The notes under the pieces are model-generated. The model did no database searches, was not told the origin of the DNA, and was given only the letters and a program-made list of their open reading frames with translations. A program made the translations under genes and the position numbers. From Marinomonas sargassi (GTDB lineage Bacteria > Pseudomonadota > Gammaproteobacteria > Pseudomonadales > Marinomonadaceae): 64,000 nt of DNA. This document shows, one piece after another, positions 1 through 64,000 of the stretch. The stretch's first letter is position 1. Each line of letters opens with the position of its first letter. The stretch is from NCBI RefSeq assembly GCF_025716875.1, contig NZ_JAOVZB010000001.1:806001-870000 (forward strand), in the 5' to 3' direction.

Positions 1-781
1 ACTGCAATGCAACTTCAACGGCGATGCCATCTTCTAAATCATCACGCTGACAAATGAAGTGGAAAATATCGTTAATTGGCGTTTTGTTGGTGTTCAAATG
101 CTCTACGAAAGAGCGTAAGCCACCTTCGTAGTTAAAGAACTCTTCTTTACCAGAACGCTCATCTTTAAGGTGAATAGCAACACCTGAGTTTAGGAAAGAC
201 AACTCACGAAGACGTTTTGCTAGGATGTCATAAACAAAAAGGATGTTACTAAAGGTATCGGCAGAAGGTTTAAAGTGAACGCTAGTACCTGCACCGTCAG
301 TATCGCCAACAATAGCAAGAGGGGCTTGAGGAACACCATGAACGTAGTTTTGTTCGTAGATTTTGCCGTTCTTACGGATAGTCAGTGTCAAGCTTTCAGA
401 TAGTGCGTTTACCACTGAAACACCTACGCCATGAAGACCACCTGATACTTTATAGGAGTTGTCATCAAACTTACCGCCGGCGTGTAATACCGTCATGATA
501 ACTTCGGCAGCAGAAACACCTTCTTCTTCGTGCATATCTACTGGGATACCACGACCATTATCAGAAACAGAAATCGATTCATCTGGGTGAATGAGTACAG
601 TTATTGTGTCACAGTGGCCAGCAAGAGCTTCATCAATGGAGTTATCCACGACTTCAAACACCATGTGGTGTAGACCTGTACCATCATCCGTATCACCAAT
701 ATACATGCCTGGACGTTTACGAACGGCATCTAGCCCTTTGAGCACTTTGATACTGGACGAATCGTAATTATTTTCACTCAT
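1..781 (-). CDS. gyrB: DNA gyrase subunit B, N-terminal part (cut by window edge)
   Basis: This is the ATPase subunit of DNA gyrase, which introduces negative supercoils. About 260 N-terminal residues are present and the rest lies beyond position 1. The translation begins [20 protein letters not shown] and contains the GHKL ATPase signatures: [10 protein letters not shown] (with the catalytic Glu and the Mg-binding Asn), the DNGRGIP loop, and the GGLHGVG lid motif. The ATG at 779-781 directly follows the recF stop codon (TAA-ATG, no gap), so translation is probably coupled to recF. The gene is last in the visible dnaA-dnaN-recF-gyrB order typical of bacterial origins. Identification is very secure. 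Confidence 0.97.
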
Positions 782-1888
782 TTAACTCTCCTGCAAACCA
801 TTGCTCAATTTAGACAATTCGCCATCTCTTATTGAAAACTGGCGAACGTCTGTTGTGTCACCCCAAACCAAGTCCGTTGTATCTGGAGCAACACTTGTAA
901 TAAAAATTTGGCTATTTAATGATGCTAATAACTGACAAAGCTTTTGTCGGTGATTAGCGTCTAATTCGGCGGCTAAATCGTCAATCAAAAAAACCAAAGG
1001 ACGACCCATATCAATCAGTAATTGCCCTTGGGCAATCTTTAAAGCAGAAACCACCAGCTTTAGTTGCCCACGAGACAAGCTATCTTGCGCATCGCCATTA
1101 TTTGTCTTGACTCTTAAATCGGCTCTTTGTGGCCCAGTACTGGTGTAACCGAGTTCAATGTCTCTATCACGTCCAGCGTCGACCACAGTGGCTAGTGATT
1201 TTTGAGCATCCCAGCCTTGGAAAAAATGTAAGTCTACTTTTAGGTCCTCAGAGAGCTGAGATAAAACCTTTAAAAAGTAGGGTGTTAGCTTTTCAACATA
1301 GGCTTTACGGGACGCATTTACTTGTTCACCAAGTCGGATCAATTCCGAATCAAATGCCGCCAATAAACTGTTGGATATTTTACCACGTCTAAGCAAGGTA
1401 TTCCGCTGTTTTAATGCTTTTTGCCAGCCTCTCCAAGCAGAAATAAAGCCTTTATCAAAATGAAAGGCTCCCCAGTCAACAAATTGTCTTCTTACACTGG
1501 GAGAGCCTTCCAATAATCGAAAAGAATCGGGGTTAATTAGCTGTACTGGAAGGCGTTCTGCAAGCTCTGTGGCTGACTGAGCTCTTTGTCCTTGGATTCT
1601 CACATCCACTTGACCATCTCGATGACGTTGTAAGCCCACAGGGATAGGTGAGCCCTTTTCTTGATCAAGTTGGGCGAAGACCAAACAATGGTCATTGTCA
1701 TGCTGAATATAGGTTTTGTGTTTGTGACTACGAAAGGAACGACCGAAGGATAAAAGATGAATCGCTTCTAATATGGAGGTTTTACCACTGCCATTTTCGC
1801 CAATAATGACGTTAACCTGTAATGAGGGCTCAAAACGCACACTAGAAAGGTTGCGAACATGGGATATGTCCAAACGCATTAGCGGCAT
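782..1888 (-). CDS. recF: DNA replication and repair protein RecF
   Basis: RecF is an SMC-like ATPase that helps load RecA at gaps on SSB-coated DNA (RecFOR pathway). The 368-residue product is of usual length. It has Walker A GENGSGKT near residue 31, the signature SLSRGQLK, and a Walker B-like FLIDDLAAELD. The chosen ATG gives MPLMRL, which aligns with the usual MSLTRL start, and an AAGG lies about 10 nt upstream. The stop abuts the gyrB ATG. A terminator-like hairpin separates it from dnaN upstream, so recF-gyrB may be partly uncoupled from dnaA-dnaN transcription. Confidence 0.96.
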   Translation of the reverse strand: MPLMRLDISHVRNLSSVRFEPSLQVNVIIGENGSGKTSILEAIHLLSFGRSFRSHKHKTYIQHDNDHCLVFAQLDQEKGSPIPVGLQRHRDGQVDVRIQGQRAQSATELAERLPVQLINPDSFRLLEGSPSVRRQFVDWGAFHFDKGFISAWRGWQKALKQRNTLLRRGKISNSLLAAFDSELIRLGEQVNASRKAYVEKLTPYFLKVLSQLSEDLKVDLHFFQGWDAQKSLATVVDAGRDRDIELGYTSTGPQRADLRVKTNNGDAQDSLSRGQLKLVVSALKIAQGQLLIDMGRPLVFLIDDLAAELDANHRQKLCQLLASLNSQIFITSVAPDTTDLVWGDTTDVRQFSIRDGELSKLSNGLQES

Positions 1889-1910
1889 AACAGCGGAACC
1901 TTACTCATAT

Positions 1911-1943
1911 AAAGAAAAACCCGCCCAGCAGAGCTAAGCGGGT
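1911..1943 (-). terminator. Rho-independent terminator or attenuator between dnaN and recF
   Basis: Read on the minus strand, ACCCGC pairs with GCGGGT, an inner AGC/GCT can extend the stem, and TTTTTCTTT follows directly. It lies downstream of the dnaN stop and just upstream of recF in the same direction. It probably attenuates read-through into recF-gyrB; strength cannot be judged from sequence. Confidence 0.6.
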
Positions 1944-1962
1944 ACTGTTTGTGTGATAAAGG

Positions 1963-3060
1963 TTATAGACGCATTGGCATCACAACGTATTGTGCTGCAT
2001 GGCTTTGTGCTTCTTCTATCAAAGCACTGCTGTTGGAATCGTTCAAAGACAAGCGAACCTCTTGGGAATCAACCACGCCTAGAACATCTAATAGGTAACC
2101 AACATTGAAGCCAACTTCCATGTTTTCACCCTGATACTGTACCAATACAGATTCTTCAGCTTCTTCTTGCTCAGGGTTGTTAGCAAATACCTGCAACATG
2201 CCATTGGAAAGAATCAAACGCACGCCACGGTATTTTTCATTCGACAGAATCGAAGCTCGTAAGAAAACTTGGCGCAGCTCTAGACGATCAGCAATGATGA
2301 TTTTTTCGTTGTTGCGTGGAATAACACGGTGGTAATCAGGGAACTTGCCATCTACTAATTTAGAAGTGAACACATAGTCTGCTACTTTCGCACGAATATG
2401 ATTGGCACCAATCACTAACTCAACTAAATCGTCACTGTCTGCCAACAAGCGGTTTAACTCTAGGACACCTTTACGAGGCATGATAACTTGCGTTAAATCA
2501 CCTGATACTTGAGCATCTTCTACTGCGGTAGCCAAACGGTGACCATCAGTCGCCACACCACGTAACTGACCATCCGCTACTTCTAATAACATACCGTTTA
2601 AGTAGTAGCGCACATCTTGGTTTGCCATGGCAAAGCCAGTTCTATCAATTAATCGACGAACACTATTTTGTGCGATGGATACCGTTAAATCACCTTGCAT
2701 ATCCTGAATATTTGGAAATTCTTCTGCAGGCAAGGTAGATAAACTAAAACGAGAACGACCTGAACGAATCACAGCTTTTTGTTCATCAAGCGCAAATTCG
2801 ATTACTGCGCTGTCTGGTAAGCTTTTACAAATATCCATTAACTTACGAGCAGGTACGGTAATTCGACCTTCTTCACATTCGTCTAATGGTAGATGGCCGA
2901 TTAACTCAACCTCTAAATCTGAGCCAGTTAACGTCAATACATTGTCTTTTACTTCGACTAATACGTTGGCTAATACAGGCATAGTTTGTTTGCGTTCTAC
3001 AACGCCTGCCACTAATTGTAATGGCTTAAGAAGTGTCTCGCGGACGACTGAAAATTTCAT
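1963..3060 (-). CDS. dnaN: DNA polymerase III sliding clamp (beta subunit)
   Basis: The beta clamp encircles DNA and tethers Pol III and many partner proteins. The 365-residue protein has the three-domain clamp length and ends in the conserved YVVMPMRL. Other typical stretches are ATDGHRLA in the second domain and DGKFPDYHRVIP in the third. The ATG has a GAGGA ribosome-binding site 5 nt upstream. It lies 32 bp after the dnaA stop and is probably co-transcribed with dnaA. Confidence 0.97.
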   Translation of the reverse strand: MKFSVVRETLLKPLQLVAGVVERKQTMPVLANVLVEVKDNVLTLTGSDLEVELIGHLPLDECEEGRITVPARKLMDICKSLPDSAVIEFALDEQKAVIRSGRSRFSLSTLPAEEFPNIQDMQGDLTVSIAQNSVRRLIDRTGFAMANQDVRYYLNGMLLEVADGQLRGVATDGHRLATAVEDAQVSGDLTQVIMPRKGVLELNRLLADSDDLVELVIGANHIRAKVADYVFTSKLVDGKFPDYHRVIPRNNEKIIIADRLELRQVFLRASILSNEKYRGVRLILSNGMLQVFANNPEQEEAEESVLVQYQGENMEVGFNVGYLLDVLGVVDSQEVRLSLNDSNSSALIEEAQSHAAQYVVMPMRL

Positions 3061-3092
3061 TATTTTCCTCGTAAACTCAAAGTCTTAGACCA

Positions 3093-4646
3093 TCAGGTGG
3101 TCAGGATTCGCATTAGTTGTTTGTAATCTTCTCGGATATCCGAATCGGTATCCTGTAATTCTTTTATCTTGCGTATAGCGTGCAAAGCTGTCGTGTGGTC
3201 ACGGCCACCAAAGGCATCACCTATTTCAGGTAAGCTATGGTTGGTCAGCTCTTTCGCAAGGGACATTGCCACTTGGCGAGGGCGAGCAACAGAGCGGCTA
3301 CGACGCTTAGACAATAAATCGCTAATTTTAATTTTGTAATATTCCGCAACAATACGTTGAATATTATCAATGTTTACCAGCTTGTCTTGCAGTGCGAGTA
3401 AATCTTTTAATGATTCACGAACAAAGTCCGGCGTAATCGCACGGCCAGTAAAGTGTGAATTGGCAATAACTCGCTTCAAAGCACCTTCTAATTCACGCAC
3501 GTTTGAACGTATTTTTTGTGCAATAAAGAAAGCTGAATCATAAGACAGTTTGATACCACTTTCATCTGCTTTGCGCATTAAAATTGCAACTCGAGTTTCC
3601 AGTTCTGGAGGCTCAATAGCGACGGTTAGTCCCCAACCAAAACGAGATTTAAGACGATCTTCTAAGCCTTGAATCTCTTTCGGGTATCGATCACATGTCA
3701 GAATCATTTGCTGACCACCTTCTAATAGCGCATTGAAGGTGTGGAAGAATTCCTCTTGGGTACGGTCTTTACCAGCAAAGAACTGAATATCATCAATCAG
3801 TAGAGCATCCACCGAACGATAATAACGTTTAAAGTCATTAATCGCATTCAGCTGTAATGCTTTTACCATATCCGCAACAAAACGCTCCGAATGTAAGTAA
3901 ACCACTTTCGCGTTTGGATTATGGCGCATTAACTCGGTACCCACGGCTTGCATTAAGTGGGTTTTACCTAAGCCAACGCCACCGTATATAAATAGTGGGT
4001 TATATGCACCACCCGGGTTTTCAGCGACTTGTAATGCAGCAGCATGGGCTAATTGGTTCGATTTACCTTCGACAAAGTTATCAAATGTAAATGAGTTATT
4101 TAAGTTCGCACCATGGTTGATACCACCTTCTACTTGTACCTTTCTTTTTGGCGGAGTAAGAGGTAATTGCCCTTGCTCGTTTGGTTCAAGGTCACCACGT
4201 AGGCTTGAGCTAGACAATGTTAATGGTGCTTCGAATTCTAAGTCTGCATGGGAACTTTTGTCCCCTTCATCCATTAAATTAAAACCAGGTCTATAGCCTG
4301 AGTCATTAACGACTTCGCTGTTAAAAGAATTCGCCGGCGGCTCAACTTGAGTCGGTGGAGGTGGGGGTGGTGGGGTCGTATTTGCTTGCGCAAAGTTTGA
4401 TGATTTGACAACAAGCTGTAATGCCGGCGCATGACCATCACCAGCAAACTCCGATAATAGCTCTTTTATGCGGGCCTGATATTTATTAGTGACCCAATCC
4501 AAGACAAATCGATTTGGTGCACTTAAGCACAAATCACCATTCGACATCATTTCAGCCTGCAATGGACGAATCCATGTGTTGAATTGAGATGTGGAAAACT
4601 CGCCCTGCAGTTTTTGCAGGCAAAGGTCCCAATGCTCCAAAGACAC
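3093..4646 (-). CDS. dnaA: Chromosomal replication initiator DnaA
   Basis: DnaA binds DnaA boxes and opens oriC. From N to C terminus: domain I ([13 protein letters not shown], DnaB/DiaA interaction), a proline-rich linker with a run of seven prolines, an AAA+ domain with Walker [10 protein letters not shown] and Walker B LLIDDIQF, and domain IV with the DNA-binding signature [11 protein letters not shown]. Start choice: an ATG at 4653-4655 lies only 1 nt from the GGGAG ribosome-binding site, whereas the in-frame GTG at 4644-4646 has workable spacing and gives MSLEHW, matching the family start MSL.LW. I prefer the GTG; using the ATG adds three residues (520 aa). The gene faces away from the DnaA-box region. 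Confidence 0.96.
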
Positions 4647-4699
4647 TGTATGCATACTCCCAGTAAAATGACAGATAAGGTAGAGATTCTACCTAGGTT

Positions 4700-4965
4700 G
4701 CAGCAAGTTATCCACACCAAAAAATAAAAAACTTTTTCTTTTTCCCTTTGCTATATGTTAATAACAGAAGAAGTTATTAACAGGAGTAGATAAAAACAAC
4801 ATGTGTGCATAAAGCGTCTAGTTATCAACATGTAAATATATTCATATTTTTCACTTATTCACAGAAAAATTTATTTTTATCTTTATGATTTTTATACACA
4901 AAAACTAAAAACACCCAATCAATGTGGGTAACTTTAAGTTTGTTAGTTTTTTTTATCCACTAAGC
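4700..4965. other. DnaA-box cluster between dnaA and rpmH (candidate oriC and dnaA promoter region)
   Basis: The roughly 500-bp gap between the divergent dnaA and rpmH genes is very AT-rich. Matches to TTATNCACA lie at 4708-4716 (+, perfect TTATCCACA), 4804-4812 (-), 4855-4863 (+) and 4892-4900 (+). One-mismatch boxes are at 4756-4764 (-), 4774-4782 (+), 4822-4830 (+), 4923-4931 (-) and 4953-4961 (+). In Pseudomonas the origin lies in this interval. Gene polarity also flips here. The boxes may serve in origin function, DnaA autoregulation, or both. Confidence 0.7.
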
Positions 4966-5036
4966 AGGTACAAACCTGTGTGTATTTTTTTATATATTAA
5001 ATTGCTATTTTTTAAGTAAAAATTCCTCTGAAAGCA

Positions 5037-5065
5037 TTGAATTACCTAGGGAAAGGCTCTAGAAT
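5037..5065 (+). promoter_or_regulatory. Sigma-70 promoter of rpmH-rnpA
   Basis: TTGAAT at 5037-5042 and TAGAAT at 5060-5065 are separated by 17 bp, about 90 bp upstream of rpmH. This matches the vegetative consensus well and is the only strong candidate in front of the gene. Confidence 0.65.
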
Positions 5066-5160
5066 TCGCGCCCTGATTTAATAATCAAATTGCAGAGGCT
5101 TGGCGGTAGCTAACCCTCAAAACTCAAACACTGCATTCAGTGAGAGCATTAAAAATGAAA

Positions 5161-5295
5161 ATGAAAAGAACTTTCCAACCTAGCGTTTTAAAACGTAAAC
5201 GTAACCACGGTTTCCGTGCACGTATGGCTACAAAAAGTGGACGTCAAATCGTCGCTCGTCGCCGCGCTCGCGGACGCAAGGTTCTAAGCGCATAA
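5161..5295 (+). CDS. rpmH: 50S ribosomal protein L34
   Basis: L34 is a small basic ribosomal protein of the large subunit. The 44-residue translation starts [18 protein letters not shown] and continues with [19 protein letters not shown], an almost canonical L34. An in-frame ATG 6 nt earlier (5155) would add MK and sits at better spacing (8 nt) from the GAGAG at 5142-5146, so either start is possible; family alignment favours 5161. rnpA follows after 7 nt, the universal rpmH-rnpA arrangement. Confidence 0.95.
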
Positions 5296-5302
5296 TACGC
5301 TG

Positions 5303-5701
5303 ATGACCGATTATTGTTTTCCTCGGCATGTCAGACTTCTGAATGCCGAGGATTATCAATCTGTCTTTAATGGCACCTCTTCTAAAGTCTTCGCTGGCGA
5401 ATTCCTTTTATTGACACGAAAAAGAGATGATAACCAAACACGGTTAGGTCTTATTGTATCCAAAAAAACGGATAAACATGCTGTCGGCAGAAACCGCATC
5501 AAACGAGTTGTTCGCGACTCTTTTAGACACCACAAAGTATTGCTGTCTGGATTAGATATTGTCTTCCTCGCTAGAAATGGCATTAAAGACATAGATAATG
5601 CGAATTTACACCGCCGCCTTGATAAAGCATGGGATCAATTAGCAAAAAAGGCTTCAAAACCTCCTCAAAGAAAAAAACACCACTCAGATAAGCAGAAATA
5701 G
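5303..5701 (+). CDS. rnpA: Ribonuclease P protein component
   Basis: This is the protein cofactor of RNase P, which matures tRNA 5' ends. The 132-residue product has the family signature VGRNRIKRVVRDSFR (RNR box, residues about 62-76) and a basic C-terminal tail rich in Lys, consistent with RNA binding. It follows rpmH at 7 nt and shares its promoter. The usual next gene, yidD, is absent; yidC follows within 95 bp. Confidence 0.95.
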   Translation: MTDYCFPRHVRLLNAEDYQSVFNGTSSKVFAGEFLLLTRKRDDNQTRLGLIVSKKTDKHAVGRNRIKRVVRDSFRHHKVLLSGLDIVFLARNGIKDIDNANLHRRLDKAWDQLAKKASKPPQRKKHHSDKQK

Positions 5702-5795
5702 GCTGAAAAAACTGTCAAAGACTGCTTTAATAGCGCGTGATTTTAATTAGGGTTCATTGAACCGATTGTCTAACCAAATAGATTAGTTGAATACC

Positions 5796-7448
5796 ATGGA
5801 TTACAGACGTTATATTTTATGGGCTGCGCTTTTCCTTAGTGGTTACCTACTGTTTTTACAGTGGAACCAGGATTATGGTTCTCAGTCCTCTCAGCAAAGT
5901 GTAGCTAACGCTACTCAAAGCGAAATAAGTACAGATACCGGCGCTGATTTACCAGTAGCTTCACAAAATACTTCTGCCGCGAATGCAGAAACTCCTAAAG
6001 GTGCAACCACAATCGCATCAGGACAACTCATTGAAGTGGTAACAGATACACTTCGAGTTTCTATAAACCCTGTTGGTGGTGACCTAGTTGAAGCAGCGCT
6101 TCTACAATATCAAAAAGAATTAGGCCAATCTGAGAACTTTGTCATTCTAGAAGATGGTGCTCAACGCACTTATATTACACAGAGTGGCTTAATTGGTAAG
6201 AATGGTCCTGATGCTTCTAAAGACGGTCGTCCTGTTTATCAGTCTGAAAGCACTTCTTACCGTTTAGAAGAAGGTCAAGAGTCTATTGATGTAAACCTAT
6301 ACTTCACCGATGCCAATGGCGTGAAATACACAAAGACTTTCCGCTTTTCAAAAGGCAAATACAGCATTCGCCAATTAATTACTGTGGATAACACCTCTTC
6401 AGAAAACTGGCGTGGTAACTTATTTGCTCAAATTAAACGTGATAACTCTGAAGATCCAAGTCAAGCAACTGGCATGGGCTTACAGCCTTATCTTGGTGGT
6501 GCAATTTCTGATGAAGAGAACAAGTACAACAAAATCTCTTTCTCTGATATGGCAGAAGAGCCTGTAAAGGTTACTACTACACAAGGTTGGGTAGCCGTTC
6601 TTCAGCATTACTTTGTCTCTGCTTGGGTTCCTGAGCAAGGTCAAAAAGTGACCCTGCAAGCTAGAAATAATAATGGCTTTAACATTATTGGCTTCACAGG
6701 CCCATCTGTTGAGATAGCATCCGGTGACCAAGGTACTTTAAGCTCTACTTTTTATGTTGGTCCTAAATTACAAGATCAACTTGAAGCAACAGCAGAAAAC
6801 CTAGCGTTAACAGTAGACTACGGTTGGTTATGGTGGTTGGCGAAGCCTCTTTTCTGGTTACTTACTATTATCCAGTCTGTTGTAGTGAACTGGGGTATTG
6901 CCATCATCTTGATCGTTGTTTGTGTGAAAGCCATTTTCTTCAAACTTTCTGCAGCAAGTTATCGCTCTATGGCAAGAATGCGTAAATTCGCGCCAGAAAT
7001 CGCTAAGCTAAAAGATTTATACGGTGATGATCGTCAGCGTATGTCTCAAGAAATGATGTCCCTTTATAAGAAAGAGAAAATTAACCCTCTTGGCGGTTGT
7101 TTACCTATTTTGGTACAGATGCCGGTTTTCCTTTCTTTGTACTGGGTACTAATGGAGTCTGTTGAACTTCGTCATGCACCATTCTTCTTATGGATTGATG
7201 ATTTATCTGCAATGGACCCTTACTTTGTGCTGCCTATCTTGATGGGTGCGAGTATGTTTGCTCAGCAACTACTAAACCCAACACCTCCAGATCCAATGCA
7301 AGCCAAGATTATGAAGATTATGCCAATCGCATTTACCTTCTTCTTCTTGTGGTTCCCAAGTGGTCTAGTACTTTACTGGGCAGTGAATAATACTTTGTCT
7401 ATTATTCAGCAATACATCATTACCAAACGTATTGAGCGAGAAGCTTAA
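5796..7448 (+). CDS. yidC: Membrane protein insertase YidC
   Basis: YidC inserts and folds inner-membrane proteins, including the ATP synthase c subunit encoded in this window. The 550-residue product has the gammaproteobacterial layout: an N-terminal transmembrane anchor (MDYRRYILWAALFLSGYLLF), a large periplasmic domain (about residues 50-340), and the conserved core of five membrane segments with PLGGCLPILVQMPVF and the final LYWAVNNTLS. A TTG at 5787 would add three residues; I prefer the ATG at 5796 because family members start MD.R. It is followed by a strong terminator. Confidence 0.95.
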   Translation: MDYRRYILWAALFLSGYLLFLQWNQDYGSQSSQQSVANATQSEISTDTGADLPVASQNTSAANAETPKGATTIASGQLIEVVTDTLRVSINPVGGDLVEAALLQYQKELGQSENFVILEDGAQRTYITQSGLIGKNGPDASKDGRPVYQSESTSYRLEEGQESIDVNLYFTDANGVKYTKTFRFSKGKYSIRQLITVDNTSSENWRGNLFAQIKRDNSEDPSQATGMGLQPYLGGAISDEENKYNKISFSDMAEEPVKVTTTQGWVAVLQHYFVSAWVPEQGQKVTLQARNNNGFNIIGFTGPSVEIASGDQGTLSSTFYVGPKLQDQLEATAENLALTVDYGWLWWLAKPLFWLLTIIQSVVVNWGIAIILIVVCVKAIFFKLSAASYRSMARMRKFAPEIAKLKDLYGDDRQRMSQEMMSLYKKEKINPLGGCLPILVQMPVFLSLYWVLMESVELRHAPFFLWIDDLSAMDPYFVLPILMGASMFAQQLLNPTPPDPMQAKIMKIMPIAFTFFFLWFPSGLVLYWAVNNTLSIIQQYIITKRIEREA

Positions 7449-7470
7449 AAAAGCTCTTCTCTCTGCTATT

Positions 7471-7500
7471 AAAAAAGGCTTCCTAAGGGGAGCCTTTTTT
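7471..7500 (+). terminator. Rho-independent terminator after yidC
   Basis: AAAAAAGGCT (7471-7480) pairs with AGCCTTTTTT (7491-7500), with extra G-C/G-T pairing inside the loop. It lies 22 bp after the yidC stop and ends the rpmH-rnpA-yidC unit. Confidence 0.85.
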
Positions 7501-7573
7501 ATGTTTAGATTGCCATGAACCTCGAGCTAACCGACAATACAAATATTCTCAATTAATTGTACAGAGTAACATT

Positions 7574-8953
7574 ATGACTGATTTCCAATACACCGCTGAT
7601 CAAGACACAATTGCAGCACAAGCAACAGCTCCAGGACGGGGAGGTGTGGGAATTATTCGCTTATCAGGACCTAAAAGTTTATCCATTGCCAAAACAATTA
7701 TAGGCTTCGAGCCAAAGCCTCGTTACGCCCATTACGTACCTTTCAAAGATGCTAATAATGATCAATTAGACATGGGGTTAGCACTTTATTTCCCTGGCCC
7801 TAACTCTTTTACAGGGGAGGATGTATTTGAACTACAAGGCCATGGCGGCCCAGTCATTATGGATATGCTACTAAGCCATTGTGTGTCTTTAGGTGCCCGT
7901 TTAGCGCGACCAGGGGAATTTTCTGAACGTGCTTTCATGAATGATAAAATGGACTTAACTCAAGCCGAAGCGATTGCAGATTTAATCGACAGTACATCCG
8001 AACAAGCTGCAAAATGCGCTTTACGTTCATTACAAGGTGCATTTTCAAAACGTGTTGATGAGTTAGTAGAAGCCTTAATTCACTTACGCATCTATGTGGA
8101 AGCAGCAATTGATTTTCCTGAAGAAGAAATTGATTTTATTGGTGATGGTAAAGTGGCTAATGAGCTAGCTGGGATTCAAAGTACATTAAAAGAAGTCCTT
8201 AAAGAAGCGAATCAAGGTGCTCTAATACGTGAAGGTATGAGCGTGGTGATTGCTGGCCGACCTAATGCAGGGAAATCCAGTTTACTGAATGCCTTATCAG
8301 GCAAAGAGTCCGCTATTGTCACCAACATTGAAGGTACCACCCGTGATGTCTTAAGAGAACATATCCACCTAGATGGTATGCCTTTACATATTATCGATAC
8401 AGCAGGCTTACGTGATAGCCCTGATGAAGTAGAGCGTATTGGTATTCAAAGAGCGTGGGATGAAATAAGTAAGGCGGATCGAATTCTAATGATGGTAGAT
8501 AGCCAGTCCGTTGATAGTAAAAACCCTCATGAAATTTGGCCTGAATTTATTGAAAAACTCACAAATACTAAACACTTAACGCTTGTTCGAAATAAAGTGG
8601 ATTTAACTAAAGAAACAACTGGGATCGAAACGGTAAATGGTATCCCTGTCGTTTCTTTATCTGCGAAAACAGGTGAGGGTGTTAACGAGTTAACAGAGCA
8701 TTTAAAAAGTGTCATGGGCTTTGATAGCACGACTGAGGGTGGTTTTATAGCACGTCGTAGACACATAGAAGCACTTAATAAAGCAGCTCGCTTTCTTGAT
8801 GCTGGTAATGAGCAGTTACATGGCTACGGAGCAGGAGAGTTGCTTGCTGAAGACTTAAAAGAAGCTCAGCAAGCATTGAGTGAAATCACTGGTGCCTTTA
8901 CCAGTGATGATTTGCTTGGTCGAATCTTTGGTTCATTTTGTATCGGTAAATAA
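7574..8953 (+). CDS. mnmE: tRNA modification GTPase MnmE
   Basis: MnmE works with MnmG to install the cmnm5U modification at tRNA wobble U34. The 459-residue protein has an N-terminal tetrahydrofolate-binding domain ([19 protein letters not shown]), a helical region, and an inserted G domain with G1 GRPNAGKS, G3 DTAG, G4 NKVD and G5 SAKTG. It ends with the catalytic C-terminal CIGK motif. Its last 21 bp overlap the end of the convergent glycerate kinase gene. Its partner mnmG is about 2.8 kb away rather than adjacent. Confidence 0.97.
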
Positions 8954-10090
8954 CATCATACTTGCCGCAATATTACGTGATGTATTGATAAGGTTTTTTT
9001 CAGCATCTGCTAATACTTTATCGAGACTATCTAAAGCAGGGATGATAGGAAAAATAGCCTTCATTCCATGTTCTAAAATGGCTTCAGCGTCTTTACCAAG
9101 TGTCCCTGCAATTCCAATGGTAGGGACATTTTTTTGATTCGCTTGTTTTAAAACCCCCATCGGCGTTTTACCAAAAACCGTTTGGCCATCTATTCGACCT
9201 TCACCAGTAATAACGAGATCAGCATTCTCTAAATGATCAGCTAAACCGACGGTTTCCATAACAATATCAATACCGGGTTTTAGCTCTGCATCCAAAAAGG
9301 ATTTTACGCCTAACCCCATACCACCAGCCGCGCCCGCACCGGGGAAAAGCCTATGATCTTCTCCTCCCATTTTTACGATCACATCAGCTAAATGCCCTAG
9401 CGCACTATCTAATTGCTCTATCATTTCTTTTGTCGCGCCCTTTTGAGGACCAAAAATAGCAGAAGCACCATATTCACCACATAGAGGGTTATCAACGTCA
9501 CAAGCCACATCTATTTTGCATGAAGCCAGTAAAGGGTGGACTTCAGACATATCTATTTTATGAAGCTCGGCTAAAGCAAGGCCGCCAGAAGACAGTTCCT
9601 CACCTTCTATATTTTTAAACTTAATGCCTAATGCCTGTGCTAAACCTAATCCAGCATCATTAGTAGCACTGCCACCTAACCCTAAAATAATATGTTTTAT
9701 GCCTCTATCGAGTGCATCCTTGATGAGCTCTCCAGCTCCATAGCTACTGGTAACAAGTGGATTTCTATCTTCCCTTGGTACTAGATGAAGCCCTGAAGCA
9801 GAAGCCATCTCTATTACTGCAGTTTGCGTATTAGCATTTTGTTGTGAGCCTAAAATGCCATATTGAGCTAATACTTTATTTCCAAGGGGGCCTGTTACTT
9901 CAATATCAATAAAAGAGCCATGCGTCGCATCCACCATGGACTGAACCGTACCTTCCCCACCATCGGCCATTGGAACTTTAATAAATTCAGCATTTTTATA
10001 GATACAGCTAAACCCGGTTTCTATTGCATTTGCGACTTCAAGTGCCGTTAAGCTTTCTTTAAAGGAATCCGGTGCAATGATGATTTTCAT
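8933..10090 (-). CDS. Glycerate kinase (GlxK/GarK family)
   Basis: The enzyme phosphorylates glycerate to 2- or 3-phosphoglycerate in glyoxylate/serine-cycle metabolism. The 385-residue product shows the family landmarks: N-terminal [39 protein letters not shown] and [10 protein letters not shown]. The start at 10090 is chosen over the upstream ATG at 10108 because it gives the canonical [10 protein letters not shown] and has AAAGGA 5 nt upstream. The 3' end overlaps mnmE by 21 bp in the opposite direction. It lies 35 bp downstream of the AcuI-like gene, a likely two-gene operon. The exact paralogue (glxK versus garK) is not decidable here. Confidence 0.93.
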
Positions 10091-10125
10091 AGGCATCCTT
10101 TTATTCATATATTAATAGAGTAATG

Positions 10126-11115
10126 TCACTGGTCAGGTTTCATGTTAACTAGAACTCGACCACGTACCTTACCATCAAGCAATTTATAGGCCGTTTCCTC
10201 GACTTCCTCTAAGGTGACTTCTGTATACAGGCTTTCAAAGTCTTTTTCTTGTAGAAGATCAGAGAGTCGTTGCCATGCTTCAATTCTGTCTTGTTTTGGA
10301 CGCATGACACTATCAATACCAATTAATTTAACTCCTCTTAGGATGAAAGGTGCAACGGAAGCGGTAAAATCCATTCCTTGAGCTAAACCACAAGCAGTAA
10401 CAACACCGCCATATTGAGTGCTCGCACATGCGTTGGCTAGAGTATGACTGCCTACACAATCTATAACGCCTGCCCAACGCTCTTTTTGTAATGGTTTACC
10501 CGGCTCAGATAAAGACTGTCGATCAATAACCTCTGTCGCCCCCAAAGCTTTTAAGTGATTGGCTTCTTCTAATCGTCCAGTTGAAGCTACTACCTTATAA
10601 CCAAGACGATTTAATAAAATAATAGCAAAGTTACCAACACCACCATTAGCACCTGTTACTAATATATCCCCTGAATTTGGCATGACATTTTGTTTTTCTA
10701 GCGCCAATACAGATAGCATAGCAGTGTAGCCAGCAGTGCCTATTACCATAGACTGTTTTGCTGTAAGAGATTTTGGTAAAGGAATTAACCAATCACTTTG
10801 AAGACAAGCTTTTTCAGATAAACCACCCCAATGCTTCTCACCTACACCAAAGCCATTAAGTACGACCCAATCCCCTTTGCTGAACTCGCTACTTTCTGAA
10901 TGCGTTACTACACCTGATAAATCAATTCCTGGAACCATAGGAAAAAACCGTAAAATTGGTGCCGCACCTTTTATCGCCAAGGCATCTTTATAGTTTATCG
11001 TACTATAGTGAACCTCAATCGTTACTTCAGATTTAGGCAGTTCTTCTTCGTCTATCAACGAAATAGAGGCACATGTTTTACCATCTATATTTGTGACTTG
11101 AAGGGCTTTAAACAT
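10126..11115 (-). CDS. acuI: AcuI/YhdH-type acrylyl-CoA reductase, MDR superfamily
   Basis: AcuI reduces toxic acryloyl-CoA to propionyl-CoA with NADPH. In marine bacteria it detoxifies acrylate released from DMSP. The 329-residue product has the MDR fold with VHYSTINYKDALAIKG and PGIDLSGVV in the catalytic domain and a Rossmann TGANGGVGNFA near residue 155. It has no Cys cluster for structural zinc, as expected for the YhdH/AcuI clade. AGGAG lies 5 nt before the ATG. No DMSP lyase gene is visible in the window, so the DMSP link is inference; a general quinone-reductase-like role is the alternative. Confidence 0.82.
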   Translation of the reverse strand: MFKALQVTNIDGKTCASISLIDEEELPKSEVTIEVHYSTINYKDALAIKGAAPILRFFPMVPGIDLSGVVTHSESSEFSKGDWVVLNGFGVGEKHWGGLSEKACLQSDWLIPLPKSLTAKQSMVIGTAGYTAMLSVLALEKQNVMPNSGDILVTGANGGVGNFAIILLNRLGYKVVASTGRLEEANHLKALGATEVIDRQSLSEPGKPLQKERWAGVIDCVGSHTLANACASTQYGGVVTACGLAQGMDFTASVAPFILRGVKLIGIDSVMRPKQDRIEAWQRLSDLLQEKDFESLYTEVTLEEVEETAYKLLDGKVRGRVLVNMKPDQ

Positions 11116-11249
11116 AGAAACTCCTGCTATTCATTCAGTTTTTTAAGAAACAGCTTAACTTATCAGCTTACATAGTTATTTTTTGACTCCCATGATCATA
11201 GTAGAAGCTAGAAAGTTTAGTAATTAACAAAAAGTATAATTTTTTTGAT

Positions 11250-11549
11250 TGTGGATACTTTTTTTAAGAAAGCTCATCTAAAAATACAAAAAATCAAATA
11301 AATTACTTTAAAATCAATAACAAAATCTTTTTATTCCAAAATAAACCACCTGTTAATAAGTATGGTAATACCTTGATAGGAAGTTTTGCACAGTTTTTAA
11401 TAAAAATAGACTTTTAAAAACAGCGTGTATAACTCACCACTTTATTCACAGGTTTGGGTTATCCACATAACAAGATACTTACCCTAAAGAGAACAGGTTT
11501 TGAAGACAGTAAAACTATGATTTATATATAAAAATATAAATTATCAACA
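11250..11549. other. AT-rich DnaA-box region upstream of mnmG (candidate oriC)
   Basis: The 611-bp gap 11116-11726 contains no gene. It has consensus DnaA boxes at 11442-11450 (TTATTCACA) and 11459-11467 (TTATCCACA). Near matches are at 11250-11258 (-), 11351-11359 (-), 11424-11432 (-) and 11541-11549 (+). The flanks are long A/T stretches (11280-11340 and 11520-11620) that could serve as an unwinding element. E. coli oriC occupies the same position next to mnmG. A TATACT at 11669-11674 is a plausible mnmG -10 element. Confidence 0.65.
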
Positions 11550-11726
11550 GATTTTTATCTGCTATATAAGAGTAATAAACATAAATACATACTATATATA
11601 ATCTTATTCTTTATATTGATGACCGGGGAAAGAAAGGGAGACTGACTTTCTTTTTCATAATTTACCGATATACTAGCGGCCTCAACGTATTGATCGTTTT
11701 TTATTCTTTTTTATACCGAGGTTTTT

Positions 11727-13616
11727 GTGGATTTCCCAAGTCGTTTTGATGTTATTGTGGTTGGTGGTGGACATGCTGGTACAGAGGCAGCCTTAGCCGC
11801 AGCTCGTATGGGAGTTAAAACATTATTACTTTCTCACAACATTGAAACATTGGGGCAAATGTCCTGTAATCCAGCGATTGGTGGTATAGGTAAATCCCAC
11901 TTAGTAAAAGAAATTGATGCTTTAGACGGCATCATGGCCTTAGCTACAGATCAAGCAGGTATTCAATTTAGGACCTTAAATTCTCGTAAAGGTCCTGCCG
12001 TTAGAGCAACTCGTGCCCAAGCTGACCGTATTTTATATAAAGCGGCAGTTCGTCATAAATTAGAGAATCAAGAAAACTTATGGCTTTTCCAACAATCTGC
12101 AGAAGATCTAATTGTTGAAGATGGAGCGGCACGTGGTGTTGTTACTCAAACAGGCATTCGTTTTAATAGTAAAACCGTTGTGCTTACTGCCGGTACCTTT
12201 TTAGGTGGCATCATTCATGTCGGCCTACAAAACCATTCCGGAGGTCGTGCTGGAGATCCACCTTCTATTGGCTTAGCTGAAAAATTACGTTCTTTGCCTT
12301 TTAGAGTAGATCGTTTAAAAACGGGTACACCACCTAGAATTGATGCTCGTTCAGTAGATTTTTCTCAAATGCAGGCTCAACCCGGCGATGATGTTACTCC
12401 GGTTATGTCATACATGGGTAACCGTGCTATGCACCCAAGACAAATAGAATGTTTTATTACCCATACTAATGAAAAAACACACGATATCATTCGTTCTGGT
12501 ATGGACCGATCCCCTATGTACACGGGGGTTATTGAAGGTGTTGGCCCTCGTTACTGCCCATCTATTGAAGATAAAATTGTTCGTTTTGCCGATAAAAACT
12601 CCCACCAAATCTTTATCGAACCAGAAGGATTAACTACCCACGAGCTTTATCCGAATGGTATTTCGACATCTCTACCTTTTGATGTGCAGATTGAAATGGT
12701 TCGATCAATGAAGGGGATGGAAAATGCGCATATTATGCGCCCCGGTTATGCTATCGAATACGACTATTTTAATCCTCAAGATTTGAAGTACTCATTAGAA
12801 ACAAAACATATGCCCGGACTATTTTTTGCGGGGCAAATTAACGGTACAACTGGCTATGAAGAAGCTGGGGCACAAGGTTTACTTGCTGGTTTAAATGCTG
12901 CCTTACTTTCGCAAGATAAAGAGTCTTGGTCACCTCGTCGTGATGAGGCTTATCTTGGTGTATTAGTAGATGATCTAATTACTATGGGGACAAAAGAGCC
13001 TTATCGTATGTTTACTAGCCGTGCGGAATATCGACTCATTTTACGTGAAGATAACGCTGATATGCGATTAACTGAAAAAGGTCGAGAGTTAGGTCTTGTT
13101 TCGGATGAACGTTGGGCTGCTTTTTGTAAAAAAAGAGAGGCAATTGAGCAAGAAACACAGCGTTTGAAATCTTCTTGGATTGTTCCTAATACATCTGAAG
13201 CAGAAGAAATTAATCCAAAATTAGAAACACCGATTAGTCATGAGTACAGCTTATTAGATTTACTGAAACGACCAACTATTACATATTCTGATGTAGCGCA
13301 CTTAAAAAATGCACCTGAAGAAGCGGTAGATGAGCAAGTTTCTGAACAGGTTCAAATAGCGGTGAAATATGCAGGTTATATATCTCGACAAGCAGAAGAT
13401 ATTGAGCGCTTGCGTCGCCAAGAAAATATGACGCTACCGGAAGACCTTGATTATATGAGTATGGAAGGACTATCTAATGAGGTTAAGCAAAAATTAGATC
13501 AGCTTCGTCCTGAAACGCTAGCAGCGGCTTCTCGTATTCAAGGAGTAACGCCTGCGGCAGTTTCTTTACTTTTAATCCATCTTAAAAAGCGTGCCATTGC
13601 TCACAAAAGTGCCTAG
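11727..13616 (+). CDS. mnmG: tRNA uridine 5-carboxymethylaminomethyl modification enzyme MnmG (GidA)
   Basis: MnmG is the FAD-dependent partner of MnmE in wobble-uridine modification. The 629-residue protein starts with the FAD-binding [14 protein letters not shown], followed by [13 protein letters not shown] and the signatures FLGGIIHVG and [14 protein letters not shown]. It starts at a GTG (11727), with CGAGG about 5 nt upstream. It is first in the mnmG-rsmG-parA-parB cluster, as in many Gammaproteobacteria. Confidence 0.97.
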
Positions 13617-13656
13617 AATTGTCGGTTAATTATTACTTTTGCATAATAGGCTAGCT

Positions 13657-14283
13657 GTGACGCACTTTGAAACTATCCAAAAAGGCGCCCAATCAATGGG
13701 CGCTGCACTTTCTGATACCACCATTCAGACTCTTGTTGATTATTTAGCATTATTGGAAAAGTGGAATAAGGCTTATAACCTGACCGCTATCCGTGATGTT
13801 AACCAAATGATTTCATTGCATTTATTAGACAGTCTAGCAACATTGCCTTATATAAAAGGTGACAAAATTATTGATGTGGGTACAGGACCTGGTTTACCAG
13901 GTATGGTGCTTGCAATATGTTATCCAGAAAAACACTTCACATTACTCGATAGTAATGGAAAAAAAATGCGTTTTCTTACTCAAGTAAAAATGGAGTTGGG
14001 AATAGGAAATGTAACCGTTGCTAATGAAAGAGTAGAAAAGCATGCCAACCAAGGTTCTTACGATCATGTTATTTCACGAGCCTTTGCATCTTTGCAAGAT
14101 ATGATCAATTGGACTTTACCTCTCCCTAAGTCATCAGGTAACTTTCTAGCAATGAAAGGTGTATACCCTAGTGATGAAATTAATGCTTTACCAAAAGAAG
14201 TGGAAGTTCAGTCTGTAGAGCCTCTTAATGTTCCGAGTGTTGAGGCTGAGCGACATATGGTCATAATGACTCGTAAAGGATAA
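13657..14283 (+). CDS. rsmG: 16S rRNA m7G527 methyltransferase RsmG (GidB)
   Basis: RsmG methylates G527 of 16S rRNA using SAM; its loss causes low-level streptomycin resistance. The 208-residue product has the SAM motif IIDVGTGPGLPG, with YNLTAIRD and HLLDSL before it. The start chosen is the GTG at 13657, with AGG 6 nt upstream. A TTG at 13639 gives a longer frame (214 aa) but has no ribosome-binding site. parA begins 3 nt after its stop, so translation is probably coupled. Confidence 0.95.
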   Translation: MTHFETIQKGAQSMGAALSDTTIQTLVDYLALLEKWNKAYNLTAIRDVNQMISLHLLDSLATLPYIKGDKIIDVGTGPGLPGMVLAICYPEKHFTLLDSNGKKMRFLTQVKMELGIGNVTVANERVEKHANQGSYDHVISRAFASLQDMINWTLPLPKSSGNFLAMKGVYPSDEINALPKEVEVQSVEPLNVPSVEAERHMVIMTRKG

Positions 14284-14286
14284 AAC

Positions 14287-15057
14287 ATGGCAAAAATTAT
14301 TGCAGTTACGAATCAAAAAGGTGGCGTAGGTAAAACGACCACTTGCGTCAATTTGGCCGCTTCACTTGCTGCTATGAAACGACGTGTTTTATTGATTGAC
14401 TTAGATCCTCAAGGAAATGCCACAACGGGCAGTGGGTTAATAAAAGAGGAATTAGAAACCAGTGTTTACGATGTTTTAGTGGGTACACATGGCGTAAAAG
14501 AGGTGATGAAGAAAACCTCACCGGGTGATTTTTGGGTATTACCAGCTAATGGTGATTTGACCGGTGCTGAAGTTGTACTGCTGGATTTACCAAGTAAAGA
14601 AACACGTCTTAGAGCTGGCCTCTATGAAGTTGATAATGATTTTGACTATATCCTGTTAGATTGTCCTCCTTCATTAAACATGCTGACAGTAAATGCTTTA
14701 TCTGCAGCACAAGGTGTCTTAATTCCTGTCCAGTGCGAATATTATGCTTTGGAAGGATTAACAGCTTTATTACAGACCATTGAACACATTGCCAATGCAT
14801 TAAATCCCTCTCTTGAAATAGAAGGTATTGTGCGAACTATGTATGACCCTCGTCCCAGTTTGACTCATGATGTATCATCTCAGCTTCATAAGCATTTTGA
14901 AGATAAGGTTTATGATACGGTTATACCAAGGAACATTCGTTTAGCTGAGTCACCAAGTTATGGTTTACCAACGCTGCATTATGAAAAAAGTTCACGTGGT
15001 GCAATCGCTTATCTTGCATTGGCTGGAGAGTTCATTCGTAAATGCGCAACACGCTAA
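14287..15057 (+). CDS. parA: Chromosome-partitioning ATPase ParA (Soj)
   Basis: ParA is a deviant Walker-type ATPase that moves ParB-parS complexes during segregation. The 256-residue protein has the deviant Walker A motif KGGVGKTT near residue 11, LIDLDPQGN (Walker A'), and YILLDCPPSLN (Walker B). It lies 3 nt after rsmG and 43 bp before parB, the standard chromosomal parAB arrangement close to the origin. Confidence 0.97.
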   Translation: MAKIIAVTNQKGGVGKTTTCVNLAASLAAMKRRVLLIDLDPQGNATTGSGLIKEELETSVYDVLVGTHGVKEVMKKTSPGDFWVLPANGDLTGAEVVLLDLPSKETRLRAGLYEVDNDFDYILLDCPPSLNMLTVNALSAAQGVLIPVQCEYYALEGLTALLQTIEHIANALNPSLEIEGIVRTMYDPRPSLTHDVSSQLHKHFEDKVYDTVIPRNIRLAESPSYGLPTLHYEKSSRGAIAYLALAGEFIRKCATR

Positions 15058-15100
15058 ATACTTATCAAGCATGCTGTAGGGTTAATTAGGGTTAAATTAA

Positions 15101-15985
15101 ATGACGATGAAAAAAAGAGGTTTAGGTCGCGGCCTAGACGCATTATTAGCACCAAAAAATACAGAAACAAGTACGCAAGAAGATGGTTCTAATGATGATC
15201 AAATAAAGGGCCTGACTTACCTGCCTGTCGAATGGCTTTCTAAAGGGAAGTTTCAGCCTCGTCGTGATATGAACCCTGTACAGCTTGAAGATCTAGCTGC
15301 TTCTATTCGTACGCAAGGTATTATGCAACCTATTGTAGTGCGTTCAATAGGCCACAATAAGTACGAAATAATTGCTGGTGAACGTCGTTGGAGAGCAGCA
15401 AAAATTGCTGATTTGACTCAAGTTCCTGTCATTATTCGTCATGTTGAAGATTCTGATGCTGTGGTATTGGCTCTTATAGAAAATATTCAACGTGAGGACC
15501 TAAATCCAGTAGAAGAAGCTCTTGCACTACAACGTTTGATAGACGACTTTAACTTAACTCAACAAGAGGTGGCTGACTCTGTTGGTAAATCTCGATCGAC
15601 TATTGCGAATCTACTGCGGTTATTAGGTTTAACGCCTGAAGTAAGAAGGTTACTAGAACATGGTGATATTGAGATGGGGCATTCCCGAGCTCTATTGCCT
15701 TTAGAGCATGATGACCAAATTCAAGCTGCTTCTATCGTTGTTACTAAATCATTATCCGTTCGCGAAACTGAAAGATTAGTAAAAACTTTTCAAACAGATG
15801 AGAAGAAGCCTGAAGACACACCTTCTTTGCCTGATCTAAGTGAGCATGCTGAACGTATTAGCCAAAAGATTAATGCGTCAGTAAAAATTCAGCCATCAGC
15901 AAAAGGTAAAGGGAAGTTAGTTATTGAATATAGAAACCCTGAGCATCTAGAGCTGCTGATAAGTGAACTTACAAAAGATCAATAA
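15101..15985 (+). CDS. parB: Chromosome-partitioning protein ParB (Spo0J)
   Basis: ParB is a CTP-dependent clamp that loads at parS sites and spreads. The 294-residue product starts KKRGLGRGLDALLAP, has the CTPase/ParB-Srx region with AGERRWRAAK and ENIQREDLNPVEEA, a helix-turn-helix around QQEVADSVGKSRSTIANLLRLL, and a C-terminal dimerisation domain. An AGGG lies 9 nt upstream of the ATG. No full parS was found nearby; the best candidate is the degenerate site at 16102-16111. Confidence 0.96.
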   Translation: MTMKKRGLGRGLDALLAPKNTETSTQEDGSNDDQIKGLTYLPVEWLSKGKFQPRRDMNPVQLEDLAASIRTQGIMQPIVVRSIGHNKYEIIAGERRWRAAKIADLTQVPVIIRHVEDSDAVVLALIENIQREDLNPVEEALALQRLIDDFNLTQQEVADSVGKSRSTIANLLRLLGLTPEVRRLLEHGDIEMGHSRALLPLEHDDQIQAASIVVTKSLSVRETERLVKTFQTDEKKPEDTPSLPDLSEHAERISQKINASVKIQPSAKGKGKLVIEYRNPEHLELLISELTKDQ

Positions 15986-16055
15986 AAGCCAATCTATAGA
16001 TTAAATTTATCTAAAAGTCAGACAATTGGAAATAAATTCAATTAATTAGTTTATG

Positions 16056-16084
16056 TTGAACACTATAGCTAAACCCCATATAAT
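16056..16084 (+). promoter_or_regulatory. Sigma-70 promoter of the atp operon
   Basis: TTGAAC (16056-16061) and a perfect TATAAT (16079-16084) are separated by 17 bp, 64 bp upstream of atpI. It is one of the best-matching vegetative promoters in the window and fits the high expression expected for ATP synthase. Confidence 0.75.
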
Positions 16085-16147
16085 GCCTCGGATTTATTAA
16101 TTTCCACGTGAGTTGCACTCATCTGGTGCAGGGTAGAGAGTTAAGCA

Positions 16148-16552
16148 ATGGGGATGAATAAGCCGTTAAGTTCAAGTGCTATTCTTAGCGCAAAAAAACG
16201 GGCTATTTTTCGTTTTATCCTCTTACAGTGCTGTCTCATAGTTTTTATATCCGTGGGAGTGTTGTTATTTGCTGGTGGCCTTCATTGGTACTCCTTTATA
16301 TTGGGAGCAATGTCCAGTATATTGCCTAGCATCTATATGGCGTGGCGCATTTTTGGGCACAAAGGTGCTCGGCCAGCAAAAGAAGTGGTAAGTTCTTTTT
16401 ATCGTGGAGAAGCAGGAAAGTTAGTTATAACAGCCATACTACTTTCATTAGCTTTTGTACTTATAAAACCTTTATCTGCAGAGGCGTTTCTAGCAGGTTT
16501 TGGTGTTGCTATTTTGAGTCATTGGCTCAGCCCTTTCTTGCTAAATCGCTAA
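16148..16552 (+). CDS. atpI: ATP synthase subunit I
   Basis: AtpI is a small membrane protein that assists c-ring assembly or magnesium supply and is not part of the finished enzyme. The 134-residue product has four hydrophobic segments (for example FILLQCCLIVFISVGVLLFAG) and is first in the atp operon. The sequence is poorly conserved in the family, so the call rests on position, length and topology. GAGAG lies about 5 nt upstream of the ATG; a second in-frame ATG is at 16154. Confidence 0.88.
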   Translation: MGMNKPLSSSAILSAKKRAIFRFILLQCCLIVFISVGVLLFAGGLHWYSFILGAMSSILPSIYMAWRIFGHKGARPAKEVVSSFYRGEAGKLVITAILLSLAFVLIKPLSAEAFLAGFGVAILSHWLSPFLLNR

Positions 16553-16583
16553 GAGCAGGAAAGGTAAAAGTTTTAATCATTAA

Positions 16584-17429
<846 letters not shown>

Positions 17430-17468
17430 TTCTTTTGAATAAAAAACTTTAATCTTTAAAAACTGTGA

Positions 17469-17741
<273 letters not shown>

Positions 17742-17798
17742 TAATTCGCTGTATTATAAGTGACTTATTTTTTGAACGACTAGAGCGAGGATATTTGC

Positions 17799-18269
17799 GT
17801 GAATATTAATCTCACACTAATAGGCCAAGCTATCTCGTTTGCTATCTTTGTGTGGTTCTGCATGAAATTCGTGTGGCCACCAATTATTGCTGCTCTTGAA
17901 GAGCGTACTAAGAAGATAGCAGACGGTTTGGAAGCAGCTAACCGTGCATCTCGTGATCTTGAATTAGCGCAAGAAGAAGCTAATAAGACATTACGTGATA
18001 GCAAGGAACAAGCGGCCGAGATAATTGAACAAGCCAACAAACGTGCGAATCAAATGATCGACGAGGCAAAAGAGCAAGTTATTGCTGATGGCAAACGCCT
18101 ACGCGAAGCTGCTCAAGCGGAAATAGAACAAGATGTCATGCGTGCTAAAGAAGCATTGCGTGCTCAGGTTTCTGTTTTAGCTTACGCCGGAGCCGAGAAA
18201 ATTTTGGGCGCCACCATTGACGAAAAAGCACATAGCGAGATCGTAGAACAGCTCGCCAAAGAGCTTTAA
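17799..18269 (+). CDS. atpF: ATP synthase F0 subunit b
   Basis: Subunit b is the peripheral stalk. The 156-residue product has one N-terminal transmembrane helix ([20 protein letters not shown]) and then a long charged, Ala/Glu/Lys-rich coiled coil. It starts at GTG (17799), with GCGAGG just upstream. Length equals that of E. coli AtpF. Confidence 0.96.
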
Positions 18270-18280
18270 GCGAGGGTCTA

Positions 18281-18817
18281 ATGGCTGAACTAAAAACAGT
18301 CGCGCGACCGTACGCTAAAGCGGTTTTTGAAGTTGCTAGAGAGCAAGGTCAAGTTTCAGAATGGGCTAATATGTTAAACGTATTAGCTACTGTTACTTTA
18401 GAGCCTAAGCTGAAAGTAGCGCTTGAAAACCCAGCTTTTAGTGCGGAAGAGAAGGCAAACGCTCTAGCGGAAGTTTGTGTTGAAACAACAACAGAACAAG
18501 GGAAAGCATTTTTGCTAACTCTTGCTGTAAATAAACGTTTATCGCTTCTTCCTGCGATTTACGATTTGTTTCTACAGTTCAAACTGAATTTTGAAAAAGC
18601 AGTAGATGTTACATTTACTTCTGCTTTCGAATTATCAGAAGAACAAACACAAGTATTAGCCGCTTCATTAGCGAAAAAATTAGACCGTACGGTTAATTTG
18701 GCTAGTGAAACAGACGCAAGCCTAATTGGTGGCGTGGTTATTCGTACAGGTGACTTAATCATCGACGGTTCAGTTCGCGGTAAATTAGCGAAACTGTCCG
18801 AGGCGATAAACTCCTAG
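18281..18817 (+). CDS. atpH: ATP synthase F1 subunit delta
   Basis: Delta joins the peripheral stalk to the F1 head. The 178-residue product begins with the typical TVARPYAKAVFEVA and has the C-terminal GGVVIRTGDLIIDGSVRGKL. It starts 11 nt after atpF. A small hairpin (GTTTCG/CGAAAC, 18819-18836) lies between it and atpA. Confidence 0.96.
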   Translation: MAELKTVARPYAKAVFEVAREQGQVSEWANMLNVLATVTLEPKLKVALENPAFSAEEKANALAEVCVETTTEQGKAFLLTLAVNKRLSLLPAIYDLFLQFKLNFEKAVDVTFTSAFELSEEQTQVLAASLAKKLDRTVNLASETDASLIGGVVIRTGDLIIDGSVRGKLAKLSEAINS

Positions 18818-18856
18818 CGTTTCGTTTATTCGAAACCAGGGTTTGAGGAATTTAGC

Positions 18857-20401
18857 ATGCAGCAACTGAATCCATCTGAGATCAGCGAGATTATCAAGAA
18901 GCGCATCGAGACACTTGATGTTGCTTCTGATGCCCAAAATGAGGGCACAATTGTCAGCGTGGCAGACGGTATCGTTCTGATTCACGGTTTGGCAGACGTT
19001 ATGTACGGGGAAATGATTGAATTCCCTGGCGGCGTTTACGGTATTGCATTGAACCTAGAACGTGACTCTGTAGGCGCGGTAGTACTAGGTCAATACCAAG
19101 ACCTTGTAGAAGGTCAAAAAGCAAAATGTACTGGTCGTATTTTGGAAGTTCCAGTAGGACCAGAATTGCTAGGTCGTGTAGTTGACGCATTGGGTAACCC
19201 AATTGACGGCAAAGGCGCTATCGAAGCAAAACTAACTGATAAAGTTGAAAAAGTGGCACCGGGTGTAATTGCTCGTCAGTCAGTTGATCAACCTATTCAA
19301 ACTGGTTACAAGGCAATTGATGCCATGGTACCAGTCGGTCGTGGCCAGCGTGAGTTAATCATCGGTGACCGTCAGATCGGTAAAACAGCATTAGCAATCG
19401 ACACTATTATCGCTCAGAAAGAGAGTGGTATTAAGTGTGTGTACGTTGCCATTGGTCAAAAGCAATCAACTATTGCCAACATAGTACGTAAGCTTGAAGA
19501 AGCTGGCGCTATGGAATATACGACAGTAGTCGCAGCGGGTGCATCTGACCCAGCTGCTATGCTTTACCTTGCTCCTTACACTGGTTGTACTATGGGTGAA
19601 TACTTCCGTGACCGTGGTGAAGATGCATTGATCGTATATGATGATTTGACCAAGCAAGCTTGGGCTTACCGTCAGATCTCTTTGCTACTTCGTCGTCCAC
19701 CAGGTCGTGAAGCATACCCAGGTGACGTTTTCTATCTTCACTCTCGTCTTCTTGAACGTGCATCTCGTGTAAGCGCAGATTACGTTGAGAAGTTCACAAA
19801 TGGTGAAGTAAAAGGCCAAACAGGTTCATTGACGGCATTGCCAATCATTGAAACTCAAGGTGGTGACGTATCGGCTTTCGTACCGACAAACGTAATTTCC
19901 ATCACTGATGGTCAGATATTCCTAGAATCAAGCTTGTTCAACTCTGGTATTCGCCCAGCAATGAACGCAGGTATTTCGGTATCTCGTGTTGGTGGTGCTG
20001 CGCAAACTAAGATTGTCAAAAAGCTTGGTGGCGGTATTCGTCTTGCTTTGGCTCAGTATCGTGAATTGGCGGCTTTCGCTCAGTTTGCATCTGACCTAGA
20101 TGAAGCGACTCGTAAGCAGCTAGAACATGGTAAGCAAGTAACAGAACTGATGAAACAGAAGCAGTTCTCTCCTATGTCTGTAGCTGATATGGGCGTAGTT
20201 CTTTACGCTGCCAATGATGGCTTCCTTGAAGATGTTGAAACAAGCAAAATTAGCAGTTTTGAAAGTTCTTTGTTGAGCTACATGAACAGTGAACACACTG
20301 AGCTTATGGCTGACATTAACAAAACTGGTAACTATAACGGCGAGATTGAAGCGACTTTTAAAGCGGCAATCGAGAAGTTTAAAGCGACGCAGACTTGGTA
20401 A
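18857..20401 (+). CDS. atpA: ATP synthase F1 subunit alpha
   Basis: Alpha is the non-catalytic nucleotide-binding subunit of F1. The 514-residue product starts [17 protein letters not shown], has Walker [10 protein letters not shown] near residue 170, and the alpha/beta signature [20 protein letters not shown]. Codon choice here (GGT, CGT) is typical of highly expressed genes. Confidence 0.98.
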
Positions 20402-20408
20402 TGAATTC

Positions 20409-20433
20409 GGTGGCAAAGGTTATATTTGCCACC
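20409..20433 (+). other. Intercistronic hairpin between atpA and atpG
   Basis: GGTGGCAAA (20409-20417) and TTTGCCACC (20425-20433) form a perfect 9-bp stem with a 7-nt loop. A smaller TTGTGA/TCACAA pair (20446-20467) follows. Neither has a T-run, so they are more likely RNA-stability or processing elements than terminators. Confidence 0.5.
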
Positions 20434-20480
20434 ATTTCTAGCAGTTTGTGAAATAACATTCTCACAAGGGCAGTTCTATT

Positions 20481-21341
20481 ATGGCAGTCGGAAAAGAGAT
20501 ACGTACTCAGATTTCGAGCATTAACAATACGCGTAAAATTACTCGTGCTATGGAAAAAGTAGCTGCAAGTAAAACGCGTAAAGCTCAGGATCGTATGGCC
20601 GCTTCTCGTCCGTATGCGGAACGAATTCGCCAAGTAGTTGGTCATTTGGCCAACGCGAATCCTGAGTATAAACACCGTTACCTTACCGAGCGTGAGGCGA
20701 AGCGTGTTGGTTATATCGTAGTCTCTTCTGATCGTGGTTTATGTGGTGGTTTGAACGTTAACGTGTTCAAAGAAGCCCTAAAAGGAATGAAACAGTTTGC
20801 TGATTCAGGTGTTGAAATCGATATCTGTGCAATTGGTACAAAAGCAGTTTCTTTCTTTAAAAACTATGGCGGAAATGTAGCAGCAGCTTCTACTGGTTTA
20901 GGTGATGCACCTAAAGTCGACAATATAGTCGGTAGTGTAAAAGTTATGCTAGATGCATTTGATGAAGGTCGTATTGATCGTCTTTATGTGGTTTCAAATG
21001 AGTTCGTTAATACAATGACTCAGAAGCCGACGGTTAATCAGCTTTTGCCATTAGAAGCAGAAGAGAGTACAGAGTTACAGCACCATTGGGACTATATTTA
21101 CGAATCCGATCCTGTTGAGATTTTGGATAAATTATTGGTTCGCTATATTGAATCTCAAGTGTATCAATCAGTTGTTGAGAACATTGCATGTGAACAAGCT
21201 GCACGTATGCTTGCCATGAAAAATGCAACAGATAACGCTGGTGATATCATTGATGAATTACAACTGGTGTACAACAAGGCTCGTCAAGCAGCGATTACTC
21301 AGGAAATATCTGAGATAGTCAGCGGCGCGGCAGCGGTTTAA
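20481..21341 (+). CDS. atpG: ATP synthase F1 subunit gamma
   Basis: Gamma is the central rotor shaft. The 286-residue protein starts [20 protein letters not shown], contains [11 protein letters not shown], and ends in the conserved helix [21 protein letters not shown]. Position and length match the E. coli operon. Confidence 0.97.
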
Positions 21342-21359
21342 GGTATTTAGGTATTTTAA

Positions 21360-22748
<1,389 letters not shown>

Positions 22749-22755
22749 CCACGAA

Positions 22756-22791
22756 ACAAAGTTAAAGCAGTGAAAGCTGTTTTAACTTTGT
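22756..22791 (+). other. Strong intercistronic hairpin between atpD and atpC
   Basis: ACAAAGTTAAAGCAG (22756-22770) pairs with CTGTTTTAACTTTGT (22777-22791) with one G-U pair, giving a 15-bp stem with a 6-nt loop. No T-run follows. Its position before the epsilon gene suggests an RNA-processing or translation-tuning role; this is inference. Confidence 0.55.
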
Positions 22792-22811
22792 ATGATTAAG
22801 AGAGGCTACTT

Positions 22812-23228
22812 ATGGCTATCACAGTACACTGCGATATCGTAAGCGCTGAACAAGAGATCTTTTCTGGCGTAGTTGCTTCTGTCGTTGCTCCTGGTATTGA
22901 GGGCGACTTAGGAATTATGCCTGGTCATGCAGCGTTGTTAACAACCTTGCTACCTGGTCCTGTTCGTGTGGTTAAAGAAAACGGTGAAGAAGAATTTATC
23001 TTTGTTTCTGGTGGCTTTTTAGAAGTTCAACCAAACAAAGTCACTGTTTTGGCTGATACTGCTATTCGTGCGAAAGATCTTGACGAAAGTGCAGCTCAGC
23101 AAGCTAAAGGGCACGCACAAGAGCTATTAGCGAGTCAAAGCACAGATATCGATTATTCACGTGCGAAAGCAGAGTTAGCCGAAGCGGTTGCTCGTTTACG
23201 TACGATTCAGCAGTTTAGTTCTAACTAA
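22812..23228 (+). CDS. atpC: ATP synthase F1 subunit epsilon
   Basis: Epsilon regulates F1 and couples gamma to the c-ring. The 138-residue product has the N-terminal beta sandwich ([19 protein letters not shown]) and the C-terminal helical hairpin. It is the last gene of the operon, followed by a strong terminator. Confidence 0.96.
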
Positions 23229-23250
23229 GCAACTGATTGAATAGAAAAGC

Positions 23251-23278
23251 AAAAAGCAGCCTAAGGGCTGCTTTTTTT
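23251..23278 (+). terminator. Rho-independent terminator of the atp operon
   Basis: AGCAGCC and GGGCTGCT form a stem with a short loop, followed by seven T residues, 22 bp after the atpC stop. The A-run before it could also serve the convergent TrmB-like gene. Confidence 0.87.
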
Positions 23279-23308
23279 ATGTCTATTTAGAATGAATTTG
23301 AAAGGCGT

Positions 23309-24049
23309 TTAAAGCATCTTCCAAAGTGTATCGAAAATGATTTGCTGTGCCTTAGCAATATCTTTTGATTCTAGTACAACGGCTGATGGAAAATTGTCAC
23401 TAGCCAGTGAAATAATGGCACATTTAGGTGGGTAAATAGCGATATAGCTTGCATCAACGGAGCCTTCTGTTTTTATCCATTTACGTTCAGATAATTCCGC
23501 ATCTTCACCACCTTCACCTAAAGCGATTACTTTTACGTTAATTCCTAGCTTTACCCTTTGTTTGGTGTAGTTCGGGAAAGGGCGATATAAGAAAGGCCGT
23601 ATGGGTTTAGAGGAAAATACACAGTATTCTTTATGGTCTTGTTGAGAAACCACGTTTAAAATGTCGCGTAAAACCCATTCGATACCATCATCGCCTTCAT
23701 AATAGCGAACATTTGCTTGATGATAATCTGGCTGTTGTTGGTGAAGGTTGGGAATAATGGTGTTTTTTAGTGATTCAATGGTTTTATCTAAACGGTTACG
23801 CTTTTCTTCTGCGAGGTTTAGTAATATTTCTGGGCTTTCAGCCGTAAAGAAGCGACGTTTTCCTTTAGGGAAGTAACTAACAACCCCTTTTGTTTGCAGT
23901 TGCTTTAAAGCTTCATAGGCGGTTCCTCTATTGATACCACTGTGTTCGGCAATATCCCTGATAGAAGCGGGACCCAGTTTTAACAATGTTTGATAAAGCA
24001 AAGTTTCTCTTGCTGTTAAACCAAGTTGCTCAAAAGCTTGTTGAATCAT
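23309..24049 (-). CDS. TrmB-family transcriptional regulator
   Basis: The 246-residue protein has an N-terminal winged helix of the TrmB type (FEQLGLTARETLLYQTLLKL, then SIRDIAEHSGINRGTAYEALKQL), a short coiled coil (AEEKRNRLDKTIESL), and a C-terminal effector-like domain. TrmB proteins are sugar-responsive regulators first known from archaea; bacterial members are mostly uncharacterised. The divergent neighbour is tcdA, 96 bp away. No ligand or target can be inferred. Confidence 0.75.
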   Translation of the reverse strand: MIQQAFEQLGLTARETLLYQTLLKLGPASIRDIAEHSGINRGTAYEALKQLQTKGVVSYFPKGKRRFFTAESPEILLNLAEEKRNRLDKTIESLKNTIIPNLHQQQPDYHQANVRYYEGDDGIEWVLRDILNVVSQQDHKEYCVFSSKPIRPFLYRPFPNYTKQRVKLGINVKVIALGEGGEDAELSERKWIKTEGSVDASYIAIYPPKCAIISLASDNFPSAVVLESKDIAKAQQIIFDTLWKML

Positions 24050-24145
24050 TGGAAAACCTTATCCCATAAAACCTGAAACGAATAATGGCAAGAATACACC
24101 GATTAAAATGAAAAGCGCAGGCCTATCTAGCTGCGAGGAGAAAAA

Positions 24146-24925
24146 GTGACAGACGATCAACGTTTTGGTGGTATACGTCGCCTTTATGGCGATGCTGCAT
24201 ACGAAAAATTTAGACAATCCCATATTTGTATTATTGGAATTGGTGGTGTTGGTTCATGGGCTGCAGAAGCATTAGCGCGCTCTGGCATAGGACATATCAC
24301 GCTAATTGATATGGATGATGTTTGCATCACGAACACAAACCGTCAGATACACGCTCTTGATGGTACTGTAGGGCTAGCAAAAACGGATGTTATGGCCCAA
24401 CGAGTAGGGTTAATTAATCCAGACTGCCAAGTTAACTGTATCGAGGACTTCATTACCCCTGATAACATCCCTGAGCTTCTATCTGAGCCATTTGATTACA
24501 TTATTGATTGCATTGATAGTATTAAACCAAAAGCGGCTCTTATGGCTTGGTGTAAGCGCAATAAACGCAAAGTGATCACGGTTGGTGGTGCCGGTGGTCA
24601 AATGGATCCAACGAGAATACAGATTGCGGATTTATCAAGAACGGAAAAGGACCCTTTAGCCTCTAAATTGCGAAACTTTCTCCGTCGTTATTATAACTTC
24701 AGCCGTAACCCAAAGCGTCGTTTTGAAATTGAATGTGTGTTTTCTATGGAGCAATTAAACTACCCTCAGGGTGATGGTACAGTTTCACATAGTAGGCTAA
24801 AAGGGGATACAGAAACAAAAATGAACTGCGATACAGGCTTTGGTGCCAGTACCGCAGTCACAGCAACCTTTGGTTTTGTTGCCGTTTCTAGGGTGTTAGA
24901 TAGGTTAGCTAATACTGTTAGATAG
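24146..24925 (+). CDS. tcdA: tRNA threonylcarbamoyladenosine dehydratase TcdA (CsdL)
   Basis: TcdA is an E1-like enzyme that cyclises t6A37 of tRNA to ct6A using ATP, with sulfur-transfer support from CsdA/CsdE. The 259-residue product has FGGIRRLYG, the adenylation motif IGIGGVGSWAAEALARSGIG, LIDMDDVCITNTNRQ and ITVGGAGGQMDPT. It starts at GTG (24146), 5 nt after GAGGAG. Its end overlaps the convergent M14 peptidase gene by 21 bp. csdE-csdA lie 3-4.5 kb away, which supports the call. Confidence 0.95.
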   Translation: MTDDQRFGGIRRLYGDAAYEKFRQSHICIIGIGGVGSWAAEALARSGIGHITLIDMDDVCITNTNRQIHALDGTVGLAKTDVMAQRVGLINPDCQVNCIEDFITPDNIPELLSEPFDYIIDCIDSIKPKAALMAWCKRNKRKVITVGGAGGQMDPTRIQIADLSRTEKDPLASKLRNFLRRYYNFSRNPKRRFEIECVFSMEQLNYPQGDGTVSHSRLKGDTETKMNCDTGFGASTAVTATFGFVAVSRVLDRLANTVR

Positions 24926-26662
24926 CTTCTGGTGAGCATGATAGGCCGCAAGCACAGTATGCTTTTGAACAGTATGACCCTCTATAAAATGTTCATCATA
25001 TAGTGTTTCATCCGGGTATTCAGTAATCAGCTGTATTGGCACATCTTCCGACTTGCTTGTGGATATAAGGCAGGGGAAACCATTAATAAAACGAAAGTTG
25101 TTTTCTCCCGTGTATTTTTGGTAAAGACTGATTTGTTTGGCGTTAAATTCCATTAGGCCTTTAATTTTACTTAGCTCATTTGTTACTAATGTCAGAAATG
25201 CTTCCGCATATTCTCTCCATTCTTTTTGCGGCCTATGGCGTAATATAATGAAAAAGCCTTTCGGCAGAGTCCACATATCGAAACCTTTTGGTACATAACC
25301 TGATAAAGGGCGAGTCCATTCGTGAGAAGGGTATCCGTGTAAATTTATATGTAGCTTAGCTCGGCTAAGACTTCTTGCAATGAGCCGGATTTCCTTTTCA
25401 TAAAGTGAGTGGGAATCTCGGCTTTCTAAATCATCACCTAGTGCTGTATATCGAGCTGAGTGATGCATATGGTATGGGTTATCCGCGATGAGCCGTTGGT
25501 GTAATGCGTAACCATCAGGGTTTTCTAAAGGCGATATCGTAAAGTGGCTATTCGGTTGTTGGTCTAAAACTTGTGCTGCCCTTAACGCGCCTACTACCCC
25601 AGTGGTTTCATTAGCGTGCTGCCCTCCACTTATCATGACAGGAGAGTCTTCTCCCTTATGGTATCGCGCTTGTACAGTTCGACCTGTAATTGTTGTAGTA
25701 AAAAAGGAACTACCTGAAACTCTATTAAGTTCTTCGCTAATTTGCTCCATGCTAATAGGGTAGCTAGCTTTAGCCAATATTTGTCTACCTGTGGAAGTAT
25801 TTAACTGGTAGGGTCGAGTTTCTATTTTTATGCTAATACGTTCATTATCACTATAGATAATTTCGGGGATAATTTGCCCAGGTTGACCTTGTCTAGAGTT
25901 TAATTTGTAACCAGACTTAACGTTAAACCATTCAAGAATTGAAAAATAAAAATCTTCATGAAGAGCCTCTTTTAAGCTTATAACCTCTTGTTGATAGCTA
26001 AGTTTTTCATCTTTCCAAGGTAAAAATACTTGAATATTGAGTTCTTCAAAATGGGGCTCTACTTTAGGCCATTGATAGGCGGAAATAGCTAATATTCCAT
26101 CATGAAATAGTCTTTCATAGTCTGTAAATAGTCGTTCATTTTTAATGATATTCCCTGAAGGGTCAGTAATTCTTAACCAACCCGTTGGAGAAAGGCGGCT
26201 TTCATTAATTAAGTCTTGGTGTAGATGGTTTGGGGCAAATACCTTTTTCGTTACCGTCTCTCCAGTTACTAGGTGGAAAATAACCGTATATGTATTTTGT
26301 GAGTTAGTGTCAGCAATAAAATCGATTAAATGCTCATCAAAAATTCCTGCTAGGGGGTATGTTTCTAATAAAAATCGATTTCTAACTGCTGACTTGTGAA
26401 TAGGGTAATGAACTTCAGCACGAACAAACTCTTTACAGGACAGTGGCATATCTTCTAAGAAAAAGTGTAGTAAAGGCTTATAGGTACTTTGTATCTTGGA
26501 TTGTACCCCTAGTTTGAGTAAAGCTGACTCTGCTGCAAGTCGCTGCTGTTTATCAGCAAATACCCATGCTTCGACACTGGCGTTTTTGTACTCGTCTTTC
26601 CCAAAGTATTCGACCAACCATTGAGTAGTCGTTTGAATAGACGCTGAAAAGATATTACTCAT
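24905..26662 (-). CDS. M14-family zinc carboxypeptidase-like protein
   Basis: The C-terminal half resembles peptidase M14: SGGQHANETTG carries the HxxE zinc ligands, SPLENPDGYALHQR matches the substrate-binding NPDG segment, and LHINLHGYPSHEW offers the third His. The N-terminal half (about residues 1-330) has no recognisable domain. There is no signal peptide, so a cytoplasmic peptidase or amidohydrolase acting on small peptides or acyl-amino acids is likely. At 585 residues it is longer than classic M14 enzymes. A LysR-type gene is divergently placed 294 bp upstream and may control it. Confidence 0.75.
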   Translation of the reverse strand: MSNIFSASIQTTTQWLVEYFGKDEYKNASVEAWVFADKQQRLAAESALLKLGVQSKIQSTYKPLLHFFLEDMPLSCKEFVRAEVHYPIHKSAVRNRFLLETYPLAGIFDEHLIDFIADTNSQNTYTVIFHLVTGETVTKKVFAPNHLHQDLINESRLSPTGWLRITDPSGNIIKNERLFTDYERLFHDGILAISAYQWPKVEPHFEELNIQVFLPWKDEKLSYQQEVISLKEALHEDFYFSILEWFNVKSGYKLNSRQGQPGQIIPEIIYSDNERISIKIETRPYQLNTSTGRQILAKASYPISMEQISEELNRVSGSSFFTTTITGRTVQARYHKGEDSPVMISGGQHANETTGVVGALRAAQVLDQQPNSHFTISPLENPDGYALHQRLIADNPYHMHHSARYTALGDDLESRDSHSLYEKEIRLIARSLSRAKLHINLHGYPSHEWTRPLSGYVPKGFDMWTLPKGFFIILRHRPQKEWREYAEAFLTLVTNELSKIKGLMEFNAKQISLYQKYTGENNFRFINGFPCLISTSKSEDVPIQLITEYPDETLYDEHFIEGHTVQKHTVLAAYHAHQKLSNSIS

Positions 26663-26956
26663 TGTGGCGTTTTACCTGTTGGAGCCAAACTCTTCAGTGA
26701 GTAAGTATCTAGTAGAGAGTACTTTTTCCTTGATAGCTTCTCTCTGATTAGTATTGAGCGCAGTCGGCTTTCTTTCATTATTTATATTTTCTCATCAAAA
26801 ACTCGCGTAATAAGAAAGGTGCTTCTTAATAAGAGCTCATGTAATTACTCATGCAATGCAAAGAGCGATTAGCACCCATATATTTTTATAATGAAAACTT
26901 AATGTTATTATATCTACTTATATTTATTAATAGTTAATAATCAAAGGTTATGCCTT
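26663..26956. promoter_or_regulatory. Divergent intergenic region between the M14 gene and the LysR gene
   Basis: This 294-bp AT-rich gap contains no gene. It should hold both promoters. ATTACTCATGCAAT at 26844-26857 has the interrupted-dyad shape of a LysR-type operator, and CTCATG occurs twice just there. Assignment is tentative. Confidence 0.3.
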
Positions 26957-27865
26957 ATGAAGTTTCGTCAGATAGAAGCCTTTCGCTATACCATGTTGCA
27001 GGGAACGACATCAGCAGCTGCTGAGAAGATGTATATATCCCAACCTGCCGTTAGTCGGCTATTAAGTGATTTGGAATATTCATTAGGTTTTCAATTATTT
27101 GATCGAAGAAAAGGGCGTTTACACCCAACCCAAGAAGCAAGTGAGTTTTTTCGATCTGTAGAAGAGAGCTTCCTAGGTTTTCAAAAATTGGAATCTGTTG
27201 CAGATAGAATACGTAATAAGACTCCCACTGAACTTAAAATTGCCTGTACTTCGGCTATATCCAGCTCTTTACTCCCTTTGGTATTAAAAGAGCATAAGAG
27301 GTTTTATCCGGAAGAGCATATTACGATTTATACTTTGCCCATGTCTGAAATTGCCATGAAGCTACAGACAAACTCTATTGATTTAGCTGTTGGGTTAGAA
27401 CTTCCTCAACTAGCAGGAATAGAAAGAAAGTTTATTGGAGATGCTCGTTTCGTATTTGCTATGCATGCTCAGCATAGGCTTAAAGATAAGAAGGTAGTGA
27501 CAGCACAAGACTTGATAGGCGAGTCTGTCCTAGCTGTTATGGATACTTACCCTGGCTACTGGAATAGGCTGGAGAGTGCTCTTGCTCCTGTTAAAGAGCA
27601 AATCCATCAGGGTATTCATATTGATACTTCTCATACCGCTTACGCTATTGTTGCATCGGGTATATCTGTTGGTGTACTAGAGCCATTTGCAGCAAGTGCA
27701 TGGAAGGGGAAAGGAGTCATTTTAAGAGAGTTTAAGCCAGATATTAGTTATCCGTACGGTATCGCGTACCCAACGAATATTAAAGCGCATGCATCTTTGC
27801 ATAATTTTATTCAAACGATTAAAAGCGTCGTGCCTCTAATGCCAGAGTTTATTGTGCGATCATAG
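26957..27865 (+). CDS. LysR-family transcriptional regulator
   Basis: The 302-residue product has the LysR winged helix at residues 1-60 (FRQIEAFRYTMLQGTTSAAA, then QPAVSRLLSDLEYSLGFQLFDRR) and a periplasmic-binding-like effector domain. The N-terminus resembles the OccR/NocR branch, which senses opine- or arginine-like compounds. It is transcribed divergently from the M14 peptidase gene, the usual target geometry. The inducer is unknown. Confidence 0.88.
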   Translation: MKFRQIEAFRYTMLQGTTSAAAEKMYISQPAVSRLLSDLEYSLGFQLFDRRKGRLHPTQEASEFFRSVEESFLGFQKLESVADRIRNKTPTELKIACTSAISSSLLPLVLKEHKRFYPEEHITIYTLPMSEIAMKLQTNSIDLAVGLELPQLAGIERKFIGDARFVFAMHAQHRLKDKKVVTAQDLIGESVLAVMDTYPGYWNRLESALAPVKEQIHQGIHIDTSHTAYAIVASGISVGVLEPFAASAWKGKGVILREFKPDISYPYGIAYPTNIKAHASLHNFIQTIKSVVPLMPEFIVRS

Positions 27866-27874
27866 TTAAATGCA

Positions 27875-28264
27875 TTACGAGGCAATGATTTTTTCTAAGA
27901 TAGCCAGCACACCATTCGATCGTGAGCTAGTTAAGTAGCTGGAGAGGTTAAGATCGGTGAGTTCTGCCTGTATATCCATAGATTGAATATCAGCGACACT
28001 TTTTCCTTCGACAATGCTAAGAATAGCGAATAATACACCGCGCATGAGCTTGGCATCACTATCGGCCTTGAAGTGGCGAGAGTCATTTATTTCTTCGCTT
28101 ATTAACCAAACTGCACTCTCGCAGCCTTTTACTTTGTTTTCTTCTACTTTTTCATCGTCTGAAAGCCGAGGAAGCTGCTTGCTTAACATTACCAAAGATT
28201 TGAAGGTTTCTTCTTTACTACGGCAGGCTTGTAGTTGTTTTTTTATGTCTAAATATTCACTCAT
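27875..28264 (-). CDS. csdE: SufE-family sulfur acceptor CsdE
   Basis: CsdE accepts persulfide sulfur from CsdA and supports TcdA. The 129-residue SufE-fold protein has the catalytic Cys in KVKGCESAVWL and the C-terminal LTSSRSNGVLAI loop. It overlaps the end of csdA by 8 bp, showing translational coupling. The csdA overlap and tcdA nearby favour CsdE over SufE; no suf operon genes are present. Confidence 0.9.
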   Translation of the reverse strand: MSEYLDIKKQLQACRSKEETFKSLVMLSKQLPRLSDDEKVEENKVKGCESAVWLISEEINDSRHFKADSDAKLMRGVLFAILSIVEGKSVADIQSMDIQAELTDLNLSSYLTSSRSNGVLAILEKIIAS

Positions 28265-29474
28265 CGCCTAGTAGCTCCATAGCATCAAATAATGCATCGC
28301 AAAAGCGATCAGCTTCTTCTAAGGTATTATAACAAGCAAAGGAGGCCCTTAGGGTTCCGTGAACCCCTAGCTGTTCCATTAGTGGGTGGGTACAGTGGCT
28401 TCCTGATCTAATACCTATTCCTTGGCCATCAAGGTAGCCATTCAAATCAATTAAATGGATATTGGGTACAGAAAATGACACCAGTGTTGTATGTTTCTCT
28501 GGAGAGTAGATTTCAATCCCCCCTGCTTTTTTGAGTCGCGTATAAACATGATTTGCGAGTTTTTGTTCCCACTCTAACAAAGCGTTTCTATCTTGTTTGT
28601 TTAAAAACTCGGACGCAGCGGCTAGGCCAATAGCGCCTTCTATATTAGGTGTTCCTGCCTCTAGGCGATAAGGCAACACATTAAATTCAGTGGCTTGATA
28701 AGCTACTTTTAGTACCATTTCACCACCTGTTTGATAGGGAATCAGTACCTCTAAAGCGTGTTGCTTTCCATACAAGGCTCCAATACCTGTGGGACCATAC
28801 ATTTTATGACCTGAAAAAACATAAAAGTCACAGTCTAACTCTTCTACATCAACTGGGTAATGCGCAACCGCTTGAGCACCGTCCACTAAAGTAAAAGCGC
28901 CTTGTTGTTTAGCTCTAAGTAACATTTCTTTTAATGGTGTGTGGGTACCAATTGCATTCGAAACTTGTGTCGCTGCGAAAATACGAGTTCGGTTTGTGAA
29001 GTAAGAGGCGAACTCTTCTTGCCATTCTCCGGCAGAGGTTAGTGGTAATACTCTTAAGCGTGCCCCAGTGCGAAAAGCCAATTGTTGCCAAGGAACTAGG
29101 TTAGCGTGATGCTCTAGGCTGGTAATTAAGATCTCATCGCCTTGCTTAAGAATGTGCTCTAAACCATAAGCCACCATGTTGATTGATTCGGTTGTGCCTT
29201 TTGTCCAAATGATGTGACTTTTTAATGGGGCATTAATAAAGTCTTGGACAACTTCCCTTGCCTGCTCAAATTGGTTGGTTGCTTTATCACTCAGAAAGTG
29301 AGCGCCACGGTGTACATTGGCATTGCTAGTACAGTAATAGTCATGGACAGCTTTTAGAACACAAGCCGGTTTTTGAGTGGTTGCAGCATTATCTAAATAG
29401 GTTAAGGGGTGGCTATTTACCTGCTGAGATAAAATAGGAAACTGTGAGCGAAGCAATGAAGGATCAAAAGCCAT
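28257..29474 (-). CDS. csdA: Cysteine desulfurase CsdA
   Basis: This PLP enzyme takes sulfur from cysteine. The 405-residue group II (SufS-like) protein has YLDNAATTQKP, SLEHHANLVPW, the PLP-lysine motif FSGHKMYGPTG, and the persulfide Cys in IRSGSHCTHPLM. Gene order csdA-csdE, with tcdA close by, matches the CSD system of E. coli, although an M14 gene and a LysR gene lie in between here. Confidence 0.93.
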   Translation of the reverse strand: MAFDPSLLRSQFPILSQQVNSHPLTYLDNAATTQKPACVLKAVHDYYCTSNANVHRGAHFLSDKATNQFEQAREVVQDFINAPLKSHIIWTKGTTESINMVAYGLEHILKQGDEILITSLEHHANLVPWQQLAFRTGARLRVLPLTSAGEWQEEFASYFTNRTRIFAATQVSNAIGTHTPLKEMLLRAKQQGAFTLVDGAQAVAHYPVDVEELDCDFYVFSGHKMYGPTGIGALYGKQHALEVLIPYQTGGEMVLKVAYQATEFNVLPYRLEAGTPNIEGAIGLAAASEFLNKQDRNALLEWEQKLANHVYTRLKKAGGIEIYSPEKHTTLVSFSVPNIHLIDLNGYLDGQGIGIRSGSHCTHPLMEQLGVHGTLRASFACYNTLEEADRFCDALFDAMELLGDE

Positions 29475-29690
29475 GGGTTCTACTACATAGGTTTAATAAA
29501 GGGGTTAGCAATCAATACGGTTTTGTTATTCAACAGACAATACAAGTGTAAGTAAGCGCAAATTAAGTGAAATTGTACCCTAACTCCTATAAAAAGCGGG
29601 AAATATTGGTGTTTTACTTGCGTTTTTTTTAAACAACTATAATCATTGATGACAGATGGTGAGTAATAAACAAGCAAAGGTACAAATAAC

Positions 29691-31316
29691 GTGGCAGATT
29701 TTTTATATAAAGGTGTCGTAGACTGGTTTCTTGATCAGATGTCACAGGAAAAAATTGTGCCCGGCGAGAAGATGCCTTCGTTACGCGCACTTTCTAAAGA
29801 GCTGAGTCTAAGCCTAAATACCGTAATTCATGGTTATGAGTTATTAAGTAAAGATGGTTGGATCGAATCACGCCCTAAGTCTGGTTACTTTGTGTGCCAT
29901 AGAAGCGAGCGTAAGCCTGCTTTATTGCTAGCAGGTGAGGAGCTTAGTCGATTAAAAGCAGACGAAATAAAGCCTGCTTGGTCTTGTTTGTCTCATCGTG
30001 GCGCTTTAGTTGATCAAAGCGATAATTTTGTAAGCTCTTTATCCGGTCAAGAAACAGGTGCGCTTCCTGTTTTAGGGAAAGGTAATCTTGAATCTCGTGA
30101 GACGGTTTGTAACTACTTAAACCGCCTTGGTATAAAGTCCCATGCTTCTCATCTTTGGCTAGGTCATTCCCCTTTAACCTTCTTTACCCAAACAGTTCAA
30201 AGCTTAACTTTACCGGGTAATACAGTATTGGTTCTTAGCCCTTGTGATCCCAGAATAACCACAACAATACAAAGTCTTGGTAGAAAGGTCATTTCTATTA
30301 GTGCTGGCGAACGAGGCGTTGATTTAGATTTAGTGATTCGTTGTCTACGAGATGAAGAGATACATTTACTTGTTTTACCTAGCCAGTTTGCTTTCCCCAC
30401 GGGTCAATTAATCAGTAATTTAAGCTTACGTAGATGGTTAGCTATTATTGATGAAATGAAGTTACCAACGATTGAATGGGATCTTTGTTCTCACCTTGCT
30501 TATCATCCTTCAGCAACGCTTACTTATAAATCCTTAGATCAGTCGGATCATATTGTTTATATCGGTGGTGTAGAGTCAAAAGGCGCTGGTTTATCCTACA
30601 GCTGGTGCTTACCTGGACGCCATGGAGCATTGCTAGAAGGTGCGTTCTTAGGTGCAGATATGGCACTAAACGATGCTCAGCAAGTCACCTTAAATGATAT
30701 ATTAAAACCATCAAGTAAACGCTCACTTACAAAAAGAGCTAGAAATATATGGGCTAATTCAGAAAAGTTAAAAGCTTCTCTAGAGTCTAGTTTAGGGGAA
30801 AGAGTTAGCTTTGCTTCTAGCAAAGGCGGACTGTCTCTATGGCTATATTTAGATACTCCCATAGATATGAGTAACATGACGTCTCTATTAGTGGGTTATC
30901 GACATGCAATAGTGCCCGGAGAGCTCATCTCCCATGAAAAGGATGCGAATCACTGGTTAGCCGTTAACCTATCTTTGGATGATATTGAGCCACTAGCTGC
31001 AGCCTTGGTTGATGCTTTGATGATTGAGGAAACACCATCAGAGATAGACGAAGGCACCACTAGTGATAGTGAGTCAGAGAGCGGTGACGAAGAGTCCTTA
31101 ATAAACCCAGAAGAGCTAATAGCGGAAGAAATAATAGAAGAAGATATCGCCTCTGATTCTCTAGTAGAAGACAAAGCACAGACTGATAGTAAAGAAGAAA
31201 CGATTCAACAAACTAGTGAAGCAAAGAGTGAAGAGAGTGAAAGTAAGTCTAAGGATGCAGCGGCGGAGCCTGTTTATAATCCTATGTTAGATTTAATTAA
31301 TCATGACTTTGGCTAA
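29691..31316 (+). CDS. MocR-like GntR regulator with acidic C-terminal tail
   Basis: Residues 1-70 form a GntR winged helix (PGEKMPSLRALSKELSLSLN, then THVIHGYELLSKDGW-like recognition helix) and residues about 90-440 resemble a fold-type I aminotransferase. The aminotransferase part is divergent: Lys297 in GGVESKGAGLSYSW is the likely PLP lysine and Asp264 the ring-nitrogen partner, but the usual DPxY segment is not clear. Residues 444-541 are an extra low-complexity tail with about 32 Asp/Glu in 98 residues, ending NPMLDLINHDFG. The GTG start at 29691 has AAAGG 10 nt upstream. The target is unknown; a terminator follows. Confidence 0.8.
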   Translation: MADFLYKGVVDWFLDQMSQEKIVPGEKMPSLRALSKELSLSLNTVIHGYELLSKDGWIESRPKSGYFVCHRSERKPALLLAGEELSRLKADEIKPAWSCLSHRGALVDQSDNFVSSLSGQETGALPVLGKGNLESRETVCNYLNRLGIKSHASHLWLGHSPLTFFTQTVQSLTLPGNTVLVLSPCDPRITTTIQSLGRKVISISAGERGVDLDLVIRCLRDEEIHLLVLPSQFAFPTGQLISNLSLRRWLAIIDEMKLPTIEWDLCSHLAYHPSATLTYKSLDQSDHIVYIGGVESKGAGLSYSWCLPGRHGALLEGAFLGADMALNDAQQVTLNDILKPSSKRSLTKRARNIWANSEKLKASLESSLGERVSFASSKGGLSLWLYLDTPIDMSNMTSLLVGYRHAIVPGELISHEKDANHWLAVNLSLDDIEPLAAALVDALMIEETPSEIDEGTTSDSESESGDEESLINPEELIAEEIIEEDIASDSLVEDKAQTDSKEETIQQTSEAKSEESESKSKDAAAEPVYNPMLDLINHDFG

Positions 31317-31333
31317 TTAAATAGGTAAAAGAT

Positions 31334-31360
31334 AAGGCGCTATGACAGCGCCTTTTTTAT
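31334..31360 (+). terminator. Terminator after the MocR-like gene
   Basis: AAGGCGCT (31334-31341) pairs with AGCGCCTT (31347-31354), followed by TTTTAT. It overlaps the last codons of the convergent DsbA-family gene. Confidence 0.75.
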
Positions 31361-31966
31361 TGCCTCAAGCATACTAGAGTGATCTTTGTAATCTAATGGT
31401 ATCGAGACAAGTTGATCGGCAATGAGTAGCGCGATGGAAGGGAAAGAGTTTAATCCAAGGTGTCTAGCTTGTTGAATCTCATCTTCTAGCAAAGCGTTAT
31501 CTTTGACATGCTGCATGGACTTTAAAAAGCTATCTGCCTTTAACCCTATTTGTTCAGCACATTCACTTAAGGTATCTAAATCTGATGGATTCTTAGCATT
31601 CAAATAGTAGGCCTTTTGAATCGCATGGTACATTTCATCTTCTAGACTGGTATCTCGTGCGACATAACAAGCTCGACAAGCAGGATAGGTAGAGCGACGT
31701 GGAGACGCAGATCGCCAAAACTCATAGTTAAACTCTGTACCCAATGTACTTTGTATTCTCTGCCATGTCGCTTCAAGCCCCGCTTTCATACCTTCTTCCA
31801 TAGGCCTGTCTGAGTCTACAGCTAAGCCACCAAGTAGGTATTGAATATTTAGCTCATCGGCATCGATAAGTGGCTGTAAGGCGCTTTTTAGCTTGTCCCA
31901 TGTGGGGCGAAACCCCCAGCACCAACTGCACATAGGGTCGTAACAATAGATGAGAGTGGCCGTCAT
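31340..31966 (-). CDS. DsbA-family thioredoxin-fold protein, cytoplasmic
   Basis: The 208-residue product has a CSWC redox motif near the N-terminus (YCYDPMCSWCWGFRP) followed by the long helical insert of the DsbA/FrnE family, and the cis-Pro segment LNSFPSIALL. No signal peptide is present, so it should act in the cytoplasm. The ATG at 31966 is 5 nt after GGAGG; the longer frame from a TTG at 31978 would include the ribosome-binding site and is rejected. Relatives act as oxidoreductases or isomerases; substrate unknown. Confidence 0.85.
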   Translation of the reverse strand: MTATLIYCYDPMCSWCWGFRPTWDKLKSALQPLIDADELNIQYLLGGLAVDSDRPMEEGMKAGLEATWQRIQSTLGTEFNYEFWRSASPRRSTYPACRACYVARDTSLEDEMYHAIQKAYYLNAKNPSDLDTLSECAEQIGLKADSFLKSMQHVKDNALLEDEIQQARHLGLNSFPSIALLIADQLVSIPLDYKDHSSMLEAIKKALS

Positions 31967-32060
31967 ACATGCCTCCAAAAACTTAAATAATGAAAAACTG
32001 AGTGCTATAACTTAGCAACTTATTGATAAATAAAGAACAAAAGAAAGAGCCTAATACAAA

Positions 32061-32098
32061 AAAAGCGGCTATCACCCTAAAGTGATAACCGCTTTTTA
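32061..32098. terminator. Bidirectional terminator-like hairpin
   Basis: AAAAAGCGG and CCGCTTTTT flank TATCAC/GTGATA, giving a stem of about 15 bp with one internal mismatch and a 6-nt loop. A- and T-runs on both sides would allow termination in either direction. It lies downstream of aspC on the minus strand. Confidence 0.7.
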
Positions 32099-32110
32099 AT
32101 GGAATCTAAA

Positions 32111-32183
32111 TCTAGGGAAGGTACGAACAAGTCCACTGGCTTCAGCGTGTGGATAAACCTTTATTATTCGCACCTTCCCTAGA
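32111..32183. repeat. 17-bp inverted repeat enclosing a perfect DnaA box
   Basis: TCTAGGGAAGGTACGAA (32111-32127) is repeated inverted at 32167-32183 with 16 of 17 matches. The 39-nt spacer contains TGTGGATAA at 32148-32156, a perfect DnaA box on the minus strand. The right arm ends 2 bp before the aspC stop codon. The nature of the element is not known to me. Confidence 0.6.
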
Positions 32184-32185
32184 GC

Positions 32186-33382
32186 TTAGCTTTTAAGTGT
32201 TGCAGCAATAGCGTCACATAAAGGTTCCATGTTGTTGTGAGTCATGCCCGCAACATTGATACGCCCTGAACCAACAATGTAAATGCCGTAGTCTCTACGT
32301 AATTGCGCAACCTGATCAGGGGTAAGGCCAGAAAAAGAGAACATACCTTGTTGTTGAGATATGAAGGAAAAGTCCTGATCGACACCTTTAGATTTCAATG
32401 TGTTAACAAACAAGCTTCTCATTTCATGTATACGAGTACGCATATCTTTCAACTCACTTTCCCATAATGAGTACAGTTCTGAATCATTAAGTATTTCAGA
32501 TACAACTGCAGAACCGTGGGAAGGTGGGTTTGAATAGTTCGTGCGAATACAGCGTTTCACCTGAGTAAAAGCGGCCTCAGCTTGATCTGTACTGTCACAA
32601 ACAATCGTTAATGCGCCAACACGTTCGTTATAAAGACCGAAGTTCTTTGAGAAAGAACTAGCGATTAGCATTTCAGGAACGTGTTCAAGGAAGGTTCTTA
32701 AGCCTTGCGCATCTTCCGTTAGATCTTGTCCAAACCCTTGGTATGCGAAATCAAATAAAGGTAAGAAGCCTTGTTTACTTGCTAATTTAGCAAGTTGGTA
32801 CCATTGCTCAGGGGTTGGATCGATTCCTGTTGGGTTATGGCAGCAACCATGGAATAGAACAACATCACCTTCAGGCACTTGTGACAAGCTTGCTAGCAAA
32901 GCCTCAAAGTCCAGAGATTTGCTGTTAGCATTATAGTAAGAATAACTACCTACTTCTAATCCAACGGATTGAAAAACTGACTGATGATTAGCCCAAGTTG
33001 GGTTACTGACCCAAATCGTAGCGCCAGAAAGGTGTTTTTTTATGAATTCTGCAGCAACACGAAGTGCGCCTGTACCGCCAGGTGTATGGGCAGTTTTGGC
33101 AAGTTGCTTAGCAATAATATTGTGATTTTGCCCAAACAAAAGCTTTTGGACTGCAGAGCAGTAAGCTGGAGAGCCTTCAATGCTCAAGTAGCTTTTTGAT
33201 TGCTCTTTCGTTAATAAGCGTTCTTCTGCCAATTTAACGGCTTTTAAAATAGGTGTATTACCGTTTTCATCTTTGTATACACCAACACCCAAATTAATTT
33301 TATTTGGGTTTTCATCTTTCTTGTAAGCGTCATTCAGACCAAGAATTGGGTCTGCAGGAGCGGCTTGAATGTGTTCAAACAT
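32186..33382 (-). CDS. aspC: Aspartate/aromatic amino acid aminotransferase
   Basis: This PLP enzyme interconverts aspartate and oxaloacetate (and aromatic amino acids). The 398-residue product is very close to E. coli AspC throughout: [16 protein letters not shown] start, [28 protein letters not shown], and the PLP-lysine segment [16 protein letters not shown]. The conserved Arg in [10 protein letters not shown] binds the substrate carboxylate. AspC versus TyrB cannot be split with certainty. It is flanked by hairpins on both sides and appears monocistronic. Confidence 0.94.
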
Positions 33383-33606
33383 GGTAACTCCCCCAAGAGG
33401 GTTATTTTCTGTTCTTATTATGGGTTTAGAGGATCTAAAAAATCAGAGCATATGGTACTCCAAGACGCCAATAACAGCTATAAATTGCTTAAATTAGGAG
33501 GGGGTTATCACGTATATATTTGTATATTTAGGAGAAGTCGTTCTATTTATGGCAGAAGAGGCTCATCATCAATCAAATTGATCAATGAAAGTGTGGGTAC
33601 AGTTTA

Positions 33607-33639
33607 AGAAAGGTGCTATTTTTTGGGGGCACCTTTCTT
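33607..33639. terminator. Hairpin downstream of the 64-residue gene
   Basis: AAGAAAGGTGC and GCACCTTTCTT form an 11-bp stem with an 11-nt loop 20 bp after the stop of the minus-strand small gene. The T-rich end is compatible with termination. Confidence 0.6.
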
Positions 33640-33658
33640 AGGTAAAGATCAAGAAATG

Positions 33659-33853
33659 TTAATCATCCCAACCGCTGGAAATATTTTCATTTAAACGTTT
33701 TTCTTCTAAATGCTGTTCAATTGCGCGGCGGGCTTTTAACATACGTGCCGCGTCTTCCTTTTGATTTTTTTGTTTGATTTCATTATCCAAGCTAATAGAT
33801 GCATGCATAATGTCAGTTTTTACTTCAGTTAATGTTTCGGAAACATTGCTCAT
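33659..33853 (-). CDS. Small charged protein, PA3496-like (tentative)
   Basis: The 64-residue product is mainly charged and helical, with a C-terminal KARRAIEQHLEEKRLNENI segment that resembles a small family seen in Pseudomonas (PA3496-type). An AGGG lies 8 nt before the ATG and a hairpin follows the stop, both supporting a real gene. No membrane segment or Cys is present. Function is unknown. Confidence 0.6.
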   Translation of the reverse strand: MSNVSETLTEVKTDIMHASISLDNEIKQKNQKEDAARMLKARRAIEQHLEEKRLNENISSGWDD

Positions 33854-34038
33854 CGTGACACCCTTTTGGCCTTACGACGACATAGAAGCGCATAGACTAC
33901 TGTCATCGATAGTTGAAAAAAGACAAAATAGACAGACAACTCATGTTCAAGTTAATAAAAAACATAATTTGCACAAAAATCAACCTATTTTTAACTGTTT
34001 TTTATGACAAATAAATTAATTAACCACGGCGGAATGTA

Positions 34039-36252
34039 ATGGACGTTTCTTTTATTCTCGATTCTCTCAATGATAAGCAAAGGGAGGCAGTCGCTGCTCC
34101 TCTTCAAAATAGCTTGGTATTAGCTGGTGCGGGGTCGGGTAAAACACGTGTATTGGTACATCGAATTGCTTGGCTTATGCACGCCTATGAATTATCGCCA
34201 TATAGCTTAATGGCCGTGACTTTTACTAATAAAGCCGCTCGTGAAATGCAAGGCCGTATTGAGCAGTTAGTAGGTGTGCCACCGCAAGGTATGTGGGTTG
34301 GTACTTTCCATGGTTTGGCACATAGATTACTGCGAGCTCATTGGCGTGATGCTGGTTTGAAAGAGAACTTTCAAATAATGGACAGCGATGATCAGCTACG
34401 TTTGATTAAGCGAATCATGCGAGAACTGAATATCGACGATACTCGATGGCCGCCAAAGCAAGTGTCGTGGTTTATTAATGCTCAAAAAGATGAAGGTCGA
34501 CGTGCTGCCCATGTGCCAGATAGCCATGATCCATTCTCCAAAGGTATGCGTGAACTTTATTATCACTATGAGGAAGCCTGTGAACGAGGAGGCTTGTTAG
34601 ACTTTGGTGAGTTATTACTGCGTGCCCATGAGTTGATGTTAAGTACTCCTGCACTGTTGCGCCATTATCAAGAACGTTTTCGCCATGTGCTGGTGGATGA
34701 GTTTCAGGACACCAACACCATTCAATATGCTTGGTTGAGAATCATGGTGGGTGACCAGGGCACCATCACGGCGGTGGGGGATGACGATCAATCCATTTAT
34801 GGTTGGCGTGGTGCAAAAATAGAAAACATTCAAAATTTTACTAAAGATTTCAATGATGTAGGCACAATTCGATTAGAGCAAAACTACCGTTCGACAGGCC
34901 ATATCCTAAATGCGGCTAATGGCTTGATCAAAAACAACGACGATAGACTAGGCAAAGAGCTGTGGACGGACAGTGGGGAAGGCGACCCTATTTCCCTATA
35001 TGCAGGTTTCAATGAGCAAGATGAAGCACGTTTTATTGTCGGCATCATCAAGCAATGGCGTGATAAAGGCACCAGCTTATCGGATATGGCAATACTGTAT
35101 CGCTCCAATGCCCAGTCTCGTGTACTGGAAGAATGCCTAGTTAGGGAACAGATTTCATATCGTATATATGGTGGGCACAGATTCTACGACAGGCTAGAGA
35201 TCAAAAATGCATTAGCTTACGCTCGCTTAGCTCTTGATCCTAATGATGATGGCGCCATGGAGAGGATCATCAATGTTCCTCCTAGGGGGATTGGTGAGCG
35301 AAGTATTGGTACACTTCGAGAAATTGCCCGTGATAATGGCTTCTCTATGTGGCAAGCAGCTCAAGAAGTGGTTCGTCAGTCTCTAATGACAGCGCGAGCA
35401 ACTAATGCAATTAAAGCCTTCCTCCATCTTATTGAAGGGTTAAGTGCAACGGTTAATAACCCTGAGCTGAACTTAAACGATGTATTTGAACAGGTCATTG
35501 AAGAAGCTGGCTTGATCCCTTTCCATGAGAAAGAGAAAGGTGAGAAAGGCGAGGCACGTATCGAGAACTTAAAAGAGTTGGTGGGTGCCGCTGGTGGCTT
35601 TAGCTGGAGTGAAGAAGATCAAGAATTTAACTCACCTCTAATGGCCTTCCTCGACGAAGCTGTTTTGAATGCTGGTGAAGCTCAAGCAGATGAATACCAA
35701 GATGCTGTCCAGCTGATGACTTTACACTCTGCAAAAGGCCTAGAATTCCCATTGGTGTTCCTAACGGGCGTGGAAGAAAATCTTTTTCCGAGCAAAATGT
35801 CTTTCGAAGAGCCGGGTCGCTTAGAAGAAGAGCGCCGACTTTGTTATGTAGGCATAACGCGTGCTATGGAAAAGCTCTACATCACCTACGCTGAGTCGCG
35901 CCGTCTCTTTGGTAGTGAGTCTTTCAATAGTCCTTCGCGTTTTATTAAAGAAATTCCAGCGGAATGTTTGGAGGAAGTGCGTTTACGCTCGCAAGTGAGT
36001 CGTCCTGTTTCTTTAGATCGTCCAGACTACAACCTAGAAAAAATGAAGCTGAAGAACAGCAGTGTCTTGAATCAACATAAAGCTCCTGAAGTGAACGTCA
36101 GCATGGGGGATAGAGTCAAACACCCTGTGTTTGGCGAAGGTTTAGTGATTAACTACGAAGGTCAAGGTCCCCAAGCCCGCGTTCAGGTCAATTTTGATGA
36201 TGAAGGCAGCAAGTGGTTGGTCTTATCTTTTGCAAAATTAGAAGTGCTTTAA
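34039..36252 (+). CDS. uvrD: DNA helicase II (UvrD)
   Basis: UvrD is a 3'-5' SF1A helicase of nucleotide-excision and mismatch repair. The 737-residue protein starts MDVSFILDSLNDKQREAVAA like E. coli UvrD and has motif I AGAGSGKT, motif II VDEFQDTN, motif III GDDDQSIYGWRGA, motif IV RLEQNYRS, and motif VI VGITRAMEKLY. The C-terminal Tudor-like segment (VKHPVFGEGLV) that binds RNA polymerase is present. It appears monocistronic. Confidence 0.97.
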   Translation: MDVSFILDSLNDKQREAVAAPLQNSLVLAGAGSGKTRVLVHRIAWLMHAYELSPYSLMAVTFTNKAAREMQGRIEQLVGVPPQGMWVGTFHGLAHRLLRAHWRDAGLKENFQIMDSDDQLRLIKRIMRELNIDDTRWPPKQVSWFINAQKDEGRRAAHVPDSHDPFSKGMRELYYHYEEACERGGLLDFGELLLRAHELMLSTPALLRHYQERFRHVLVDEFQDTNTIQYAWLRIMVGDQGTITAVGDDDQSIYGWRGAKIENIQNFTKDFNDVGTIRLEQNYRSTGHILNAANGLIKNNDDRLGKELWTDSGEGDPISLYAGFNEQDEARFIVGIIKQWRDKGTSLSDMAILYRSNAQSRVLEECLVREQISYRIYGGHRFYDRLEIKNALAYARLALDPNDDGAMERIINVPPRGIGERSIGTLREIARDNGFSMWQAAQEVVRQSLMTARATNAIKAFLHLIEGLSATVNNPELNLNDVFEQVIEEAGLIPFHEKEKGEKGEARIENLKELVGAAGGFSWSEEDQEFNSPLMAFLDEAVLNAGEAQADEYQDAVQLMTLHSAKGLEFPLVFLTGVEENLFPSKMSFEEPGRLEEERRLCYVGITRAMEKLYITYAESRRLFGSESFNSPSRFIKEIPAECLEEVRLRSQVSRPVSLDRPDYNLEKMKLKNSSVLNQHKAPEVNVSMGDRVKHPVFGEGLVINYEGQGPQARVQVNFDDEGSKWLVLSFAKLEVL

Positions 36253-36368
36253 ATAGCGAAAAAGCCCTTAATTGAATAGAAAGGCTATAAAAATGCCATT
36301 AAGTTGAATTTTTAGCTTTTTTATTTAAATAAAGGTTGAGCATAGACCTAGCAATTCTTATCATCCAT

Positions 36369-36409
36369 AGCCCTTGTTAAGCATGTTGCCGAGCAAGGGC
36401 TTTTTCTTG
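36369..36409 (+). terminator. Rho-independent terminator between uvrD and the first TRAP gene
   Basis: AGCCCTTG (36369-36376) pairs with CAAGGGCT (36394-36401), followed by TTTTCTTG. A promoter-like TTGAGC-17-TATCAT (36336-36364) abuts it. The other 285 bp between genes hold nothing else recognisable. Confidence 0.7.
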
Positions 36410-36537
36410 TCTACCTTAAAAAAATAACAACATTTTATAGAAGCATGGTTATAAAAAGCTGAAGAGAAGTTTCTTTATACCAATGCTTTTAATAGACGCT
36501 TATTTTTAATACCTAACTTATTCCCAGAGGGGAAAAT

Positions 36538-37662
36538 ATGTCGAACCTAATCAAGTTGAGTAAATTCGCTTTTGTTGGATTGTTCGCCGTTTTATTGGTT
36601 GCCTGTGGTGGCTCTGATAAACAAGAAGAACAAGTTACAGAAAAAACAAATTCTGAAACAAAGGTACAAAGTTTTGAATGGAAAATGGTCACATCTTGGC
36701 CGAAAAACTTTCCAGGTATCGGTACCAGTGCTGAATCTCTAGCAAAGAACATAACGGAAATGTCTGGTGGCCGTTTAACGGTTAAAGTATATGCGGCAGG
36801 TGAGCTAGTACCACCATTGGAAGTGTTTGATGCCGTTTCTCGTGGCACTGCAGAAATGGGTCACAGTGCCTCTTACTACTGGAAAGGCAAAGTGCCCGCT
36901 GCACAGTTCTTTACGACAGTACCTTTTGGCCTGACAGCACAAGAGTTTAATGCTTGGGTTTATCACGGTGGTGGTTTAGAGCTATGGGAAGAACTGTATG
37001 CTCCTTTCAATGTGATTCCTATGCCAGCAGGCAACCCAGGTGCACAAATGGGTGGTTGGTTTAATAAAGAAATCAATTCTTTAGCAGACTTCCAAGGTTT
37101 GAAAATGCGTATGCCGGGCTTAGGTGGAGAAGTACTTAAGAAAATTGGTGCGACACCAATTAACCTGCCAGGCGGTGAAATTTTCACATCTCTTCAAACC
37201 GGTGCTATTGACGCAACTGAGTGGGTTGGACCATATAACGACCTAGCTTTTGGTTTATACAAAGCGGCTAAGTACTACTACTACCCAGGTTGGCATGAGC
37301 CGGGTTCAGCGGTAGAAGCTATCTTCAATAAAGATGCTTTTGAAGCTTTGCCTGCCGACTTACAAGCCATTGTTCGTATTGCAACACAGCAAGCGAACTT
37401 AGATATGCTAAGTGAGTTTACTGCCCGTAATAACGCTGCGTTACAAACTTTGGTTAATGACCATGGTGTTATTTTGAAGCCTTTCCCAGAAGATTTATTG
37501 GAAGCGCTAAAACAAGCGTCTCAAGAAACTCTAGAAGAAGTGGCTGCTAGCGATGCGGATAGCCAAAAAGTATATGACGCTTTTAAAGCATTCCGTAGCT
37601 CAGTAAGCGATTGGCATGATGTTTCTGAGCGTGCCTTTATTAATGGCCGAGCAAACGACTAA
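36538..37662 (+). CDS. TRAP transporter substrate-binding lipoprotein, copy 1 (FcbT1/TakP type)
   Basis: DctP-fold proteins deliver carboxylates to TRAP permeases. The 374-residue product has a lipoprotein signal peptide with lipobox LVAC (Cys at residue 22), a short charged linker, and a binding domain with WKMVTSWPKNFPG, AAGELVPPLEVFDAVSRGTA, GGWFNKEI, the carboxylate-binding Arg in LKMRMPGLGG, and SLQTGAIDATEW. The type matches alpha-keto-acid or mannitol/chloroaromatic TRAP proteins. No membrane subunits are adjacent; compatible ones lie at 45-47 kb. AGAGGGGA precedes the ATG. Lipid anchoring is less usual than a free periplasmic form. Confidence 0.88.
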   Translation: MSNLIKLSKFAFVGLFAVLLVACGGSDKQEEQVTEKTNSETKVQSFEWKMVTSWPKNFPGIGTSAESLAKNITEMSGGRLTVKVYAAGELVPPLEVFDAVSRGTAEMGHSASYYWKGKVPAAQFFTTVPFGLTAQEFNAWVYHGGGLELWEELYAPFNVIPMPAGNPGAQMGGWFNKEINSLADFQGLKMRMPGLGGEVLKKIGATPINLPGGEIFTSLQTGAIDATEWVGPYNDLAFGLYKAAKYYYYPGWHEPGSAVEAIFNKDAFEALPADLQAIVRIATQQANLDMLSEFTARNNAALQTLVNDHGVILKPFPEDLLEALKQASQETLEEVAASDADSQKVYDAFKAFRSSVSDWHDVSERAFINGRAND

Positions 37663-37690
37663 GTTAATTTTATCGTTTTATCTTGGTTGA

Positions 37691-37730
37691 AAAAGCCCCA
37701 TTATTTTTAATAATGGGGCTTTTCTTTTTT
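37691..37730 (+). terminator. Terminator between the two TRAP binding-protein genes
   Basis: AAAAGCCCCATTATT (37691-37705) and AATAATGGGGCTTTT (37709-37723) form a perfect 15-bp stem with a 3-nt loop, followed by C and a T-run. The two paralogues are therefore probably separate transcription units. Confidence 0.9.
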
Positions 37731-37913
37731 TAATAATAAGAAAGTTACCAAAACGCAAAAAAGAACTTGAGGATAGGGGCATCAATTCATACTATTTCGT
37801 TACTTAGTTTATAAAAATGGCTAATACTTTCTTTAGCTATTTTGAAAAACAAAGGTCAAGCAAGCCGGTTACTTAATGGAAAACATAAAAATAAATATCC
37901 TGAGGAAAACATA

Positions 37914-39026
37914 ATGAGAAAAATACAAACATGGAGCAAGTTAGCTCTTGTTAGTTTAGCAACAGCGACATTAGTGGCATGCGGAGGCTCTGATAAAGCC
38001 GAAGAAACCGCTAAAGTAGAGAAAAAAGTAGAAACCATTGAATGGAAAATGGTGACAACTTGGCCAAAAAATTTCCCAGGGTTAGGTACTGGTGCTGAGA
38101 ATTTAGCAAAAAGTATTAATGATATGTCCAATGGTCGCTTAAACATTACAGTCTATGCGGCCGGTGAGCTTGTTCCACCTTTAGAAGTATTTGATGCGGT
38201 ATCCCGTGGTACAGCTCAAATGGGCCATGGTGCTGCGTATTATTGGAAAGGTAAAGCGCCTGCAGCTCAATTCTTTACTGCGGTACCTTTTGGTTTTACC
38301 GCTCAAGAGATCAACTCTTGGATTCACCATGGTGGCGGTTTGAAGCTATGGGAAGAAATTTACGCCCCATTTAATTTGATTCCAATGGCAGCTGGTAACA
38401 CAGGCGTACAAATGGGTGGTTGGTTTAACAAAGAAATCAATTCCCTTGAAGACTTCCAAGGCTTAAAAATGCGTATCCCGGGCTTGGGTGGCGAAGTCTT
38501 GAAGAAAGTAGGCGGCACACCAATTAACTTGCCGGGTGGTGAAATCTTTACTTCACTACAGACGGGAGCTATTGATGCGACTGAGTTTGTTGGCCCATAC
38601 AACGATTTAGCTTTTGGTTTGTATAAAGCCGCTAAATTCTACTACTACCCGGGCTGGCATGAGCCAGGTTCTACAATGGAAGCGCTTTTCAACAAAGAAG
38701 CATTTGAAGCTCTACCGCAGGATCTACAGCTAATTGTCCGCGCAGCGACACGTCAAGCCAACGCAGAAATGCTTGATGAGTTCACAGCGTTGAACAACTC
38801 TGCTCTACAAACTTTGGTGAATGAGCATAACGTTATCCTTAAACCTTTCCCTGCTGATGTATTGTCTGCATTGAAAAAAGCATCTGATGAGACATTAGAA
38901 GAGGTTGCCTCTGCAGATCCACTAAGTCGAAAAGTGTATGACTCGTTTAAAGACTTTGGTAGCAAGGTTCGAGCATGGCACGAAGTGTCTGAACGTGCTT
39001 ATATCAATGGTCGTGAGACAGAATAA
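37914..39026 (+). CDS. TRAP transporter substrate-binding lipoprotein, copy 2
   Basis: This 370-residue protein is a close paralogue of the gene just upstream: most of the binding domain is identical (AAGELVPPLEVFDAVSRGTA, GGWFNKEINSL, INLPGGEIFTSLQTGAIDAT), with differences concentrated in the linker and C-terminus. It has a lipobox LVAC. The start at 37914 is chosen because TGAGGA lies 7 nt upstream and it begins the signal peptide; the longer frame from 37842 adds 24 residues with no signal character. Both copies keep the binding residues, so both should be functional. Confidence 0.88.
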   Translation: MRKIQTWSKLALVSLATATLVACGGSDKAEETAKVEKKVETIEWKMVTTWPKNFPGLGTGAENLAKSINDMSNGRLNITVYAAGELVPPLEVFDAVSRGTAQMGHGAAYYWKGKAPAAQFFTAVPFGFTAQEINSWIHHGGGLKLWEEIYAPFNLIPMAAGNTGVQMGGWFNKEINSLEDFQGLKMRIPGLGGEVLKKVGGTPINLPGGEIFTSLQTGAIDATEFVGPYNDLAFGLYKAAKFYYYPGWHEPGSTMEALFNKEAFEALPQDLQLIVRAATRQANAEMLDEFTALNNSALQTLVNEHNVILKPFPADVLSALKKASDETLEEVASADPLSRKVYDSFKDFGSKVRAWHEVSERAYINGRETE

Positions 39027-39041
39027 ACAGGGTTATAGCTT

Positions 39042-39086
39042 AAAAAGAGCCCCTTTTACTGAAGAGTAAAAGGGGCTCTTTTTTTG
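39042..39086 (+). terminator. Terminator after the second TRAP binding-protein gene
   Basis: AAAAAGAGCCCCTTTTACT (39042-39060) and its exact complement (39065-39083) form a perfect 19-bp stem with loop GAAG, followed by more T residues. It can work in both directions. Confidence 0.92.
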
Positions 39087-39126
39087 GGCTACTTTGCTGT
39101 TAGGTTTTGTCAGCTTATGAGCAGGA

Positions 39127-39807
39127 TTAATCTGCTTTGCTGCCAAGTTCTAACAGGGTTGCGTTTCCGCCAATAGCCGTTGTATTTATGGATACAGTTT
39201 TTTCGGTTATGAAATTTAGAATATAGTTAGGCTTTGCTATTCTTGCTAACGTATCACTGGTTTCAGCGACCAGTTGGCAAAGTAAACCTTCTTTTGCTGC
39301 TAGTCTTGAGTTCAATGACTTGGCTTTTTTCATATCACATAGGATGGCCACACCAGCTAACGAGTCAGCTTCTAGTAAAGCATCTAAAACCACATCACTG
39401 ATATTCTGCACAACACCTTCAGGGAGCAAAGGCTGCAGTATATCTATAAGGCGCTTTCCTTCTAACCCTGACGTAATAATAGGGTTACCAGCAACTAACG
39501 CTGTGTAAACTTGGCCAACTAACGCTGTGCTGACATGTTCACCTGCGAGATCGTTTAAGCATAGAAATGGCCCTCTACCTTGAGAAAATAGCTCATTACG
39601 CTCACCTGTTGGTCCCGGCATAATCTGCTTATCAGCTATTTTTTCTTGGGCATTATTGAGCTGCCACTCTGCCATTTTTTGCTGTTCTTCAGCTAATAAA
39701 GGGAGTGTTTTTCTTAGCGCATCACAGCGCCCAGTGACACCCAGTCTGTCCCATCGCTCAAAAGCATTTAAAGCGACCTGAATTTGGTTTGTATGTGTTG
39801 TTGTCAT
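39127..39807 (-). CDS. Detached C-terminal (ALDH-superfamily) domain of PutA
   Basis: The 226-residue product matches the C-terminal end of long PutA proteins: MPGPTGERNELFSQGRGPFLCL, and the final SINTTAIGGNATLLELG. In long PutAs this domain caps the substrate-channelling cavity. Here it is a separate cistron: putA ends in TAG at 39820-39822, four codons follow, and this ATG (39807) is in the same frame. AGGA overlapping the putA stop gives a plausible ribosome-binding site. It is therefore either a split gene making two polypeptides or a PutA broken by one nonsense change. Confidence 0.85.
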   Translation of the reverse strand: MTTTHTNQIQVALNAFERWDRLGVTGRCDALRKTLPLLAEEQQKMAEWQLNNAQEKIADKQIMPGPTGERNELFSQGRGPFLCLNDLAGEHVSTALVGQVYTALVAGNPIITSGLEGKRLIDILQPLLPEGVVQNISDVVLDALLEADSLAGVAILCDMKKAKSLNSRLAAKEGLLCQLVAETSDTLARIAKPNYILNFITEKTVSINTTAIGGNATLLELGSKAD

Positions 39808-39819
39808 AGTCGTTTTCCT

Positions 39820-42800
39820 CTAAAGCTCTTTCTCTAATGCGAAACGTGGAAGGTAGTGGGGACCGCCTGCTTTTGGCCCAGTGCCCGATAAACCTTGGCC
39901 ACCAAATGGCTGTACACCAACAACAGCACCAACTTGGTCACGGTTAAGGTAAATGTTACCGACACGAGCGCGATCAACAATACGGGCACACGTTGTTTCG
40001 TTTCGGCTATGGACGCCCATGGTGAGACCGAACCCTGAGTTGTTAATGGTGTCGATAATCTGGTCTAGCTCACGAGCTTTATAGCGCACGACATGCAAAA
40101 TAGGGCCGAACTTTTCATCCGAGATTTGATTGATGTTATCTATTTCAAATGCCGTAGGTGGTACAAAGGTGCCATTTTCAGCAAAGCTAGGTAATGCTGC
40201 TTGAGCAATTAATTTACCTTTTACTTTCATGTCTTCTATATGGTCTAAGAGCATTTCTTGGGCGTTTTTATCGATAACTGGGCCCACATCCGTACTATGT
40301 AAATAGGGTAGACCGACAGATTGCTCTTTCATGGCACCCTTAATCATCACAATAACTTTATCGGCAATGTCTTCTTGCACAAATAAGACACGTAGAGCTG
40401 AACAACGTTGGCCTGCAGACGCAAAGGCAGAGCGAACCACATCTCGTACTACTTGTTCTGGAAGAGAGGTGGAGTCCACTAACATGGCATTTTGCCCACC
40501 TGTTTCAGCGATAACAGGAATAGGGTCAACATCACGGTTTGATAAGCTACGATTAATCCTTTGTGCAGTACCCGTTGAGCCAGTAAAAGCCAGCCCTGCA
40601 ATATGTGGATTATTCGTAAGGTTATTCCCTATATAAGAGCCTTTACCTATAACAAGGTGCAGCACATTGGTTGGAATACCCGCTTCGTGGAGAAGCTCTA
40701 CGGTACGAAAAGCAATAAGACTTGTCTGCTCAGCAGGTTTGGCGATAACGGTATTACCCGTTACTAATGCGGCAGCCACTTGACCCATAAAGATAGCTAA
40801 AGGGAAATTCCACGGACTAATGCAAACAAATACACCTCGCCCCACTATTTGAACCCTTTTTTCATTTTTCAGAAAATCTGTATATATTTTTTCGCCAGAT
40901 AAATGATCCCTTGCCTGTTGGGCGTAATAACGACAGAAGTCGACGGCTTCTCTTACTTCATCAAGGCTATCTTGAATTGTTTTGCCTGCTTCCCTGTGGC
41001 AGATAGCAACCAGCTCTGCATAGTTTTCCTCTAGCAAGTCTGCGGCTTTCTCTAAGCAATTAGCGCGTTCACCCATAGTGAGAGAAGACCAAGCAGGGAA
41101 AGCCTCTTGAGCGATATTAATGGCTTCATCGACAGTGCTTGGTTCGGCGCAATCAACTTTACCCACTACTTGAGAGTGATCGTAAGGGCTTTTTACGATT
41201 GGAGAGTTATTCGTCGCCACTTTTTCGCCGCCAACGAGAGAGTATCCGCGCCACTGTATATCTGCTGACATAAAGTGATTTACCTTCTCTTGGAAAGGAG
41301 TCCACTCGGAATCTATTTCAATATTTGGAGCGAATGAGTTTTTTCTGTCGTTGAATAAGCTCTCAGGTAGCTTGATATAAGGGTTAGCCAAAGACTGGCG
41401 CCCTTCCAATAAGGTAACAGGGTGTTCTACCAAATTTTCTACTGGGTAGCTGGCATCGATCAGTCTGTGAACAAATGAGCTGTTGGCACCATTTTCTAAT
41501 AAGCGACGTACAAGGTAAGGAAGGAGATCCTTATGGCTGCCTACAGGGGCATAAATACGGACACAGATATTATTCTTGTCTATTAAATGGTTATAAAGTG
41601 CGTCTCCCATACCGTGTAAACGTTGGAATTCGAACTCATCTGTTGTCGCATCTAGCTGCGTCGCCATAGTATGAATGGTCGCTATGGTATGGGCATTGTG
41701 GCTAGCAAACTGAGGGAACAAGTTAGCGCGAGTATGTTCACTTAATAGGAAGTGCGCACAAGCAAGGTAAGACACGTCGGTTGCTTCTTTTCGTGTATAA
41801 ACAGGGTAGCCGTTCACGCCTTTTTGCTGGCAGAGCTTAATCTCTGAATCCCAGTAAGCCCCTTTTACTAGACGTACAGGAATACGTTTACCTTGTTGCT
41901 TGGATAACGCCGTAAGCCAAGCTAAAACAGCTAGGGCGCGTTTTGAGTAAGCTTGTACAACAAGGCCAAACAAGTTCCAATCATTGGTTACTTCATCAAG
42001 AAATAACTTCTCGAACAGTTTTAAAGACAGCTCTAAACGGTCGGCTTCCTCTGCATCTATGGTAATGCCTACATTGACGGCGCGAGCTTGCTGAATAAGC
42101 CCTTTAACGCTTTCAAACAGCTCTGTCATGACTCGTTCTTCACAACCTGTTTCGTAACGAGGGTGAAGTGCAGAAAGCTTAATGGAAATGGTTGGACGAT
42201 GATCCTGTTTATAAGAATCCTTACCAACGGACTGAATCGCTCGTTCATAAGAAGTCAGATACTTTTTAGCATCGTCTGCGGTTAATGCAGCTTCTCCAAG
42301 CATATCGAAAGAATAGGTGTAGCCTCTATCGCGGTATTTTTTACCTCGGGATAGCGCTTCTTTAATATCACGACCCAAAACAAACTGATGCCCCATAATC
42401 TTCATGGCTTGGTTCATTGCTTTGCGAATGACAGGCTCGGATACACGGTTCACCATGCGGTTTACTAAATTAGCCGGTGAGCCGTCTTGCTTTTCACTCA
42501 TGGTCACGACTTTGCCCGTAAGCAATAGACCCCAAGTAGAAGCATTGACGAAGAAGGAATCTGAATTCTTAGTGTGTGATGCCCAATCCGCAACACTGAG
42601 TCGGTCTTTAATAAAAGCATCAGCGGTGTCTTTGTCTGGCACGCGCATTAGGGCTTCGGCAAGGCACATAAGTAAAATGCCTTCTTTGGTGTCCAGACTG
42701 TATTCCAACAAAAGCGCATCAATCATAGACATGCTCTCGTCATCTTTACGTACCTCAGTAATCAAATGGAAGGCATTATCTGTTTGAGTTTTTAATTGTT

Positions 42801-42942
42801 CTGCTGATGGTTTGGCAAGAGGTAAAAGCTCTTTTAGCCAGCTTTCTTCATCAACTTTATAAAGAGGAGAAATGAGCGACCATAGCGTGCTGGGTGATTG
42901 ATTTATGAAGCTTGGGTTAAGCACTTCAATAGCTGTAAACAT
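39820..42942 (-). CDS. putA: Bifunctional proline dehydrogenase / P5C dehydrogenase PutA, core part
   Basis: PutA oxidises proline to P5C with FAD and then to glutamate with NAD+. The 1040-residue product has the PRODH barrel (about residues 130-480, with VRLVKGAYWDSEIK and RRLLENGANSSFVHRL) and the ALDH domain (about 560-1035, with SPWNFPLAIFMGQ, AGLAFTGSTGTA, the catalytic Cys in SAGQRCSALRV, and GVQPFGGQGLSGTG). The start at 42942 has GGGAG upstream; the ATG at 42960 has none. There is no obvious N-terminal ribbon-helix-helix, so it should not repress itself; an AraC gene nearby may regulate it. It ends in an in-frame TAG before the detached C-terminal domain. Confidence 0.95.
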   Translation of the reverse strand: MFTAIEVLNPSFINQSPSTLWSLISPLYKVDEESWLKELLPLAKPSAEQLKTQTDNAFHLITEVRKDDESMSMIDALLLEYSLDTKEGILLMCLAEALMRVPDKDTADAFIKDRLSVADWASHTKNSDSFFVNASTWGLLLTGKVVTMSEKQDGSPANLVNRMVNRVSEPVIRKAMNQAMKIMGHQFVLGRDIKEALSRGKKYRDRGYTYSFDMLGEAALTADDAKKYLTSYERAIQSVGKDSYKQDHRPTISIKLSALHPRYETGCEERVMTELFESVKGLIQQARAVNVGITIDAEEADRLELSLKLFEKLFLDEVTNDWNLFGLVVQAYSKRALAVLAWLTALSKQQGKRIPVRLVKGAYWDSEIKLCQQKGVNGYPVYTRKEATDVSYLACAHFLLSEHTRANLFPQFASHNAHTIATIHTMATQLDATTDEFEFQRLHGMGDALYNHLIDKNNICVRIYAPVGSHKDLLPYLVRRLLENGANSSFVHRLIDASYPVENLVEHPVTLLEGRQSLANPYIKLPESLFNDRKNSFAPNIEIDSEWTPFQEKVNHFMSADIQWRGYSLVGGEKVATNNSPIVKSPYDHSQVVGKVDCAEPSTVDEAINIAQEAFPAWSSLTMGERANCLEKAADLLEENYAELVAICHREAGKTIQDSLDEVREAVDFCRYYAQQARDHLSGEKIYTDFLKNEKRVQIVGRGVFVCISPWNFPLAIFMGQVAAALVTGNTVIAKPAEQTSLIAFRTVELLHEAGIPTNVLHLVIGKGSYIGNNLTNNPHIAGLAFTGSTGTAQRINRSLSNRDVDPIPVIAETGGQNAMLVDSTSLPEQVVRDVVRSAFASAGQRCSALRVLFVQEDIADKVIVMIKGAMKEQSVGLPYLHSTDVGPVIDKNAQEMLLDHIEDMKVKGKLIAQAALPSFAENGTFVPPTAFEIDNINQISDEKFGPILHVVRYKARELDQIIDTINNSGFGLTMGVHSRNETTCARIVDRARVGNIYLNRDQVGAVVGVQPFGGQGLSGTGPKAGGPHYLPRFALEKEL

Positions 42943-43126
42943 GATTATGTTCTCCCGCATTAGTATAAAAATAATGACGACACTTTAATCATTAGGGGAA
43001 GATACTGTCTTTCGAAAAACTCGGTTTTTTTTACAAAAAAATCCGATCAACTAAATTAAAAATAGACGTGACTGAGGAGATATAACAGTAAGAGGTTTTA
43101 TGCAAAGGAAATGAGGTTAACTAGTA

Positions 43127-43894
43127 TCAGAGTAAACTTTTTTGAAACTTCACAGGCGAAACCCCCAGTACCTGAGTAAAGACACTGGTCATGGCACTTT
43201 GGCTAGAAAAGCCTGACATTTCTGCCACTTGAATAGGGGTGAAACCTTCCCTAAGTAGGTGTTTAGCTCGTTCTAAGCGTTTACGCATTAGATATTGATG
43301 AGGTGTGATACCTGTTTTTTCTTTAAATCGCTCATGGAATTGGCTAACACTGAGGAAACAAAAATTAGCCAATTGATCTATGTGCACACGACGAGATAAG
43401 TTTAACTCGATAAACTGGTCAAGCTTATCTATGTCTAAATGCTTTCCTCGAATTGTTTTACTTTGATTGTTGATTTGGTGTCTAACGGCACTGAGTAGCG
43501 TGTTACCACAAGCCCTAGCTAGCATAGGGTCGTCTGGATATTGTTGTAATTCACCTGATAAGGCAGAAGCCAGAATTTGTAAACGCGGATTCAATTGAAA
43601 GTAGGCGGCTTGGTCAAATAAACGTGAAACAACCTCATACTCTTCATCGGTAATTGCTTTTTGGGGAGGAACCGGTAAGTTGACCAGCATAATGCGGTTT
43701 TCCCCTAACCCTGCAAAAGCATGGCTGTTCTCAGAAGGAAGAATACAACCTTCCCCCATATGCATTTGTTTGCCTTTACCTTGGATATCGAAGTCCGTAT
43801 TGCCGTCCAATACCACTACTAGCTGGTGGTAGTCGTGATCGTGGGCACTGGCTTCGCTTGGTAGGCTTAAAATGTCAGAGTCGAGTTTGGTCAC
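43127..43894 (-). CDS. AraC-family regulator next to putA
   Basis: The 255-residue product has an N-terminal cupin sensor (HDHDYHQLVVVLDGNTDF) and a C-terminal double helix-turn-helix (LANFCFLSVSQFHERFKEKT and VAEMSGFSSQSAMTSVFTQV, PVKFQK). It starts at GTG. It lies just upstream of putA on the same strand. In Pseudomonas aeruginosa the AraC protein PruR activates proline catabolism from a similar place, so a role in putA control is a reasonable inference. Confidence 0.85.
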   Translation of the reverse strand: MTKLDSDILSLPSEASAHDHDYHQLVVVLDGNTDFDIQGKGKQMHMGEGCILPSENSHAFAGLGENRIMLVNLPVPPQKAITDEEYEVVSRLFDQAAYFQLNPRLQILASALSGELQQYPDDPMLARACGNTLLSAVRHQINNQSKTIRGKHLDIDKLDQFIELNLSRRVHIDQLANFCFLSVSQFHERFKEKTGITPHQYLMRKRLERAKHLLREGFTPIQVAEMSGFSSQSAMTSVFTQVLGVSPVKFQKSLL

Positions 43895-44032
43895 AAAGAG
43901 TCCATCTGAAGGCGTGTGTCATTATCAAAAGTATAATGGGGGAAAGGCTAACCGAAAGCAAACAAGCTGAATGCTGCCTATTAGCAACGACAAGCTCAAC
44001 GTCTTTTAGAGCCATAAAACCCACATAAAAAG

Positions 44033-44071
44033 AAGGCTTTGATGTGGTTTGGTAAACCTAATCAAAGCCTT
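44033..44071 (-). terminator. Terminator of the dctQ-dctM-oxidoreductase operon
   Basis: AAGGCTTTGAT and ATCAAAGCCTT form an 11-bp stem with an inner GGTTT/AAACC stem. On the minus strand it is followed by CTTTTTAT. It lies 22 bp after the stop of the oxidoreductase gene. Confidence 0.8.
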
Positions 44072-44092
44072 TATTTATAAGGAGTCTAGGTC

Positions 44093-45055
44093 TTAGTTTT
44101 CGATACTAATGACTAGGTTTCCTAGCGCACCACTTTTCAATACATCTTCATGGGCTTGCGGTAATTCTTCAAGAGCGTAAGCGCGTCGTACAACAGGCTT
44201 CAAAACACCTTTCTCAAACAAAGGGCGTAATGATTTAGCGATGAGCGCTAATTCAGCTGGTTTGATTTGCGCTAACGCAACACCGATAACAGAAGCGTCA
44301 CGAGCCATTAAGTCCCTAGGGTTGATTTCAACCGTACCTCGGTTACCAACAACCGCAACACAACCACCCACAGCCAGAGCTTTTAAATCTTGGTTTAGGT
44401 TATGGTTGGCTAACATTTCGATAACGATATCAAAGCCTGCCTCTAGCGACTGATAAGGTGCTAGGTGGCCTTCTTCATTGTGCATGATGACATCGCCCAC
44501 ACCTTGTTGACGAAGTAACTCTGCGCCTTCTGAGGTGCCTGAGCTAGCAACCACTTCCATTCCCGAAGCTAGGGCGAGTTGTACAGCGGCAAGGCCAACG
44601 GCACCTGTGGCACCATGAATTAATACCTTGTCTCCAGCCTGTGCGTTGGCACGACCAAACAAAGCTCGGTGAGCTGTTGTATAAGGAATGCCAATGCCAG
44701 CTCCTTCTTCAAAAGACAGGCAGTCTGCCAATGGGAAGGTATGAGTAGTGGCACACACCGCATACTCAGCAGAAGAACCTGTTAGGTTGCGACTGAAATA
44801 CACACGTTGACCAACTTCTAAGCCCACAACATTCTTACCTAACTCGACGATAGTTCCAGCGCCGTCTAAGCCCGGAGTGTGAGGGAAGTTAGCTGTGTAG
44901 TTGTTTGTACCCGAGCGAATGTAAGTGTCTACTGGGTTGACGCCTGCAGCCCCAACCTTAACTAGAATTTGATCTTCATTAATCGTAGGAACAGCGGTCT
45001 CCACTAAGGATAAATCATTCGCTGTACCGTAATTCATAATCTGCATAGCTTTCAT
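44093..45055 (-). CDS. NADPH:quinone oxidoreductase, zeta-crystallin-like
   Basis: The 320-residue MDR protein has GVNPVDTYIRSG and TPGLDGAGTIVELG in the catalytic domain and the Rossmann HGATGAVGLAAVQLA. There are no zinc-binding Cys clusters, which fits the quinone-reductase branch. It is 19 bp downstream of dctM and probably in the same operon, so it may act on the imported compound. The substrate is unknown. Confidence 0.85.
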   Translation of the reverse strand: MKAMQIMNYGTANDLSLVETAVPTINEDQILVKVGAAGVNPVDTYIRSGTNNYTANFPHTPGLDGAGTIVELGKNVVGLEVGQRVYFSRNLTGSSAEYAVCATTHTFPLADCLSFEEGAGIGIPYTTAHRALFGRANAQAGDKVLIHGATGAVGLAAVQLALASGMEVVASSGTSEGAELLRQQGVGDVIMHNEEGHLAPYQSLEAGFDIVIEMLANHNLNQDLKALAVGGCVAVVGNRGTVEINPRDLMARDASVIGVALAQIKPAELALIAKSLRPLFEKGVLKPVVRRAYALEELPQAHEDVLKSGALGNLVISIEN

Positions 45056-45074
45056 TTATAGGTCCTCTATAAAG

Positions 45075-46463
45075 TTAGTTTGCGTACACTTGCTCAGGTA
45101 ACCAAGTGGCAAGCTCTGGCCAGATAACTAGCATAACGAGTACAAATAGCTGTATCAAAATAAAGGGTAGCACCCCTTTATAAATAGACTGAGTTTTCAC
45201 TTCTGGTGGTGCAACACCGCGTAGATAGAATAAAGCAAAACCAAACGGCGGTGTTAAGAAGGACGTCTGTAAGTTGATAGCCATCATAATACCCAACCAA
45301 ACAGGGTCTAACCCCATTGCCAATAACACAGGGGCGACGATCGGAACGACCACAAAAGTGATTTCAATAAAGTCTAGAATGAAACCAAGCACAAACATCA
45401 GCAGCATTACGACTAAGAGTGCACCGTATACACCACCAGGTAGATGAGAGAAGAACTCTTCAATTAACTCTTCACCACCAAAGCCTCGGAACACCAATGA
45501 GAACAAAGACGCGCCGATCAAAATCATAAATACCATGGAGGTGACTTTCGTAGTCGAGTACACGGCATCTTTTAGGGTCGGTAAACTCAACTTTCCACTG
45601 GCAAGAGCTAAAATAGCGGCACCAAATGCACCCACACCAGCGGCTTCTGTTGGTGTGGCGATACCACTTAGAATAGAGCCCAACACAGAGAAGATAAGAA
45701 CCAGTGGTGGAACTAAACCTTTAAACAATTGAAGAGCAAGAGGCTCCGTTGAGCCACTACGCAATTCATCCCGCGGTACCGCTGGCGCTTTATGGGGTTG
45801 TAGCCAAGCCACCATGATTACGTACAGGATGTACAAGCCAACTAATATTAGACCCGGAATCAATGCGCCGACAAAAAGGTCGCCAACTGAAATGGTTTTT
45901 GGAGAGAAGATCCCCATTTCTAATTGCGCTTTTTGGAAGGCATTGGACATAACATCCCCCAATAGCACTAAGGCAATGGAAGGTGGAATAATCTGCCCCA
46001 ATGTACCTGTCGCACAGATAGTGCCTGTTGCTAATGCTGGGTCGTAGCCACGGCGTAGCATAGTAGGCAGCGATATCATGCCCATGGTCACAACGGTTGC
46101 ACCAACAATACCAGTACTCGCGGCGAGTAACATGCCCACTATGATTACAGAGATACCTAAGCCGCCACGTAGCGTACCAAATAGCATCGCCATGGAATCG
46201 AGCAGTTTTTCTGCAAGTTTAGACTTTTCTAATAGTACGCCCATGAGAACAAATAGCGGTACGGCGATTAAGGTTTCATTTCCTATGATGCCAAATAAGC
46301 GGTTTGGTAAAGCTTCGAGGAAAATACCATCAAAGGTGCCAAATAAAGAGCCAACACCTGCAAATATTAATGCTGTACCACCTAGAGAAAAGGCGACCGG
46401 GTATCCAAATAAAAGGCAAAGGCAAACCGCAGCAAAAAGCCATAAAGGAAGAAATTCAGCCAT
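45075..46463 (-). CDS. dctM: TRAP transporter large membrane subunit (DctM/FcbT3 type)
   Basis: DctM is the transport subunit of TRAP systems. The 462-residue protein has at least 11 hydrophobic segments and typical stretches such as ALPNRLFGIIGNETLIAVPL, GIVGATVVTMGMISLPTML, IIPPSIALVLLGD, TPTEAAGVGAFGA and NLQTSFLTPPFGFALFYL. It overlaps dctQ by 1 nt (TAATG). Its type matches the mannitol/chloroaromatic TRAP group, as do the two binding lipoproteins 6-9 kb to the left. Confidence 0.93.
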   Translation of the reverse strand: MAEFLPLWLFAAVCLCLLFGYPVAFSLGGTALIFAGVGSLFGTFDGIFLEALPNRLFGIIGNETLIAVPLFVLMGVLLEKSKLAEKLLDSMAMLFGTLRGGLGISVIIVGMLLAASTGIVGATVVTMGMISLPTMLRRGYDPALATGTICATGTLGQIIPPSIALVLLGDVMSNAFQKAQLEMGIFSPKTISVGDLFVGALIPGLILVGLYILYVIMVAWLQPHKAPAVPRDELRSGSTEPLALQLFKGLVPPLVLIFSVLGSILSGIATPTEAAGVGAFGAAILALASGKLSLPTLKDAVYSTTKVTSMVFMILIGASLFSLVFRGFGGEELIEEFFSHLPGGVYGALLVVMLLMFVLGFILDFIEITFVVVPIVAPVLLAMGLDPVWLGIMMAINLQTSFLTPPFGFALFYLRGVAPPEVKTQSIYKGVLPFILIQLFVLVMLVIWPELATWLPEQVYAN

Positions 46464-47008
46464 TACTTGACCCCTTCATTTGTTGTAGTAGCAGTGGGAA
46501 TGTTTTCACGGCTAGAAAGAATAACGCCAACATTTTTCAAAATGTCAGCAATACCTTGAATAATCAGCGATATCATCATCACAGGAATCAGGGTTTTTAA
46601 TAAATAAACGAAAGGTAGCCCGCCAGGTTGAGGAGAGGTCTCCAACACATTCCAAGATGCGCCAACATAATTAGCACTTAAATAAGCGGTATAGAGGGTA
46701 AAGGGCAATAAAAAGAATACACCACCGATGACATTTACCCCTGCCTTCTTAGTTGCAGAGAAGCCACGATAGAAAACATCAACACGAACATGCTCGTCGT
46801 CTTTAAAGGTATAAGCGGCACCTAGCATAAACACCATAGCGTGGAGATACAGCACAGACTCTTGCAGGGCGATGGAACCAAAATCAAAGCCATAGCGCAG
46901 CAATACAATAAGACAGGTAAGTAGCATCATACCCAACGTGAGCCAAGCGACGCATTTTCCAGTGTAATGGGAAATGGTCTCAGCAAAACGGACCAGTTTA
47001 TTTAACAT
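46463..47008 (-). CDS. dctQ: TRAP transporter small membrane subunit (DctQ/FcbT2 type)
   Basis: DctQ is the small four-helix membrane subunit that pairs with DctM. The 181-residue product has four hydrophobic segments with LQESVLYLHAMVFMLGAAYT and DDEHVRVDVFY, which is typical for the family. It is first in the operon, with no binding-protein gene beside it. Confidence 0.92.
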   Translation of the reverse strand: MLNKLVRFAETISHYTGKCVAWLTLGMMLLTCLIVLLRYGFDFGSIALQESVLYLHAMVFMLGAAYTFKDDEHVRVDVFYRGFSATKKAGVNVIGGVFFLLPFTLYTAYLSANYVGASWNVLETSPQPGGLPFVYLLKTLIPVMMISLIIQGIADILKNVGVILSSRENIPTATTTNEGVK

Positions 47009-47360
47009 AGAGAAAAGTACCCATAATGTTTTAATTGTTATTTTTCAAACGCTTCTATAAAGCGGAAAAATAGGGAGGGTTAGTCTATTGGATAACGCCA
47101 CTTATGGGAATATGTTACCCAGTGTAAATACCATGTAATAAGGCGTTTGAGGGTTTATTGGAGGGATATAGGTTGAGAAAGACAGTCTGTCTAATCTAAA
47201 AAATTCGTTCTACTTACGTATATAAAAAAGCTGCTCCTTTTATATGTACAGCAATAACCTCACAAGAGCGGCCTTTATCCCCTCTATATATATCGTAAAT
47301 TTTCCCTGTTTAATTTGCAGCTTTTAGGCCCTGTGCTAAATTTTTTAGAAATATTTCATT
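47009..47360. other. Long intergenic region between dctQ and pstS
   Basis: Apart from the PHO box nearer pstS, this stretch holds no gene. It should contain the dctQ promoter on the minus strand. A perfect 13-bp palindrome AGACAGTCTGTCT lies at 47180-47192 and is an operator candidate. Confidence 0.4.
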
Positions 47361-47379
47361 CTTTAACATTTCTGTCACA
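47361..47379 (+). promoter_or_regulatory. PHO box upstream of pstS
   Basis: CTTTAACATTTCTGTCACA matches the two-half-site PhoB consensus, with a perfect CTGTCACA half. TTATAGT about 10 bp downstream (47388-47394) gives a -10 element at the spacing of class I PhoB promoters. The same TTTAAC...CTGTCACATT pattern occurs before phoB. Confidence 0.75.
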
Positions 47380-47461
47380 TTTCTTTTTTATAGTAGCAAC
47401 CATCGAAAGAGACATGAGCATTTGCTCGTATTATTTGACTATAACCATTGGGGTTTATGAA

Positions 47462-48430
47462 ATGAAAAAACTAGTTGCAGGCTTAGCAATCACAGCAGCA
47501 ATGGGCGTTTCTGTTAACGCTATCGCAAGTGTTGATTCAAACTTAATGACTTACACTAAATCAAGCGGTGTTTCTGGTAACATCTCTAGTGTTGGTTCTG
47601 ATACTCTAGCAAACCTAATGACTCTATGGGCAGAAGACTTCAAGCGTCTATACCCAAATGTAAACATTCAAATTCAAGCGGCTGGTTCTTCTACTGCGCC
47701 ACCAGCTTTGACTGAAGGTACATCTAACTTCGGTCCTATGTCTCGTACAATGAAAGACAAAGAAATCGCTGCTTTCGAAAAGAAATTCGGTTACAAGCCA
47801 ACTGCTATCCCAGTTGCTATCGACGCTCTAGCAGTATTCGTACACAAAGATAACCCAATCAAAGGTTTGTCTCTTCCTCAAGTTGACGCAATCTTCTCTT
47901 CTACTCGTAAAGGTGGTTACAGCGAAGACATCACTAACTGGGGTAAAGCAGGTTTGACTGGTGCTTGGGCTGGCCGTGACGTTCAATTGTTCGGTCGTAA
48001 CTCAGTATCTGGTACTTACGGTTACTTCAAATCAAACGCTCTTTTCAAAGGTGACTTTAAAAACAGCGTAAATGAGCAGCCTGGTTCTGCATCTGTAGTA
48101 CAATCTGTTTCAACTTCTCTAAATGGTATCGGCTACTCTGGTATTGGTTACAAAACGTCTTCAGTACGTGCTTTGCCAATCGCTAAGAAAGAAGGCGGTG
48201 CATTTGTTGAAGCTTCATTAGAAAATGCAGCAACTGGTAAGTACCCTCTGTCTCGCTTCCTTTACGTTTACGTAAACAAAGCGCCTAACAAGCCGTTAGC
48301 ACCACTACAACGTGAATTCGTTAAAATGGTTCTTTCTAAAATGGGTCAAGAGGTTGTTGTAAAAGACGGTTACGTACCTCTACCAGCTAAAGTTGCTGAT
48401 CGTTACCTAGACAAACTAGGTATCAAGTAA
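47462..48430 (+). CDS. pstS: Phosphate-binding protein PstS
   Basis: PstS captures phosphate in the periplasm for PstCAB. The 322-residue product has a signal peptide ([20 protein letters not shown]) and the phosphate-binding segments [37 protein letters not shown] and [12 protein letters not shown]. It closely resembles the Pseudomonas type of PstS, not the classic E. coli type. The start at 47462 is at the signal peptide with GGGG 8 nt upstream; a longer frame from 47315 runs through the PHO box and is rejected. Codon use is strongly biased, as in highly expressed genes. Confidence 0.95.
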
Positions 48431-48458
48431 GCTTAGCGATTCGGATAGAACGTATAGA

Positions 48459-48490
48459 AGCAGGATAGTTTAATCACTATCCTGCTTTTT
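48459..48490 (+). terminator. Terminator between pstS and pstC
   Basis: AGCAGGATAGT (48459-48469) and ACTATCCTGCT (48476-48486) form a perfect 11-bp stem, followed by TTTT. It should limit read-through and allow pstS to exceed pstCAB. Confidence 0.85.
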
Positions 48491-48501
48491 CGCTCTAATC
48501 T

Positions 48502-48520
48502 GTGTCATAAAAATGTCACA
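48502..48520 (+). promoter_or_regulatory. PHO box immediately upstream of pstC
   Basis: GTGTCATAAAAATGTCACA matches the PhoB consensus CTGTCATANANNTGTCACA at about 17 of 19 positions, the best match in the window. It ends only 17 bp before the annotated pstC ATG, leaving little room for a normal promoter and leader. Confidence 0.75.
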
Positions 48521-48537
48521 AAAAAAGATGAAATCGG

Positions 48538-50796
48538 ATGACTAAAACAACTGACCATCAGATGCCTGAGCTGGATTTTGATACACCAGCGTTAAAGCGT
48601 CACCGTAAAATTCGCGCCCTGAAAGACCGTGCGGCTGGAACGGGTATTGCCATCGGCGGCAGCAGCGTAATCCTTGCTGTATTGCTGATTTGTTTTTACC
48701 TTCTTTATGAAGTAGCCCCTCTTTTCATGGGTGCTTCTATTGAGCATAAGGCGACCTACTCGCTACCTGCTCAGCAAGAAGGGGAAAGCCTTTATTTAAC
48801 CACGGAAGAGCAAGCCGAGATTGGGATGCGTGTTGCTAGTAATGGCAGCATTGTTTTCTTTTCTATTGCAGACGGATCTGTAATTCAAACAGTAACTAAC
48901 CCTCGTGAAGAGAAGGTTACCGGTTTTGCAGTAGAATCCGATACAAGTGGTTTGTTAGCATTTGGCTATGAAGACGGTAAAGTCCTGGTGACGAAACACA
49001 ATTACCGTATTTCTTACCCAGACGGCGTACGTCAAATCACACCATTTGTTGAATACCCTTATGGTGAAGATGCGATTCAAGTTGCCGATTTCTCAATTAC
49101 TAATTTGTCGTTCCGTGAAGGTGAAGAAGGTTTCACTTTAGCGGCGTCAGGTGAGTCTCAAAGCACTATTCTGAAAGTCACTAAGGATGTTAACTTCATC
49201 ACAGAAGAAGTTGAGTTAACAGAAGAGCAAGAAACCTTACCTTTCATTGAAAATACTCATAGTTTATTAGTCAGTGGTAATCAGCGTTATTTATACGTTG
49301 CTACAGAGTCTGGCCAAGTTAATGAGTTTGATCTGCGTGACTTTAGCAACATTCGTTTAAAAGACACGATTCAAGCCTTAGAAGGTGATGCTCAACTTGT
49401 CTCGATGAGTTACTTACTAGGTAATACCTCAGTGATGCTAGCGGACTCTTCAGGTCGAGTAAGCCAGTGGTTTAATGTTCGTGATAACTCAACCAATGAA
49501 GAGAAGCTGACTTTCATCCGTGATGTTGATCAGACATCTGGTTTAACGAATATCGCGATGGAGCAACGTCGTAAAGGTTTTGCGACACTAGATGATCGTG
49601 GACTGGTTGCTGTTTACAATGCCACTTCTGAGCGTCAAGTGATTGATGAAGTGTTGAGCGACGAAAGTGCTCGACTCATCAGCTTTGCACCTCGTGCAAA
49701 TGGTTTGTTGTTAGAAGATGGTAAGGGCATTCATTTCTATTATGTAGATAATGAGCACCCAGAGGTATCTTGGTCTTCTATTTGGGGTCAAGTTTGGTAC
49801 GAAGATTATCAAGAACCGACTTACACTTGGCAGTCCTCGGCATCGGATAATGACTTCGAACCAAAATACAGCTTAATGCCATTGGCTTTCGGTACTTTGA
49901 AAGCAGCGTTCTACGCTATGTTAATGGCGGTGCCTTTGGCGATTTGTGGTGCGATCTACACGGCTTACTTCATGGCGCCAGCCTTACGTCGAAAAATAAA
50001 GCCTATTATCGAGTTAATGGAAGCATTGCCTACCGTTATTCTTGGTTTCTTAGCAGGTTTGTTCTTTGCGCCTTTCCTTGAGGAAAATCTAGCGGCTACT
50101 TTTAGTATCCTGATTATTTTACCTCTTGGTATTGTGGCCTTTGCTTACCTTTGGTCTCGTCTACCTCAGAACATTCGTTGGATGGTTCCTGAAGGCTGGC
50201 AGCCACTGCTTTTGATCCCAGTGATTATTCTGTTGGCTTGGTTCTGTCTAGGTATGAGTCCATTTATCGAGTTGTACGCGTTTGACGGTAATATTCGTGG
50301 TTGGATCACTAACGACCTAGGTATTACATTCGACCAACGTAATGCGCTGGTGGTTGGTTTTGCTATGGGCTTTGCGGTTATTCCGACAATCTTCTCTATT
50401 ACCGAAGATGCGATCTTCAGTGTGCCAAAAGCCTTGACGCAAGGTTCTCTAGCCTTAGGTGCAACATACTGGCAAACCATGACACGCGTTGTTCTTCCAA
50501 CCGCTAGTCCGGGTATCTTCTCGGCAGTCATGATTGGTATGGGCCGTGCGGTTGGTGAAACTATGATCGTACTTATGGCGACGGGTAATACACCAATTAT
50601 GGACTTTAATATCTTTGAAGGTATGCGTACTTTAGCGGCTAACTTAGCGGTTGAGGTTCCTGAGTCCGAAGTGGGTAGCTCGCACTACCGAATTCTTTTC
50701 TTGGCGGCGTTTGTGTTGTTTATCTTTACTTTCATAGTGAACACCATCGCTGAAACTGTGCGTCAGCACCTACGCAAAAAATACGGGTCGTTATAA
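48538..50796 (+). CDS. pstC: Phosphate ABC transporter permease PstC with periplasmic propeller-like insert
   Basis: PstC is one of the two permeases of the Pst transporter. The 752-residue product is more than twice the E. coli length (about 319). It has a first membrane helix (about residues 33-58), a long beta-rich insert (about 75-425) with repeated short strand/turn units reminiscent of a beta-propeller, and then the binding-protein-dependent permease domain (about 450-745) with GAIYTAYFMAPALRRKIKP, ALPTVILGFLAG and GRAVGETMIVL. A second in-frame ATG at 48562 is possible. pstA overlaps its stop by 1 nt. Long PstC forms are also known in Pseudomonas. Confidence 0.93.
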   Translation: MTKTTDHQMPELDFDTPALKRHRKIRALKDRAAGTGIAIGGSSVILAVLLICFYLLYEVAPLFMGASIEHKATYSLPAQQEGESLYLTTEEQAEIGMRVASNGSIVFFSIADGSVIQTVTNPREEKVTGFAVESDTSGLLAFGYEDGKVLVTKHNYRISYPDGVRQITPFVEYPYGEDAIQVADFSITNLSFREGEEGFTLAASGESQSTILKVTKDVNFITEEVELTEEQETLPFIENTHSLLVSGNQRYLYVATESGQVNEFDLRDFSNIRLKDTIQALEGDAQLVSMSYLLGNTSVMLADSSGRVSQWFNVRDNSTNEEKLTFIRDVDQTSGLTNIAMEQRRKGFATLDDRGLVAVYNATSERQVIDEVLSDESARLISFAPRANGLLLEDGKGIHFYYVDNEHPEVSWSSIWGQVWYEDYQEPTYTWQSSASDNDFEPKYSLMPLAFGTLKAAFYAMLMAVPLAICGAIYTAYFMAPALRRKIKPIIELMEALPTVILGFLAGLFFAPFLEENLAATFSILIILPLGIVAFAYLWSRLPQNIRWMVPEGWQPLLLIPVIILLAWFCLGMSPFIELYAFDGNIRGWITNDLGITFDQRNALVVGFAMGFAVIPTIFSITEDAIFSVPKALTQGSLALGATYWQTMTRVVLPTASPGIFSAVMIGMGRAVGETMIVLMATGNTPIMDFNIFEGMRTLAANLAVEVPESEVGSSHYRILFLAAFVLFIFTFIVNTIAETVRQHLRKKYGSL

Positions 50797-52511
50797 TGAG
50801 CACTGAAATGAAAATGGAAAAAAAGTCCGTATCTGAATGGGTTCGCTCTGGTGATCCATGGGTGTGGTTAAACGCTGGCGCAGTGGCCATCTCAGTTATC
50901 ATGGTAGTAGGTTTATTACTTTTGATTGCTGTTCGAGGTTTAAGTCATTTTTGGCCTGCTGATGTTGTGCAATCAACTTACTCTCTACCGGGTGAAACAC
51001 CGTACACAGTGACGGCTGAGCGTGTAGAAAGTGTTGATGTTACTTCTGCACAGCTTCGTGAAGCGGGTATCAACCTTCCTGATGAAGGTGACAAACTGCT
51101 ACAACGTACCTTGCTGAAAATGGGTAACCGTGATGTTTACGGTGCTGATTTTGGCTGGGTAATTGATCAATACATTAGCGATTCTCAAACACCAGAAATG
51201 TTGTTCACAGCAGAACGACACGAATGGGGTAACTTGTACGGCTATGTTAAGTCGGTAAAAGAGAATGGTCAGGTGGTGTCTGAAACTCAAGACATTACAC
51301 CAACAGACTCTGCACTGGCGACATGGGCTGCTTTTGAGAAAAGCATTGAACGTGCGACTGAGATCCATCATGAGATCAAGGAAATTGAGAAGGCTGATAT
51401 CGGCAAGATCAACTACGCCCTTGAGCGCATTCGTTTAGAGCAGCGCCGTCTTGAGTTGAATGATGATCTAACACCTGAAGCAGAAGCGGACCTTGCTGCA
51501 GAGCGTGCAATATACGATGCAGAATACAAAGGCCTTCAGCAACAATTGGCGGCACTTTATCAGCAAATCAACCGTGATACCTTCACTGTACAAGTGATGG
51601 ATGGCACGGTGCATGAGATGCAGGTGTCTAAGATTGTTCATGCTTTCCGTCCTAACGCGATGGGTGTGGTTGAGAAGATGGGCTTCTACTTTGTGAAAGT
51701 GTGGGACTTCTTATCAGGCGAACCTCGTGAAGCCAATACAGAGGGTGGTGTATTCCCTGCTATCTTCGGTACTGTGATGATGGTCTTGTTAATGACAGTG
51801 TTGGTAACGCCTTTTGGTGTAGTTGCCGCTGTTTACTTGCGAGAGTATGCAACACAAGGTTTGATTACTCGAATCATTCGTATCGCGGTAAACAACTTGG
51901 CTGGTGTACCTTCCATTGTATACGGTGTATTTGGCTTAGGTTTCTTTATTTATTTCCTAGGTTCAGGTATCGACCAAGCCTTCTTCCCAGAAGCATTACC
52001 GTCACCAACATTTGGTACGGGTGGTTTGATGTGGGCGTCGATTACCTTGGCTCTTTTGACAGTACCTGTGGTTATTGTAGCGACAGAAGAGGGCTTATCT
52101 CGTATCCCTCGTAACGTCCGTGAAGGTAGCCTTGCATTAGGTGCAACTAAAGCTGAAACCTTATGGCGTGTGGTATTACCTATGGCAAGCCCTGCGATTA
52201 TGACAGGGGTTATCCTTGCCGTTGCTCGTGCTGCAGGTGAAGTAGCGCCGCTAATGCTAGTAGGTGTTGTGAAATTAGCACCGACTTTACCATTAGATGG
52301 TAACTACCCATTTATTCACCTAGATCAAAAATTCATGCACTTAGGCTTCCACATCTACGACGTTGGTTTCCAAAGCCCGAACGTAGAAGCGGCTCGTCCG
52401 TTAGTGTATGCAACAGCCCTATTACTTGTGATGGTTATTGCCTTGTTGAATTTCTCAGCAGTGACTATTCGTAACCACCTACGTGAAAAATACAAATCGC
52501 TAGAAATGTAA
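50796..52511 (+). CDS. pstA: Phosphate ABC transporter permease PstA with coiled-coil insert
   Basis: PstA is the second permease. The 571-residue product is about twice the E. coli length (296). It has a membrane helix at about 30-50, a periplasmic insert, and a charged helical stretch (about 180-265, with [20 protein letters not shown]) that looks like a coiled coil. The permease domain follows (about 320-565), with [36 protein letters not shown] and [14 protein letters not shown]. Its start overlaps the pstC stop (TAATG). Confidence 0.93.
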
Positions 52512-52531
52512 GCGGAGAAGAAGAGATTATT

Positions 52532-53362
52532 ATGAGCGAAGAACAAACACACTCAATTGATATTTCAGCGATGCAACGCAGCCAACAAGCGTTGAACATC
52601 GAAGACGAAACCGTTTGCCTTTCTGTAAAGGACTTGCACCTTTACTACGGCGAAAAAGAAGCACTTAAAGGGGTAGACATGGTCATCCCTGAGAAGAAAG
52701 TGACGGCATTTATCGGGCCTTCTGGTTGTGGTAAGTCGACTCTTCTTCGTTGCTTTAACCGCATGAATGATTTGGTTGATAGCTGCCGTATTACCGGTGA
52801 AATCAACCTTCATGACAGCAATATTTATGCGAAAGGAACAGACGTTGCTGAGCTTCGTCGTCGTGTTGGTATGGTATTCCAAAAGCCAAACCCATTCCCG
52901 AAAAGCATTTATGAAAACGTGGCTTACGGCCTACGTATTCAGGGCATTAACAAAAAGCGTGTCATCGACGAAACAGTTGAATGGGCGTTGCGCTCTGCAG
53001 CACTATGGGATGAAGTGAAAGATCGTCTTCATGAAAGTGCTTTGGGCATGTCTGGTGGTCAGCAGCAGCGTTTGGTTATTGCTCGTACCGTTGCAGTAAA
53101 ACCTGAAGTGTTACTATTAGATGAGCCTGCTTCGGCGTTGGATCCAATCTCTACATTGAAAATTGAAGAGCTGATCCATGAGCTTAAGAATGATTTCACT
53201 ATTGCTATCGTAACTCACAACATGCAGCAAGCAGCACGTGTTTCAGATTACACGGCGTTTATGTATATGGGGGATTTGATCGAATTCGGTGACACAAACA
53301 CTTTGTTCACTAATCCGAGTAAGCAGCAAACGGAAGACTACATCACTGGTCGTTACGGCTAG
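52532..53362 (+). CDS. pstB: Phosphate ABC transporter ATP-binding protein PstB
   Basis: PstB powers phosphate import. The 276-residue ATPase has Walker [10 protein letters not shown], the Q-loop [17 protein letters not shown], the signature [13 protein letters not shown], Walker [13 protein letters not shown], and the switch His in IVTHNMQQA. It lies 20 bp after pstA and 14 bp before phoU. Confidence 0.97.
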
Positions 53363-53376
53363 TAGGAGGAAGAGTT

Positions 53377-54093
53377 ATGAAAGAGTTAACTACGGATCAT
53401 ATTTCTCAGCAGTTCAATCAAGAACTCGAAATGTTACGCCAACACTTCCTTACTATGGGTGGTGTGGTAGAGACTCAAGTTGAAAATGCTGTACAGGCTT
53501 TGTTAGAAGCACAAGGTGAATTAGCAGAAGAAGTTCGAGAAAGAGATGCTTCTGTTAATCAGCTTGATGGACTTATTGATGAAGAATGTACGCGTATTCT
53601 AGCGAAACGCCAGCCAGCGGCATCGGATTTGCGTATGATTTTGTCAATCAGCAAAGCGGTGAGTGAGCTAGAGCGTATTGGTGATGAGGCGAAGAAGATT
53701 GCGTCATTGTCTTTGACTCTGATGGGTGAAGGTGAAACGCATCGCGGTTATGTTGAAATTAACCGTATTGGTCAAATGGTGTCTAAAATGATCAATCAAT
53801 CTTTAGATGCTTACGCTCGTTTAGATGTCGATCTTGCGATTAAAGTGGCTAACAAAGACCGTAAAGTAGACAGAGAATACGAGACTGCTTTGCGTTCATT
53901 AGTGACTTATATGATGGAAGACCCTCGTAGCATTTCTAACATTATTAATGTTATCTGGGTACTTCGTTCATTAGAACGTATTGGTGACCATGCTCGCCAT
54001 ACCTGCCAGCATTTGATTTATATGATTAAAGGTGTTGATGTTCGCCACGTTAAGGCAAAAGACCTTAAATCTGAATTAGAAGACGCCGAATAA
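53377..54093 (+). CDS. phoU: Phosphate signalling protein PhoU
   Basis: PhoU links the state of the Pst transporter to PhoR and represses the regulon when phosphate is ample. The 238-residue helical protein has the two PhoU repeats with metal-binding motifs (ELERIGDEAKKIA and SLERIGDHARHTC). AGGAGGA precedes the ATG. A terminator overlaps its last codons. Confidence 0.96.
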   Translation: MKELTTDHISQQFNQELEMLRQHFLTMGGVVETQVENAVQALLEAQGELAEEVRERDASVNQLDGLIDEECTRILAKRQPAASDLRMILSISKAVSELERIGDEAKKIASLSLTLMGEGETHRGYVEINRIGQMVSKMINQSLDAYARLDVDLAIKVANKDRKVDREYETALRSLVTYMMEDPRSISNIINVIWVLRSLERIGDHARHTCQHLIYMIKGVDVRHVKAKDLKSELEDAE

Positions 54094-54141
54094 GCGTCTT
54101 TTTACTCCTCTCTTAATGACTCGAGTTGTTAAGAGAGGAGT
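54081..54141 (+). terminator. Double hairpin terminator after phoU
   Basis: AGACGC/GCGTCT followed by TTTTTAC (54081-54103) overlaps the phoU stop. A second stem, ACTCCTCTCTTAA (54104-54116) with TTAAGAGAGGAGT (54129-54141), follows at once. Confidence 0.8.
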
Positions 54142-54224
54142 CTCCCTTCTTCCCCTCTCTTTTTCTTAATGTTGCTTCTCTCTGGCTTTGTTATGATTTG
54201 GTTTTCTATAAACCAAGGAATGAC

Positions 54225-54731
54225 ATGTTTAACATAGAAGCGAATACCTCCCCCCAATCTTATGAAGCTTATGTGGAATTAAATAGCCAATTAGAAGCAT
54301 TACTCAGTGGTGAGCGAGATCTCATTTGTAACGGGGCTCAGTTCTCCGCGTTTATCATGCAGACCTTAGAAGATTTAAATTGGGCTGGCTTCTACTTCTC
54401 TCGTGGTACTGAGCTTGTTCTAGGGCCTTATATGGGCAAAGTGGCTTGTACTCGAATACCTTTTGGCAGGGGCGTTTGTGGGGCTGCTGCGACTAGTCTG
54501 AAAACACAGAGAATAGAGGATGTTCATGCCTTTGAAGGTCATATTGCATGTGACGCAATGTCGGCTTCTGAGCTTGTTATTCCAGTAGTGGCTGAGGGTA
54601 AACTTATTGCTGTATTTGATATAGACAGCCCGAAGGTTGGGCGATTCTCAAAAGTCGATCAGCAAGGTATTGAATTATTAGTAGACACATTTATTCAATG
54701 TACGGACTTTGCTTGGACTTTTGCCGAGTAG
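54225..54731 (+). CDS. msrC: Free methionine-R-sulfoxide reductase (GAF domain)
   Basis: The enzyme repairs free Met-R-sulfoxide. The 168-residue GAF protein has the three expected cysteines: Cys75 in GKVACTRIPFGRGV, Cys85 in GVCGAAA, and Cys109 in HIACDAMSASELVIP. The start at 54225 has AAGGAA upstream; a longer frame from 54126 runs through the terminator hairpin and is rejected. Confidence 0.92.
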   Translation: MFNIEANTSPQSYEAYVELNSQLEALLSGERDLICNGAQFSAFIMQTLEDLNWAGFYFSRGTELVLGPYMGKVACTRIPFGRGVCGAAATSLKTQRIEDVHAFEGHIACDAMSASELVIPVVAEGKLIAVFDIDSPKVGRFSKVDQQGIELLVDTFIQCTDFAWTFAE

Positions 54732-54748
54732 GTTGGGCTAATCAGTCG

Positions 54749-56569
54749 TTATTCTGCGATCTTGTGTTTAAACAAATGAGTTAGTGTCTCTTCTAATTTA
54801 CTTTGTAGAAGGGGGAAGGTTATCGGTGTTAAGGCTGCTTCGATGCCTTTAAAAACTTTCGATTGATAATTAATAATAGGCGTCGCTTCAGTATGCCATT
54901 GATTAATCGCTTCGAGTAAATCGCCCTCATAACAGTCTGTTCTCCCTAAAATAATGAGATCGTATTGTTGATTGTTATGCCCTGTACACTCAGAGCTAAG
55001 CGAAGTGTTTATGTCAAATATAGCAAGCTGTTGCGCTATTACTTCACGCAGCTGCTGGTCTTCTTCAATGATTAGGGCACGTGTATTGGAAAGCTTTAGT
55101 TGAGTAGGCTGTTCAGGTTGTTTCTCAGGCAAGTTATATGGAATATCCACCCAGAATTCAGAACCTTCCCCTTCTACTGAAGTGAACTGTATTTCCCCTT
55201 TCATCAATTCAACGAGCTTAAAGCAGAGCGATAAATTCAAGCCAACTTTATCAAGAATATCTTCATCCTCTTTTCTTCGTAAGGAAGGCATAGTTCTTAA
55301 GTCGTTTTGTAATTGGCTCGGCATACCAAGCCCTGTGTCTTTGACTGCAATTTGTAGCATTCGCGTATCACTACCACGAGTGATTCGATCCTCTTGCATT
55401 GGTCCTGATAATAGAGGAGTAGTAAGAGATGAAGGTCGAATTTGGATACAAATACTGCCTTTTACGGTATGGGATATGGCATTTTGCACTAGCCCAATAA
55501 CGATGGCTTTAACTCGATTGAAATCCAAAGAAACATAGGTTGGTAAGCTAGGGTCTACGTAGACTGAGCATAGTAGATTTTTACGCGCTAGCTGATGCTC
55601 TAAAGTGTCGATATAAGTTTCGACACGGTTACGTAAATGCTCTAAGTAAGGAGACAGTGAGAGTTTTTGAATGTTGATTTCAGATAAATCAGAAAACATA
55701 TTTACGGTATTTAACAGTTGTTGGCCAGACTCTTCAATATGGTTAGGTAATTCCGCTTTAGTGAGAGGAGAGGCCTCATCTTTATTTCTTAGCGCTTTTG
55801 TCGCTGCTAATATAGCGTTAATAGGGTGTCGCATCTCATGGAGTACATGAGTTGTCATATTGGTTTTATTTTCATGAATCGTTTCTATACCAGACTGCAA
55901 TCTTTTGTTGATTACAAAAGCGGCACGCAACTCTGACAAGGCTTTCATCGAAAAAAAACAAAGTAGCAGGAGACAAGTGGCGAGAATGCCGGAAAGTACC
56001 TCAATCGTGGTGAGGTTTGTTTGGTGCTCAAGGAATTTAGTGTTGATGTACTCAGTGTTATCTTTATTAATTAAAGAAATGAGCTCATTTATGTTGGGCT
56101 CAATGCGATTCATTCGGACTAATAACTTTTCTATGTAGCTATTATCTCCCTCTTCAATTTTTGCAATATCAAAACTGACTAGCTCTAGCTCACCATTGAT
56201 GACATTGAGCAGCTTTATAATACGAGCGTCATCAAATTCTCGGATAAGCTCCCCGATCTCGCCTTTTCTAAGTAAATCGATTCGGCTCATTAACAATTCG
56301 TATTCAAAGGAAATATCATCGTGTGTTACTGCGCTACTACTGTCCAGTGAGGAAAAGTAGTTTATAAAGCGGTAGGACTGAACTTGTAGTTGTAATGCAT
56401 TCCATACGGAGCTTTCGAAAACTCGGCGATCATTATTATGAGAGGTGTCCCCTATGTAGGCGATAAAACCCAAAAGAGCAGTACATAGGCAAATGAGCAG
56501 CGTGAAAACGGTGTAGATAAACCACTTATTTAGATTGATTAGCCAAGTTCGTTTCCATGAAAGGCGCAC
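54749..56569 (-). CDS. Hybrid sensor histidine kinase with a receiver lacking the phospho-acceptor
   Basis: Layout of the 606-residue protein: TM1 (about 17-39), a periplasmic helical sensor (40-186), TM2 (187-207), a dimerisation domain with His244 in HEMRHPINAI, an ATPase with N box VQNAISH (361), G1 DTGLGMP (411) and G2-like GLNLSL, and a C-terminal receiver-like domain (about 495-600). In the receiver the acidic pocket is partly kept (IIEEDQ), but the phospho-Asp position in YDLIILGRTDC is Gly542, and the usual TKP lysine is absent (LTPIT). It lies 4 bp after a periplasmic SUOX-like gene. It could phosphorylate a separate regulator; the candidate in the window is the response regulator at 58.1 kb. 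Confidence 0.85.
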   Translation of the reverse strand: MRLSWKRTWLINLNKWFIYTVFTLLICLCTALLGFIAYIGDTSHNNDRRVFESSVWNALQLQVQSYRFINYFSSLDSSSAVTHDDISFEYELLMSRIDLLRKGEIGELIREFDDARIIKLLNVINGELELVSFDIAKIEEGDNSYIEKLLVRMNRIEPNINELISLINKDNTEYINTKFLEHQTNLTTIEVLSGILATCLLLLCFFSMKALSELRAAFVINKRLQSGIETIHENKTNMTTHVLHEMRHPINAILAATKALRNKDEASPLTKAELPNHIEESGQQLLNTVNMFSDLSEINIQKLSLSPYLEHLRNRVETYIDTLEHQLARKNLLCSVYVDPSLPTYVSLDFNRVKAIVIGLVQNAISHTVKGSICIQIRPSSLTTPLLSGPMQEDRITRGSDTRMLQIAVKDTGLGMPSQLQNDLRTMPSLRRKEDEDILDKVGLNLSLCFKLVELMKGEIQFTSVEGEGSEFWVDIPYNLPEKQPEQPTQLKLSNTRALIIEEDQQLREVIAQQLAIFDINTSLSSECTGHNNQQYDLIILGRTDCYEGDLLEAINQWHTEATPIINYQSKVFKGIEAALTPITFPLLQSKLEETLTHLFKHKIAE

Positions 56570-56573
56570 ACTA

Positions 56574-57080
56574 TTACTCCGTAGTGATGATGGACTTAAT
56601 ATGTTTGATTTGCCAAATAGAACGACTGTAGTAGATGTCTGAGCGAACGTTTTCGTTTGAGTCGAACGGGTAAATAACCATCATAGGCCCTAAGTTCCTG
56701 ACGCTCATTCGTTTGCCATTTTGGTGGGTTGCGAATATGGCTCCCTGCTCAATAAAATCGGAAACAGGAATTTCAGTCATATAGTCATTTAGAGCGGTGA
56801 CTTGTAATACGTTACCCTTGTTTCCAAGTAATTTTAATAAGTCTGCTGCTGCAAACCCTTCATAAGTATTTAGACCTTCAGTCCATAAGTTATGGGTGGC
56901 TACAGAGTGACGTGGTAATGCGTTTAGCATGGCCATATCGAAGATAGCACCCTGATCAGAATTGGTGGTTTTAATGGCACCTGTGACTGTCAGTATCGTT
57001 CTACCTGTTGGTGTATCTAAAGCATATAAAGCACTGGAAAATGATAAAATGAGGGCTAGTGGAATATAGAGAAAACGCAT
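56574..57080 (-). CDS. Secreted sulfite-oxidase-fold protein without the molybdenum cysteine
   Basis: The 168-residue product has a signal peptide (MRFLYIPLALILSFSSALYA) and then a fold reminiscent of the molybdopterin-binding SUOX domain: ILTVTGAI, AADLLKLLG, VTALNDYMTEIP, and RNLGPMMVIYPFD. The mature protein contains no cysteine at all, so the conserved molybdenum ligand is missing and an enzymatic role is unlikely. It is 4 bp upstream of the sensor kinase gene, so it probably serves as its periplasmic ligand-sensing partner. Function is inferred. Confidence 0.7.
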   Translation of the reverse strand: MRFLYIPLALILSFSSALYALDTPTGRTILTVTGAIKTTNSDQGAIFDMAMLNALPRHSVATHNLWTEGLNTYEGFAAADLLKLLGNKGNVLQVTALNDYMTEIPVSDFIEQGAIFATHQNGKRMSVRNLGPMMVIYPFDSNENVRSDIYYSRSIWQIKHIKSIITTE

Positions 57081-57274
57081 GCTGGCTGACCTTATTATTA
57101 ATGTTCTGAAGCAAAATTAACATGTATTGTGATAAGACTCTAATTATATAGGTTTTAGTCAGGTCTCTGCTAAATTTTGTGGTGGCAGATGACTTGCTTC
57201 GTACTTTACTAATGTGGTGTCTAAAAAGTCATCATGGTATTCTGGCGTTTTATTTTTGTTAGTAGGTTACTTTT

Positions 57275-58054
57275 TTGATTACTCAACCATTTAAAGCTGC
57301 GAATGCCTTTATCCAAGCACTCCCACTCGCTTTATCTAAAAACCTACGTTGGTTTATTCTCGTTCCTTTTTTAGCCAACATTGCTCTGATGGCACTAATT
57401 TATGTGGTTGCTTTGAGTCTTTTTCAGAGTGTACTAGCGGACTTTATGGGTTACTTACCAGACTGGATGTCTTTTCTGCACTGGTTCTTCAATTTGATTT
57501 TTGGTGCAGTGATTAGTGTTTTACTCTTCTTTAGCTTCTCTGTCGGCGTGAATATTCTAGCGGCCCCTTTTATGGCCTTTTTAGCTGAAAAGGTAGAAGA
57601 GCAAGAAACAGGTAAAACCTTTGATGATGCTTTGTCTTTTGAAGCCATATTGTCTATTGCTGGTCGCACCTTACAAAGAGAATTTCAGAAAATATTGTAT
57701 TTTCTACCCCGTTTTATTCTATTACTTTTATTGTCTTTTATACCTGTTGTGAACGTAATTGCTTCCGTTTTACTGCTGCTGTTTTCTATGTGGATGCTGG
57801 CCTTACAGTTTATGGATTACGCTTTTGACAATAATAAAATTAAGTTCCATGACATGAGAAAAGCTTTGAGCGCGAAACCTCTGTTATGTTGGTCATTTGG
57901 TGGCATTGTTATGTTGGCTCTGACTGTTCCTGTACTGAATTTGTTTGTTATGCCTATTGCTGTTGTTGCGGCTACCTTATTATGGGTGTCTGTGTTTAGG
58001 TTAGAGCATGGTGACTTTTCAGCCCTATTAAATTCATCTAGTGGAAAACGTTAA
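57275..58054 (+). CDS. cysZ: Sulfate transporter CysZ-like protein
   Basis: CysZ (EI24 family) imports sulfate for cysteine synthesis. The 259-residue membrane protein has four or more long hydrophobic segments and the family stretches NILAAPFMAFLAEKVEEQ, REFQKILYFLPRFILLLLL, LQFMDYAFDNNKIKFHDMR and LNLFVMPIAVVAATLLWV. It starts at TTG (57275) with AGTAGG about 8 nt upstream. Its stop overlaps the next ATG by 1 nt. Confidence 0.9.
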   Translation: MITQPFKAANAFIQALPLALSKNLRWFILVPFLANIALMALIYVVALSLFQSVLADFMGYLPDWMSFLHWFFNLIFGAVISVLLFFSFSVGVNILAAPFMAFLAEKVEEQETGKTFDDALSFEAILSIAGRTLQREFQKILYFLPRFILLLLLSFIPVVNVIASVLLLLFSMWMLALQFMDYAFDNNKIKFHDMRKALSAKPLLCWSFGGIVMLALTVPVLNLFVMPIAVVAATLLWVSVFRLEHGDFSALLNSSSGKR

Positions 58055-58905
58055 TGGCATTAAAAATTTTAGTTGTAGATGATGCGTCTTTTACCCGAGA
58101 TTTGATTCGTCGAGCGGTACGAAAACAATTTCCATCTGTGGAGATTGAAGATGCTGTTAATGGTCGAAAAGCCCAGCAATTAATGGCTAAAACACATTTC
58201 GATATGGTCTTGTGTGACTGGGAAATGCCTGAAATGACCGGCGTCGAACTCCTGCAGTGGTGTCGTGAGCAGCCTCAATATAAAAAAGAGGATGTGCCTT
58301 TTATTATGATTACCAGCCGTGGTGATAAAAGCCATGTGGTAGAAGCAGTAAAGTCTGGCGTAACCGATTATCTTGGTAAACCCTTTTCTAGTGAGCAGCT
58401 GGTTAGCAAAATGATGTCTGCTGCGAAAAAGCATAAATTAGAAGGTCAGCTAACTGCTCAAAACCCTAAAAAAGCCAACTCAGCTAATCAGGGGGGCGTT
58501 GCTACAGCGTCGCTTGATGTTCTGATGGGCGCAAGTAAAGCGCCAGTCAAAAGCTCTGCTGGTAAGGTTAGCAACCCTGCAAAAGAAGCCGCCGCTATAA
58601 AAGATGTAAAAGTTCCGACCATTGTGCGTTTTGAAGGCAAGCAGTTCCGTTGTATGGTCATTCAGTTTGGGCGCCAAGAAGCGACTATGCTTATCAAGAG
58701 TGATGACATTATCCCTCAAGTGCTAGGACAAGCCGTATTGGACTTAGAGCATAAAGGGACAGTGAACCGTTTAAATTATTATGTTCAAGCGGTGGCGACA
58801 ACAGAGAAAAAGCATGATTCAACCTTCCTAACAGTCACCTTAGGCCTGATAGATCAGGATAAAGAAAAAGAAGACTTTATTGGTCAGCTTTTTGATAGCT
58901 TATAA
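58054..58905 (+). CDS. Response regulator with a CheY-like receiver and a novel C-terminal domain
   Basis: Residues 1-125 are an intact receiver: acid pair Asp9-Asp10, phospho-Asp55 (VLCDWEMPEMTG), Thr/Ser in MITSRGD and Lys109 (LGKPF). A Ser/Ala/Lys-rich linker (about 130-190) leads to a C-terminal domain of about 95 residues that loosely resembles PilZ but lacks the RxxxR and (D/N)xSxxG c-di-GMP motifs. The ATG overlaps the cysZ stop (TAATG), so the two are translationally coupled. No output DNA-binding domain is seen. Confidence 0.85.
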   Translation: MALKILVVDDASFTRDLIRRAVRKQFPSVEIEDAVNGRKAQQLMAKTHFDMVLCDWEMPEMTGVELLQWCREQPQYKKEDVPFIMITSRGDKSHVVEAVKSGVTDYLGKPFSSEQLVSKMMSAAKKHKLEGQLTAQNPKKANSANQGGVATASLDVLMGASKAPVKSSAGKVSNPAKEAAAIKDVKVPTIVRFEGKQFRCMVIQFGRQEATMLIKSDDIIPQVLGQAVLDLEHKGTVNRLNYYVQAVATTEKKHDSTFLTVTLGLIDQDKEKEDFIGQLFDSL

Positions 58906-58924
58906 ATTTATTTGTTCAGAAAAT

Positions 58925-58959
58925 AAAAAAGGAAATGCTGGATGGCATTTCCTTTTTTT
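58925..58959. terminator. Bidirectional terminator between the response regulator and phoR
   Basis: AAAAAAGGAAATGC (58925-58938) and GCATTTCCTTTTTT (58945-58958) form a perfect 14-bp stem. It can end both the cysZ operon and the convergent phoBR operon. Confidence 0.9.
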
Positions 58960-58997
58960 ATGTTTGATGTATTTGTGATTTTTAGCCATTCGCCATA

Positions 58998-60302
58998 TTA
59001 GCTTGGTGTATCATCTGGGCGAGTTCGGTTAATTGGGAAGCAGCAAGAAAAAGTGCTCCCTTCTCCTGGCTCACTAGAGATATCTAGTTTTGCATCATGA
59101 TGGGATAGAACATGCTTCACTATAGCAAGGCCAAGGCCAGTCCCACCTGTTTGTGAGCCTCGACCTTTGTCTACACGATAGAATCGTTCTGTCAGCCTTG
59201 GGATATGCCACGGGTCAATACCTACTCCCGAATCGGATACCCTAAGTTCATCGGTTGTTAAGGATGTACGCCACTCTATTGTTATCTCGCCACCATCAGG
59301 GGAATACTTAACAGCGTTGATAATTAAGTTTGAGAAGGCGCTGTATAGCTCTTTAAAAGAGCCATTAACCCGTGCATCAGCAGGTATATTTATCTTTATT
59401 TCATGGCTTGAGGAAGCTATAGAAGTGGTGGTTTCAAGGATAGGACGAATAATGTCTAGTATATTGAGCCATTGCGCTTCTTCTCGCTCATCGTCAGATT
59501 CTAGACGAGACAAGAGCAACAAATCTTCGATGAGCATTTCCATACGCTCAGATTGATCTGTCATATTTGTAATGCCTTTCTGCATACTCTTTGGCAAATC
59601 GTCTTTGAACATATCTAATGTTTCTAGATAGCCTTTGATAACCGTCAGAGGCGTTTTTAGTTCATGGGAGGCATTAGCGACAAAATCAGTACGCATTTGT
59701 TCGAGCAGGTGCATTCGCGTGACATCGCGGATAAAAATCAGATGATCATTTTGGTCGTATAGAGTCGTTTGGATTTCTAAAAAAGTATCATCAACAGAGG
59801 GCGATTTAATGATAAGTGGCTCGCCAAAACGTTTTTGGGAAAAGTAACGAAAGAAGTCGGGGCTACGTACAATATTGGTAATGGCTTGACCTCGATCTGT
59901 AGGCCACATTAACCCGAAAAAATGTGCTGCGGATTGATTCCACCACTCTAGGTTACCTTGGTGGTCCGCCATGATCACGCCTTCTTTTAAGGCCGCAGTC
60001 GAATTCTCTATTCTTTTTAGAGCTTGTTGCATTCTGCGTTTTGATTTGCGTTGTTTTTTTTGCAATCGATAAACGCTATTAAATACTTCGCCCCAAATGC
60101 CTTTGGCTTCAGGTGGGTTGGCTTTACCTGAATGACGTAGCCAAAAATGGAACTGATAAAGCTGATAAAGCTGCCAGTAAAGGGTTCCTAATACATAGAG
60201 TAGAAGCACACCAAGCAATTGCCCAATGATCAAGCCGATGATGACGCAAGCGCCTAAGCCTATTAGCCAATTAATGATGGTGTTACGCCAAAGTTTTCTC
60301 AT
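58998..60302 (-). CDS. phoR: Phosphate regulon sensor kinase PhoR
   Basis: PhoR phosphorylates PhoB when phosphate is low. The 434-residue protein has two N-terminal membrane segments without a large periplasmic domain, a PAS domain (about 95-200), and a kinase core with the H-box ANASHELKTPLTVIKGY, N box SNLIINAVKYSP, G1 DSGVGI and G2 GGTGLGLAIVK. Its start overlaps phoB by 4 bp (ATGA type). Confidence 0.96.
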   Translation of the reverse strand: MRKLWRNTIINWLIGLGACVIIGLIIGQLLGVLLLYVLGTLYWQLYQLYQFHFWLRHSGKANPPEAKGIWGEVFNSVYRLQKKQRKSKRRMQQALKRIENSTAALKEGVIMADHQGNLEWWNQSAAHFFGLMWPTDRGQAITNIVRSPDFFRYFSQKRFGEPLIIKSPSVDDTFLEIQTTLYDQNDHLIFIRDVTRMHLLEQMRTDFVANASHELKTPLTVIKGYLETLDMFKDDLPKSMQKGITNMTDQSERMEMLIEDLLLLSRLESDDEREEAQWLNILDIIRPILETTTSIASSSHEIKINIPADARVNGSFKELYSAFSNLIINAVKYSPDGGEITIEWRTSLTTDELRVSDSGVGIDPWHIPRLTERFYRVDKGRGSQTGGTGLGLAIVKHVLSHHDAKLDISSEPGEGSTFSCCFPINRTRPDDTPS

Positions 60303-60994
60303 GCAGACCTTTTAGCTGAAAATCGATAACCTGTTCCTCGTACAGTTTGTACTAAATATTCGTGAGATTCACCTATGGCTTTGCGTAAACGACGAATATG
60401 AACATCAACGGTTCTTTCTTCAACGTAAACATTGCCACCCCAAACTTGATCTAAAAGCTGTGCTCTAGAATAAGCTCGTTCTTGGTGAGTCATCAAAAAT
60501 TTCAGTAATCTGTATTCGGTTGGTCCCATTTCTAATGTGCGATTGCCAATAGTAACTCGTTGGCTAATAGGGTCAAGAATCAAACCTTCAATTTCAAGAG
60601 GCTCATCAATGCCTTGCGGTGTCGTTCTACGTAAAACGGCTTTTAGGCGAGCAACTAATTCACGTGGTGAGAAAGGTTTGGTGATATAGTCATCCGCGCC
60701 CACTTCTAAACCTTGAATTTTGTTGTCTTCTTCGCTTTTTGCCGTTAACAAAATCACGGGGATTTCGGCTGTCGTGTTATCTTTTTTGAGACGACGAGTC
60801 AGCTCTATGCCACTGCCCCCAGGCATCATCCAGTCAACCAGCACTAGGTCTGGTCTATGATCGACAATGATTTCGTGAGCTTGTTGGATATTTTCAGCTT
60901 CTAAATACTCATAACCTGCCATTTCAAGCGCAACGGCAATCATTTCGCGTATGGAAGATTCGTCATCAATAATTAGTACTTTTTTACCATTCAC
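60299..60994 (-). CDS. phoB: Phosphate regulon response regulator PhoB
   Basis: PhoB activates promoters with PHO boxes. The 231-residue OmpR-type regulator has a receiver with Asp-Asp pair (IIDDESSIREMI), phospho-Asp in LVLVDWMMPGGSG and Lys in YITKPFSPREL, and a winged-helix output with EERTVDVHIRRLRKAI. A PHO box lies 45 bp upstream, indicating autoregulation. It is adjacent to phoR and about 5-7 kb from the pst operon. Confidence 0.97.
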   Translation of the reverse strand: MNGKKVLIIDDESSIREMIAVALEMAGYEYLEAENIQQAHEIIVDHRPDLVLVDWMMPGGSGIELTRRLKKDNTTAEIPVILLTAKSEEDNKIQGLEVGADDYITKPFSPRELVARLKAVLRRTTPQGIDEPLEIEGLILDPISQRVTIGNRTLEMGPTEYRLLKFLMTHQERAYSRAQLLDQVWGGNVYVEERTVDVHIRRLRKAIGESHEYLVQTVRGTGYRFSAKRSA

Positions 60995-61038
60995 AGGAAC
61001 ACCCTCATATCAGGAAGGGTTTTATTAAAGCGATCTAA

Positions 61039-61057
61039 TGTGACAGTTTGGTTAAAA
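61039..61057 (-). promoter_or_regulatory. PHO box upstream of phoB
   Basis: On the minus strand TTTTAACCAAACTGTCACA carries the same TTTAAC...CTGTCACATT pattern as the pstS box. It lies 45 bp before the phoB ATG, between ubiA and phoB, and supports PhoB autoregulation. Confidence 0.75.
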
Positions 61058-61077
61058 TGTCACAACTTTGCCATATA

Positions 61078-61932
61078 TTAGACAAAATAGCTGGCAGCTA
61101 GGCCAATAAAGATAGATAAACCAATTAGGTTGTTATCTTTGAAAGCAAGTAAGCAAGCTTCTCTTTCTCGATTTTCTGCACGCTTAAGTTGAATGTAAAA
61201 CAAGCCATTGCAGAGTAACAAAGAAGAGAAATACAGCCAATGCAGTTGCGCTAATAACCCAATGGCTGCCAGCAATAAAAGCATTCCTGCCTGTAGACAG
61301 ACAATAATAAGCAAATCGTTTTTACCAAATAAAATGGCCGTCGATTTAATACCAACTTTTATATCGTCATCTCTGTCTGTCATCGCGTAGTAGGTATCGT
61401 AGGCTATTGTCCATAGGCAGTTTGCTATGAATAACAGCCATAGAATAGGGTCAAATAAGCTGCCACCTTGGGCGCTGTAAGCCATAGGAATTGCCCAAGA
61501 AAAAGCGAGCCCTAAGAATAATTGGGGAAGGTGAGTATAGCGCTTCATGAAAGGGTAAAGCGCCGCTAAGCCGAGGCCAACAAAAGATAATAAGATGGTT
61601 TTTAAGTCAGTGAGTAAAACTAATATAAAGCTCACAAGAACCAAGCCTGCGAAGAGTATTAGAGCGCCTTTTTCAGAGACACGGCCAGATGGAAGAGGGC
61701 GGTTCTTAGTTCGTTCTACGTGGCCGTCTACTTTGCGGTCGGCGTAGTCATTGATAACACAGCCCGCGGAACGCATAGCAAAAACACCCAAAGCGAAGAT
61801 CACTACGAGGTGCCATTCAGGCGTGCCATTTCCTGCAAGCCAAAGTGCCCATAATGTTGGCCACATTAACAGCAATGACCCAATAGGCTTGTTAAATCGG
61901 GTCAGCTCAAGATAATCGTAAAACTTGCTCAT
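61078..61932 (-). CDS. ubiA: 4-hydroxybenzoate octaprenyltransferase UbiA
   Basis: UbiA attaches the polyprenyl tail to 4-hydroxybenzoate in ubiquinone synthesis. The 284-residue membrane protein has about eight hydrophobic segments and the Asp-rich motifs NDYADRKVD and DTYYAMTDRDDD that bind the prenyl diphosphate. Its start overlaps ubiC by 4 bp. It is the usual ubiC-ubiA pair. Confidence 0.96.
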   Translation of the reverse strand: MSKFYDYLELTRFNKPIGSLLLMWPTLWALWLAGNGTPEWHLVVIFALGVFAMRSAGCVINDYADRKVDGHVERTKNRPLPSGRVSEKGALILFAGLVLVSFILVLLTDLKTILLSFVGLGLAALYPFMKRYTHLPQLFLGLAFSWAIPMAYSAQGGSLFDPILWLLFIANCLWTIAYDTYYAMTDRDDDIKVGIKSTAILFGKNDLLIIVCLQAGMLLLLAAIGLLAQLHWLYFSSLLLCNGLFYIQLKRAENREREACLLAFKDNNLIGLSIFIGLAASYFV

Positions 61933-62489
61933 AAGGCTCCGAATGGTGATCTTAGAAGGTTAATATCATCAAAAAATGCTTCGTTCACTAAAATGCCAGG
62001 GCCAAAAAGTTGGAACACTGAGCGCCTTGCCCAAACGGCCTTCTCTTGTGAAGGAAACATAGCCTTTGGCAATTGTGTGACTTCTATTTTACTGCGAGAT
62101 AAGGTTCTGTGCTGAAATAAGTAGCCGCCTAGGGGCTTATTTTTCAAATGTTTGATTTGACGCCAGTGGCCACGTATCGATCGTGCTGGAATGATGGAAC
62201 GCGCATAAATTACTGTCATGCCGTCAACCTTAAGTAATACAGTTCGGATGCGAGCCGCGTGTCGAGGGCTTAGCTTTAAACGTTGCCTTTCACGTGCGGT
62301 TGGAGTCCCCCAAGCATCTTCTAACACCTCGACAGATAATCCCCCTGTTTTTTTTAGCTTGTCCGTTAGGGATGCGTCAGTGATTAGCCAAGGCCATAAT
62401 TTTGTTGGGATATGGGTTTTGTTTAATCTGTGCGCTGGTACCCAGCGATAGTCTAGCTGTAAAGCGGCAGACGGGTTCATCAATGTCAT
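61929..62489 (-). CDS. ubiC: Chorismate lyase UbiC
   Basis: UbiC converts chorismate to 4-hydroxybenzoate and pyruvate. The 186-residue product has the family landmarks WLITDASLTDKLKK, a conserved Arg-rich middle (VIYARSIIPARS), and the C-terminal WARRSVFQLFGPGILVNEAF. It overlaps the start of ubiA by 4 bp. The family is weakly conserved, but the ubiA neighbour makes the call firm. Confidence 0.9.
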   Translation of the reverse strand: MTLMNPSAALQLDYRWVPAHRLNKTHIPTKLWPWLITDASLTDKLKKTGGLSVEVLEDAWGTPTARERQRLKLSPRHAARIRTVLLKVDGMTVIYARSIIPARSIRGHWRQIKHLKNKPLGGYLFQHRTLSRSKIEVTQLPKAMFPSQEKAVWARRSVFQLFGPGILVNEAFFDDINLLRSPFGAL

Positions 62490-62511
62490 ATTAAACTAAG
62501 CACGTTTTTAA

Positions 62512-63783
62512 TTAGGCCTTATTTATCAAAGATGCCATTTGATGCAGTTCAGCGGAAGAAGAAAACACCTGCTGTAAGCACTCTTCAGCTTGTTCCAGCG
62601 TTAACCCTACCTCAGTCAGCACTGAAGGATCAACGTCATTATCATGGCGTAATTGATGGGCAATATAAAGTAACTTGGCGAGTATTGAATGTTCACCATA
62701 ATAATGGGGCTTTTTACTATACCGAATGGCTGTCCAGATATTGTCTGGAAGACTCCAATAGCGTAATAACCATGAGCCAAGTTGTTCTCTGGTAAAGTGC
62801 AAAATATGCATTTCAACCAACTCATCAGGCATATGTGCATTGGCTTCTTGATAGCGAGATAAAATAGAGAAATGCGGGGGAAAGATTGTCCCTAGGGCTA
62901 AAAAGCCAAAATTCTGCAATAAGCCTGCTAAGTAAGCATGGCCAAGTTTAGGGCGTTTTTCACTCGGCATAGTTTTTACTAGTGCTTCCACTAGTACCGC
63001 ATTCGTTACCGAATCCAGCCAATAATCCTGATAATGTCTAGGGCCGCTTTTGTTCTCATTAAAAGCGGTTTTCATCGATAAACCTAGTGCTAGGTTCATC
63101 ACCATATCAAAGCCAAGTACTCTAATTATGGCGTCTTCTACCGAGTCTATTGAACCTGGCGCCCCATAGTAAGGGGATGATGCCCAACTCACTACTTGCG
63201 CGGCTAAAACTGGGTCCAGTGAAATGACATCACATAACTCGTCTGTACCAGCCGAAGAGTCCGAAGATAGCTTAACAATACGCTGAGATGAAGCGGGTAA
63301 AGGGGGGATCTCTAATGTTTCTTCTAGGCGCTCTTTTATGCGGATAGATTGGAAGCGACCTAATGCTTTAAGTATCTGTGCTTCATCTTCTTCATGATTA
63401 TCAACAGGGTCCATGATTGAAGATTGGGGAATGGAAATGTCTTCAAAGCGACTCAAAGGGCCTGCAAAAGATGTTTCTAATTCTGATGCTGTGTAGTGTT
63501 GGTAGTCGTCATTGTTTGGTGAGCGTATAGCATAGGTTGTTTGCTTTTTTAACATACTAGCTTCTAGTAGCGTGAGAATGCTATTGGGCTTCACAAGTGG
63601 GCTGCCTTCTCTATGGGAGTAGGCAATGGGTTCTAATCGACGCTTAGTAATTCTCGACACGGCGGCAATATCGAGCATGTGACTTTCTGGGAAAATGGTT
63701 TGGATTCGGCCATCGTCATCGGAGAGGTGAGCAACACGAACTTTTTTAATGTCGGTTAGTTCAATATCGTTCAGGTCGTCCAT
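62512..63783 (-). CDS. HDOD-domain protein with a YbaK-like N-terminal remnant
   Basis: The C-terminal part of this 423-residue protein (about 155-350) is an HDOD domain, with IPPLPASSQRIVKLSSDSS and SLDPVLAAQVVSWASSPYYG. HDOD proteins act in signalling and often in phosphate- or stress-linked regulation; the metal-binding HD residues are usually absent. The N-terminus (about 15-60) resembles the end of the YbaK/ProX aminoacyl-tRNA deacylase domain, as in some Pseudomonas HDOD proteins, but the rest of that domain is missing. Function is unknown. Confidence 0.75.
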   Translation of the reverse strand: MDDLNDIELTDIKKVRVAHLSDDDGRIQTIFPESHMLDIAAVSRITKRRLEPIAYSHREGSPLVKPNSILTLLEASMLKKQTTYAIRSPNNDDYQHYTASELETSFAGPLSRFEDISIPQSSIMDPVDNHEEDEAQILKALGRFQSIRIKERLEETLEIPPLPASSQRIVKLSSDSSAGTDELCDVISLDPVLAAQVVSWASSPYYGAPGSIDSVEDAIIRVLGFDMVMNLALGLSMKTAFNENKSGPRHYQDYWLDSVTNAVLVEALVKTMPSEKRPKLGHAYLAGLLQNFGFLALGTIFPPHFSILSRYQEANAHMPDELVEMHILHFTREQLGSWLLRYWSLPDNIWTAIRYSKKPHYYGEHSILAKLLYIAHQLRHDNDVDPSVLTEVGLTLEQAEECLQQVFSSSAELHQMASLINKA

Positions 63784-63816
63784 AAAAACTCACAAAAATA
63801 CGCTGGTATAGGAAAT

Positions 63817-63842
63817 AAAAAAGCCCCGATAAACGGGGCTTT
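63817..63842. terminator. Terminator between the ABC ATPase and HDOD genes
   Basis: AAAGCCCCG and CGGGGCTTT form a 9-bp stem with a 5-nt loop, flanked by A-residues on one side and T-residues on the other. On the minus strand it is followed by a T-run and ends the ABC gene upstream. Confidence 0.8.
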
Positions 63843-63875
63843 GAATATACCAGATTTTTAAAACTAAGTTATGAA

Positions 63876-64000
63876 TTAGTGATTTAAAATTTGGCTTAAG
63901 AAGTTTTGAGTACGATCTTGTTGAGGATTGTTAAAGAACTCATTAGGTTCATTTGCCTCAACAATCTCACCTGCATCCATGAATACTACACGGTCAGCAA
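63876..64000 (-). CDS. Polar amino acid ABC transporter ATP-binding protein, C-terminal fragment
   Basis: Only the last 40 residues are in the window: ADRVVFMDAGEIVEANEPNE and onward to FLSQILNH. The segment after the H-loop (DRVVFMDAGEIVE...FFNNPQ...RTQNFLSQIL) is diagnostic of GlnQ/HisP/AapP-type ATPases. The gene continues beyond 64000. The substrate cannot be named. Confidence 0.85.
   Translation of the reverse strand, partial: ADRVVFMDAGEIVEANEPNEFFNNPQQDRTQNFLSQILNH

Follow-up and report, generated by a model that had tools for sequence, protein, structure and literature searches.

Probable division of proline-degrading PutA between two proteins in Marinomonas sargassi and many of its relatives

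The proline-degrading enzyme of Marinomonas sargassi and of many of its relatives is, judging from sequence, probably a machine of two proteins and not of one chain. At the locus studied here, which lies in a window of 64,000 nucleotides (the whole stretch of DNA that was analysed), putA is followed by a small gene for a detached C-terminal domain, and we consider it likely that the two genes encode a two-subunit PutA in which a catalytically dead cap, derived from an aldehyde dehydrogenase (ALDH), seals the tunnel of the large chain in trans. In the proposed mechanism, the large chain would have kept the proline dehydrogenase and the ALDH module and lost both strand segments of the flap, and the 226-residue chain would be an ALDH-derived pseudo-subunit, with the framework of the NAD-binding domain fused directly to the C-terminal flap and no catalytic domain. 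Translated from its own ribosome-binding site beside the putA stop, the cap would bind the ALDH module of the large chain, presumably at a stoichiometry of 1:1, cover the substrate tunnel in place of the partner protomer of a type A dimer, and be required for aldehyde dehydrogenase activity.

The features of the locus are collected in Table 1. In the list of open reading frames (ORFs), the minus-strand putA frame has its first ATG at 42960 and ends at the TAG, but the ATG at 42942, with GGGAG 9 nt upstream, is the likelier start and agrees with the coordinates of the initial annotation. The large chain matches the Pfam families Pro_dh (2.3e-103), Aldedh (1.8e-116) and Pro_dh-DNA_bdg (1.2e-44), as well as PRK11904 (1586 bits; positions 4-1022 of the 1042 in the profile). 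From the TAG the sequence runs through AGG AAA ACG ACT to the ATG at 39807, in the same frame in both ORFs, and the second ORF ends at TAA (39127-39129); ORFs and sequence confirm the initial description of a 226-codon gene opening four codons beyond the stop in frame. The ribosome-binding site ascribed to this gene has also held, but its AGGA directly follows the stop and does not overlap it as had been claimed, GAGG alone touching the last base of the stop. An AGGA/GGAG/GAGG core lies near the start of the small gene in 103 of the 117 distinct split loci. The description of two cistrons, the second with its own ribosome-binding site, is upheld. The hairpin beyond the small gene is likely a bidirectional terminator of the putA operon; a simple terminator scan did not have it among its results. 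The AraC-type regulator probably controls the operon. Salinivibrio too has an AraC gene upstream of putA, and Marinobacterium sediminicola has a similar ORF there.

Table 1. Features of the putA locus in window coordinates
Feature	Position	Strand	Remarks
putA catalytic chain	39820..42942	-	1040 aa from ATG 42942; stops just short of the PutA C-terminal motif
putA domains: PutA helical/DNA-binding-like domain, proline dehydrogenase barrel, GSAL/P5C dehydrogenase module	39820..42942	-	
TAG stop of putA	39820..39822	-	Sequence
AGGA, ribosome-binding site of the second cistron	39816..39819	-	8 nt 5' of ATG
Gene for the detached C-terminal domain (226 aa), a proposed ALDH-derived, non-catalytic cap subunit of PutA	39127..39807	-	
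Degenerate first flap segment of the ALDH module, IYTDFLKNEKRVQ	40849..40887	-	Type A chains have PGPTGExN there; alignments
Flap motif PGPTGERN in the detached protein	39595..39618	-	Motif match
C-terminal flap motif INTTAIGGNATLL in the detached protein	39151..39189	-	Motif match
Long perfect hairpin with A/T flanks	39043..39082	.	RNA fold z -7.86; exact match, 0 in 100 shuffles
AraC-type regulator gene, directly upstream of putA	43127..43894	-	HTH_18 2.4e-19

Besides the window, 46 of 47 sampled genomes from the same genus have the small gene behind putA; the exception, G043, has a completeness of 77% and lacks proline dehydrogenase. In all 47 genus loci the small gene lies directly downstream on the same strand, and the further split loci that were read also have it directly downstream. 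Since it has been kept beside putA in 46 of these 47 genomes, it is not a chance ORF. In the family of Vibrio sinus, a profile search found it in 110 of 121 genomes and tblastn recovered it in G1059 and G1046, the remaining nine having no Pro_dh match; two loci of this family with an interrupted putA frame (L240 and L243) were left out of the counts. The gene is under purifying selection, with a median dN/dS of 0.056 over 43 close, non-independent pairs from the 46 genus loci other than the window; this measurement, which the initial annotation had proposed as a check, together with intact motifs supports its view of the detached domain as full length and maintained. Over 38 pairs, the distances of the large and the small chain are correlated with a Mantel r of 0.83, a value reached in none of 999 permutations; shared ancestry alone could produce this. 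A recent nonsense mutation, under which the window would hold a damaged putA of type B with a decaying remnant as its tail, would fit the one in-frame stop and the tail in the same frame there, but it conflicts with the low dN/dS and the intact motifs, with a stop at each of the 46 other genus loci and with the recurrence of the layout in other families, and its probability is close to nil. The split is neither a lesion nor dependent on the TAG of the window. The same comparison removes both the single lesion or error that the initial annotation had allowed for and its picture of one division local to the species, as the arrangement spans one genus and several other families.

It has also been suggested, in the initial annotation, that the two parts may be joined by some amber read-through. 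In such a case some ribosomes would produce a fused PutA of 1270 residues, the stop setting the ratio, and the frame of the window is indeed open over the four sense codons from TAG to ATG. However, the putA stops of the 117 distinct loci are TAA in 94, TGA in 15 and TAG in eight, the gap to the small gene ranges from -4 to 163 nt, and the small gene is in the frame of putA at 29 of these loci (20 of 47 in the genus), so that the shared frame is not above chance level. The TAG itself is found at four genus loci, against TAA at the other 43, and further stops lie inside several of the same-frame gaps in the genus. The RNA at the window junction has no unusual structure for recoding (z -0.41), and inverted repeats of the set length were absent from two long gaps between putA and the small gene. 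The RNA fold is strong in one of these two gaps. As stop identity, frame and gap vary over the 117 loci, in all of which the second cistron is separate, read-through is ruled out as a general mechanism, and for this species we regard it as very improbable. The comparison of stop, frame and gap over the 117 loci thus led to the rejection of both read-through and a recent lesion.

The argument for a complex comes from the distribution of two motifs, which we take to belong to the ALDH oligomerisation flap from knowledge of the ALDH fold and from alignment with type A PutA. The first, PGPTGExN, is present in the ALDH half of 51 of 51 type A chains and in none of 23 type B or 117 split catalytic chains, and the C-terminal motif is on the catalytic chain in 51 of 51 type A and 0 of 117 split loci, type A rows having been collected by similarity to the cap protein and both counts of 51 therefore being biased towards motif-keeping chains. 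One short single-chain PutA (L171, genome G081), with a variant flap ITGEAN, a degenerate C-terminus and no detached gene found, was set aside from the count of 51; it indicates that a PutA can apparently function without the canonical C-terminal motif. Both motifs occur in the detached protein at all 117 distinct split loci, and in the C-terminal domains of type B the first is found in 20 of 23 (strict form) and the second in 23 of 23. This reciprocal loss and retention is the basis on which we infer that the two chains associate, and it makes probable the association in trans that had been put forward initially.

Similar proteins have been annotated as an independent dehydrogenase ('PutC' or 'aldehyde dehydrogenase family protein'). 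The small protein is homologous to the NAD-binding domain of ALDH, the record of Salinivibrio kushneri names WP_269580071.1 in this way, and a V. campbellii table, in the part of the source available (PMC3858670), does so for a gene taken as the same from gene order. Such a role is nevertheless highly unlikely, because the detached proteins have only about 205-255 residues and no catalytic domain, and each of five ALDH catalytic and NAD motifs (Cys loop, Glu, oxyanion-hole, NAD) is absent from all 117 of them, whereas the large chain retains four of the five in 117 of 117 and the fifth in 115. The small protein matches PutA models only partially and far below the curated cut-offs, PRK11904 and PRK11809 being matched by 24 of 24 members. 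A second alternative is that it binds PutA with a mainly regulatory role in membrane switching, oligomeric state or enzyme level. The amount of a separate subunit could vary, and a part in functional switching has been proposed for the type B C-terminal domain, according to the accessible portion of PMC5293562; even so, we think it unlikely that regulation is the main role, since the catalytic chain has lost both flap motifs, which points to capping first, and the two roles are compatible.

The catalytic chains nest among the short type A PutAs and not the long type B, on trees whose root is not established and with the alternative modestly rejected. In the FastTree phylogeny all 38 split chains fall into a single clade that nests with 11 type A chains (support 0.97-0.999), and IQ-TREE holds 31 of 31 together (100) and with eight type A chains (100). 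A topology uniting the split chains with type B, apart from type A, was rejected by an AU test at a modest p-AU of 0.022, a value that excludes two type A chains nesting inside type B. A far smaller value (5.7e-47) was discounted as unfair, since it was obtained with these two chains held together with the other type A rows. The nesting speaks against the ancestral chain of about 1270 residues that had been proposed, type A enzymes having about 1000-1100.

Less clear is the origin of the cap domain. In a joint tree all ALDH modules fall on one side (SH-aLRT 93-95), but the AU test does not reject a topology in which the detached domains are kept with type A ALDH (p-AU 0.24, with 11 rows left out). 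Of the detached domains, 38 of 38 give a higher score with the profile of the type B domain than with that of type A ALDH; profile-profile scores for the same comparison are a near tie (274 vs 281), and the best solved-structure match of the detached-protein profile is type A, the ALDH module and C-terminus of 3HAZ (2.6e-40). Between a conserved Trp and the flap motif, 14 type A ALDH modules have a spacing of 70-71 and 38 detached domains one of 37-51, and in type B domains it is 39-58 in 18 and 71 in one (L258), with four giving no value; from these ranges, the shortening need not be common to detached and type B domains. We tentatively put forward, as a reading that has somewhat less than an even chance of being right, that the split pair represents a fourth PutA architecture, an obligate heteromer produced by subfunctionalisation of the type A homodimer, and that a capping domain arose twice, in cis and in trans. 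A partial duplicate of the ALDH half would have retained the flap alone and become a dead cap subunit, the catalytic chain would have lost its own flap after the cap subunit arose, and the origin of the cap would be independent of that of the fused type B domain.

Among the standard systems for work on substrate channelling is PutA, whose sealing element, in a large group including the 110 of 121 Vibrio-family genomes, would reside on a second protein. A separate cap can be removed, added, titrated or swapped without mutation of the catalytic chain, which opens the flap's part in channelling to direct tests. The locus would also provide a clean case of a homodimer turned into a catalytic chain and a dead cap, and dehydrogenase annotations of the small protein are corrected. 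In a literature search, whose reach stopped short of the key papers on the type B domain structure and on V. vulnificus putAP, a separately encoded PutA C-terminal domain was undescribed.

The division of PutAs into types A, B and C follows the domains of a single chain, as given in the available part of PMC5293562. The closest clade to the split catalytic chain is type A (Bradyrhizobium japonicum PutA, 3HAZ), a domain-swapped homodimer of one chain according to the accessible text of PMC5786444; it has the same two active sites, but carries the flap in cis, whereas split loci encode the flap motifs in a separate protein. Type B (Sinorhizobium meliloti PutA, 5KF6; Rhodobacter capsulatus PutA) has an ALDH-like C-terminal domain with the same final motif, and its ALDH module, like the split catalytic chain, has lost the flap motif. 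The C-terminal domain of type B contributes to ALDH activity and channelling (PMC5293562, in part) and is thought to cover the tunnel, so that type B would work as the split pair does, but with a fused cap; it is, however, a single chain of about 1200-1300 residues whose catalytic core falls in a different clade. Type C, the trifunctional PutA of, e.g., E. coli, also has the C-terminal domain (PMC5293562, same portion) and is one chain with an N-terminal ribbon-helix-helix DNA-binding domain, for which the large chain of the window gave no Pfam match. The nearest counterparts of the cap gene itself are the small gene in the order putA - small gene - putP of Salinivibrio kushneri and, in the available part of the V. 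campbellii PutB-PutC-PutP list (PMC3858670), PutC, each very probably the same gene. A 25.5-kDa 'putA' spot of V. parahaemolyticus (PMC7381183, in part) is of cap-like size, a lead only, with no tie to computed cap masses. In Vibrionaceae this protein has thus been named an independent dehydrogenase, and its sequence is without catalytic motifs.

The arrangement described in the initial annotation, a TAG-terminated putA followed four codons later by an in-frame 226-aa ORF, is seen among the open reading frames of the window, where a strong hairpin closes the operon. No proline dehydrogenase gene other than putA was found in this genome, and the small gene is present in one copy. Across the hairpin, and on the opposite strand, lie two tandem paralogues of TRAP solute-binding proteins (DctP).

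Features of the putA locus in the window
Feature	Coordinates	Strand	Details
putA	42942-39820	minus	1040 aa from the likelier start; stop TAG
Small gene	ATG 39807 to TAA 39127-39129	minus	226 aa; frame of putA, four sense codons past the TAG
AGGA	39819-39816	minus	8 nt 5' of the small-gene ATG
Strong hairpin	39043-39082		ends the operon
AraC-type gene			upstream of putA
TRAP solute-binding (DctP) paralogue	36538-37662	plus
TRAP solute-binding (DctP) paralogue	37842-39026	plus

The small gene is present in 46 of the 47 same-genus genomes in a sample of 94, the sole exception (G043) being 77% complete and lacking a proline dehydrogenase match. At all 47 genus loci, the window included, it lies 3' of putA on the same strand; putA stops with TAG at 4 loci and with TAA at 43, and the small gene is in the frame of putA at 20 of the 47. 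Across 43 close, non-independent genus pairs with the window excluded, the small gene has a median dN/dS of 0.056, which bears out the suggestion that the detached domain is maintained; in the aldehyde dehydrogenase (ALDH) part of putA the median is 0.033. Given the low value of the small gene and its presence in nearly all sampled genomes of the genus, the reading of the window's putA as a lesion is out. Two genus members carry inserted sequence between putA and the small gene, with gaps of 163 nt (L039 1887-2049, minus strand) and 138 nt (L042); the former insert folds as a strong, REP-type-like RNA hairpin (z -9.34).

The initial annotation also considered that amber read-through might join both parts. 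Over 117 distinct split loci, i.e., putA with a separate small gene, counted among 127 read (L240 and L243 being excluded), putA ends with TAA at 94, TGA at 15 and TAG at only 8. The gaps, whose lengths hinge on a start codon chosen by rule, are below 0 nt at 17 loci, 0-20 nt at 65, 21-40 nt at 29 and above 40 nt at 6, and the frame is shared at 29 of the 117, with a third expected by chance. As the general mechanism, read-through is ruled out by the three stop codons, the variable gaps and this frame match. A ribosome-binding core precedes the small gene at 103 of the 117 loci.

Beyond the genus, at least 40 of 390 genomes in an order sample have a full-length small-gene match in a short open frame (350 aa or less, E 4.1e-40 or better), the matches listed comprising 18 from the window's genus, 11 from family f35, 10 from f37 and one from f16. 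No short-frame match apart from the window was found in a class sample of 368 genomes, and all 11 matching genomes in a phylum sample of 299 belong to the window's class. In f35 the detached gene occurs in 13/13 genomes of one genus and is not detached in the other 68, and in f37 the small gene occurs in 33/79. The family of Vibrio sinus has it in 110 of 121 genomes, including one (G1154) with an internal TAA; nine of the remaining 11 lack a Pro_dh match, and G1059 has putA with a diverged small gene. In G1046, another genome outside the 110, putA is interrupted and the downstream cap ORF of 227 aa is intact (L277). In each of the 41 neighbourhoods inspected of the 110, the small gene is preceded on its own strand by a putA frame, which is interrupted in two (L240, L243). 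Named split loci (16 of 61 sorted) come from Marinobacterium (ten), Psychromonas (three), Vibrio sinus, an Aliivibrio MAG and a Beggiatoa MAG. The Beggiatoa locus clusters with Marinobacterium in the catalytic tree, reflecting either transfer or binning contamination.

The two motifs that distinguish the architectures, G.TGE.N and a C-terminal motif, are presumably, going by the ALDH fold, parts of its oligomerisation flap. The former occurs in the ALDH half of 51/51 type A (short single-chain) enzymes, a set biased in that most were gathered through likeness to the cap protein, and in none of 23 type B (long single-chain) or 117 split chains. At the chain end, the C-terminal motif is present in 51/51 type A and 23/23 type B enzymes and in 0/117 split catalytic chains. 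Both are found in 117/117 detached proteins, and the type B C-terminal domains have them in 20/23 (flap, strict) and 23/23. Of five ALDH catalytic and NAD motifs, each is absent from all 117 detached proteins, while the large chain has four in 117/117 and one in 115/117. As judged from the alignment, the detached protein is an ALDH NAD-binding framework with the C-terminal flap and without the catalytic domain. One short single-chain PutA (L171, genome G081), excluded from the 51, misfits the type A pattern, having a variant flap and a degenerate C-terminal motif; a search of G081 for a detached cap gene found none, and it is possibly a further way to build PutA.

A tree built from 75 catalytic chains (38 split, 14 type A, 23 type B; 955 columns) puts every split chain in a single clade (38/38; 0.999) that nests with 11 type A chains (0.97). 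With 59 of the 75 chains, IQ-TREE placed 31/31 split chains together (100) inside eight type A chains (100), two of which adjoin the split clade (99). A topology joining split and type B chains against type A was rejected (p 0.022, run without two type A chains that fall within type B). The nearest single-chain relatives are therefore the short enzymes, and the ancestral chain of about 1270 residues proposed earlier is unsupported, the split chains nesting among type A in a tree without a known root. Regarding a common origin of the cap and type B domains, the alternative, in which the detached domains group with type A ALDH modules, is not rejected (p-AU 0.24), and profile scores point in both directions. 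In profile comparison, detached and type B caps are each nearer to the ALDH modules of type A enzymes than to their own partner's ALDH, a pattern that would follow from loss by the partner of the elements retained in the cap. With the detached-cap profile, the highest score among the 23 type B domains (158.7 bits) belongs to a single-chain PutA from another class (L253, G998).

The literature searched, which missed several key papers, yielded no description of a PutA of this split kind. The small gene is already known to annotation, but under enzyme names, e.g., 'aldehyde dehydrogenase family protein' in Salinivibrio kushneri, where it sits between putA and putP, with araC ahead of putA. For V. 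campbellii, 'PutC' is tabulated beside PutB and PutP (PMC3858670), and gene order suggests that it is the small gene. A possible candidate for the cap protein, which it matches in size, is a 2-D gel spot of V. parahaemolyticus named 'putA', for which PMC7381183 gives a mass of 25,474 Da. What is new is the reciprocal flap loss, the spread of the arrangement and its type A descent.

Since the flap elements are relocated to the neighbouring gene, we propose a large catalytic chain and a dead cap subunit, the latter probably binding the former and sealing its tunnel. In type A PutA, according to PMC5786444, the oligomerisation domain of one protomer closes over the tunnel of the other, and the type B domain is described in PMC5293562 as aiding aldehyde dehydrogenase activity and channelling. 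The split enzyme has exactly these flap elements on the neighbouring gene.
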